Positions 1 to 35,924 of a stretch of 35,924 nt of DNA are shown in pieces (within the stretch, counting starts at the first letter, position 1; each line of letters starts with the position of its first letter). Both the position numbers and the translations under genes were made by a program. Source of the DNA: Acidobacteriota bacterium (lineage in GTDB: Bacteria > Acidobacteriota > Thermoanaerobaculia > Multivoradales > J023); NCBI GenBank assembly GCA_029263395.1, contig JAJCXO010000084.1:1-35924 (forward strand). Reading direction: 5' to 3'. The notes beneath the pieces were generated by a model. The model saw nothing but the letters and a program-made list of their open reading frames with translations. It was not told the origin of the DNA and did no database searches.

Positions 1-40
1 CTGGTCGTTGGCCTCGCTTCTCGGGTGCTGGAGAGCCGCC

Positions 41-209
41 AAGCGGTGGCTGATCGACTCTTGCGTGGCACAGCGTTCAGCCAAGCGATGGCTGAACGAT
101 TTTTGCGTGGCACAGCGTTCAGCCAAGCGATGGCTGATCGAGTTTTGCGTGGCACAGCGATCAGCCAAGCGATGGCTGATCGATTTTTGCGTGGCACAGC
201 CATCAGCCA
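41..209. repeat. 42-bp palindromic repeat array A, cluster 1 (four units)
   Basis: Four tandem 42-bp units start at 41, 83, 125 and 167. Each has a 10-base arm (consensus TGGCTGATCG), a 17-base loop ending in the invariant core TTGCGTGGCACAG, and a complementary arm (CGATCAGCCA). The hairpins lie at 47-83, 89-125, 131-167 and 173-209. Units 2 and 3 pair perfectly; units 1 and 4 have one mismatch each. In unit 2 both arms change together (GAACG with CGTTC). The arms can also pair across unit junctions over a 5-base AGCGA loop. The unit is 14 codons long, so it stays open in several frames, but I see no reason to call it coding. Function is unknown. Confidence 0.9.
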
Positions 210-226
210 TTGTGATTTCTGATGGG

Positions 227-652
227 TCACGGGGTGTTTCGGGGTTGTTGGCTGATCACCGACTTCATCAATTTCAGCTTCTTCTTGATCTCTGGCTCGA
301 GCTGTTTGAGCCGGCGGTCGCAAGATCCTAGGATTGCGAGAATACGACGACGACTGTCATCGCTGGGGCGGTGGGTGTAGAGCAAACAATGGTCGACGGC
401 GACGGCTAGCGCGTAGCGATCGGGACCTTGGCGTACCAAGGCCTTGTGAGCCGCGTCGCGGCGCTGGTCAGCGGCTCTCCAGTGGTTGAGACGCGCGTGG
501 AGTTGGCCTTCCACCCAAGCGAGACGAGTGCAGGGAGTGGCGCGGAGCCCGAATCCAGGTAGCGCGTCATCCCAGAGTACGTGCAGGCTCTTGCCATTGC
601 CCTTGTAGCGAGCACATGAAGTAGGCCGATGGCTTGTACTCTCAAGGGTCAA
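227..652 (-). pseudogene. Small ORF with an integrase-type N-terminal motif, probably a mobile-element remnant
   Basis: This 141-codon frame has only a TTG start near 652 and no clear ribosome binding site. About 30 residues in it reads LWDDALPGFGLRATP. That resembles the WDxxLxGFGLRVxP signature at the N-terminus of phage-type tyrosine recombinases (the DUF4102 / arm-binding region). The rest has none of the R-HxxR-Y catalytic residues of an integrase. It reads as an unfamiliar Arg-rich, probably helical segment ending in a Lys-rich tail. The frame lies between two clusters of the 42-bp repeat and begins inside an inverted repeat, which fits an inserted and decayed element. It could also be a genuine small gene of unknown function. 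The integrase link rests on one motif. Confidence 0.35.
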
Positions 653-692
653 ATAGTAAAAACTTACGTTTGGAATAATACTTTTTGACCCT
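645..692. repeat. 14-bp inverted repeat around a 20-bp AT-rich centre
   Basis: AGGGTCAAATAGTA (645-658) and TACTTTTTGACCCT (679-692) are inverted copies with one mismatch in 14. The 20-base spacer is AT-rich. The left arm covers the TTG start of the minus-strand ORF that ends at 227. It could be an element end, an operator, or a small stem-loop. Confidence 0.7.
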
Positions 693-777
693 GTATCAGC
701 GATTTTGCATCGAAGTGTTGATATCTGCTTCGGTTTGGGGCCTTGAAGCAGGTTTTTGTTGTCGATCTGAGATTTCT

Positions 778-904
778 ACGCAATGGCTGATCGATTCTTG
801 CGTGGCACAGCGTTCAGCCAAGCGATGGCTGATCAATTTTTGCGTGGCACAGCGATCAGCCAGGCGATGGCCGATCGATTTTTGCGTGGCACAGCGATCG
901 GCCA
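778..904. repeat. 42-bp palindromic repeat array A, cluster 2 (three units)
   Basis: Three further units of array A start at 778, 820 and 862 and carry the same invariant TTGCGTGGCACAG core. In the third unit the arms are TGGCCGATCG (868-877) and CGATCGGCCA (895-904). Both arms differ from consensus and still pair perfectly, so this is a compensatory change. The first unit begins after divergent sequence (ACGCAATGG in place of AAGCGATGG). The last unit runs directly into array B. Confidence 0.9.
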
Positions 905-910
905 TCCTAG

Positions 911-1114
911 TTTCTGATGATTCAAACGTTTTGAACCGTCAGAAATCCAATAATTCTGACAGTTCAAACGATCTGAATCATCACAATTTCCAAAGTTCTG
1001 ACGGTTCAAGATCTGCAAATCATCAGAATTGCTGAAAATCTGACGATTCATTCGTTTTGAATCGTCAGAATTCTGAAATTTCTGACTATTCAGACTGCTG
1101 TGAACCGTCAGAAT
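911..1114. repeat. Palindromic repeat array B (five units, 42-bp period)
   Basis: Five imperfect palindromes have left arms like TTCTGACGATTCA and right arms like TGAATCGTCAGAA. The CTGA of each left arm falls at 914, 956, 998, 1040 and 1082, an exact 42-bp period. The fourth unit pairs perfectly over 12 bases (1039-1050 with 1058-1069); the others have several mismatches. The array is AT-rich compared with its surroundings. Its arm CTGACGATT resembles array A's CTGATCGATT, so the two may share an origin. No coding role is apparent. It ends 25 bp from the stop of the DUF2855 gene. Confidence 0.85.
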
Positions 1115-1139
1115 CGAGCCTATTCACTCCAGAGCGGCT

Positions 1140-2258
1140 TCACTCCCAGAGCGACAGGATGTGCCCCTGGCTGGGGGCAACTCGGCCTTGAAGGGTCTCA
1201 AGGTAGACCTTCTCGATCGCCTGCCTGCCGCGACCGGTGACCACTTCGATCGATTGTTCCGCGGTGGCGCGAAATTCCATCCAGGCGGTACCGAGCTTTT
1301 GCTGGAAGACGTTGCCGCCCCATTCTTTAATGCGCTTCTGGAGCTGAGTCGGCGCGAAGAAGGTCTGGGGCTCGGGGCCCGGTAGCTTCTCTGGCGGCGT
1401 GGCCTGATTCCAGTGCGAGAGCCCAACCTGGCAGCTGTATTTCAGCTGGTCACCAAAATGATGATGGAGCTTGCTCCGCAGCTGACTGTTGCCGGCGAAG
1501 TCGACGTAAACCGTTGGTGTTTCATTCGCCAGGGACGATGCGGCATCGTAGGTCAAGACGGTGTCGTAAGTGCCTAGTTGTTCGACAAAGTCGACGTTGC
1601 CCGGGGAGGTCAAGCCTACGATGTTGTAGGGCGGGCGGTTGCCGCGGTTGCGGTTCAGCGCGTAAGCGAAGCCGGAAGCGGTTTTGCTGGAGGCGCTGGA
1701 CAGGACCACGGTTTCGGCGCCGAAGAAGCTGTTGTCGCTCAGGAAGTCGTCGATCAAGAACGCGGTGGTGAAGAGTGGCCGAAAGAGCGCTTGCAGGTCT
1801 TCGAAACGTGGGTCGTAGGACGGATCGAGCTGGCAGCGGACATATTGGTTGTAGACCCCGTTCAACGCTTGGCGGTGGTCGCTGACGTCGACAAAGGAGG
1901 CACCTTTGACGTGGTCTGCCTGCACCATCACATGGGTCGACATCGGGAAGTAGCCGTAGATCCGTTCGCCTTCGGCGATGGCTTCGTGCTGCGAGCGCAA
2001 AACTTCGCCAAAACCCCAGACGGGGATACGCCCCCAGCCTTCGTCGGCTGGGAAAAACGCCCAATAGTTGAGCATGTCACCGAGTAAAGCGTAGGTGATG
2101 TTGTTGGCGGTGAAGGCGAACCGGTCGACCTTGATCAAAACCTGGCCAGGGGCCGGTCCGTCAAGGGTTGCCTGCGCCCACGTGTGTTGGCTGAAATCTT
2201 GTCGTCCAACAACAAAATCGATCGCTGCCGTGGTAGGGGAACCAGCGTCAGACGTCAC
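1140..2258 (-). CDS. DUF2855 family protein (MDR-like oxidoreductase fold)
   Basis: This 372-residue cytoplasmic protein has no signal peptide or membrane segment. Its N-terminal half resembles the GroES-like start of medium-chain dehydrogenases: PGQVLIKVDRFAFTANNITY, then IPVWGFGEV and ERIYGYFPMSTH. This matches the DUF2855 family, which lacks the zinc ligands of classical alcohol dehydrogenases. A possible nucleotide-binding segment (ETVVLSSASSKTASGFAYAL) lies near residue 185. The start is GTG at 2258 (M-T-S-D-A-G). The gene begins 24 bp after the E1 gene ends on the same strand and is probably cotranscribed with it. The family is known but its substrate is not. The pairing with an E1 component suggests a role in oxo-acid or acyl metabolism, which is inference. 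Length is normal for the family. Confidence 0.85.
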   Translation of the reverse strand: MTSDAGSPTTAAIDFVVGRQDFSQHTWAQATLDGPAPGQVLIKVDRFAFTANNITYALLGDMLNYWAFFPADEGWGRIPVWGFGEVLRSQHEAIAEGERIYGYFPMSTHVMVQADHVKGASFVDVSDHRQALNGVYNQYVRCQLDPSYDPRFEDLQALFRPLFTTAFLIDDFLSDNSFFGAETVVLSSASSKTASGFAYALNRNRGNRPPYNIVGLTSPGNVDFVEQLGTYDTVLTYDAASSLANETPTVYVDFAGNSQLRSKLHHHFGDQLKYSCQVGLSHWNQATPPEKLPGPEPQTFFAPTQLQKRIKEWGGNVFQQKLGTAWMEFRATAEQSIEVVTGRGRQAIEKVYLETLQGRVAPSQGHILSLWE

Positions 2259-2282
2259 GGCTTACACCTCTCTCGCAAGGCA

Positions 2283-4787
2283 TCAATAGTCGACCAACAA
2301 GCGGGCGGCCTGTTCAGCCTGCGCTTCGCTGACCAGGAAGGCCTCCTCCAGAGGAGGCGAATAGGGCACGGGCGTATCCAGGGCGCCGAGGATCCGTACC
2401 GGCGCATCGAGATAGGCGAACGCTTGCTCTTGGATAATTGCTGCCAGGCTTTCGCCGATCGAACCGGTGCGGGTGTCTTCCTGCAAGATCAAAACTTTGC
2501 CGCAATGGCGGGCGACCCGGAGCAGCGCCGCGCGATCGAGCGGCACCAGGCTGCGCAAGTCGAGCACCGAACATTCGATACCATCAGCAGCCAGGTTTTC
2601 GGCGACTCGCAAGGCCACGTGGACGTAGGCGCCATAAGAGATGATCGCCAAGTCGGAGCCGGCGCGCCTGAGGGCAGCACGACCGAGCGGCAGAGGAGCT
2701 GGCGGCTCTTCGCCCAGGACCTGTTTGATCCGTGGGTCCCGATAGAGCTTGATGTGTTCGTAGAACAGCACCGGATCGGGATCTTCGACCGCCGCGGCGA
2801 GCAGCGCTCGGGCGTCTTCGGGGGTCGACGGCGCAACAATCTTGAGGCCTGGGGTGCGGTAGAACCAAGCTTCGGTGTTCTGGCTGTGGTAGGGACCGGC
2901 GTGGCGTAGTCCACCCCATGGCATGCGGACCACCATCGGGACCCCGGCCCCCCAGCGATAACGGATCTTGGCGGCGTTGTTGACCAGCTGATTGAAGCCG
3001 GTGGCAACAAAGTCGTTGAATTGGATCTCACCGATTGGCCGCAGTCCGGACAACGCGGCGCCGACACAAACCCCCAACGTACCGCCTTCGGTGAGCGGCG
3101 AATTGAGAATTCGAGAGCCGTAGGGGCCGAGCAGCGGCCGCAACAACAAGAAGGCGTTGCCATACCGCCCGCCGACGTCTTCGCCAAACACGAACACGCG
3201 TTCGTCGTGCTTCAGAGCGTCGCTGATGCCGAGGGTGATCGCTTCGAGAAACGTCTGCCCCGCAGCGTCAAAAGGACAACCGGGCTCGACGTCACCGGGC
3301 GAATTGGAACCATCGTCCAGGCTGTGGTCGATCGCGTCGGGCCCCAGGACTTCGACACGGGTCGCTGGCGGCTGATCGCCGTAGACCCGAGTACCGACGC
3401 GGTCAGCATCCGGCCAGGGTGCGGCAATCACCTCTTGTGCGGCCGCTTCGACCAGTTGCTCGGCTTCCGTTCTCCAGGTGTCGAAATCGTCGGAATTGAT
3501 GACCCCACGAGCCACCAACTTGGCGGCGTAACGTTCGAGGGGATCGCGCCGGGCCCAGTATTGGTAGGCCTCGCGATCGACATAACCCCGTTCGTGGGCG
3601 GTGGGATAGTTCCACGAGGCCTTAGGCTCGTGGCCGAGATACAGCATGTCGTCGTGATGGGCGTGGCCACACATCCGCATCGTCACCAATTCGAGCAAGG
3701 TTGGGCCCTTGCCGGCGCGGGCGCGCTCGGTGGCCCAGGCGAAGGCTGCCGCGACCGCTTCGGGATCGGTACCGTCCAATGTCAAACCAGGGATGCCGTA
3801 GCCGGCGGCCTTTTCAGCGAAGGTTCGGGCCGCGGTTTGCTCGTGCAAAGGTGTCGAGAGCGCCGTCTGATTGTTCTCGACGCAGAAGATCGCGGGCAAC
3901 TTCCGGGCGGCACACACGTTGATGGCTTCATGCCACTCGCCGAGCGAGGTGCCACCTTCTCCGATATAACTCACCGCCACTCTCCCCGCATCCTCATGCG
4001 CCATCGCTAACGCGATGCCGGCAATGTTGAGCGACGAGATACTCAGCGGTGCGGCCGGCGGCAGAATGCCGAGTGACATATCCCCGATGTGGAGGTCCCG
4101 GCCGTCCATCGGGGGCCCGGCTTTGCCCATCTGGGCGTTGAGAATCATCCGTACGGTTTCGGGTTGGGGGTGCATGCCGAGCGCCGCGCCGATGTCGCGA
4201 ATCAGCGGCGCGATGACGTCGCCGCGCCAACCGCTGTCGTCACGAAACTCGTCACCACGGCGCAGCCGGATGCAGGAAGCGTAAATCGCCTCCTGGCCGA
4301 GAGAACGAAATCCCTTGCCCTGGAACGCGGCGTTGCCATAACGGACCTCGCTGCCGAGGAAAAACGCCTTCAGTCGATTGTCTGTCGCACGGGTGAGGAT
4401 CATGCCTCCGAGCAGCTCGCGGCGTTCGTCGTCGGTCAACGAGGCGACGATGGCTTCGCGGTGTAGAAATCCATCACACCCTTCGATCAGCTCGGTCATT
4501 GCCTGGGATAAACGTTGTTTGGCATTAACTCCCGGGGTGGTCTCGAGTGTGTCCGGCAAGCCGGCGTCGGTGACCCGTTGCTCGAGCTCTCGAGTCAGCC
4601 GCAGGCGAAGCTTCTCGATCTCGGCAACTTCCTGCCACGAGGATTCTGTGGAGTCGCCGAGCGCGGCTTCGAAGGCCTCGCCAGTGAGCTCGAGTGCGTA
4701 GGGAAACCGTTCGGCGACAAAGGCTGCAAAACGGCTGATCAAGTCTGCAGGCGCTTGGATGTCGGGGGGGTGGTTGTCTGTCGTCAT
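2283..4787 (-). CDS. Fused alpha-beta E1 component of a 2-oxoacid dehydrogenase (thiamine diphosphate)
   Basis: This 834-residue protein joins the two E1 chains that decarboxylate a 2-oxo acid and pass the acyl group to lipoyl-E2. The alpha part (about residues 110-440) carries the thiamine diphosphate motif, here GEGGTS at 276-281 and ENNQ at 304-307. The beta part starts near 510 with FGEDVGGRYGN and SPLTEGG and ends in the usual C-terminal transketolase domain (GSIGESLAAII). The first 110 residues are an extra N-terminal segment rich in charged residues. I chose the ATG at 4787 (M-T-T-D-N), 10 bp after the upstream stop; an in-frame extension to 4889 would overlap the upstream gene. No E2 or E3 gene lies in the window. 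The layout fits branched-chain oxoacid E1 better than pyruvate E1, but substrate cannot be read from sequence alone. Confidence 0.93.
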   Translation of the reverse strand: MTTDNHPPDIQAPADLISRFAAFVAERFPYALELTGEAFEAALGDSTESSWQEVAEIEKLRLRLTRELEQRVTDAGLPDTLETTPGVNAKQRLSQAMTELIEGCDGFLHREAIVASLTDDERRELLGGMILTRATDNRLKAFFLGSEVRYGNAAFQGKGFRSLGQEAIYASCIRLRRGDEFRDDSGWRGDVIAPLIRDIGAALGMHPQPETVRMILNAQMGKAGPPMDGRDLHIGDMSLGILPPAAPLSISSLNIAGIALAMAHEDAGRVAVSYIGEGGTSLGEWHEAINVCAARKLPAIFCVENNQTALSTPLHEQTAARTFAEKAAGYGIPGLTLDGTDPEAVAAAFAWATERARAGKGPTLLELVTMRMCGHAHHDDMLYLGHEPKASWNYPTAHERGYVDREAYQYWARRDPLERYAAKLVARGVINSDDFDTWRTEAEQLVEAAAQEVIAAPWPDADRVGTRVYGDQPPATRVEVLGPDAIDHSLDDGSNSPGDVEPGCPFDAAGQTFLEAITLGISDALKHDERVFVFGEDVGGRYGNAFLLLRPLLGPYGSRILNSPLTEGGTLGVCVGAALSGLRPIGEIQFNDFVATGFNQLVNNAAKIRYRWGAGVPMVVRMPWGGLRHAGPYHSQNTEAWFYRTPGLKIVAPSTPEDARALLAAAVEDPDPVLFYEHIKLYRDPRIKQVLGEEPPAPLPLGRAALRRAGSDLAIISYGAYVHVALRVAENLAADGIECSVLDLRSLVPLDRAALLRVARHCGKVLILQEDTRTGSIGESLAAIIQEQAFAYLDAPVRILGALDTPVPYSPPLEEAFLVSEAQAEQAARLLVDY

Positions 4788-4797
4788 AGAGAAGGTC

Positions 4798-5751
4798 TCA
4801 GCGCGGAGGTAGCGCGGTCGGTCGGTAGCCCTCGGGAGGTAGGAAGCCCTCGGGATCGAGATCCTGCTGCTCAACCGAGCGCAAGGCAACCTCTGTCGTC
4901 AATCCACCACGGGTAAAATTCCGGGTGAAGACGGGGAAGCCGTCCATATGCTCTAGATCATCGAAGGGATGTTGATCGAGGGTGAAGCCGCCGCCAAAGC
5001 CGGTGGCTGCCAGCTGTTCGAACGAAGCCATGAGTCCACTGTAGAAGTCTGACATCTCCCGCAACGCTTCAAAGGCTTCCCGGGCTCCGGTCGTCGTATT
5101 CCAAGGAGCAGCCCAGACCTCGCGGATTAGCTCACCTTGTCGATAAACGTCGTATCGTCGGCACGGCAGACCCTGGATGGTTTTGCGCTCGCTGGTCGCC
5201 AAGACGGTGCTGGGCGGCGGTTTAGTCAAGGCTCTGGCTTGACCGAGCTGGGCATCGAGCATACGTCGCATGATGTCGCGTTGCTCGGGCGGCAGGGCGT
5301 TGATCTGCGCGTTGGCTTCGACCATGGCAACACGCATTTCACTACCCAACGCTGCAATCGTGTTGGGGTCCAAGACCATGTACGATTTGGTCTGGTGTCG
5401 AACGACGACAATCTCTGGCGTGTCTCCGCCCCGAAACAACATCGTGTGAACCGGGGTTGTCGTGAGACTCGGGGCTGTCGTGAGACCCGGGGTTGTCGTA
5501 AGACCGATGGACTCGGACCGGCTGCCTGGATTTGTGATGTCCATCTTGAGCTGCCGGCCTGCAACCTCCATCCGCGTCGACTCCCGGTGAGTCGCAGACT
5601 CGGTATGGTGTGTGGTCTCGAGACTCAAGACGACGTCAGCCGAGGCCGACGCGGTAGTCAACAGGGTGGTCAGCAGCAGCACGACCAGCGGCAGGACGGG
5701 CTGTGACCCCGCCCGCAAAGCTAGAGAAGGATAGTTTACGAGTGCACTCAT
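4798..5751 (-). CDS. Secreted protein of unknown function, DUF4412-like
   Basis: This 317-residue exported protein has a hydrophobic stretch (VLPLVVLLLTTLLTTASASA) about 20 residues in, followed by a likely signal peptidase site before DVVLSLETT. The mature part resembles periplasmic DUF4412-type proteins: an early segment about a tested 'TTHHTESATHRESTRMEV' strand, YMVLDPNTIAAL, and a later IQGLPCRRYDVYRQGELIREVWAAPW block typical of that group. Length fits. I chose the ATG at 5751; an extension to 5814 would put 21 extra residues before the signal. Residues GLTTTPGLTTAPSLTTTP come from an 18-bp tandem duplication. The gene ends 10 bp before the E1 start on the same strand, so it probably heads that operon. 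Any functional link to E1 is unclear. Confidence 0.7.
   Translation of the reverse strand: MSALVNYPSLALRAGSQPVLPLVVLLLTTLLTTASASADVVLSLETTHHTESATHRESTRMEVAGRQLKMDITNPGSRSESIGLTTTPGLTTAPSLTTTPVHTMLFRGGDTPEIVVVRHQTKSYMVLDPNTIAALGSEMRVAMVEANAQINALPPEQRDIMRRMLDAQLGQARALTKPPPSTVLATSERKTIQGLPCRRYDVYRQGELIREVWAAPWNTTTGAREAFEALREMSDFYSGLMASFEQLAATGFGGGFTLDQHPFDDLEHMDGFPVFTRNFTRGGLTTEVALRSVEQQDLDPEGFLPPEGYRPTALPPR
5443..5496. repeat. Three 18-bp tandem units inside the secreted-protein gene
   Basis: Units at 5443, 5461 and 5479 share the form CGTGAGACCCGGGGTTGT. They encode the repeated GLTTTP-type hexapeptide and keep the frame. The segment lies in a low-complexity linker. Confidence 0.85.
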
Positions 5752-5859
5752 TTTCAGTCTGAAATGATCGGCCTCGGGGCGATACTTGTCAAGATGGTCT
5801 TCGAAAAGGTGCAACCACCTGAGGCCCCGGTCGCCTTCGATCTGTGGTGAAATCAGCTT

Positions 5860-7773
5860 ATGAGCACCGAATCAATCCAGTCGCTTCTGCCGATACCGCG
5901 GGACGCCGTCGCCTTGGAAGGTTGCCTCGAGCTTGCGGCTCGGCCGATCGTCGAACTCAGGGCGCCGAACCACGCCATGATTTGGCAGCGATTGGTCGCT
6001 GGATTGGCAGAGTTCGACCTGCATCCGCGTCTGGACGCCGAATCTGGCTCCAACCGGGGCAAGGCTGGCGGATCTGATGTTGACATCCGTTTGACGCTCG
6101 ATCCTGAGGGCGGTCCAGAGGAAGGTTACCGATTGGAGATCAATGCTGGCGGCATCAGGATCCAGGGTTGTGATCCAGCGGGACTGGCTCATGGTGTGTC
6201 GACTCTCGTGCAGTGGTTGCGGATCCACCCAGTCGAAGCTACCGGTCGCGGTCAACGAACGGTGCCGGCCTTGCGCGTCATCGACCAGCCGGCGTTTCGT
6301 CACCGCGGAGTGCTGTTGGACATCAGTCGCGACAAGGTCCCGTCGCTCGCCACGTTGCGCGATCTGATCGACCTGCTGGCTAGCTGGAAGATCAATCAGG
6401 TCCAGCTCTACATGGAACATACTTTTGCCTACGCTGGACATGACGTGGTGTGGCGCGACGCCAGCCCGCTGACCGCCGATGATGTGCGGGCTCTCGATGC
6501 CTACTGTACGGCACGTGGTATCGAGCTGGTGCCCAATCAGAACAGCTTTGGCCACTTTCATCGCTGGCTGGTGCACGAGCCTTATCGTCAGCTGGCCGAG
6601 AGTCCGGCAGGTATCGAACACCCGTTCAGTGTCGAGCGCGAGCCTTTCAGCCTGTGTCCGATCGATCCCGGCAGCCTCGATCTGCTCGCCGGACTCTACG
6701 ATCAGCTGCTGCCGTGCTTCAGCAGCAAGATGTTCAACGTCGGGCTCGACGAGACCTTTGATCTCGGCTTTGGGCGTTCGGCTGAGCTTTGTGGTGAGCT
6801 CGGCAATGGGCGGGTTTACCTCGACTTTTTGCGGCGCGTCGAGCGGTTGGTCAGCGAGCGCGGCCACCGTATGCAGTTTTGGGGAGATGTGATCCTCAAC
6901 GATCCCGAGTTGTTGAGCGAGCTACCGCCGCAGGCGATCGCCCTCGAATGGGGGTATGAGGCGGATCATCCGTTTGCTCGCGACACACGTCTATTTCGTG
7001 ACTCGGGGCTCGAGTTTTATGTCTGCCCCGGTACCAGCTCGTGGAACAGCTTCGCCGGTCGGGTGGACAATGCCGTCGCCAACCTGGCCTCGGCGGCGGT
7101 CCATGGTCACACCAATGGTGCCCTCGGTTATCTGGTTGCCGATTGGGGAGACAACGGTCACCTGCAACCCCTACCGGTGAGTTATCCCGGTCTGGTGGCT
7201 GGCGCGGCCTTCGGTTGGAACGTCGAAGCGGCCCGCGACCCCCAGCAGCTGCCGCTCGAGCGGTTACTCGATCTGCATGTTTTCCGGGACACCCAGCACA
7301 TCATGGGTAGTGTCAGCTGTGGCCTCGGCAAGGTCCATCTCGAGACCGGTGCTGCTGCCGCTAACGGTTCGGCATTGTTTTTCGCCTTGATTTTCGCCAC
7401 CAAGACAAGTTCGGATCGGCGCGGACAGGGGATGACGCCGACCACCTTGCGCAAGACTGTGGATGTCATCGAGCAATGGGCTCAGTTGTTGTCGTCATCG
7501 TCAATGGTCCGTCCCGATGCGGATCTGGTATGCGACGAGTGGCGCTGGGTGGCTGATATTTCGCGAGTTGGCGCCGAGTTGGCGAGGGCTCGTCTCAAAG
7601 TCGGAGACGATGAGCCGTTGAGTGCCTTGCCAGGGGCTGTCCGCCAGCGGCTCGGTTCGCAACTCGGCACGCTGATCGAGCGCCATCGCGAGCTATGGCT
7701 GGCTCGAAATCGACCGGGAGGGCTCGACAGCTCGGCCGCAAGGTTGAGTCGCGTGCAGCATCTGTTGGCGTGA
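5860..7773 (+). CDS. Glycoside hydrolase family 20 beta-N-acetylhexosaminidase-like protein
   Basis: This 637-residue protein is predicted to remove terminal N-acetylhexosamine from oligosaccharides. An N-terminal GH20b-like alpha/beta domain (about 1-140) precedes the catalytic barrel, which opens with PAFRHRGVLLDISRDKVPSL. The family's catalytic Asp-Glu pair is visible as GLDE at 295-298. The substrate-region motif NSFGHFHRW lies at 228-236, and WGD at 344-346 also fits the family. No signal peptide is present, so it should act in the cytoplasm, for example in amino-sugar recycling. The C-terminal 150 residues are helical and not recognised. The start is ATG at 5860 with a weak ribosome site. 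It is divergent from the gene at 4798-5751 across about 110 bp. Confidence 0.88.
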   Translation: MSTESIQSLLPIPRDAVALEGCLELAARPIVELRAPNHAMIWQRLVAGLAEFDLHPRLDAESGSNRGKAGGSDVDIRLTLDPEGGPEEGYRLEINAGGIRIQGCDPAGLAHGVSTLVQWLRIHPVEATGRGQRTVPALRVIDQPAFRHRGVLLDISRDKVPSLATLRDLIDLLASWKINQVQLYMEHTFAYAGHDVVWRDASPLTADDVRALDAYCTARGIELVPNQNSFGHFHRWLVHEPYRQLAESPAGIEHPFSVEREPFSLCPIDPGSLDLLAGLYDQLLPCFSSKMFNVGLDETFDLGFGRSAELCGELGNGRVYLDFLRRVERLVSERGHRMQFWGDVILNDPELLSELPPQAIALEWGYEADHPFARDTRLFRDSGLEFYVCPGTSSWNSFAGRVDNAVANLASAAVHGHTNGALGYLVADWGDNGHLQPLPVSYPGLVAGAAFGWNVEAARDPQQLPLERLLDLHVFRDTQHIMGSVSCGLGKVHLETGAAAANGSALFFALIFATKTSSDRRGQGMTPTTLRKTVDVIEQWAQLLSSSSMVRPDADLVCDEWRWVADISRVGAELARARLKVGDDEPLSALPGAVRQRLGSQLGTLIERHRELWLARNRPGGLDSSAARLSRVQHLLA

Positions 7774-7839
7774 GATAGGGTCGGTGACAGACGGGGTCTG
7801 ACGAAGAACAGGGGCGGTAGCAGACCAAGGAGACCAAAA

Positions 7840-8658
7840 ATGAACCGAATCAAACCGTTCTATCCATGGCTTGCACCGATCGCAGCTGGGCTGCTGCTGG
7901 CTTCGGTCCCCCCCCAGACGGAGTCTGACACGGACGTAACCCCGGTAGCGGCGGAGGAGCCAGCCGCAGTCTCGCGACCACAGCACGCATCGCCGGTGTC
8001 TGTGGCTCCAGGCAAGTTGCGAGAGTCGTTGGAGATCGGCGAAGCGACGGCGGTTGCAGTCCAAGAGATCGAGCCCCTCGAGCTCATGATCTCCGGCAGT
8101 CGATTACATATGCTGGCCAGTGGTGATCGTGGTGATCCGTCGGTGCTATTGCTGCACGGCGCACGCTTCACTTCCGAGACCTGGCGTGAGCTCGGCACCC
8201 TCGACTTCCTGGCACGCCAAGGGTTTCGGGTGGTTGCGCTCGATCTGCCGGGTTACGGCCAATCCGAAGCCTCGGACATACCCACCGACAGATTGTTGGG
8301 TACGTTGTTGCCGTTGATGTTCGATCGCCAGGTGGTGGTGGTGTCGCCATCGATGAGCGGGCAAGTCAGCCTACCGCTGGTGGTTCGTCGATCAACTTAT
8401 CTGGCTGGTTTCGTGCCGGTAGCCCCTGTCGCGGTCGCCGAGCACCTGGACGGGCTCGAGGGTTCGAACTTGCCGACTTTGATCTTCTGGGGCTCGAAAG
8501 ATCGCATCGTTCCACTGAAGCAGGGCGAGCAGCTGAACCGGGTGCTAACCAATAGCCGCTTGGTGGTCCTCGACGACGCGAACCACCCGTGTTACCTCGA
8601 TCAGCCGTTCGAATTCCACCGCGAACTGCTGCAGTTCCTGCGTGGCCTGACGTTTTAA
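7840..8658 (+). CDS. Exported alpha/beta hydrolase, ABHD14 / CIB-like
   Basis: This 272-residue hydrolase starts with a signal or anchor segment (LAPIAAGLLLASV), then an Ala/Pro/Glu-rich linker to about residue 75. The fold shows the oxyanion HG motif (LLLHGARF), DLPGYGQSE, and a nucleophile elbow VVSPSMSGQ in place of the usual GxSxG. SPSxSG followed by SLPL and GFVPVAP is the signature of the ABHD14 (CCG1-interacting factor B) branch. The likely triad is Ser171, Asp221 (SKDRIVP) and His249 (ANHPCYL). ABHD14B in animals has been linked to deacetylation, but that cannot be carried over to an exported bacterial protein. An AAGGAG site at about 7827-7832 supports the ATG at 7840. Its stop overlaps the stop of the convergent STAS gene. 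Confidence 0.85.
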   Translation: MNRIKPFYPWLAPIAAGLLLASVPPQTESDTDVTPVAAEEPAAVSRPQHASPVSVAPGKLRESLEIGEATAVAVQEIEPLELMISGSRLHMLASGDRGDPSVLLLHGARFTSETWRELGTLDFLARQGFRVVALDLPGYGQSEASDIPTDRLLGTLLPLMFDRQVVVVSPSMSGQVSLPLVVRRSTYLAGFVPVAPVAVAEHLDGLEGSNLPTLIFWGSKDRIVPLKQGEQLNRVLTNSRLVVLDDANHPCYLDQPFEFHRELLQFLRGLTF

Positions 8659-9017
8659 GCGGTCGCCGGAGCGTCGTCGTCCTCGAAGTCGGCGATAGCC
8701 TCTTCCTCGGAGTCGTGCACTTCGAGCAAGGGCAGAATTTGACTGAGCTCCAAGATGTCACGGATCTGTCCGCGGACGTGTACCAACTGGACACGGCTGC
8801 CGAACCGCTCCGCCATCTTGATGCTGGCCACCAACTCGCCGATACCGGCGCTATCAATCTTCGAAACTTTGGACAGATTGAGCACAATCTTCGTCCAGTT
8901 GGCTCCCAGGAGCTCGTTCATGATCTCCCGCAACAGTTTGTCGCCGGTGCCCGAAACCAGGCGTCCGTCGAGGTCGACGATAATGACGTCATCAGACTTG
9001 CGTACATCAACTCTCAT
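8655..9017 (-). CDS. STAS-domain protein, anti-sigma factor antagonist type
   Basis: This 120-residue protein is a single STAS domain of the SpoIIAA/RsbV kind. Such proteins bind an anti-sigma factor when their conserved Ser is not phosphorylated. The signature KVSKIDSAGIGELVAS puts the phosphorylatable Ser at about residue 56. A short acidic tail (HDSEEEAIADFEDDDAPATA) follows the domain. The start is the ATG at 9017 (M-R-V-D-V-R); a longer in-frame opening to 9095 adds residues outside the domain. No partner kinase or phosphatase is adjacent. The minus-strand stop (TTA, 8655-8657) interlocks with the TAA of the upstream plus-strand gene (8656-8658), a 4-bp convergent overlap. Confidence 0.9.
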   Translation of the reverse strand: MRVDVRKSDDVIIVDLDGRLVSGTGDKLLREIMNELLGANWTKIVLNLSKVSKIDSAGIGELVASIKMAERFGSRVQLVHVRGQIRDILELSQILPLLEVHDSEEEAIADFEDDDAPATA

Positions 9018-9115
9018 AATGGTCCGGTCCTGTGGGTCAGTCTGGAATATCGCGAGCAGAAGCGCCGCGGATGATAGCACGGAGAGTCCGCCCAAGCGGA
9101 ACGATCATAAGGTTG

Positions 9116-10102
9116 CTAGTTGTCGCTACCAGCAACTTCACCACTAGAGTCCGGTGTGAGTCGTAAGTGGACGACGATGGGGTAGTGATTGGTGACTCGA
9201 TGTGGATCGTGATCACGGGGGATTTTGATCTCCGTGACGCGTTCCGCCAGTTCCGGGCTGAGTAGGATGTGATCGATGGCGTCGCGGCCATTGGTGTAGC
9301 GCTGCCGTTGCGGTAGCCGTTCGGCGACGTTGATCAGATCGTCCGTCGGATCAGCCGGGTCAAGCTCGCGAATCCACTCCAGCACCCGGGTGATCGGTCG
9401 GTTGCTCGAGCGATCGAGGGTGTGGCCGTCGAAATCATTGAAGTCTCCCCAGACGATGATCGAGTGCCCGGTGTCTTTCAGGTCGCGGGCCATGCGGCGC
9501 ACCGCGTCGGCCTGAGCCTCGCGGTCGTCGATCCGGCTCTGACTCTGGGGACGCGCCAGCAGGTGGATACCGACCAGTCCGAGGCGGAGATCACCGAGGC
9601 GCAATGTTGCGATGTAGTGTTTGGAGACCGCTTTGCGTCGGTTTCCACTGCGACCCTTGCGCGGGTCGCGGGAGATTCCCTCGAGTTCGAAGCGACTCAG
9701 AAGCGCAACATCTTGGCCGGTGGCGGTATCGGTTCCGTTGACCAAGTACGGTCGGTAGCCCTGGTCGCTCAAGAACTTCTGGTTGAAGGTGGTGAGGGCT
9801 TGGAGGTTCTCGACCTCGGCCAAGTGCAGAATGTCCGGATCATGTTTTGTGACGATGTCCGCAAGATCCGCCATGTGGGCTTCCGCTGCCTGTTGTGAGC
9901 CTTTCCACGCAAACTGGGCGTCGCCTTCTTCCGGCGGCACGCCATCCCACAAGAACTCGGCATTCAACGCCATCAGCACTAAGCTGGAGGCACTGCTGTG
10001 CTGAGTTCCGGGCCGGTTTTCGGAGTGGATCTTGGCCTGATCGTCGGCCATGGGTAGGCAGGCCGTGAACAGCAAAAGGCTGAGGAGAGAACATTTCATC
10101 AT
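9116..10102 (-). CDS. Endonuclease/exonuclease/phosphatase family lipoprotein
   Basis: This protein of about 329 residues starts M-M-K-C-S-L-L-S-L-L-L-F-T-A-C, with a plausible lipobox (LFTAC), so it is probably a periplasmic or outer-membrane lipoprotein. The Mg-dependent EEP fold is shown in order by MALNAEFLWDG, ILHLAEVENL (catalytic Glu), GIHLLARP, WGDFNDFDG (Asp and Asn), RDAIDHILLS and HRVTNHYPIV (Asp replaced by Asn-His at the end motif). Known members include nucleases and phosphoester hydrolases; substrate is not readable. I chose the ATG at 10102 because the lipoprotein signal begins there; the frame stays open to 10201. The gene is divergent from the sulfatase-fold gene, 115 bp apart. 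Confidence 0.85.
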   Translation of the reverse strand: MMKCSLLSLLLFTACLPMADDQAKIHSENRPGTQHSSASSLVLMALNAEFLWDGVPPEEGDAQFAWKGSQQAAEAHMADLADIVTKHDPDILHLAEVENLQALTTFNQKFLSDQGYRPYLVNGTDTATGQDVALLSRFELEGISRDPRKGRSGNRRKAVSKHYIATLRLGDLRLGLVGIHLLARPQSQSRIDDREAQADAVRRMARDLKDTGHSIIVWGDFNDFDGHTLDRSSNRPITRVLEWIRELDPADPTDDLINVAERLPQRQRYTNGRDAIDHILLSPELAERVTEIKIPRDHDPHRVTNHYPIVVHLRLTPDSSGEVAGSDN

Positions 10103-10217
10103 GTGCAGGATCCGAGTCGATCCCCATCTTGACGGTAAAGACCGAACGCGATCAAGTTGCACCGCAGCATCCAACGTCCAGATCGACGAGAATAGGGTCA
10201 TTCATCCAGGAATCACC

Positions 10218-12689
10218 ATGAGGAAGGTCGCCATGTATCCTGCCACCAGCTATCGGTTTCGCCCTGTCCTGCTGATCTGTGCCTTGGGTGTGGGAGCTTG
10301 GGTGTCTGCGGGGTGTGGTTCAGGATCCTCACCTGATACCACCACAATCGGTCCTGTTTCGCTTGTCGAACGTTGGTCCGAAGTACGGATCGAGTCGCCG
10401 ACGCCGCTCCCGCAGGTTGCACTTTTAGCGGAATTCCGCTTCGACGATGGGAGCCTCTCCGCAGCCTCCATGAAGGACGTGACCTGGAAAGCGGTCGACG
10501 GGGTGGAGGATCTGCGTATCGAAGACGGTCGTTTGGTGGGTCGGACGACAACCGATGCTCCGGTTATTGTGTTGGAAACTTCGACACCTCTGGGCGTCGA
10601 TGACGAACTGTGGGCGGGAAAGATTTCGGTGCAGGCGTCGGCAGGGTCGAACGTTGCGATCCATCCGCTGGCGTCCACCGGGCCGCCGCTCGGGATGTTC
10701 GTGGCACGAGCTGCAGAGTGGCCGTTGTCGAGCCCGTTGATTAGCGGTGACGAGATCAAAACCTATTCGGTGGTGCTCGATCGTGTGTTCACCCTCGAGT
10801 TGCCGCTGAGTGAAACTGAGGTGACTAGGATCTTGGTGCAGCCGACCGATGTTGCTGGGGCGGAGTTTGCGATCGAATCCGTGCGTCTGGTGTTCCGCAA
10901 GGAGCATTTGGCGTCGATTCCCTCGGGACCGGGTTGGCACGGTTTGGGCGAGGTCTTCCGCGAAGCGATTGTTTCCCGCGGGCCCGAGGTGTTGCGTTTT
11001 GCTGCGACGCTCGGGGAGCGACCCTGGTTCGATCTCGCGGTCGGTTCGATCGAGGATCCGTTGCCGGTCTTCCGCGTCGAGGTTGCGACCAAGGACGGCA
11101 CGGTGGAGCCGCTGGCCGAACTCGAAGTCGAGGCCGTTGATCGCTGGCGGGCGGTTCGTCTCGAGCTCGAGCCATGGGCTGGGCAGGACGTTGAAATCAG
11201 GCTGTCGGCGGCCGCCGAACGTCCTGAGACGGTGGCTTTGTGGGGGGCACCAACCCTGCGTCATGGGCTGGCTGATGCCGTGCCAGGTGATGATGCCGTG
11301 TCAGGTGATGAGGCCGGGTCTGACGAGCGGCCTCGAGCCGTGGTGGTTTTTCTCGCCGACACTTTGCGATCGGATCATCTCGATGCTTGGGGACATGACC
11401 GCGAGACGGCTCCGACCCTAACACGCCTGGCGGCTGAAGGGGTGCGTTTCGAGAACGCGGTAGCTCAGGGGACGTGGACCAAGGTTTCGGTGTCGTCGAT
11501 TTTGACGTCGCTGTATCCAGCGTCGAATGGGGTGGCCGATATCAACGATCGAGTGGCGGCGTCGGAAACGACCCTGGCCGAGGCCTTTCGGGCCGCCGGT
11601 TATGCCACGTTTGCGACCTCTTCGGTGCCGTTCTCCGGCCAGCTCACCAATCTGCACCAAGGGGTCGAGGTGCTCTACGAGTTCGGAGCAGCCTCGATCG
11701 ACGGCAACAATTATCGGTCGAAGACCGCTAAAGTTTGGGTCGATACGTTCCTCGAATGGCTCGAGATCCACCACGATGTTCCGGTGTTTGCCCTGGTCCA
11801 TGCGATGGATCCTCACAGTCCGTTTCAGCCGGAGGCACCCTACGACACGATGTGGGTCGATAGTGAGGCCGAAGCGGAGTTTGCTGAACAGTCGGAGCGG
11901 TTGCAGGCGCATATCGAAAATCCGCTGATGCGGCGGTTTGTCGCTCCGTCGTTGGAAGAGATTGCTGCTTCAGGAATCGACAAGGATCGTTTCGTCGAGA
12001 TTGAGAAGGCCTGGTATGACGGTTCGATCCGTGGTTTAGATGCCGAGTTGGCCCGTTTGGTCGCCGGCCTCGAAGCCATCGGCGTCGCCGAGCACAGTGT
12101 GTTGGCATTTATCGCCGATCATGGCGAAGAATTCCTCGAACACGGTCGACATTGGCATGGCACGACGGTGTATGGCGAGGTGGCCAACGTCCCCCTTGTC
12201 TTCTGGGGGCGTGGCGTGCCGCAAGGTCGGGTCGTGACGGAGACCGTCCAGAATCTCGACATTATGCCGACCTTGCTCGATCTTGCCGGCCTACAGATCC
12301 CAGAGCGCGCCCAGGGGCGAAGCCTGGTGCCGCTAATGTCGGGGCTCGAGAACGGGCGCGCCCAGCCAGCCTTTACCGAACACCGTGTCCGCGACGAAGA
12401 CACCCCGGACGAGTACAACAGCTTTGCGATGGTGGAGCACCCGTGGAAGTTGGTGTGGAATGTCGACCCTCCCGCTGACGTTGCAGAGTATGAGCTCTAC
12501 GACCGTTCGGTCGATCCGCTCGACCTTCGAGATCTCGCGTCCGAGCATCCAGAGGTGGTGGCGCGGTTGTCCGGTGAGGTCAGTCGGTGGTTGGCTTGGG
12601 CTGAAAGCCAGCAGCTCGACCCCGCCGCCGCCAACAACGAGATGAGTGCCGAGGAGCTCGAACGTTTGCGCAGTCTCGGATACCTGTGA
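10218..12689 (+). CDS. Sulfatase-fold lipoprotein with Thr at the nucleophile position
   Basis: This 823-residue protein begins with a lipoprotein signal ending in AWVSAGC. Residues about 30-350 form a beta-rich region I do not recognise, then a short duplicated acidic linker. The alkaline-phosphatase/sulfatase fold starts near 372 with VVVFLADTLRSDHLDAWG (metal Asp), GVRFENAV, and IADHGEEFLEHGRHWHG near 633. The classical Cys/Ser-x-Pro-x-Arg site that becomes formylglycine is absent. The matching segment is GTWTKVSVSSI, with Thr at the nucleophile position as in LtaS-like phosphotransferases. The tail ELERLRSLGYL is typical of a large bacterial sulfatase subgroup. It may act on sulfate or phosphate esters of envelope molecules. 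An AGGA motif at 10208-10211 supports the ATG at 10218. Confidence 0.85.
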   Translation: MRKVAMYPATSYRFRPVLLICALGVGAWVSAGCGSGSSPDTTTIGPVSLVERWSEVRIESPTPLPQVALLAEFRFDDGSLSAASMKDVTWKAVDGVEDLRIEDGRLVGRTTTDAPVIVLETSTPLGVDDELWAGKISVQASAGSNVAIHPLASTGPPLGMFVARAAEWPLSSPLISGDEIKTYSVVLDRVFTLELPLSETEVTRILVQPTDVAGAEFAIESVRLVFRKEHLASIPSGPGWHGLGEVFREAIVSRGPEVLRFAATLGERPWFDLAVGSIEDPLPVFRVEVATKDGTVEPLAELEVEAVDRWRAVRLELEPWAGQDVEIRLSAAAERPETVALWGAPTLRHGLADAVPGDDAVSGDEAGSDERPRAVVVFLADTLRSDHLDAWGHDRETAPTLTRLAAEGVRFENAVAQGTWTKVSVSSILTSLYPASNGVADINDRVAASETTLAEAFRAAGYATFATSSVPFSGQLTNLHQGVEVLYEFGAASIDGNNYRSKTAKVWVDTFLEWLEIHHDVPVFALVHAMDPHSPFQPEAPYDTMWVDSEAEAEFAEQSERLQAHIENPLMRRFVAPSLEEIAASGIDKDRFVEIEKAWYDGSIRGLDAELARLVAGLEAIGVAEHSVLAFIADHGEEFLEHGRHWHGTTVYGEVANVPLVFWGRGVPQGRVVTETVQNLDIMPTLLDLAGLQIPERAQGRSLVPLMSGLENGRAQPAFTEHRVRDEDTPDEYNSFAMVEHPWKLVWNVDPPADVAEYELYDRSVDPLDLRDLASEHPEVVARLSGEVSRWLAWAESQQLDPAAANNEMSAEELERLRSLGYL
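11274..11309. repeat. Two 18-bp tandem units in the sulfatase-fold gene
   Basis: The two units (11274-11291 and 11292-11309) differ by one base, and a degenerate third copy follows. They encode the repeat DAVPGD / DAVSGD in the acidic linker just before the sulfatase domain and keep the frame. Confidence 0.85.
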
Positions 12690-12746
12690 TCACGAATGAG
12701 TACGAACCGAGGACGGGTAGCGGGTTAGCCGGGTGATGGATCCAAG

Positions 12747-14291
12747 ATGAGTCTGTCGAGTTGGATCGTGGGCTTGGTCGTCGTGGGTGCGTCGGTGGTC
12801 GCGGCGGGTCATGCGATGTTGTGGAAGCGCAGCCCGCAAGCGGCAATGGGTTGGGTCGCGGTCATTTTGACCCTGCCTGGTTTCGGTCCGTTGCTTTACT
12901 TCTTGTTTGGTATCAATCGAATTCAAACCAGAGCTCGTATCCTGGAAGATCAGTCGCTCGCCCGTCTCGACCCACCGGATGGCATCGAGAGGCAGGGTGG
13001 CGTCGAGAGGCAAAGTGGTGTCGACCCATCAGGCCGGAGTGAACAGCAACGCCCACCTCGCCGGAAGGCCGAAGGGCGATCCCCGCACCCCCGTCGAAGC
13101 AATCCGGTACCGCAAGGCGCAATGTCAGCGGTAATCGACGCCTCGTTATCCGAGCTCGACCGCGTGTCAGCCGCAGTGACGGGTTTGCCGCTGGTGGGAG
13201 GCAATCGTATCGAGATGTTGCACAACGGGGAGGAGGTTTATCCGTCGATGGTCAAAGTCATCGACGAGGCCCGTGAGCGACTCTATTTGACAACCTACAT
13301 CTTCGAGACCAACGACAGTGGGTATCGGATCGCTGACGCGTTGGCTCGGGCCACTCAGCGCGGTGTGGACGTGCGGGTGCTCATCGATGGTTTCGGCGAG
13401 CTCTACACCTTGCCGCGGATGAGTCAAGAGTTGGCGCGCCGCGGCGTGCGGGTGGAACAATTCCTCAAATTGCGCCTGATCCCGCCCAGCTTGCACTTCA
13501 ATCTGCGCAATCACCGCAAAATCCTGGCTGCTGATGGCTGGGTCGGTTTTACTGGCGGGATGAACATTGGGGATCGCCACTTGGCGTCGGTTCTCGACAA
13601 TCCAGCGCGGGTTATCGACCTTCACTTTCGGTTGGAGGGACCCATCGTCGCTGACCTCGAACGCGTGTTCTTCGATGATTGGAGGTTCACCACCGGCAAG
13701 GTTTCGGATCCTGTGCCGCCACCTGATACGAGTCCCGCCGGAGAGGCGATTTGTCGTGTTGTGGTTGATGGTCCAGATGACGATATCGACAAATTGGTGA
13801 CCATCTTGGTCGGGGCGGTTTCGGCGGCGCGGGTCAAGGTCGCGATCATGAGCCCGTATTTTTTGCCGCCTCGGGAGTTGATTGGTGCCTTGCAAGCAGC
13901 CGCCCTGCGAGGTGTCGAGGTGACGGTGATTCTGCCGGGGCTCAACAACTTACCCTATGTCCATTGGGCGACACGGAATATGCTGTGGGAGCTCCTCGAG
14001 CGCGGTGTGGACGTTTATTACCAACCTGCTCCGTTTGTTCACAGCAAGCTGTTCCTAGTCGACGATCACTATGTGCAAGTTGGCTCGGCTAATCTCGATC
14101 CGCGGAGTTTGCGGCTGAACTTCGAGATGTCGGTCGAAGTTTTCGACGATTCGTTCGGCAAGTTGGTTGCCGGCCACTTCGAGGCGGTCCGGCAACAGTC
14201 TCGGAAGGTGACCCTCGAAGAGTTGGACGGTCGTCCCTTTCTCGAGCGTCTACGCGACTCGTTCACCTGGCTTTTTACGCCGTACCTTTGA
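12747..14291 (+). CDS. cls: Cardiolipin synthase, phospholipase D superfamily
   Basis: This 514-residue inner-membrane enzyme is predicted to join phosphatidylglycerol molecules into cardiolipin. Two N-terminal transmembrane segments (WIVGLVVVGASVVAAGHAML and GWVAVILTLPGFGPLLYFLFG) match the PLD-nuclease N-terminal domain. Both HKD motifs are complete: HRKILAAD near residue 254 with GFTGGMNIGD, and HSKLFLVD near 431 with QVGSANLDPRS. Between the membrane region and first catalytic domain is an unusual low-complexity Arg/Gln-rich insert (about 75-125) that includes an 18-bp tandem duplication. The start is ATG at 12747. The gene lies 57 bp after the sulfatase-fold gene and 16 bp before pdxH on the same strand. 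Confidence 0.95.
   Translation: MSLSSWIVGLVVVGASVVAAGHAMLWKRSPQAAMGWVAVILTLPGFGPLLYFLFGINRIQTRARILEDQSLARLDPPDGIERQGGVERQSGVDPSGRSEQQRPPRRKAEGRSPHPRRSNPVPQGAMSAVIDASLSELDRVSAAVTGLPLVGGNRIEMLHNGEEVYPSMVKVIDEARERLYLTTYIFETNDSGYRIADALARATQRGVDVRVLIDGFGELYTLPRMSQELARRGVRVEQFLKLRLIPPSLHFNLRNHRKILAADGWVGFTGGMNIGDRHLASVLDNPARVIDLHFRLEGPIVADLERVFFDDWRFTTGKVSDPVPPPDTSPAGEAICRVVVDGPDDDIDKLVTILVGAVSAARVKVAIMSPYFLPPRELIGALQAAALRGVEVTVILPGLNNLPYVHWATRNMLWELLERGVDVYYQPAPFVHSKLFLVDDHYVQVGSANLDPRSLRLNFEMSVEVFDDSFGKLVAGHFEAVRQQSRKVTLEELDGRPFLERLRDSFTWLFTPYL
12981..13034. repeat. Three 18-bp tandem units in the cardiolipin synthase gene
   Basis: Units at 12981 and 12999 differ at three positions (GGCATCGAGAGGCAGGGT form); a third, degenerate unit starts at 13017. 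They encode GIERQG / GVERQS / GVDPSG in the linker after the membrane segments. Confidence 0.8.
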
Positions 14292-14307
14292 TCCAACTGA
14301 GGCTTTT

Positions 14308-14892
14308 ATGAGTGTGCAGCGAGATCCGATCGCATGGTTTCGGGAGATCTTCGATCAAGCGAAAGCCACCGGCATGGAGGATCCCAATGCGATGGTCCTC
14401 TCGAGCGTCGATGCTGACGGAGCTCCTTCGTCGCGGGTTGTCCTACTGAAAGATTTTGATGACTCGGGGTTTGTCTTCTACACCAACTACGAAAGTCGCA
14501 AGGGACGGGAGATCCTCGCCAATCCTCGGGTCTGCCTCAACTTCTATTGGCGAGAACTCGGTCGTCAGGTGCGAGTTCGTGGTCTTGCCGAACCGGTGAG
14601 TGACGAGGAAGCAGACGCCTACTTTGCGACTCGTTCACGGACCAGTCGGCTCGGTGCCTGGGCGTCGCAGCAGAGCCAACCGCTTCAGAATCGAGGGCAA
14701 CTGATGGCGCGAGTTGCCAAGTTCGAAGCCAAATTTCTAGGCGGTAGAATTCCTCGCCCACCCCATTGGTCAGGATTTCGAGTTGTTCCTTCGAGCATCG
14801 AGTTCTGGTCGGCGGGTACTTTCCGCCTGCATGATCGTTTCGTGTTTGAGAAACTCGCTGGGAAATGGGCGTCTACTAGGCTGTATCCATGA
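14308..14892 (+). CDS. pdxH: Pyridoxamine 5'-phosphate oxidase
   Basis: This 194-residue FMN enzyme oxidises pyridoxine or pyridoxamine 5'-phosphate to pyridoxal 5'-phosphate. Family landmarks are DPNAMVLSSVDADGAPSSRVVLLK, FVFYTNYESRKGREI, NFYWRELGRQVRVRG, SRTSRLGAWASQQS and the C-terminal W-S-A-G-T-F-R-L-H-D-R...RLYP end. Length is close to normal, slightly short at the N-terminus. A GAGG site at 14299-14302 supports the ATG at 14308. It follows the cardiolipin synthase gene by 16 bp and may share its transcript. The last codons and the stop form the first unit of a tandem repeat that runs on downstream. Confidence 0.96.
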   Translation: MSVQRDPIAWFREIFDQAKATGMEDPNAMVLSSVDADGAPSSRVVLLKDFDDSGFVFYTNYESRKGREILANPRVCLNFYWRELGRQVRVRGLAEPVSDEEADAYFATRSRTSRLGAWASQQSQPLQNRGQLMARVAKFEAKFLGGRIPRPPHWSGFRVVPSSIEFWSAGTFRLHDRFVFEKLAGKWASTRLYP

Positions 14893-14955
14893 TCGCTGTA
14901 TCCCATGATCGCTGTATCCCATGATCGCTGAATCCATGATCGCTGTATCCATGAT
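14881..14955. repeat. 15/16-bp tandem repeat starting inside the pdxH stop region
   Basis: Units at 14881 (15 bp), 14896 (16), 14912 (16), 14928 (15) and a partial at 14943 share CTGTATCC(C)ATGATCG. The first unit encodes the last residues of PdxH (L-Y-P) and its TGA. The array therefore looks like slippage copies of the end of the gene. Each unit contains ATGATCG/CGATCAT-type dyad material. Confidence 0.9.
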
Positions 14956-15068
14956 GAAGGGGTGGTACAGAGTGCGAGGTGATAAACTCTTGGAGTGACG
15001 GTCCATCCAGAGTCGAGATGGAGCGCGAAACGAAGCTCGGGGTGTGACGAGCGAAGTCCCCCAGGCCC

Positions 15069-15075
15069 AAGGAGG
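15069..15075 (+). promoter_or_regulatory. Strong ribosome binding site that selects a TTG start
   Basis: AAGGAGG sits 5 bases before TTG at 15081. It is one of the best Shine-Dalgarno matches in the window and decides the start of the EEP gene. Confidence 0.8.
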
Positions 15076-15080
15076 CAGGT

Positions 15081-15995
15081 TTGAGACCCAAGGTGACAGC
15101 CCGTGGACTGCGTCGGATGCGGCGTTTGTCCCACAACCTTTCGAAAGCCAGATCTCAGCTCACCGCGCCGCTGTTTTTTCCGGAACTCAAAGACCATGCG
15201 GCTGTCTCGGCGCAAGTGCCGTCCAAGGCCGAAGATCACTTGCGCCTGTTCTCCCTCAATGTAGCGCATGCGCGCCGCAACGTTCCGGTCAAGCCGTATC
15301 TTGGGCGTCGAAAGGCGCAGCGGAATCTCGACGAGATCGCAGACACGCTGCGTCAGCTGACGCCCGATGTTGTAGCGCTGCAAGAGGTTGATGGCCCTTC
15401 GACCTGGAGCGGCAACATTGATCATGTCGCCAGCATCGCACGCCAGGCTGGCTTCCGTGATCATTATCGGGGCGACCATAATGCGTTCGGATTTGGCCGT
15501 TTCAACATGGCTTCCGGAACCGCACTCCTGGCGCGCCAACCATTAGTCGATCCCGCCTCGCACCGTTTTGGGGTTTCTTGGCGGGATACCAAGGGCTTCG
15601 TGGTGGCCTCGGTGGTTGTTCCGATGTGGGGCGATATGCCGATCGATGTAGTGTCTGTCCATCTTGACTTTCTGGTGCCGGCGGTACGGCGGCAGCAGAT
15701 TCGACGGATGGTCGAAACCCTGTCGGAACGGCAGCGACCACTGGTTGTACTCGGTGATCTCAACTGTTGTTGGCATTACGAACCCAGGTCGATCGAGTTG
15801 CTGATTCGCGAGCTAAGGCTCAAAGCTCACGAACCAGATTTGCAAGCGCCAACCTACCCGGCGCATCGCCCGCGGCGTCGAATCGATTGGATCCTGGCTT
15901 CGCCAGAGCTGAGCTTTTCGGGATATCACACCGTGCACGTTCCGCTGTCGGACCATCTCGTCCTGGTGGCTGATCTCTCGCTGCAAGCTGCCTGA
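15081..15995 (+). CDS. Endonuclease/exonuclease/phosphatase family protein with TTG start
   Basis: This 304-residue protein has the EEP fold: RLFSLNVAHAR, VVALQEVDG (catalytic Glu), VVSVHLDFL, VVLGDLNCCW, PTYPAHRPRRRIDWILAS and the terminal LSDHLVLVADL. All expected acidic and His residues are present. The basic first 50 residues have no obvious signal peptide, so it is probably cytoplasmic or membrane-associated. The start is taken as TTG at 15081 because a full AAGGAGG site lies at 15069-15075 just before it; the next ATG (15117) has no such site. This second EEP protein in the window is not close in sequence to the lipoprotein at 9116-10102. Substrate is unknown. Confidence 0.88.
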   Translation: MRPKVTARGLRRMRRLSHNLSKARSQLTAPLFFPELKDHAAVSAQVPSKAEDHLRLFSLNVAHARRNVPVKPYLGRRKAQRNLDEIADTLRQLTPDVVALQEVDGPSTWSGNIDHVASIARQAGFRDHYRGDHNAFGFGRFNMASGTALLARQPLVDPASHRFGVSWRDTKGFVVASVVVPMWGDMPIDVVSVHLDFLVPAVRRQQIRRMVETLSERQRPLVVLGDLNCCWHYEPRSIELLIRELRLKAHEPDLQAPTYPAHRPRRRIDWILASPELSFSGYHTVHVPLSDHLVLVADLSLQAA

Positions 15996-16107
15996 CCAAG
16001 CTCGGCGGGTTGCCCTCCGGAACGATCCGGCAATTCTCGGTAGTGTTCTCCTTCCTGCTACCCGAAAACCTGTTCCAGCCGCTGACTCAACCCAGAGGAA
16101 TCACGTC

Positions 16108-18492
16108 ATGCGTTCGAATCGTCTGTTGCGCCGTCCCGTGTCGATGCAGTGTCCCGTGTCGATACAGCGTCTCCTGTCGATGTTCTGTCTGTTGTCGGCC
16201 GCTACGGTCTTGCCAAGTTTTGGGTACTTGCCACCGGCACCGTCTGCCGATCTGGCGGCCAAAGAAATGTCCATAGCCGGTCTCGAGCCTGATCCGGTGC
16301 AGTTGCGCCTAGCGGACTTGGCTCCTGGCCGAGTTGCGAGTCAACGTCAGCTGCTGCAAGTGCTCGATGCTGCTCTAGACAGCGCTCGCTTCGATGCTGA
16401 AGGTGGACGCGTGGTGGCCTTGTGGCTTCAGGAGCCGGTGTTGCCTGGGCGTGGCAATACGCTCGATTGGCAGCAACTGGGGCAGTCGGTGAAACCTGAG
16501 GGAGCGGAGTTGGAGGCGCTGGTCTGGGATCGCATGCAAGGATTCCTCAGTCAGCACGCGGCCGGTCTGGGGATCGATTTGGACGAGTTGCGCCACTCTG
16601 TAGGCGTTCATAGCCAGGCCCAGCTGATTCAAATCCATGCCGCCCGAGAGGTCGACGGTATCCCGGTGCGTGGCGCCGGCTTGACCGCCACGATCAACCA
16701 CGGCAACTTGGTGCTCCTCGGGCTCGATCGCTGGGGCGATGTTGCAGTATCCACCAAGCCGACCCTCGGTGAGAGCCAAGCCTTCGATGCGTTGCTCGAC
16801 TACCTGGGATCCGAGCGTCCTGACGATCTGCGCTCCGCAGCTTCACTAGAGCTTTTACCGGTCGCTTCCGCTGAGGACTCTGAGTTCGGTTATGAGCACC
16901 GATTGGTTTGGATTTTCCCGCTGCATTTCGAAGGTACAATCGGTCACTATAACGGCGCCGTCGATGCCCATACCGGTGAGATCGTGGAGTTTCGCGACAC
17001 ATTGCACGCTCAGGATCCACGCAACGTCCAAGGCGGCGTCTATCCGGTGAGCAACGATGGTATTCCTCCTGATGGCAACGAGGTTGCGGGTTATCCGATG
17101 CCCTTTGTCGACGTCACTCATGGCGGTGGCTCGGCGACTGCGGATGCCGGTGGCAACATCTTCGGCGTGACCGGAACCATGACCACCAGTCTCACCGGAC
17201 CGTTTGTCCAGATCGATGAATTCTGTGGTCCTATCTCGGAGTCGTCTGCCAGTGGTGACCTCGATCTCGGTACCAGTGGTGGTACTGACTGCACAACACC
17301 GCCAGGTTCCTCCTCTCTCGGTAACACCCACGCGGCTCGCACCTGCTTTTATGAGCTCAATCGCATCAAGGAAATGGGCCGTGGACAACTTCCCGCGAAC
17401 ACCTGGTTACAGGCGCAGTTGACCGCGGAGGTCAATATCTCGGTGGTCTGCAACGCTTTCTGGACAGGCAGCGTGGTGCAGTTCTTCCGTGACACGGGGA
17501 CCTGCGCAAACCTCGGCGAATTGGCGGGCGTCATCGATCATGAGTGGGGCCACGGCATGGACGACAACGGGACCAACGGCACGATCTCAAATCCGGCCGA
17601 AGGCATCCCTGATGTCTACGCCAACTTGCGCCTCAACGATTCGTGCCCCGGGCGTGGTGCGTTGGCAACCACCTGTGCCGGCTTCGGTGATCCTTGCATT
17701 CCGAGCTTCGGTTGCACGGCGGCGCGTGACGTCGACTGGATGCGGCGGCAGTCACAACAACCTCATGATGTCGCCTGGGTGAATGCGAATTGTGGCGGTA
17801 GTCCACACTGCCGAGGCACGTTGACCTCGGAGCCGATTTGGGATCTGTTGAAACGTGACCTGCCGGCGCAGTACGGCCTCGACAACAATACCGCGCTCGA
17901 GATTACGACTCGCTTGACTTTCCTGGGTGCCGACAACGTCGCGTCCTGGTTCTCGCTGTCAAACGGGACCGAGGGTGGATGTTCCGCGTCTTCTGGCTAT
18001 CAGCAGTTTCTCGCCGTCGACGACGACAATGGCAATTTGAACGATGGCACGCCGCATATGCAGGCCATTTTTGATGCCTTTGATCGCCACGATGTCGCCT
18101 GCGCGACGCCTACCGTCCAGGATAGTGGTTGTGTCGGGGCTCCGACTCTAGCTCCGGCGGTCATGGCGAGCTCTGCTGCCCAAGGAGCCAGTCTCAGTTG
18201 GACGGCTGTGCCGGGGGCTACGCGGTACAAGGTCTTTCGTACCGACGGTGCACACCAATGCGATTTTGGTAAAGCGATTGTTGGTGAGACGGCCGGTATC
18301 AGCTTCGACGACACCGGCCTTCAGGACGATCGCGAGTACTACTACGTTGTGGCGGGTTTCTTAGGTTCGGATGCCTGCATGGGTCCGACAAGCACTTGTA
18401 CTGCGGTGGTGGCCGGTGACACCGGTTCGATATTCCTCGATGGGTTCGAGGCCGGAGATGTTTCAGGCTGGTCGTCTTCCGTCGGTAGGTAA
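16108..18492 (+). CDS. Secreted zinc metalloprotease with a fibronectin-like C-terminal region
   Basis: This 794-residue exported protease starts with a signal region (RLLSMFCLLSAATVLPSFG) and a propeptide-like domain to about residue 330. The catalytic motif is IDHEWGHGMDD near residue 476 (HExxH), followed by EGIPDVYANLRLND, where the downstream Glu fits the third zinc ligand of gluzincins. The layout resembles the M36/thermolysin-like group with an FTP-type propeptide, although I cannot assign the family firmly. Many Cys residues around 510-570 suggest disulfides. A type III fibronectin-like domain (SLSWTAVPGATRYKVFRTD) precedes the tail IFLDGFEAGDVSGWSS, a motif common at the end of secreted proteins in this group. 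The ATG at 16108 follows an AGAGGA site. The signal region contains an 18-bp tandem repeat. Confidence 0.88.
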   Translation: MRSNRLLRRPVSMQCPVSIQRLLSMFCLLSAATVLPSFGYLPPAPSADLAAKEMSIAGLEPDPVQLRLADLAPGRVASQRQLLQVLDAALDSARFDAEGGRVVALWLQEPVLPGRGNTLDWQQLGQSVKPEGAELEALVWDRMQGFLSQHAAGLGIDLDELRHSVGVHSQAQLIQIHAAREVDGIPVRGAGLTATINHGNLVLLGLDRWGDVAVSTKPTLGESQAFDALLDYLGSERPDDLRSAASLELLPVASAEDSEFGYEHRLVWIFPLHFEGTIGHYNGAVDAHTGEIVEFRDTLHAQDPRNVQGGVYPVSNDGIPPDGNEVAGYPMPFVDVTHGGGSATADAGGNIFGVTGTMTTSLTGPFVQIDEFCGPISESSASGDLDLGTSGGTDCTTPPGSSSLGNTHAARTCFYELNRIKEMGRGQLPANTWLQAQLTAEVNISVVCNAFWTGSVVQFFRDTGTCANLGELAGVIDHEWGHGMDDNGTNGTISNPAEGIPDVYANLRLNDSCPGRGALATTCAGFGDPCIPSFGCTAARDVDWMRRQSQQPHDVAWVNANCGGSPHCRGTLTSEPIWDLLKRDLPAQYGLDNNTALEITTRLTFLGADNVASWFSLSNGTEGGCSASSGYQQFLAVDDDNGNLNDGTPHMQAIFDAFDRHDVACATPTVQDSGCVGAPTLAPAVMASSAAQGASLSWTAVPGATRYKVFRTDGAHQCDFGKAIVGETAGISFDDTGLQDDREYYYVVAGFLGSDACMGPTSTCTAVVAGDTGSIFLDGFEAGDVSGWSSSVGR
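16135..16188. repeat. Three 18-bp tandem units in the metalloprotease signal region
   Basis: Units at 16135, 16153 and 16171 share CCCGTGTCGATGCAGTGT, the third being more divergent. They encode PVSMQC / PVSIQR / LLSMFC at the beginning of the signal peptide and keep the frame. Confidence 0.8.
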
Positions 18493-18519
18493 GTCGTCCA
18501 AAGTTAGCATGGCAGGGAA

Positions 18520-19458
18520 ATGGGGGCTCATCTGCATGGCAGTGATCACCATCATGGTAAACATGGTGGGATTGGTCCTGGTGGGAACAGTCATGGTGGG
18601 CATCCCCATGGTCCAACAGAGGTTCGTCAGCTAGGCTGGGCGTTGGCAATCACTGCCGGCTTCATGCTGGTGGAGGCAGTCGGAGGCGTACTGACCCGCT
18701 CGTTGGCATTGCTTGCTGATGCCGGGCATATGCTGTCCGATACGGGGGCGCTGGCCATCGCCCTGACGGCGTCGCGATGGGCCAATCGACCCCCAGACGC
18801 ACGCCAGACGATGGGGTACCAAAGAGCTGAGGTGTTGGGAGCAGGACTCAATGCCGGTGCGCTCTTAATGCTTGCTGTGTGGATCACGGTGGAAGCCTTC
18901 GGGCGGCTCGGTCAACCATCGGAAGTCCTGGCTGGGCCGATGCTGGTGGTCGCTTTCATCGGTCTGATGGTCAACCTCGGTATTGCCCAGATGTTGAGTG
19001 GGCACGGTCATAGCCTGAATACACGGGCGGCGATGCTGCACGTTCTGGGTGACGCCCTGGGCTCTGTCGGTGCGTTGATCGCCGGTGGACTGATCCTGTG
19101 GCGGGGGTGGACCTGGGCCGATCCTGTAGCTTCAATGTTGATTTCGTTGATCATCTGCATCGGTGCCTGGCGAGTGTTGCGAGAAGTGATTGCGGTCTTG
19201 ATGCAGGCGGCTCCCGAGAATATGGACGTACCTCTTCTCGAACAGGAGATCTTGGCGGTCAACGGGGTCGCTTCTGTGCACGCACTGAACGCTTGGACGT
19301 TGAGGCCGGGAGAAGATGTGATCACGGTTCACATCGTGATCCACGATGGCACGGTCGCGGAACTGGTTTCGGACAGCGTCCGCCAATTGCTTCGCTCTAC
19401 ATGTCCTGGGGCCCATGTGACGGTTCAGCCTGAAGTGCTGGACGCGACCTGTTGCTGA
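18520..19458 (+). CDS. Cation diffusion facilitator metal exporter, CzcD/ZitB type
   Basis: This 312-residue inner-membrane antiporter is predicted to export zinc or a similar divalent metal. The first 35 residues are His/Gly-rich (HGSDHHHGKHGG and SHGGHPHG), a likely metal-binding tail. Six membrane segments follow. The transport-site residues are present as HMLSD in TM2 and HVLGD in TM5, the HD-HD arrangement usual for zinc transporters. A cytoplasmic C-terminal domain (EQEILAVNGVASVHALNAWTL) completes the family plan. A third His pair (GHGHS) lies in the TM4-5 loop. The ATG at 18520 follows AGGGAA. The gene starts 27 bp after the metalloprotease stop and converges on the small membrane protein with almost no gap. 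No metal-responsive regulator sits beside it. Confidence 0.94.
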   Translation: MGAHLHGSDHHHGKHGGIGPGGNSHGGHPHGPTEVRQLGWALAITAGFMLVEAVGGVLTRSLALLADAGHMLSDTGALAIALTASRWANRPPDARQTMGYQRAEVLGAGLNAGALLMLAVWITVEAFGRLGQPSEVLAGPMLVVAFIGLMVNLGIAQMLSGHGHSLNTRAAMLHVLGDALGSVGALIAGGLILWRGWTWADPVASMLISLIICIGAWRVLREVIAVLMQAAPENMDVPLLEQEILAVNGVASVHALNAWTLRPGEDVITVHIVIHDGTVAELVSDSVRQLLRSTCPGAHVTVQPEVLDATCC

Positions 19459-19459
19459 C

Positions 19460-19795
19460 TCAGCTATCGGAGCTAAGCCACCGATGCACTCGGCGCCTAA
19501 CCCGGAGCACAATACGCCAGGCAGTTGGCCACGGGCGGAGTAAATAACGCAGGCTGGAGAGCATTGTCTGGCTGACCAGAGAAAGTGCAGCGGCACCCGC
19601 GGCAAGGGTCATGACACCTTGGAGGCCGGGGAGCACCAAGCCAACCAGACCGACCGCAATCAGGACCCATCCAAGGATCAACAGCAAGATTTTCGTTGTT
19701 GATGACAGGTGTGGGAGGTTAGGAAACTTCTGAGGCTGCCAGCCTACCTGGAGAGATGGTGCCTTCGAGCGGTTTCTAGGTCGGTTCGAACTCAT
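19460..19795 (-). CDS. Small membrane protein, PGPGW-like
   Basis: This 111-residue protein has a basic, Pro-rich start, then two hydrophobic stretches, ILLLILGWVLIAVGLVGLVLPG and VMTLAAGAAALSLV, and a strongly basic C-terminus. The glycine-rich GWxLIxxGLxGLxLPG pattern resembles the PGPGW / DUF454 families of small inner-membrane proteins, whose function is unknown. The start is ATG at 19795. It converges on the metal exporter with one base between the two stops. Its promoter region would overlap the region upstream of the HTH gene on the other strand. Confidence 0.65.
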   Translation of the reverse strand: MSSNRPRNRSKAPSLQVGWQPQKFPNLPHLSSTTKILLLILGWVLIAVGLVGLVLPGLQGVMTLAAGAAALSLVSQTMLSSLRYLLRPWPTAWRIVLRVRRRVHRWLSSDS

Positions 19796-19944
19796 GTTGG
19801 GTCCATTGGCTAGCGGATTCGGACCCCGCCAGGCTTACTGCGTTAACTGCCGCGGCGCAGATAGTACAACTGTCAGCTCCTGGCCGTCGCCCCTTAGCCT
19901 CTCGGCCGAACACGCGGTCAAGCGAACCACGCTGGATCTCAGAC

Positions 19945-19979
19945 TGTACAATAAGCCTCTTGTCTCTATAATAGAGAGG
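19945..19979 (+). promoter_or_regulatory. Candidate promoter with palindrome overlapping the -10 box
   Basis: TATAAT at 19967-19972 matches a sigma-70 -10 box exactly; a weak -35 (TGTACA) lies at 19945-19950. The -10 box is inside the dyad TCTCTATAATAGAGA. Transcription from here would begin at about 19979, next to the ATG at 19980, and give a leaderless or nearly leaderless message. The dyad could be an operator. Confidence 0.35.
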
Positions 19980-20456
19980 ATGTCTTTTTATTGGGATATA
20001 GATAGCCTTTTGGAAGAGATTCGTGTCTTGGTTGAGGCATCCGAGTTTAGTCAACGTCGAGTCGAGGAACAGGCTGGTCTTTCGTGCGGCTATCTCTCAC
20101 GGCTACTATCGGGAAGTCGGGAGCTCAAGATCTGGCAGATGTTGGCGGTCCTCGGTGTGTTGGATTGTCACCCTGTTGATTTCTTCGAGCGGACAACCCC
20201 TTTGCTCAATTCTGCATCTGCGCAACCTCGGTTTTTGGATTTTCGATCCCCTGACGAGACGAGCTGCACGCTAGCAGTGTGCACCGGCGAGCAGCATCGA
20301 CGCGACAGGGAGATTGACCAGGCCACAAAACGGTTACGGCGTCGCGGGATCGAATCTTTAGGTGCGTTACGTCTCCGTCTTGCGCGGTGTGAACAAGCGG
20401 TCGCGGAGCTCGAGGGGTCAGGTACACCTGTTTCTGTAAGCCTGATCAGGGGCTGA
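19980..20456 (+). CDS. Small HTH (XRE-like) transcriptional regulator, paralogue 1
   Basis: This 158-residue protein has a Cro/C1-type helix-turn-helix at about 20-70 (SQRRVEEQAGLSCGYLSRLL, then SGSRELKIWQMLAVL). A C-terminal region with the motif GIESLxxLxxRLxxCE is also present in the second regulator (22523-22945). Both parts align between the two, so they are paralogues. The start is ATG at 19980, with AGAGG four bases before it; the frame is open to 19794 but that part looks non-coding. The gene is followed after 12 bp by the TPR gene on the same strand, a probable operon. In other bacteria HTH plus TPR pairs often respond to ligands or peptides; whether this one does is unknown. Confidence 0.8.
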   Translation: MSFYWDIDSLLEEIRVLVEASEFSQRRVEEQAGLSCGYLSRLLSGSRELKIWQMLAVLGVLDCHPVDFFERTTPLLNSASAQPRFLDFRSPDETSCTLAVCTGEQHRRDREIDQATKRLRRRGIESLGALRLRLARCEQAVAELEGSGTPVSVSLIRG

Positions 20457-20468
20457 GGTTGGGACCTG

Positions 20469-21482
20469 ATGAAGCGTCTCTGTCGATATCTGCTCCGAAA
20501 AGCGGATGAGCTCCGTAATCGGGATCCGCAGCGCGCCGTGTCGGTTGCCGAGACGGCGCGAGATCTCGCCGCAAGGATCGATGGCGATTGCTGTAGCCAT
20601 CTCGAGTGGACCGCGCTGCAGGCTGAGTCCTGGGCAGTCTTGGGTAGTGCTTATCGTGGTATCGCGGATCTTCGGCGAGCCGAAGGTGCGCTCAATGTCG
20701 CCGTCAGGTTCTTGCAGACCGGAGAGTCGGCACCAGGTATCGATCCGCTTGCTCAACCACGTTTGGCGCAGCGGGCGTCATATCTACGGTGTGATCAAGG
20801 TCGATTCGAAGAGGCTCTAGAACTGAACGAAGAAGCCATGCTGTCGTATCGTGAAGTTGCAGCCTTTCAAGAACTCGCGGGCAGTTTGGTAGACCGATCA
20901 CTGATTCTCGGGCGGCATGGGAGAGCGGAGCAAGCCGTAGAGTGTTTGATTAGAGCGCTGTATCTATTGGATCCATCGGTGAATCCGCGTTCCTATCTGG
21001 CAGCAATCCACAATATGACGCTTTATCTTTGTGAGAGAGCACAAACTCGCGAAGACCTTCAGGAAGCTTGTCGATGGGCCGGATTGACGGCTCGTCAGCA
21101 TGCCAGGTTTCCAGAAGATGTCCATCAGTTGAAGCTTCGACTGCTGGAAGGGACGATCGCGATCCGACTAGGTTTGATCGATGAAGGCTTGTGCAAGCTG
21201 TGGCAGGCCTACGATGGTTTTGAGAGGTTGGGCTCTGCCCACAACCAGACCGTCGTTTTACTCCAGTTGGCGCAGGTAGCTATGGCTCAGGGTGAAACGA
21301 GAGATGTCAAACGTATCGCAGGTCGGATGTTGCCGATTTTTCGAAAGCTCAATGTGGATCGTGAAACAAGCGCCACGCTGATGCTGTTTTACAAAGCAGC
21401 ACAAGCGGAAGCTGCGACCCAGGAATTGCTGCAACAAGCCCTGGGCCGAGTGGGAGAAAGGCACGGCATGATGCAAATCTAG
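20469..21482 (+). CDS. TPR-repeat protein, partner of the HTH regulator
   Basis: This 337-residue cytoplasmic protein is almost entirely helical and shows tetratricopeptide-like repeats, for example AESWAVLGSAYRGIADLRRAEGAL, CDQGRFEEALELNEEAM and GRAEQAVECLIRALYLLDP. It ends with MLPIFRKLNVDRETSATLMLF, which I recognise as the typical end of a large regulator family in Acidobacteriota. There the TPR part is usually joined to an N-terminal zinc-finger/anti-sigma-like domain. That N-terminal part is missing here and the protein starts at the ADELRNRDPQRAVSVAETA segment. The ATG at 20469 lies 12 bp after the HTH gene. It probably passes a signal or ligand state to that regulator; no enzyme domain is seen. 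Confidence 0.75.
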   Translation: MKRLCRYLLRKADELRNRDPQRAVSVAETARDLAARIDGDCCSHLEWTALQAESWAVLGSAYRGIADLRRAEGALNVAVRFLQTGESAPGIDPLAQPRLAQRASYLRCDQGRFEEALELNEEAMLSYREVAAFQELAGSLVDRSLILGRHGRAEQAVECLIRALYLLDPSVNPRSYLAAIHNMTLYLCERAQTREDLQEACRWAGLTARQHARFPEDVHQLKLRLLEGTIAIRLGLIDEGLCKLWQAYDGFERLGSAHNQTVVLLQLAQVAMAQGETRDVKRIAGRMLPIFRKLNVDRETSATLMLFYKAAQAEAATQELLQQALGRVGERHGMMQI

Positions 21483-21784
21483 CCAAGTATCATGAGTTCG
21501 AGCCACGATGCTAAGCAAGCCAGTGTTCGGGTCAGTGATTCGAGTGCCAGTCGTTTATCCGTTGGGTTCTATCTCTGGTCCCATGAATTCGATGACATCA
21601 GGTCGACCTACGCTGTCGATCGCTGCGAAGAGTTTGTACATTGGCTCCCTCCTTTCGGGAGATTCTTGGGAGCGAGCTGGATTGCCCAAACACTCCCCTG
21701 AGAAGGTGAACCTACCTGTCGATCCTCAAAGATAGGTCATTGTGTTGGGATACGCAGAAAGTGTGACTCTTGTCAGCAAGGTCC

Positions 21785-21813
21785 TTGACTATCCAGAAAT
21801 AGCTCTTTAAAAT
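21785..21813 (+). promoter_or_regulatory. Sigma-70-type promoter candidate
   Basis: TTGACT (21785-21790) and TAAAAT (21808-21813) are separated by 17 bp, the ideal spacing, in an AT-rich stretch of otherwise GC-rich sequence. It points toward the gene starting at 21963, leaving a leader of about 140 bases. Confidence 0.5.
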
Positions 21814-21930
21814 GCGAAAATCTCGCTTCTGGGTAGCTTGGGTTTCTCGGAGACTTGCCAAGAATCCGAGACCGCCAGGAGCTGTGACGGGAGCACTGCA
21901 CCGATTGGTAAGATCACTCGGAGGACTATT

Positions 21931-21962
21931 TGATCGGAGGACCACTTGATCGGAGGACCACT
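21931..21962 (+). repeat. Two exact 16-bp tandem units carrying the ribosome binding site
   Basis: TGATCGGAGGACCACT occurs twice in a row (21931-21946, 21947-21962), with a diverged copy just upstream (CACTCGGAGGACTATT). Each contains GGAGG; the second is 6 bases before GTG at 21963. Duplicating the ribosome site could change expression of the downstream gene. Confidence 0.85.
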
Positions 21963-22511
21963 GTGAAAGGTATGGATCTCAGCATCGACGCATCTTTTGT
22001 TTCGCGTCTGTTCCTGGGAGCTCTGTCGGAGCACGAACAACGCATGGTCGCCGTCGAGTTGTTGCGGAGCAACACCGACTTTCGTGCTGCTGTGTACTCG
22101 ATTGTCGAGACGTTCGAGATGTTCGATGGCGATTTGATAGCCGAGTATTCAGACGCACTATCGCGATCACCGCCCAATATCGAAGATCGGAGGAAACAGC
22201 TGCTAGAACGTTCTTATGTCCGGGCCGGAGATTTGGGTGGCTTGATTTACGATCTTACGATGATCGATGCACTTTCCCTGGGTGAGGTCACGCGCAAGTT
22301 GTATTCCTGGAGCATGTCTGAGTTCCTGCTACAACGCGGTTGCGAGCAGGAAGATAATACTTTCAAGGCCAAGACCGATCTTTCCCTTGCGTTGATGGTC
22401 ATCGATGTGGTCGAACTGTTGGGAGCGGCTGGGCATTCGCCGAGTTTTCCCAATGTGGTCACCAATGTTCGAAGGCGCATCCAGCAAGCTATTAGACAGC
22501 AAGAACTGTAG
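21963..22511 (+). CDS. Protein resembling a zinc-finger/anti-sigma-like N-terminal domain without zinc ligands
   Basis: This protein of about 182 residues starts V-K-G-M-D-L-S-I-D-A. Its beginning, LFLGALSEHEQRMVAVELLRSNTDFRAAV, follows the pattern of acidobacterial proteins in which a zf-HC2-like stretch (HLLxxCPxC) precedes a TPR region. The His and both Cys positions are Glu, Asn/Thr and Phe here, so zinc is unlikely to bind. The later segment VTRKLYSWSMSEFLLQRG matches the linker before the TPR part in that family, and the protein stops there. I therefore read it as the detached N-terminal half. GTG at 21963 fits the GGAGG six bases upstream; ATG at 21972 is possible. It is followed after 11 bp by HTH paralogue 2. 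Confidence 0.65.
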   Translation: MKGMDLSIDASFVSRLFLGALSEHEQRMVAVELLRSNTDFRAAVYSIVETFEMFDGDLIAEYSDALSRSPPNIEDRRKQLLERSYVRAGDLGGLIYDLTMIDALSLGEVTRKLYSWSMSEFLLQRGCEQEDNTFKAKTDLSLALMVIDVVELLGAAGHSPSFPNVVTNVRRRIQQAIRQQEL

Positions 22512-22522
22512 GCTGATGCCGG

Positions 22523-22945
22523 GTGGATCCAAAACGAGAAACCCAGCGTCTTTTGAAATGGCTTCGTTTCCTGATCCAGATCTCTGAGCGGTCGCAGCAA
22601 GAGATCGAGCACCAATCGAGTTTCTCTCGCGGATATCTGTCACAGATTCTGAATGGCCGGGTAGAGCTCAAGCTCCAGCATGTTCTGAGAATACTCGAGA
22701 CCATTGACGTGTCACCTGCGGAGCTATTCTTTCAAGCGTTCCCGCGAAGGAAGAGTCGGGTCCCAGAAGTGTTGGAAGGCTTCAGGCAACACTCCCATGG
22801 ATTCGAGAGAGAGCTGACCTGGGATCTTGCTCGACTTTACGGTTACGGAATTGAGTCCTTGGAAGATCTCGAGGTGCGGCTCGAGAAGTGCGAAGATGTA
22901 TTGGCTGGTTTGACACCACGGGAAGTGTCGGATCGAAAAAGCTAG
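22523..22945 (+). CDS. Small HTH (XRE-like) transcriptional regulator, paralogue 2
   Basis: This 140-residue protein has a helix-turn-helix at about 25-70 (SQQEIEHQSSFSRGYLSQIL, then NGRVELKLQHVLRIL). It shares with the regulator at 19980-20456 both the HTH (GYLSxxLxGxxELK) and the C-terminal GIESLxxLxxRLxxCE motif. The probable start is GTG at 22523, 11 bp after the upstream stop; no ATG fits in that region. It pairs with the gene at 21963-22511 as paralogue 1 pairs with the TPR gene, but with the order reversed. The region between them and the downstream transglutaminase gene carries a large stem-loop. DNA target unknown. Confidence 0.78.
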   Translation: MDPKRETQRLLKWLRFLIQISERSQQEIEHQSSFSRGYLSQILNGRVELKLQHVLRILETIDVSPAELFFQAFPRRKSRVPEVLEGFRQHSHGFERELTWDLARLYGYGIESLEDLEVRLEKCEDVLAGLTPREVSDRKS

Positions 22946-22981
22946 AAACCGGAACCAGCCCGCGATAGAGTAATATTGAAG

Positions 22982-23067
22982 TCGGCTTGGCGAGCCGGGG
23001 GTAGCACCGAGTGACTGGTGTTGTTGAATTAGCCCCAACCCCGATTCTCCCGTGCTCGCCGAGCCGA
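22982..23067. other. Long inverted repeat (about 86 bp) after the HTH gene
   Basis: TCGGCTTGGCGAGC (22982-22995) pairs with GCTCGCCGAGCCGA (23054-23067), 13 of 14 positions. Inside, GGGG pairs with CCCC, and CACC with GGTG near the tip, so a long structured RNA can form. The flank GATTTGTTTAACTT has short T runs but not a classic terminator tail. Alternatives are a terminator, an mRNA leader element for the downstream gene at 23175, or a small RNA. Confidence 0.6.
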
Positions 23068-23174
23068 TTTGTTTAACTTGGCAGGGCGATGTCCAACATT
23101 CACCCCGTGGTTGGTAGACACGGGCTCGCTCCCGGTCGTTAAATGGGCAGGCGATCGACAACGGGAGCATACGA

Positions 23175-24659
23175 ATGAAGAATCTGTCACGCTTGAAGAT
23201 CGGCGTTCCGATTGTCATCTTTTGGATGGTGATGATGGGGTTGCTGTTGCGCAGCGAGTTCGGAGTTCGCCAACTCGAGTTGGGACGTAACGGCCTGCAA
23301 TCACCCTCGGAGTTCTGGTTGGGTGTGTCGATTGCCGGTGGCGGCCGGGTGGGGCAGATCCATGTGCACCAAGCCCCGGAACAGCGGCGAAATCAAAGCG
23401 GCACCGCAATGCGGATGGAAGCGCGGTTGAATCTCGAGCTGTTGAGCAAAACTACAGACCTCGACCTGATCGGTTCAGTCTGGCGAGCAAACGAAGTCGG
23501 ACGCATCGAGTTCAGGTTCGAAGTTCGTTCATCAGGCTATGATTTTGAGATTGAGGGCGAGGTTTCGGATGGAGAATTGAACGGCGAGATACTGTCAGCG
23601 GGAGAGCGATTGCCGCTGAGTTTTCCTGTCGATGACAGTCTGGTGTTCTCCAGTGGCCTGGGTTCAGCGGTTATTTTCCCGGTACTCGAGATTGGTGAGG
23701 AATATCGTTTCGAGACGTTCGATCCGTTGACAATGCGCGCGGGCCAGGCTCGTGTTCGATATACAGCCCGGGAAACGTTACAGCTGGGCGAATCTGAGAT
23801 CGAGACACGCCGATTGGTGGTCAAAATGAGCGGTCTCGAGTCGACTGCTTGGATCGATGAGCAAGGAGAGATTGTTCGGGCCGAGACCCCAGTTGGTCTG
23901 GTGCTGGAACGTATTTCAGCCACCGAAGCACGTCTGCCACTACCTGAAGGCGGGGATACGTCCGGCTTGTTGAGTCGTACCGCGATCCGTCCGTCAGGTC
24001 AGCGACCGTTCCGCGGTGCCCGTTCGATGACGATCCAACTGAGTGGTCTCGATGCTGAGCAGCTCAATGCGCTCAATCTGCCGGAGGATCAGGTACAAAC
24101 CGCGCTTGCAGCAGGTCGCTACCAACTCACGGTGCCGGTTGAGCCGACGGTCGTGTTCACCGACCTGCCTGATGTCGATCCGATTCACTTGGCCGCCGAC
24201 GCATTTGTGCAATCGGATCATCCGAAGATCAAGTCCCAAGCCAGGACTCTGGTTGACGCCGCCGGGTCCCCGTGGTCGAAAGCGCTTGCGATCCATGAGT
24301 GGGTTTTCACACACCTCGAGAAAGAGCCTGCGCTCAGCATCCCTTCGGCCCTCGAGGTGCTGGAGCGGCGAGGTGGTGACTGTAACGAGCATACGGTGAT
24401 TTTCACCGCGTTGGCGCGCGCTGTCGATGTGCCGACCCGTATCGCGATCGGATTGGTGTGGAGCGATGAATTGGACGGGTTCTACTACCATGCATGGCCC
24501 GAAGTCTTCTTGGGGAAATGGTATTGGATGGATCCGACGATCGATCAACCGCTGGCAGATGCCACACATATCAAGCTACTCAATGGTGGAATTGAGACTT
24601 GGCCACGCCTACTTCCGTTTCTAGGGGCGCTCGAGATCGAAGTTCTCGACGTCGAATAA
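23175..24659 (+). CDS. Membrane-anchored transglutaminase-like protein
   Basis: This 494-residue protein has one N-terminal membrane segment (VPIVIFWMVMMGLLL) and an extracytoplasmic body. Residues about 40-300 form a beta-rich region of unknown function. The transglutaminase-like (papain-fold) domain near 350-470 has all three catalytic residues: Cys in RRGGDCNEHT (about 402), His in FYYHAWPEV (about 440) and Asp in WMDPTID (about 452). Bacterial relatives include peptidases and cross-linking enzymes, so the reaction is open. The ATG at 23175 follows GGGAG. It is 19 bp before the ABC transporter genes, so the three are probably cotranscribed and the exported protein may relate to the exported substrate. 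Confidence 0.9.
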   Translation: MKNLSRLKIGVPIVIFWMVMMGLLLRSEFGVRQLELGRNGLQSPSEFWLGVSIAGGGRVGQIHVHQAPEQRRNQSGTAMRMEARLNLELLSKTTDLDLIGSVWRANEVGRIEFRFEVRSSGYDFEIEGEVSDGELNGEILSAGERLPLSFPVDDSLVFSSGLGSAVIFPVLEIGEEYRFETFDPLTMRAGQARVRYTARETLQLGESEIETRRLVVKMSGLESTAWIDEQGEIVRAETPVGLVLERISATEARLPLPEGGDTSGLLSRTAIRPSGQRPFRGARSMTIQLSGLDAEQLNALNLPEDQVQTALAAGRYQLTVPVEPTVVFTDLPDVDPIHLAADAFVQSDHPKIKSQARTLVDAAGSPWSKALAIHEWVFTHLEKEPALSIPSALEVLERRGGDCNEHTVIFTALARAVDVPTRIAIGLVWSDELDGFYYHAWPEVFLGKWYWMDPTIDQPLADATHIKLLNGGIETWPRLLPFLGALEIEVLDVE

Positions 24660-24678
24660 CTGAAGGGAAACTACGACG

Positions 24679-25512
24679 TTGACTTCGATGATCAAAACCG
24701 AGCGCCTGAGAAAGCAGTTCGGGGAAAAAGTTGCTGTATGCGATCTTGACCTGGATATAGCCCAAGGCGAGTTTTTCTGTTTTCTGGGCCCCAACGGTGC
24801 GGGTAAGACCACTACTATCAAGATGCTGACTGGGTTGATGCGTCCGAGTTCGGGGCAGGCGACCGTGGGCGGGGTCGATATTCAGCACGATCCAGTTCGT
24901 GCTAAACGTTTGCTGGGTTATGTGCCAGACCATCCGTTTTTGTACGAACGGCTCACCGGGCGTGAGTTTATGCAGTTTGTAGCTGGGCTCTATCGTATGA
25001 AGGACGCTGTATTTCTTCAGCGCTGTGACGAAGTGCTCGAGACGTTCGAGGTACTGCACGTCGCAGACCAGCTTATCGAAAGCTACAGCCACGGTATGCG
25101 TCAGAAACTGAGTTTCGCATCCTGTTTTCTACACCAGCCGCAGATCGTGGTTGTTGACGAACCATGGGTCGGATTGGATCCGAAGAACATTCGTGAGGTG
25201 AAGACCTACCTCCGAGACCGAACCCGTGAAGGGCTGACGGTTTTTATGTCTACCCACAGCCTTGCAATTGCCGAGGAGGTAGCTGATCGCGTCGGAATTA
25301 TCCATCGCGGCAAACTGCTGCACATCGGTACCGTCGACGAGATCAAAGCATTAACTTCAGGCCAAAGCGAGGGCTTATTGGACTCTGGAGAATCTGGGCG
25401 CGACCAGGGTACGCTCGAAGATGTTTTTCTGGAGTTGACTCGCCAGGCTGAGGAGGGCGTGGCGCTGGTTGGCGATGCAGGGTCTGGTGGCGGGACGAAG
25501 TATGAGCGTTAG
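24679..25512 (+). CDS. ABC transporter ATP-binding protein
   Basis: This 277-residue ATPase energises an exporter with the next gene's product. It has Walker A GPNGAGKTTT (37-46), a signature in the form SYSHGMRQKL, Walker B IVVVDEPWVGLDP, and the His-loop STHSL. The ATPase matches the DRA/NodI-type family used by exporters such as heme, drug or lipid transporters. The TTG at 24679 has AAGGGA 10 bases upstream; ATG at 24688 is an alternative start without that spacing. The end overlaps the permease start by 11 bp, so translation is coupled. The C-terminal 50 residues are Gly/Ser-rich. Substrate unknown. Confidence 0.93.
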   Translation: MTSMIKTERLRKQFGEKVAVCDLDLDIAQGEFFCFLGPNGAGKTTTIKMLTGLMRPSSGQATVGGVDIQHDPVRAKRLLGYVPDHPFLYERLTGREFMQFVAGLYRMKDAVFLQRCDEVLETFEVLHVADQLIESYSHGMRQKLSFASCFLHQPQIVVVDEPWVGLDPKNIREVKTYLRDRTREGLTVFMSTHSLAIAEEVADRVGIIHRGKLLHIGTVDEIKALTSGQSEGLLDSGESGRDQGTLEDVFLELTRQAEEGVALVGDAGSGGGTKYER

Positions 25513-27208
25513 GTCTGTTCTCGGTTCCATCCTGTGGGCCAAACAGCGAACAGCCTTACATACCTTGGCTTCCGTGCGACGGGAATCCAAACTGAAAGTT
25601 GCCTTTGTTTCGATATCGGCAGTGCTGTTTTGGATCGGAATTTTCCAGCTGTCCCGGTTGGGGTTTCGCTTTTTGGAGGAGTTGACGAGCACTACTGTAG
25701 GCACCGGTGGCCTCAGTTTGAGCGACTTAATTATGGCGCGGATGCTTTCAGTATTCGCTCTGGTGTTGTTTGCCATGCTCGTCTTCTCCAATGTGCTGGT
25801 CTCATTTTCGACTCTCTACCGGTCGCGAGAGGTTTCGTTTCTCATCATCAGTCCTATCTCGACGTCGACATTTTTCCTTGGGCGCTTTTATGAGTGTGTA
25901 ACGTTTACGTCCTGGACCTCGGCTTTTCTTGGCTCTCCGGTGTTGCTTGCATACGGCCTGGAAACGTCTGCATCGCCAGTTTTCTATTTGGCCCTAGTGA
26001 CTTTCTATCTGCCGTTTGTTGTGATCCCAGCCGCCATAGGATCCATCGTGACCATCACAGCCGTGCGGTTTCTTGCCCACCGTCGTCGGCCTATTTGGTT
26101 TGGGATGGTGGGGTTGGCGTTGACTGGTGTGTTTGTTCTTTTCCGGGCCCAATTGGGACTGGCCGAAGTAGCAACCACTCCGAGTTTTCAATCACTGGTC
26201 ACGGTGTTGACCAAAGTTCAATCGCCGTTCTTGCCGAGTACTTGGTTGTCGCAGGGTATTCTGGATGCTACAACTGGGGCTATCGGCGACAGCTTGTTCA
26301 AACTGCTGCTCTTGTTGTCGAATGCCCTGGCATTGGTCTGGGTTGCCACCCTGGTTGCGGAGCGATGGTTCTACACCGGCTGGTCCTCGCTCACGGGTGG
26401 CCTTGGCGGCAGTTTGAGTCGACGGTTCGATGTCTCTCGGGTCGTTGATCGTCTGCTCCGGCCCCTGCCAGAACCGACCCGTTCTCTGGTGTCCAAGGAC
26501 ATCAAGTTGTTCTGGCGTGATCCAGCACAGTGGACGCAGTTTGTGTTGTTTTTTGGCATCATGGCGCTCTACGTCGCCAATCTTCGGGGTGCGAGGAGTT
26601 TCGCGGGCCAGGAGAGCTGGCGCGCCTTGGGAACGTTGCTCAACTTGGGCGCTTCGATGTTGATTTTGGCTTCGTTGACAACGCGGTTCGTGTTTCCGTT
26701 GGTCAGCCTCGAAGGCCGTAGGTTCTGGATTCTCGGGTTGTCACCTGTGACTTTGCGTCACATTGTGTGGCAGAAATTTTGGCTCAGCGTCGCCACGACT
26801 TCGTTCTTTACCGTCGGGCTGGCAGTACTCTCAGCGATTCAGCTGGATCTTGATCGCATTACGTTCGTCTTGTCGGTTGCGGGCATGATCGCCACGACGG
26901 TGGCCCTCTCGGGCTTGGCTGTTGGGTTGGGTAGCCTGTATCCCAATTTCCAGGAGGACAATCCCGCACGGATCGTTTCTGGGATGGGAGGGACGCTCAA
27001 TTTCTTGTTGAGTATGCTCTACATCGCGCTCGTGGCGGCTGGACAGGCGGTCGTTTTATTCTGGAGCGGAGTGGAGAGAGTGCTGGGTGGGGGATCCTAC
27101 GCTTGGGTCGTGGCGGCCGCCGTGGGTTGGATAGCGCTGGTCACAGCGATCACCTGTATGCTGCCACTCCACTTAGGGCTCAGAAACCTAGAGCGCGCAG
27201 AGTTTTAG
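25502..27208 (+). CDS. ABC exporter permease
   Basis: This 568-residue membrane protein has about 12 hydrophobic segments in two halves. The middle loop (RRFDVSRVVDRLLRPLPEPTRSLVSKDIKLFWRDPAQW) resembles the cytosolic loop of bacterial exporters of the YfiZ/YtrF-like or 'putative ABC exporter' group. The ATG at 25502 (M-S-V-R-S) overlaps the ATPase gene; the frame also extends to 25469 upstream. Its long single chain with no ATPase is the normal partner for the preceding gene. The last segment ends with HLGLRNLERAEF. The exported substrate cannot be predicted. Confidence 0.88.
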   Translation: MSVRSVLGSILWAKQRTALHTLASVRRESKLKVAFVSISAVLFWIGIFQLSRLGFRFLEELTSTTVGTGGLSLSDLIMARMLSVFALVLFAMLVFSNVLVSFSTLYRSREVSFLIISPISTSTFFLGRFYECVTFTSWTSAFLGSPVLLAYGLETSASPVFYLALVTFYLPFVVIPAAIGSIVTITAVRFLAHRRRPIWFGMVGLALTGVFVLFRAQLGLAEVATTPSFQSLVTVLTKVQSPFLPSTWLSQGILDATTGAIGDSLFKLLLLLSNALALVWVATLVAERWFYTGWSSLTGGLGGSLSRRFDVSRVVDRLLRPLPEPTRSLVSKDIKLFWRDPAQWTQFVLFFGIMALYVANLRGARSFAGQESWRALGTLLNLGASMLILASLTTRFVFPLVSLEGRRFWILGLSPVTLRHIVWQKFWLSVATTSFFTVGLAVLSAIQLDLDRITFVLSVAGMIATTVALSGLAVGLGSLYPNFQEDNPARIVSGMGGTLNFLLSMLYIALVAAGQAVVLFWSGVERVLGGGSYAWVVAAAVGWIALVTAITCMLPLHLGLRNLERAEF

Positions 27209-27372
27209 AGCGAATTCGCAATCGTTCCCCACCACACCAGGCATTCGGTAGACTAGGCGTCTATTGGATAAGTTGAGTCGTCCGATTTTGGCAACGGTGG
27301 GTTCCGCGCTCGGTATCTCGTGACTGAGCCCAGTTCGACCGCATCCGCTTCGACAGAAAGAGAAGGTGTGTG

Positions 27373-29133
27373 ATGTTACTTCGCAAGACAGCACTCGTAT
27401 TGGTTCTGCTCTGGGTCGTTCCACAGATCGGAGCACAGGACAAGATCAGTGCGTCGGGATCGGAGGAACTGGGCTGGTATGTAGTCAGGCCCGGAGACAC
27501 GCTGAGGAATATTGCTGCTAGGTACCTGGGTTCAGAAGCGCGCTGGGAGCGGCTCTGGAAGCTCAATTCGGCGAGCGTCGATGATCCAGACGAGATCTCT
27601 CCCGAACAAAAGCTCCGCGTGCCATTGCCGAAGGAGTTGCCGTCTGATGGCGCCTTGCTGACTAAAGTGTCGCGAGAAGTACAGGATCAGCCGACTCCCT
27701 TGGAATGGAACGATTCGCAGGAGAATGAACTCCTGCGAGCTCGTGACGGCGTCAAGACCAAGAAGTCGGCGTCGGCTGAGTTGCGCTTTGGTGATAATAC
27801 GTCGCTGGTGCTCACCGAGCAGTCGATCGTCTTTATCGGTGAGCAGGTGCGTAAGCAGGATGTAGAGCGCCAGCAGATCGAAGTAGTGGTCGGACAGGCG
27901 GACCTTTCAGGGGTACGTTCAAACGATTCGGGTGGCCAGTTCGAGATTATCCTTGGCGAAGCCACAGCTACTCCCCAGGCCGACCGTGACGGCGTACTCG
28001 AGACCCGGGCTCGGCGCCCAGAGAAGGGCGGAGCGCAGCTCATGGTATATAGCGGCAAAAGTGATCTCGAAGCCGCCGGCACCAAACTTGAGGTAGGGAC
28101 CGGAATGGGGTCTTCGGTAGCGGAAGGGAAGGCTCCTTCGCCGCCTGAGAAGCTCTTACCAGCCGCCCAAGTTCTGACTCCCAGCTCGGGCTCCAAAGTG
28201 GCGACCCCGCAGCCTACCTTCACCTGGCAGCCTGTCGTCGGCGCGCAGAGTTATACTCTCGAAGTTTGTCGCGATCCAGAGTGTGGCATCCTGGTTGAGC
28301 GTGCAGTGGGACTGACCGAGTCAAAGTGGCAGCCCGCTGGGTTGCCGATTGCTAGTCTTTATTGGCGCGTCGCTGCGGTTAGTCCTTCCGGGCTCGATGG
28401 TTATGCCAGTGGCCCGACATCGTTTGAGGTCCTCACTGGAGCCATCGACAAAACTCCGCCCGAGATACAGATCGGTGTGGTGGGTCCTCAACAGGCGCCG
28501 AGGTCTGGTCTCAACAAGGCTTGGATTGTTGGGTCGGGTCTGGAATTCAAAGTCGAAGTTGATGACCAGGAGAGTGGTGTTGAAAGTTGGGTACCGCACC
28601 TCGACGGCAAAGCGATCGAATCCTCCGCTCTGCAGGGACCTTGGGAGCGTGGCGCCCACACCTTGGCGATCGTAGCCAGTGACAGAGCGGGCAATCACCA
28701 GACACGCGAGATTCCGTTCATCTTTGATCCCGACCCTCCGGAGTTCAGCTGGGGGATCGAAGGAGGCGGAGAATTGGGGCGGATCGCAGCCGAGCCGCTG
28801 GAAGGTTTTGCCGCCGTCCAGCGCGGTTTGCGGCAGTTGCGTATCGGTGGCCTGGATTGGGAGCTCGACTCGGACCGGGTACAAATTAGAGTTCGGCCGC
28901 AGACCCGCAAACCGATCCCTTTTGCCGACCTCGGGCACTTTGGTTCTGACGAAGGGCTTTGGATCATGGCGAGGGACGGAGTCTGTACCGGAGTCGACAC
29001 ACTGACGTACGAACTTGTCGACAGATCAGAGCGCGGCCGTTACGTGCTGCACTTCGAAGCGAAGGATTGCATCGGCAATACGAGCCGAGGCAGCTTGCCG
29101 CTTGTCCGAGGCAAGGGAAAGAAGAAGAACTAA
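27373..29133 (+). CDS. Exported LysM and FecR-like envelope protein
   Basis: This 586-residue protein has a signal peptide (LVLVLLWVVPQIGA) and a LysM domain at about 35-85 (WYVVRPGDTLRNIAARYLGSEARWERLW), which usually binds peptidoglycan. A FecR-like region follows at about 110-230 (LRARDGVKTKKSASAELRFGDNTSLVL). A fibronectin-like repeat (PTFTWQPVVGAQSYTLEVCRDPECG) and Ig-like domains (KTPPEIQIGVVG, DRAGNHQTREIPFIFDPDPP) occupy the rest, with a Lys-rich end. ATG at 27373 has AGAAGG 5-7 bases upstream. It lies 42 bp before the sensor-kinase gene, so the two probably form a signalling pair in which this protein senses the cell wall. That role is inference. Confidence 0.82.
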   Translation: MLLRKTALVLVLLWVVPQIGAQDKISASGSEELGWYVVRPGDTLRNIAARYLGSEARWERLWKLNSASVDDPDEISPEQKLRVPLPKELPSDGALLTKVSREVQDQPTPLEWNDSQENELLRARDGVKTKKSASAELRFGDNTSLVLTEQSIVFIGEQVRKQDVERQQIEVVVGQADLSGVRSNDSGGQFEIILGEATATPQADRDGVLETRARRPEKGGAQLMVYSGKSDLEAAGTKLEVGTGMGSSVAEGKAPSPPEKLLPAAQVLTPSSGSKVATPQPTFTWQPVVGAQSYTLEVCRDPECGILVERAVGLTESKWQPAGLPIASLYWRVAAVSPSGLDGYASGPTSFEVLTGAIDKTPPEIQIGVVGPQQAPRSGLNKAWIVGSGLEFKVEVDDQESGVESWVPHLDGKAIESSALQGPWERGAHTLAIVASDRAGNHQTREIPFIFDPDPPEFSWGIEGGGELGRIAAEPLEGFAAVQRGLRQLRIGGLDWELDSDRVQIRVRPQTRKPIPFADLGHFGSDEGLWIMARDGVCTGVDTLTYELVDRSERGRYVLHFEAKDCIGNTSRGSLPLVRGKGKKKN

Positions 29134-29175
29134 CATCAGCTTGCTGGCGATGTGTGTCAGCAAGCCAGTCATCTG

Positions 29176-31089
29176 ATGAAGAAGCTGCGATTACCGCTTT
29201 TGCTCCGCATGGTGGCTGCTCTAGCTGCCATGGGATTGTTGCCGCTGGCGATTACCTACTACCAGCTGCGTACCAACGAAGATGCGCTGTTCGAACAGGT
29301 TCAGCGCACCCACATTGTGGCATCGCAAGCTGCCGCAACTCGTGTTGACACATATCTCGAAGGTTTGTTGGTCCTGGCCAGGTCGACGGCCTCACATCCG
29401 TTGCTACTCGACGATCCGCAATCGGCCTCCGCGCAGGAATTGCTGCGCGGTACGCTGCAAGCACAGCCAGCGATCGTCGTATCCGGGGTCTTCAACTCTG
29501 CCGGCGAAAGCGTCGTCATGGTGCGACGCCGAGACATGGGAGGTGAGATCGAGACCTTGGTCGAGCCCGGAGACTCTCGAGAGCTATCGGTCGTCCAGGG
29601 GACAACCCGTCGCTGGCTGCGTTTCCGTACTCCTTTGCCTGGTGAGGTCGGACAACTTGTGTTGATTGCCAGCACCGATCGGCTGGACGAACAAGTCCAA
29701 AGTTTCCAGATCGGTCAAGAGGCCCTGCTGGTTCTGGCGAGTCGAGATGGGGACGTACTGTTCGGAGGGCTCACCTCCCTCGAGACGTTCCCTGCTTCGT
29801 TGGTGGACCGTGCACGAGCCGGAAAGTTGGGCTCAGGTAGCAGCGAATTCGATACCGAGGCTGGCAGTGTCATTATCGGACATGCTGAGTTGTTGAATGC
29901 TCCTTGGTTCGTCCTGTCGCGCCAACCGGCTGAGGTTGCCAAGGTGGCTCAGCAACGGATCCAGCGTGCAACATGGATCTCGGCCTTGGGGGCCATTGTA
30001 TTGACCACCTTGCTATCTGGCGGTGCCTATCTCACGGTTGTCCGTCCGATTCGACGGCTGACGGCAGCCCAAGGGCAGTTACTAGGTGAATCCGTAACGG
30101 AGAGCGGATCCGAGATTGATCAGCTCGAGGCTTCGTTTGAGTTGCTGCAGAAGAGAATTCGCGACTCGGAAGATTTGGGCAAGGTGTTTTTCGGTCGATA
30201 TCAGGTCACAAAGTTACTGGGTTCAGGTGCCATGGGTTCGGTGTTTCGAGGGTGGGACCCCAAGCTGAAGCGTGACTTGGCACTCAAGACGATGCGGGTC
30301 AATGCCGAAGAGATTGATCAGCAGAAACTGATCACCAGTCTGCTGGAGGAAGCCGCGATCAGTGCCCGGTTCCATCATCCAAACATCGTCACTGTGTACG
30401 ATGTGGCGGACGAGGGAAATGCCGCGTTCATTGCGATGGAGCTGGTCGACGGTACCAATCTCGAGAAATATCTCAAGAGCCTCGGCACACTCGATCCCAA
30501 GGACGTCATCCCTCTAGGCTCGGCGATTGCCCACGCTCTCGCCGTTGCTCACCAGCACGGCTTGGTACATCATGACGTCAAACCTGCCAATGTGCTGCTG
30601 GGTCACGACAAGTCGATCAAGGTGACGGACTTCGGGATTTCCGAGTTGATCTCGGCAGCCACCCGCCTGGACGATGTGATCTGTGGGACGCCCGGTTACA
30701 TCGCTCCCGAGTGTTTCTTGGGTGAGGCTTATGGCCCGAGTGCTGACCTTTTTGCTCTTGGATTGATCCTGTACGAGTCCTTGGTCGGCAAGAATCCGTT
30801 TCATGGCCGCACGTTGCGCGAGACAATTCTCAACACCGCCACCGTCGACCCCGAGCCATTCGAGAATTTTCGGCCTGACGTTCCGGCTGAGTTGTCGCAG
30901 CTCATCTTTGCGCTGATAGCGAAAGAACCTGTGGATCGCCCGTCGGAAGCTGCTGTTGTCGCCGAGCAGCTTGACGCTTTGATGCAAGAGCGAAACCTCA
31001 GCTGGCTGCCGGTCCCGGACAAGTTATCGGGCAAATCAAGTCAGAAGGCGGTGAAGCCAACACGACTTTTCTCGTTGACTGAAAACTAG
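29176..31089 (+). CDS. Membrane sensor with C-terminal Ser/Thr protein kinase
   Basis: This 637-residue inner-membrane protein has two membrane segments (about 5-25 and 270-290) around a periplasmic sensor of the Cache-like kind, then a HAMP-like linker (VRPIRRLTAAQGQLLGES). The kinase domain follows from about 335: GSGAMGSVFRG (P-loop), LALKTM (Lys), HHDVKPANVLL (catalytic loop), DFGIS and APE. The catalytic loop has HHD in place of the usual HRD; Asp and Asn are intact, so activity is expected. The start is taken as ATG at 29176 because the first membrane segment follows; GTG at 29152 is an alternative. Most bacterial Ser/Thr kinases have the reverse order, with the kinase first and the sensor last. 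Confidence 0.92.
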   Translation: MKKLRLPLLLRMVAALAAMGLLPLAITYYQLRTNEDALFEQVQRTHIVASQAAATRVDTYLEGLLVLARSTASHPLLLDDPQSASAQELLRGTLQAQPAIVVSGVFNSAGESVVMVRRRDMGGEIETLVEPGDSRELSVVQGTTRRWLRFRTPLPGEVGQLVLIASTDRLDEQVQSFQIGQEALLVLASRDGDVLFGGLTSLETFPASLVDRARAGKLGSGSSEFDTEAGSVIIGHAELLNAPWFVLSRQPAEVAKVAQQRIQRATWISALGAIVLTTLLSGGAYLTVVRPIRRLTAAQGQLLGESVTESGSEIDQLEASFELLQKRIRDSEDLGKVFFGRYQVTKLLGSGAMGSVFRGWDPKLKRDLALKTMRVNAEEIDQQKLITSLLEEAAISARFHHPNIVTVYDVADEGNAAFIAMELVDGTNLEKYLKSLGTLDPKDVIPLGSAIAHALAVAHQHGLVHHDVKPANVLLGHDKSIKVTDFGISELISAATRLDDVICGTPGYIAPECFLGEAYGPSADLFALGLILYESLVGKNPFHGRTLRETILNTATVDPEPFENFRPDVPAELSQLIFALIAKEPVDRPSEAAVVAEQLDALMQERNLSWLPVPDKLSGKSSQKAVKPTRLFSLTEN

Positions 31090-31305
31090 TACATCACCCG
31101 CGCACACGCCGGTTGTCCGGTCGCCCCCTGTGGGCTGCGCGCGCGGCTGCGTAACTCGCCTCGGCGCTTTATTGTCCGCCCACCCTATTGGTTACAATCG
31201 TTTAGCGAGCGAGAATCTATTCTCTTGCTCATACATACTCGCCGCGTGCTCGCTCCACAAGGGGCCTCCCTGGGAGACGAGAAACGGGTTCTGGGCGGGA
31301 TCGAG

Positions 31306-31703
31306 CTAAGCGAGTTGCTCGAAACGAAGCGGCCATTGCCGAGCTTTCTGGATACAGGCGTTGACCGCCACGCCTTGGTAACTCGAACCGGCTAAGTGGA
31401 GGCCGGGTGGGCAAGCGCGCTGCAGGTCGTCGATCAGTTGATCGTGACCGATCTCATACTGCGCGATGCCGGTGCGATGCCGGATGACCCGATAGGAATC
31501 TGGGATAGGGCAAGTGCCCCAAGCCTGCCTGAGATCTCGTATCGCGATGGTCAAGAGCTCGTCGTCGCAGCCATCAATCTCGTCGGTCCGGATGTTGCCG
31601 CCGGCACGACCGGCTCGCTCGAAGACGACAACCTCAGCCTTTGGCGGAGGTTATATGCGGTGGTGAGACCGGCGATGCCGGCTCCTAGTACAGCAATTCT
31701 CAT
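31306..31703 (-). pseudogene. hemY: Protoporphyrinogen oxidase pseudogene, internally deleted and frameshifted
   Basis: From the ATG at 31703 (minus strand) the frame reads MRIAVLGAGIAGLTTAYNLR, the FAD-binding start of an amine-oxidase-type protoporphyrinogen oxidase. It then breaks: one base seems to be lost near 31640, and the continuation EVVVFERAGRAGGNIRTDEIDG is in another frame. Right after that (about 31575) comes DDELLTIAIRDLRQAWG, GIAQYEIGHDQLIDDL, PPGLHLAGSSYQGVAV and the C-terminus ending at 31306. The joined coding material is about 130 codons against roughly 450 for the full enzyme, so about 300 residues in the middle are missing. The enzyme makes protoporphyrin IX in haem synthesis. 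Another copy or another enzyme type must serve if haem is made. Confidence 0.85.
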
Positions 31704-31735
31704 CAAAGCTATCGGATGCCGGGTCGATCAACTCG

Positions 31736-31789
31736 TTGCATCGAACGTGTCTTGACACTTGATCAAGATAATAACCCCTATTGCATCGA
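31736..31789. promoter_or_regulatory. Candidate operator region: palindrome between direct repeats
   Basis: The perfect 10-bp palindrome CTTGATCAAG (31758-31767) lies between two direct copies of TTGCATCGA (31736-31744, 31781-31789). TTGACA at 31752-31757 could be a -35 box, but no -10 box sits at a normal distance. It lies upstream of the histidine kinase gene. Confidence 0.3.
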
Positions 31790-31834
31790 GCTGACGCTGC
31801 TCCCGATACCGCAACATCCTGGTACCCTTGTCTG

Positions 31835-34390
31835 ATGGAGGTAGACGGACCTGGTAGGTGGCGAGACACGGCTACCGGTGTATTGAGTTCGATGGCACGG
31901 ATGATAGAAGACTTACCTTGGCGTGGCTTTGTCGTCGCGTTCGTAGGTGTCCATCTGCCATTCTTGCTTCCGATAGCGAGCGCCTTCGATCTGGCGACCT
32001 ACGCTGACCTCTATGTTCAGGTTCTGCTCTTGCCTGTCGTGTTGATCGCCTTGCGATGGGGAACGAGGGAGATCGAGCATCGAGAAGAGCTGCAGTTTTG
32101 GAACTACTTGAGTTTCGCTGTCCTCTGTTGGTGGATCGTCCGCTGGACCTATGTGCTGATCCCGAGAGACCAGCGGGGGGCCGAGGTCCACCTGGCGATC
32201 GATGGGGTCTACCTGCTGTTCTACATTGGTTTTCTCTTGGCGGCAGCGACTAAGCCTCACATTCGTTCAGATGGTGAAGGCCGAACCCCACTGTGGACTG
32301 TCGAAACCCTCAGCTGGGCAGGTCTGGTTTTTACGCTGCTGGTCTACTTCGTGTTGATACCGATCGATTTCACTCCACGAAGTTACGACACCTGGGAAGC
32401 CTCGCTCTATTTTTATCTCTCGCTCGATGCCATCGTGGCGATCCGGTTTGCCCAATTGGCTATCGGCTGTCGCTCGTTCCGGTGGCGTACGACGTATTGG
32501 CTGCTCTGTTCGACGGCTGTGCAGTGGGCTGTGTTTGGTGTGTTGGAGATTCTTTGGAGCCAGGGTTCTGCCGCTTGGCTAGACGCGACCTGGACCAATA
32601 TCCTGTGGCAACTGCCACTGTTGACCCTGGTGTTGGCTGTCAGACTTTGGCATCGATCTGCTTCCAGCAATGGCTCCGTTGTTGAAAAACGTTTGCGGCG
32701 AGAGGGTCTTTTACGCAATGGCAGTTCGTTGGTGGCTGCGACTCTCGTCCTGCCGACGATTCATTTCGGACTGTCTTTGGCTGGTTTGCTCGATGCGGCC
32801 ACTCGCACACCGCGCGAGTGGCTGGTGTTATCCGGTCTGGTGATGCTCGGCGGCCTCGCGCTGTTCGAGCGTTCGCTGATGCAGAAACAGAGCCTTCACC
32901 AGAACACATATCTGAGCTCATTGATCGAGAGCTCACCCTTGCCTACCGTTCTTCTGGATCCGCAGCATCGAGTGTTGACTTGCAATCCTGCTTTTGAAGC
33001 CCTGTTCATCTACTCGTGTCACAAAATCGTCGGCCTTGATCTCGACGACCTGATCACCACCGACGCGACTTTGTCAGAGGCTAGCGGGGTGACGGACCGA
33101 GTCCAAAGCGGGGAATCGACCTTCACTGTCGGTCGGCGTAATCGCAGCGACGGTAGCCCTGTGGATGTGCGAATTTTTGGCATTCCGTTGCGATCAGAAG
33201 GGCGCCTGATTGGTATCTATGCGTTGTACCAGGACATCACTGAACGTCTGGCAGCAGAGCAGACCCTGAAAGATAGCGAAGAGCGATTTCGCCGGCTTTC
33301 AGAGGCTGCTTTCGAGGGTGTCATCCTCAGTGACCAGGGCAAAATCATCGACGCCAACCAGCAGGCTGCCGAGATCTTCGGCTATACGGTCGAGGACATG
33401 ATTGGCAAGCCGATTGGAACCCGGGTATCCAAGGATCAGAAGGCGTTGGTCCAAGAGCGCAGTCAATCCAACTACGAACTGCCCTATGAACTCGAGTGTT
33501 ATCGCAAGGACCGCTCCAAGTTCACGATGGAGGCCCGTGGCAAGTCGATTCCATATCGAGGGCGTGACGCACGGGTTACGGTCGTGCGAGATATTACCGA
33601 GCAGCGCAAACTCGAAGAAAAATTCCGTCGGTCACAGAAGATCGAAGCGATCGGTCGTTTGACGGCGGGTATCGCCCATGACTTCAACAATTTGTTGACC
33701 GTCATTCTGGGACGTGGGGAAGTGCTGGCGCGGCGCCTCGAAGCTGGTAGCGAGCCACAGCAATGGTCTGAAGAGATTACCGGTGCCGCTCGCCGTGCTG
33801 CGTTGATGATTCAACAGCTACTCGCTTTTGGCCGTAAGCAGCCGTTGCGCGTCGAATCGGTAGATCTAAACGCGGCTTTGCAAGCGATGGAGAAGATGTT
33901 GAAGCGTCTCTTGCCGCCGTCGATTGTGCTGGAGCTCGAGCCCGGTGTGGATCTCGGTTCGATACAGGCGGATCCTAGTCAAATCGAGCAGGTGATCATG
34001 AACCTGGTCATCAACAGCCGTGACGCGATGCCTGAAGGTGGCGAATTGACATTGGAGACGGCGCGCATCGAGATCAGCGAATCCATTGATCGGGATGTTG
34101 TAGATATTGATCCTGGGACCTATGCTTGTTTGACGGTGACGGATTCTGGTGCCGGAATGAGCGCGGAAATCCTGGAACAGGCCTTCGAGCCGTTCTTCAC
34201 GACCAAGGTGAAAGGTGAGGGTGCCGGTTTGGGATTGGCGACGGTCTATGGCATCGTGAAACAAAGCGGGGGCGGTATCTCAGTGGACAGTACGATCGGC
34301 TGTGGAACAGTGGTGCGAGTGTTTCTGCCTTGCTCTGACGACCCCAGCCGCGAGAGCGATTCCAGTCACGGTCTTCAGGAGCGATCATGA
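31835..34390 (+). CDS. Multi-TM PAS sensor histidine kinase
   Basis: This protein of about 851 residues has an N-terminal half with about eight hydrophobic segments ([30 protein letters not shown] and others) of an unrecognised sensor type. Two PAS domains follow ([15 protein letters not shown] and [19 protein letters not shown]), the second linked to the kinase. The kinase core is complete: H-box [14 protein letters not shown] with the phosphorylatable His, N-box [15 protein letters not shown]1 DSGAGMS, F-box FEPFFTTK and G2 [15 protein letters not shown]. No receiver domain or response regulator is fused or adjacent. I chose ATG at 31835; ATG at 31892 is an alternative nearer the first membrane segment. 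Its stop overlaps the cytochrome gene start (ATGA), so the two are translated together. Confidence 0.93.
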
Positions 34391-34764
34391 GGCGACGCGG
34401 ACGTTTGGTGTCTTGGATGGTGGTTGTACTTGTTGGCATGGCGTCGAGTCTCACTATCGCCTGCAATAGCGAGAGACCGTCAACTGGCGAGCGCTTGAAG
34501 TACGGCCAGGCGATTTACGGCCGGGCTTGTGCCACCTGCCACGGTCGTGAAGGCGAGGGCATGCCGATGCTCGGCAATCGCTTGCGCGACAATGCCTTCA
34601 TGAACGAGCGCAGTGACGAACAGCTGGTCGAATTCATCAAGGAAGGTCGGCCTTCCAACCATGAACTCAACACCACCGGAGTGGACATGCCGCCCCGTGG
34701 CGGTGATCCGAGCCTCGACGAGGAGGATCTCGCGCAGCTCGTCGAATACCTCAGGACGCTCTGA
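34387..34764 (+). CDS. Small class I cytochrome c lipoprotein
   Basis: This 125-residue electron-transfer protein has a signal ending in a lipobox-like LTIAC (Cys at about 26), so it is probably lipid-anchored in the periplasm. Haem is bound through CATCHG (CxxCH). The distal Met is probably in VDMPPRGG. The family layout (GREGEGMPMLGNRL, EQLVEFIKEGRP, EEDLAQLVEYLRTL) is that of small mono-haem cytochromes. The ATG at 34387 overlaps the kinase stop by 4 bp, so translation is coupled. The pairing of cytochrome and kinase suggests redox sensing or a shared regulon, which is inference. Its 3' end overlaps the convergent dioxygenase gene by 14 bp. Confidence 0.92.
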   Translation: MRRRGRLVSWMVVVLVGMASSLTIACNSERPSTGERLKYGQAIYGRACATCHGREGEGMPMLGNRLRDNAFMNERSDEQLVEFIKEGRPSNHELNTTGVDMPPRGGDPSLDEEDLAQLVEYLRTL

Positions 34765-35767
34765 CGGGATGTATCCCACCGCGGAGCTCGCCAGCCCCAG
34801 AGTGTCCAAAGCTACCCGCGAAGCTGGCCGGTAGCGGTCGACTGTTGGGTACCGAGAGCCAAATACGCAGCAGCAGCCGTTTGCTCTCAGGATCGTCGTG
34901 ATCTTCGAATTCCGACCGCGAATGGAAATTCACGAAGTTGTTGACGAACAGCATGTCGCCCGGCTCCTGCCGGAATTTGAAGTTCAGGTCTTGTTCAGCG
35001 CAGACCGAGTCGAGGAAATCGAGCGCTTCGCGCTGCAGGGGCGTCATCTCAGGCAATTCAGGTAGCTCATAAGCTCGATCGATGAGTACCCGCAAGATGT
35101 AGCCAACGAAGTGGCCCTCTTGGATGGCGAAGATCGGTTGCCGGCACCATGGGTCGTTGTTGGCGAGATCGACGTTGTGCGTTTTGTAATACCAGGGTCG
35201 ATAGAGTTGCTCTAGAAGATCTGGGCGTCGTTTCAGGATCTCGTTGTGGACTGTGATCGAGCTGGCGAGATAGCTGTCGCCACCGACCTTGGCAGCTCGG
35301 ATGCACAGGAATCCGATTACGTCGCATCGGTCGCAGTGGAAATGCAGGGCTTTGCGGGTGTTTGGTCCTCGCGCCTTGGCGTCGTTGGTTGCATACCCGG
35401 CATCCTGGACATGAAAAAGCGTTTCGCCCCTAGCGCTCTGGGAGATCGGCGTACCGAGATAACGAGAGAGACCCCAAAAGACGCGTTGGTTGTCCTCTAG
35501 GCTATAGCGACCGGTTGGCCAGCCGCGTAGTAAGAAGCTACCGCTACCATGTTCCAAGGACCCTTGGATGGACTGTAGCTTGTGGGCGAGATTGGGTAGC
35601 GGGAATTCAGTTTGGGTGATGTCTTCGAGGGCCATGGATCGACCGTTGATGGTTTGTAGTGCCTGGTCGATCTCTGCGCATTCTGAGGGGCTCAAGGTAT
35701 GGTGCCAGTCGGCACGCCGGGCAAGTTCATCGCCTCTCCAGGCGGCGGGGCTCTGATATGGCTGCAA
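34751..35767 (-). CDS. TauD/TfdA-type Fe(II)/2-oxoglutarate dioxygenase
   Basis: This 338-residue cytoplasmic enzyme is predicted to couple 2-oxoglutarate decarboxylation with oxidation of an unknown substrate. The iron ligands appear as HFHCD (HxD) near residue 143 and the distal His in NNFVNFHSR near residue 275. An Arg for 2-oxoglutarate is expected in RLLLRIWLS. Length is normal for the TauD/TfdA superfamily, close to gamma-butyrobetaine hydroxylase-like members. The start is TTG at 35767, with TGGAG nine bases upstream; no ATG fits the expected N-terminus. It converges on the cytochrome c gene, sharing 14 bp. No neighbours indicate the substrate. Confidence 0.86.
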   Translation of the reverse strand: MQPYQSPAAWRGDELARRADWHHTLSPSECAEIDQALQTINGRSMALEDITQTEFPLPNLAHKLQSIQGSLEHGSGSFLLRGWPTGRYSLEDNQRVFWGLSRYLGTPISQSARGETLFHVQDAGYATNDAKARGPNTRKALHFHCDRCDVIGFLCIRAAKVGGDSYLASSITVHNEILKRRPDLLEQLYRPWYYKTHNVDLANNDPWCRQPIFAIQEGHFVGYILRVLIDRAYELPELPEMTPLQREALDFLDSVCAEQDLNFKFRQEPGDMLFVNNFVNFHSRSEFEDHDDPESKRLLLRIWLSVPNSRPLPASFAGSFGHSGAGELRGGIHPVRAS

Positions 35768-35924
35768 GATAGGGTGCTCCAGATCGATAGTGGTTCAATT
35801 TGGCGGTTCAGATTCGCGCAGTCAGCCTCGCCAGGCGATGTATCCTGCCACTGAAGCCGCTTTACGAGCAACTTACACCAGCCTTGCAGCGACTACAGAG
35901 GCGATCTGCGAATCGCACAACGGT

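Follow-up and report, generated by a model that had tools for sequence, protein, structure and literature searches.

Two paralogous XRE-type regulator genes, each beside a putative part of a TPR receptor, in a genome of the order Multivoradales

We lean toward reading a four-gene locus of an Acidobacteriota bacterium (Thermoanaerobaculia; Multivoradales; J023) as two tandem modules, each of which would combine an HTH regulator with a separately encoded part of a TPR sensor. The locus lies in assembly GCA_029263395.1, contig JAJCXO010000084.1, positions 1 to 35,924 of the forward strand, and this whole stretch of 35,924 nucleotides is here called the window. The four genes are kept together in four of the seven genomes of the family that were examined (G000, G396, G246, and G398), and such joint conservation was one of two points on which a first-pass annotation of the same DNA had staked its proposal of a split and duplicated regulatory system.

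RESULTS

The four open reading frames that the annotation had named are all present, and all are on the forward strand. HTH-A (19980 to 20456, 158 amino acids) is followed by the gene for a TPR protein (20469 to 21482, 337 amino acids), and NT (21963 to 22511) is followed by HTH-B (22523 to 22945, 140 amino acids, GTG start). TPR and NT each lie 11 to 12 bases from a different HTH gene. NT starts either at GTG 21963, which is preceded by GGAGGA (182 amino acids), or at ATG 21972 (179 amino acids), and by profile match it appears to contain a degenerate zf-HC2-like domain and the region of the TPR family's first hairpin.

HTH-A and HTH-B were assigned as XRE-type regulators by reading frame, Pfam, and comparison with each other. 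Their paralogy was confirmed, at 35% identity (51/145; BLASTP E 6e-20 in a single comparison), as was the C-terminal motif that they have in common (GIESLGALRLRLARCE in HTH-A and GIESLEDLEVRLEKCE in HTH-B). HTH-B exceeds the Pfam cut-off for HTH_3, while HTH-A matches HTH_31 and HTH_3 below cut-off and is placed in the Cro/C1 (XRE) class, with an HTH_3-type domain, via its 35% identity to HTH-B. The GIESL motif also occurs in 4 of the 14 HTH proteins of the family, those with no TPR or NT gene within 8 to 10 kb, and because it is found in HTH genes that have no TPR neighbor, it is at most a candidate docking site. In a tree of 22 HTH sequences, the HTH-A and HTH-B labels separate at support 54/79, and neither a single clade of the four HTH-A sequences (p-AU 0.30) nor one of all eight sequences (p-AU 0.13) was rejected. 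The tree does not resolve the HTH duplication.

At the level of sequence profiles, TPR represents the C-terminal part, and NT the N-terminal part, of a chain predicted to join a zf-HC2-like domain to a TPR superhelix. The 450-column profile was that of the zf-HC2-like plus TPR single chain of the same order as the window's genome; NT covers columns 10 to 160 and TPR covers columns 118 to 433. Each protein therefore aligns with the fused family, the other point on which the proposal had been staked, and the TPR protein, aligning only from column 118 on, is indeed without the usual N-terminal domain. NT matched the single-chain profile at E 4.1e-5 and its three orthologues matched at 1.2e-11, 7e-7, and 3.7e-4, whereas 200 shuffled versions of NT gave E 0.053 at best. 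Moreover, profile-profile comparison by hhalign gave a probability of 95.5% (E 1.5e-8). In the reverse direction, the NT profile returned from 59 genomes the four NT orthologues and four weak matches, all four of which were frames already counted as single-chain relatives. The third NT match in 396 genomes of the phylum was weak (E 0.008; a 930-amino-acid frame in G123). NT has no Pfam match at E ≤ 1, and the TPR protein matches TPR_12 below cut-off.

Two parts of the original description needed qualification. The word "halves" holds in that each protein aligns with its own section of the chain, but it is only approximate, because the two overlap by about 43 columns (118 to 160) and a direct comparison of the NT profile with the TPR profile gave no match. 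The statement that the family is normally made as one chain fits the order, where the N-terminal part is found in 99 of 150 rows among the matches listed, but it does not fit the window's own genome, where the TPR-only form is the commonest (9 of 19 further TPR loci). All eight own-genome matches to the single chain start at residue 103 or later. When the single-chain protein was searched against 119 genomes of the phylum, only the window's genome gave a match, a result of the sparse sampling of the order.

The zinc ligands of NT had been described as lost, and the alignment agrees: none of the four NT proteins has them, versus 24 of 28 single chains. In the single chains, H-x(3-5)-C-x2-C was sought in the first 330 residues and was found in 10 of 1,400 shuffles. 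Zinc ligands of the anti-sigma zf-HC2/ZAS domain are spaced H-x3-C-x2-C. The single-chain relatives resemble that domain in the general pattern but differ in spacing, as 23 of the 24 have H-x4-C and H-x3-C occurs once; NT differs in having no ligands. The one single chain that was scanned matched zf-HC2 below cut-off (E 0.18), and no sigma-factor gene was found among the neighbors scanned.

The structure model of the TPR protein has a pLDDT of 89.6. The first bacterial rows of a fold search with it were the Rap and NprR receptors (Z 19.4 to 22.3); the top match, however, was LGN, and thus any large TPR superhelix may match the model. An AlphaFold2 model of NT built from four sequences (pLDDT 56) was too poor for use.

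The four genes have been conserved together, and purifying selection acts on them: against G396, a genome of the same genus, the window gave dN/dS values of 0.06 for TPR, 0.07 for HTH-B, 0.10 for NT, and 0.27 for HTH-A. The NT frame is open in three further genomes from two genera, at 47 to 81% identity to the window's copy, and 66 of 190 alignment columns are invariant. NT was found only beside HTH-A and TPR (4/4 loci), whereas G334 and G368 have HTH and TPR without NT. Searches of phages and viral contigs with NT, and of plasmids with TPR, gave no match.

A consensus scan of the region found four promoter-like sites versus 1.6 expected. P1 (TGTACA-16-TATAAT, forward strand, 19945 to 19972) ends 7 bases 5' of the HTH-A start codon and is kept in G396, and P2 (TTGACT-17-TAAAAT, forward strand, 21785 to 21813) lies upstream of NT, with a similar site in G396. 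The -10 box of P1 is spanned by a candidate operator, the 13-base inverted repeat CTCTATAATAGAG (forward strand, 19964 to 19976), which is identical in G396; no copy with two or fewer mismatches was present at the equivalent position of L068, L070, L072, or L073. An operator common to the regions upstream of HTH-A and NT is weakly suggested by a pattern picked post hoc, for which 3 of 12 upstream regions reached the shuffle level of 3 to 6% and 9 did not. 3' of HTH-B, a conserved hairpin (forward strand, 22979 to 23072; minimum free energy, -51.7 kcal/mol; z -6.9) is 96% identical in G396 and probably closes the four-gene unit. It is present once each in G000 and G396 and absent from the other five genomes searched, and hence is no dispersed repeat. 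No Rfam family reached its gathering score within the window, and a plant microRNA family that hit the hairpin below threshold (33.8 of 62 bits) was regarded as a chance match.

Genes of the HTH family adjoin genes of the TPR family beyond expectation. All HTH matches outside the family at E ≤ 1e-6 gave 35 homologues, 20 of which lie within 2.5 kb of a TPR-family gene (14 tail to tail) versus about 4 expected (P 4e-11 at a generous 11% chance rate, with the homologues not independent, some being likely orthologous to each other, and several loci cut by contig ends). The other 15 have no TPR gene in the stretch examined. At E ≤ 0.001, an HTH match was found in 18 of 59 genomes, and all 18 also have a TPR-family match (Fisher P 5e-6, a value that ignores kinship). 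Among the matches listed, 34 genomes of the order contain the TPR family, and 16 of these yielded no HTH match at E ≤ 0.001; most of the TPR family is therefore independent of this HTH family. G386, G404, G409, and G414 have 8 to 17 TPR matches each among those listed and no HTH match at that threshold.

In the window's own genome, profile matches place members of the TPR family in one chain with AraC-type and, more weakly matched, XRE-type HTH domains. Among the 19 TPR loci, four encode AraC-TPR chains (HTH_18, E 2e-11 to 2.8e-14) and four encode XRE-TPR chains, whose first 100 residues matched the HTH profile at E 3.8e-8 to 1.6e-5 (400 shuffles reached E 0.098 at best); Pfam found an HTH below cut-off in two of the latter and none in the other two. 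Thus, the same TPR family appears joined to a DNA-binding domain in a single chain there but is encoded separately from it at this locus. Together with the TPR neighbors of 20 of the 35 homologues, the fusions support a partnership of HTH and TPR.

DISCUSSION

A working model of the two modules can be proposed. The TPR protein would sense a small ligand, a peptide, or a protein through its groove, and its binding to HTH-A would alter the grip of HTH-A on DNA. NT would be the half that contacts the partner but lacks the sensor, and it may act likewise on HTH-B, free of ligand; alternatively, NT may compete with or cap the TPR protein. Both HTH proteins probably act on their own promoters, P1 and P2, and perhaps also control the neighboring transglutaminase and ABC-transporter genes.

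Other arrangements were considered. NT could dock on the TPR protein via the hairpin that both keep, re-forming one receptor in trans that controls both HTH proteins. Together the two do cover the single-chain profile, sharing columns 118 to 160, and NT occurs exclusively next to HTH-A and TPR. We nevertheless think this unlikely, as profile comparison found no direct match between NT and TPR, each gene has its own promoter-like site and adjoins a different HTH gene, and TPR seems to have no need of NT in G334 and G368, where HTH and TPR stand without it. We give still less credence to the idea that the HTH genes are autonomous repressors and that TPR and NT are bystanders unrelated to them, carried along in an old duplication and kept in position. 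Such autonomy would explain why 4 of the family's 14 HTH proteins stand alone, why 15 of 35 homologues elsewhere have no TPR gene in the stretch examined, and why 16 of 34 TPR-family genomes lack this HTH family, but it would not predict the excess of TPR neighbors or the HTH-TPR fusions of the same genome.

In NT, the zinc ligands are gone and the TPR domain is largely missing, as would be expected if a single-chain gene had been truncated and were decaying. Its open frame in three further genomes, its invariant columns, and its dN/dS of 0.10 make decay very improbable. Finally, small HTH genes that immediately adjoin partner genes recall toxin-antitoxin pairs with an HTH antitoxin. PADLOC, however, returned only weak control-protein/HTH matches for HTH-B and nothing for the other three, and the TPR partner comes from an expanded family that is also fused to AraC regulators; we give this explanation almost no weight.

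The two-module reading has a partial parallel in Rap-pLS20 of the Bacillus subtilis plasmid pLS20, a TPR protein that is described as binding a separate HTH repressor, Rco-pLS20, which a peptide releases (PMC7430634). In that account, the N-terminal domain of Rap-pLS20 is thought to touch the partner and the TPR part to sense the peptide (PMC7430634). A TPR protein without its own HTH and a separate HTH regulator are found here as well, and their action would be similar. The locus differs in phylum, in that no propeptide gene is evident in the TPR-NT gap of this window, and in that a gene of its own, next to a second HTH gene, encodes the N-terminal part. No Rap protein was named among sequence matches of the TPR profile to solved structures at E ≤ 1. 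In the TPR-NT gap, no propeptide gene was evident in the window or in G396; on the opposite strand of that gap, signal-peptide-like small frames occur in L068 (51 amino acids) and L070 (116 amino acids).

Peptide-sensing, TPR-controlled HTH regulators (RRNPPA) have been described for Firmicutes/Bacillota (PMC10075063, PMC12700828). The present proteins resemble receptors such as PlcR, NprR, AimR, and Rap in combining HTH with a TPR superhelix, with XRE-TPR single chains in the same genome by profile match, and the TPR protein, with 337 amino acids and its modeled fold, is of RRNPPA receptor size (a TPR superhelix of about 250 to 500 amino acids). It matches no NCBIfam model at E ≤ 1 and hence no known RRNPPA model, and the HTH proteins match the AimR model far below cut-off (about 14 of 70 bits). 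RRNPPA receptors are also characterized by a neighboring gene for a small secreted propeptide, and none is evident in the TPR-NT gap of the window.

More tentatively, Thermoanaerobaculia might contain a large undescribed class of two-gene switches, each an XRE regulator with a zinc-finger/TPR receptor and with up to dozens of receptors per genome. In one family, the receptor would have been split into sensor and effector proteins, each bound to its own regulator, to give an antagonistic or joint switch. A literature search of titles and abstract openings, mostly outside subscription journals, found no publication on this family among those listed. If the reading is correct, the locus would be a naturally dissected receptor, with the sensor in one protein and the partner-contacting domain in another, and the Acidobacteriota would have a large paralogous family with RRNPPA-like parts in separate, fused, and split forms. 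A split receptor would make the part that touches the regulator directly testable, and it may offer a handle on gene regulation in bacteria known here mainly through metagenome-assembled genomes.

Results

The window is one entire contig of a 10.7-Mb genome, and its four-gene block is flanked by a cation-efflux gene on one side and a transglutaminase-like gene on the other. All four open reading frames lie on the plus strand. The gene for the XRE-type regulator HTH-A (19980-20456) is followed after 12 bases by TPR (20469-21482), and NT (21963/21972-22511, two possible starts) is followed after 11 bases by the second regulator, HTH-B (22523-22945); about 480 bases separate TPR from NT. The region's two best promoter-like sites in a scan precede HTH-A (19945-19972, plus strand) and NT (21785-21813, plus strand), and the four genes thus look like a pair of two-gene units. 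Between the cation-efflux gene and HTH-A lies a short minus-strand gene (19460-19795). Just 5' of the NT start (21918-21958), TCGGAGGAC occurs three times at 16-base spacing as a repeated Shine-Dalgarno-like cassette, a triplet not seen in the same-genus genome G396. In the fetched loci L068 and L070, the TPR-NT gap holds small opposite-strand frames of 51 and 116 aa, respectively, with signal-peptide-like starts; they could encode propeptides or be unrelated, and no counterpart is evident in that gap in the window or G396.

The block is conserved. G396 and two other genomes of the family (G246 and G398) carry the same four genes in the same order, then a transglutaminase-like gene and two ABC-transporter genes, the last gene of the run in G396 sitting in stretch L123 of the same contig. 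NT is limited to these three genomes and the window's own among 59 of the order, and 396 phylum genomes, a draw that left out G396 and G398, gave NT in the window's genome and G246 plus one doubtful match. Two further genomes of the family (G334 and G368) have HTH and TPR in a different setting, with no NT found and no transglutaminase or ABC-transporter neighbors in the fetched stretch, and another (G397) has three weaker HTH matches and gave no NT when searched. Between the window and G396, dN/dS was 0.27 for HTH-A, 0.06 for TPR, 0.10 for NT, and 0.07 for HTH-B, and thus all four genes are constrained. The dN of HTH-A between two species of the genus (window versus L067) was 0.40, about four times that of its three neighbors (0.08 to 0.11).

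NT and TPR correspond to the two parts of a protein made elsewhere as one chain. In genome G405, a gene adjoining an HTH homolog codes for a single polypeptide of about 460 aa that joins a TPR domain to an N-terminal domain bearing H-x4-C-x2-C. Relatives of the whole chain or its TPR part (E <= 1e-10) occur in at least 34 of the 59 genomes of the order and number more than 20 in at least six of those 34; at most 28 candidates per genome were scored. Among 150 of the matches listed, 99, spread over 26 genomes, include the N-terminal part (start at residue 40 or before), 11 start at 41 to 100, and 40 start beyond 100. On a 450-column profile built from 21 of 28 collected chains, TPR aligned with columns 118-433 (E 1.9e-64), and the NT match spanned columns 10-160 (E 4.1e-5; NT orthologs 1.2e-11, 7e-7, and 3.7e-4; best of 200 shuffles 0.053). 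Alignment of the NT family to the single chains by hhalign gave a probability of 95.5% (E 1.5e-8). In reverse, an NT profile run over the 59 genomes recovered the four NT genes (E < 1e-96) along with four weak hits with E of 3e-4 to 7e-3, all within listed single-chain or TPR-relative frames. The first-pass annotation was therefore right that NT matches the domain missing from TPR. The two overlap at profile columns 118-160, and direct profile comparison of NT with TPR gave nothing (probability 0.3%), so the single-chain profile is the sole source of the hairpin that they would share. Five TPR relatives in named records come from Acidobacteriota or Thermoanaerobaculia MAGs, one titled only "uncultured bacterium."

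The proposed loss of zinc ligands in NT also held: H-x(3-5)-C-x2-C is present in 24 of 28 single chains (10 of 1,400 shuffles) and missing from all four NT proteins. NT is not alone in this, for the pattern is also absent from four single-chain relatives: L103, L105, and, in genomes of the same family, L119 (G246) and L120 (G398).

HTH-A and HTH-B are paralogs, as had been claimed (35% identity; E 6e-20). In an alignment of 14 HTH-family sequences, the ten invariant columns include the C-terminal motif residues R133, L134, and E138. Ten of the 14 genes adjoin a TPR or NT gene and four (L010, L069, L071, and L074) have none in the 8 to 10 kb fetched; thus, the motif is not exclusive to TPR partners. 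By reading, the GIESL-type solo genes L010, L071, and L074, in three genomes, adjoin a PIG-L deacetylase-like gene.

HTH and TPR genes are neighbors outside the family, too. Among all 35 HTH matches there (E <= 1e-6; up to about 3.5 kb fetched on each side), a TPR-family gene (profile E <= 1e-10) lies within 2.5 kb of 20; the pairs are tail to tail in 14 cases and divergent in 3, with HTH upstream in 2 and downstream in 1. The other 15 have none in the fetched stretch, some being cut by contig ends. About 4 neighbors would be expected by chance, with the 140 candidate genes in 8 Mb of G410, the genome with the most, taken as an upper bound; the resulting P of 4e-11 is too small given the orthologs among the 35. 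All 18 genomes with an HTH match carry a TPR-family match, but an HTH match is lacking in 16 of the 34 genomes where the TPR family is found; the TPR family thus extends more widely than this HTH family.

The window's own genome has 33 other TPR matches, and the 19 that were read comprised four AraC-TPR chains (Pfam HTH_18 above cutoff), four XRE-TPR chains, nine TPR-only genes, one gene with an internal stop, and one that, by reading, resembles a protein kinase-TPR chain. The XRE assignment comes from the HTH profile on the first 100 residues (E 3.8e-8 to 1.6e-5; best of 400 shuffles 0.098), but Pfam counts against it, with HTH_31 below cutoff in two chains and nothing in the other two. We conclude that DNA-binding and TPR domains occur in single chains, as neighbors, and separately. 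By reading, genes for a small secreted protein and a secreted RHS-like protein follow both a TPR-only gene (L026, contig C213) and an AraC-TPR gene (L033, contig C211). At L015 (102-1494, contig C120), the HTH-like frame overlaps the TPR frame on the same strand but in a different register, which points either to a pair of overlapping genes or to an XRE-TPR chain with a frameshift.

A single-copy hairpin (22979-23072; folding z -6.9) lies between HTH-B and the transglutaminase gene and matches no Rfam family at gathering score. Its stem and loop are 96% identical to those of G396, where part of the flanks has diverged, and this conservation exceeds the needs of a plain terminator. A simple terminator scan of the window, which permits only shorter loops, did not call it. 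In L070, a strong hairpin (z -6.0) and, after it, a T run between the same gene pair suggest a terminator that sets the four-gene block apart from the transglutaminase gene. At the same place in L068, complementary arms are apparent by reading, and two folded pieces were not better than shuffles.

Discussion

The best-supported reading is that each HTH protein would be under the control of its neighboring partner, for which we infer binding, a ligand, and targets. The predicted model of TPR is a superhelix (pLDDT 89.6), and a fold search with it placed LGN/Pins on top, with the Rap and NprR receptors as the first bacterial rows (Z 19.4 to 22.3; identity 7 to 14%), a match of the model that would speak to fold and not function. 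Helices of the model hold invariant residues, among them R98, R102, Y105, D142, and N182, and we infer that these line the groove.

Of the worked cases that we found, Rap-pLS20 is the closest: this TPR protein binds the HTH repressor Rco and releases it once the Rap peptide binds, and the authors of that study expect the contact to be made through the N-terminal domain (PMC7430634). By analogy with that N-terminal contact, NT may be a contact part without a sensor and TPR a sensor without a contact part. Ultimately, the parts themselves are known, and the arrangement is real, conserved, and unusual.
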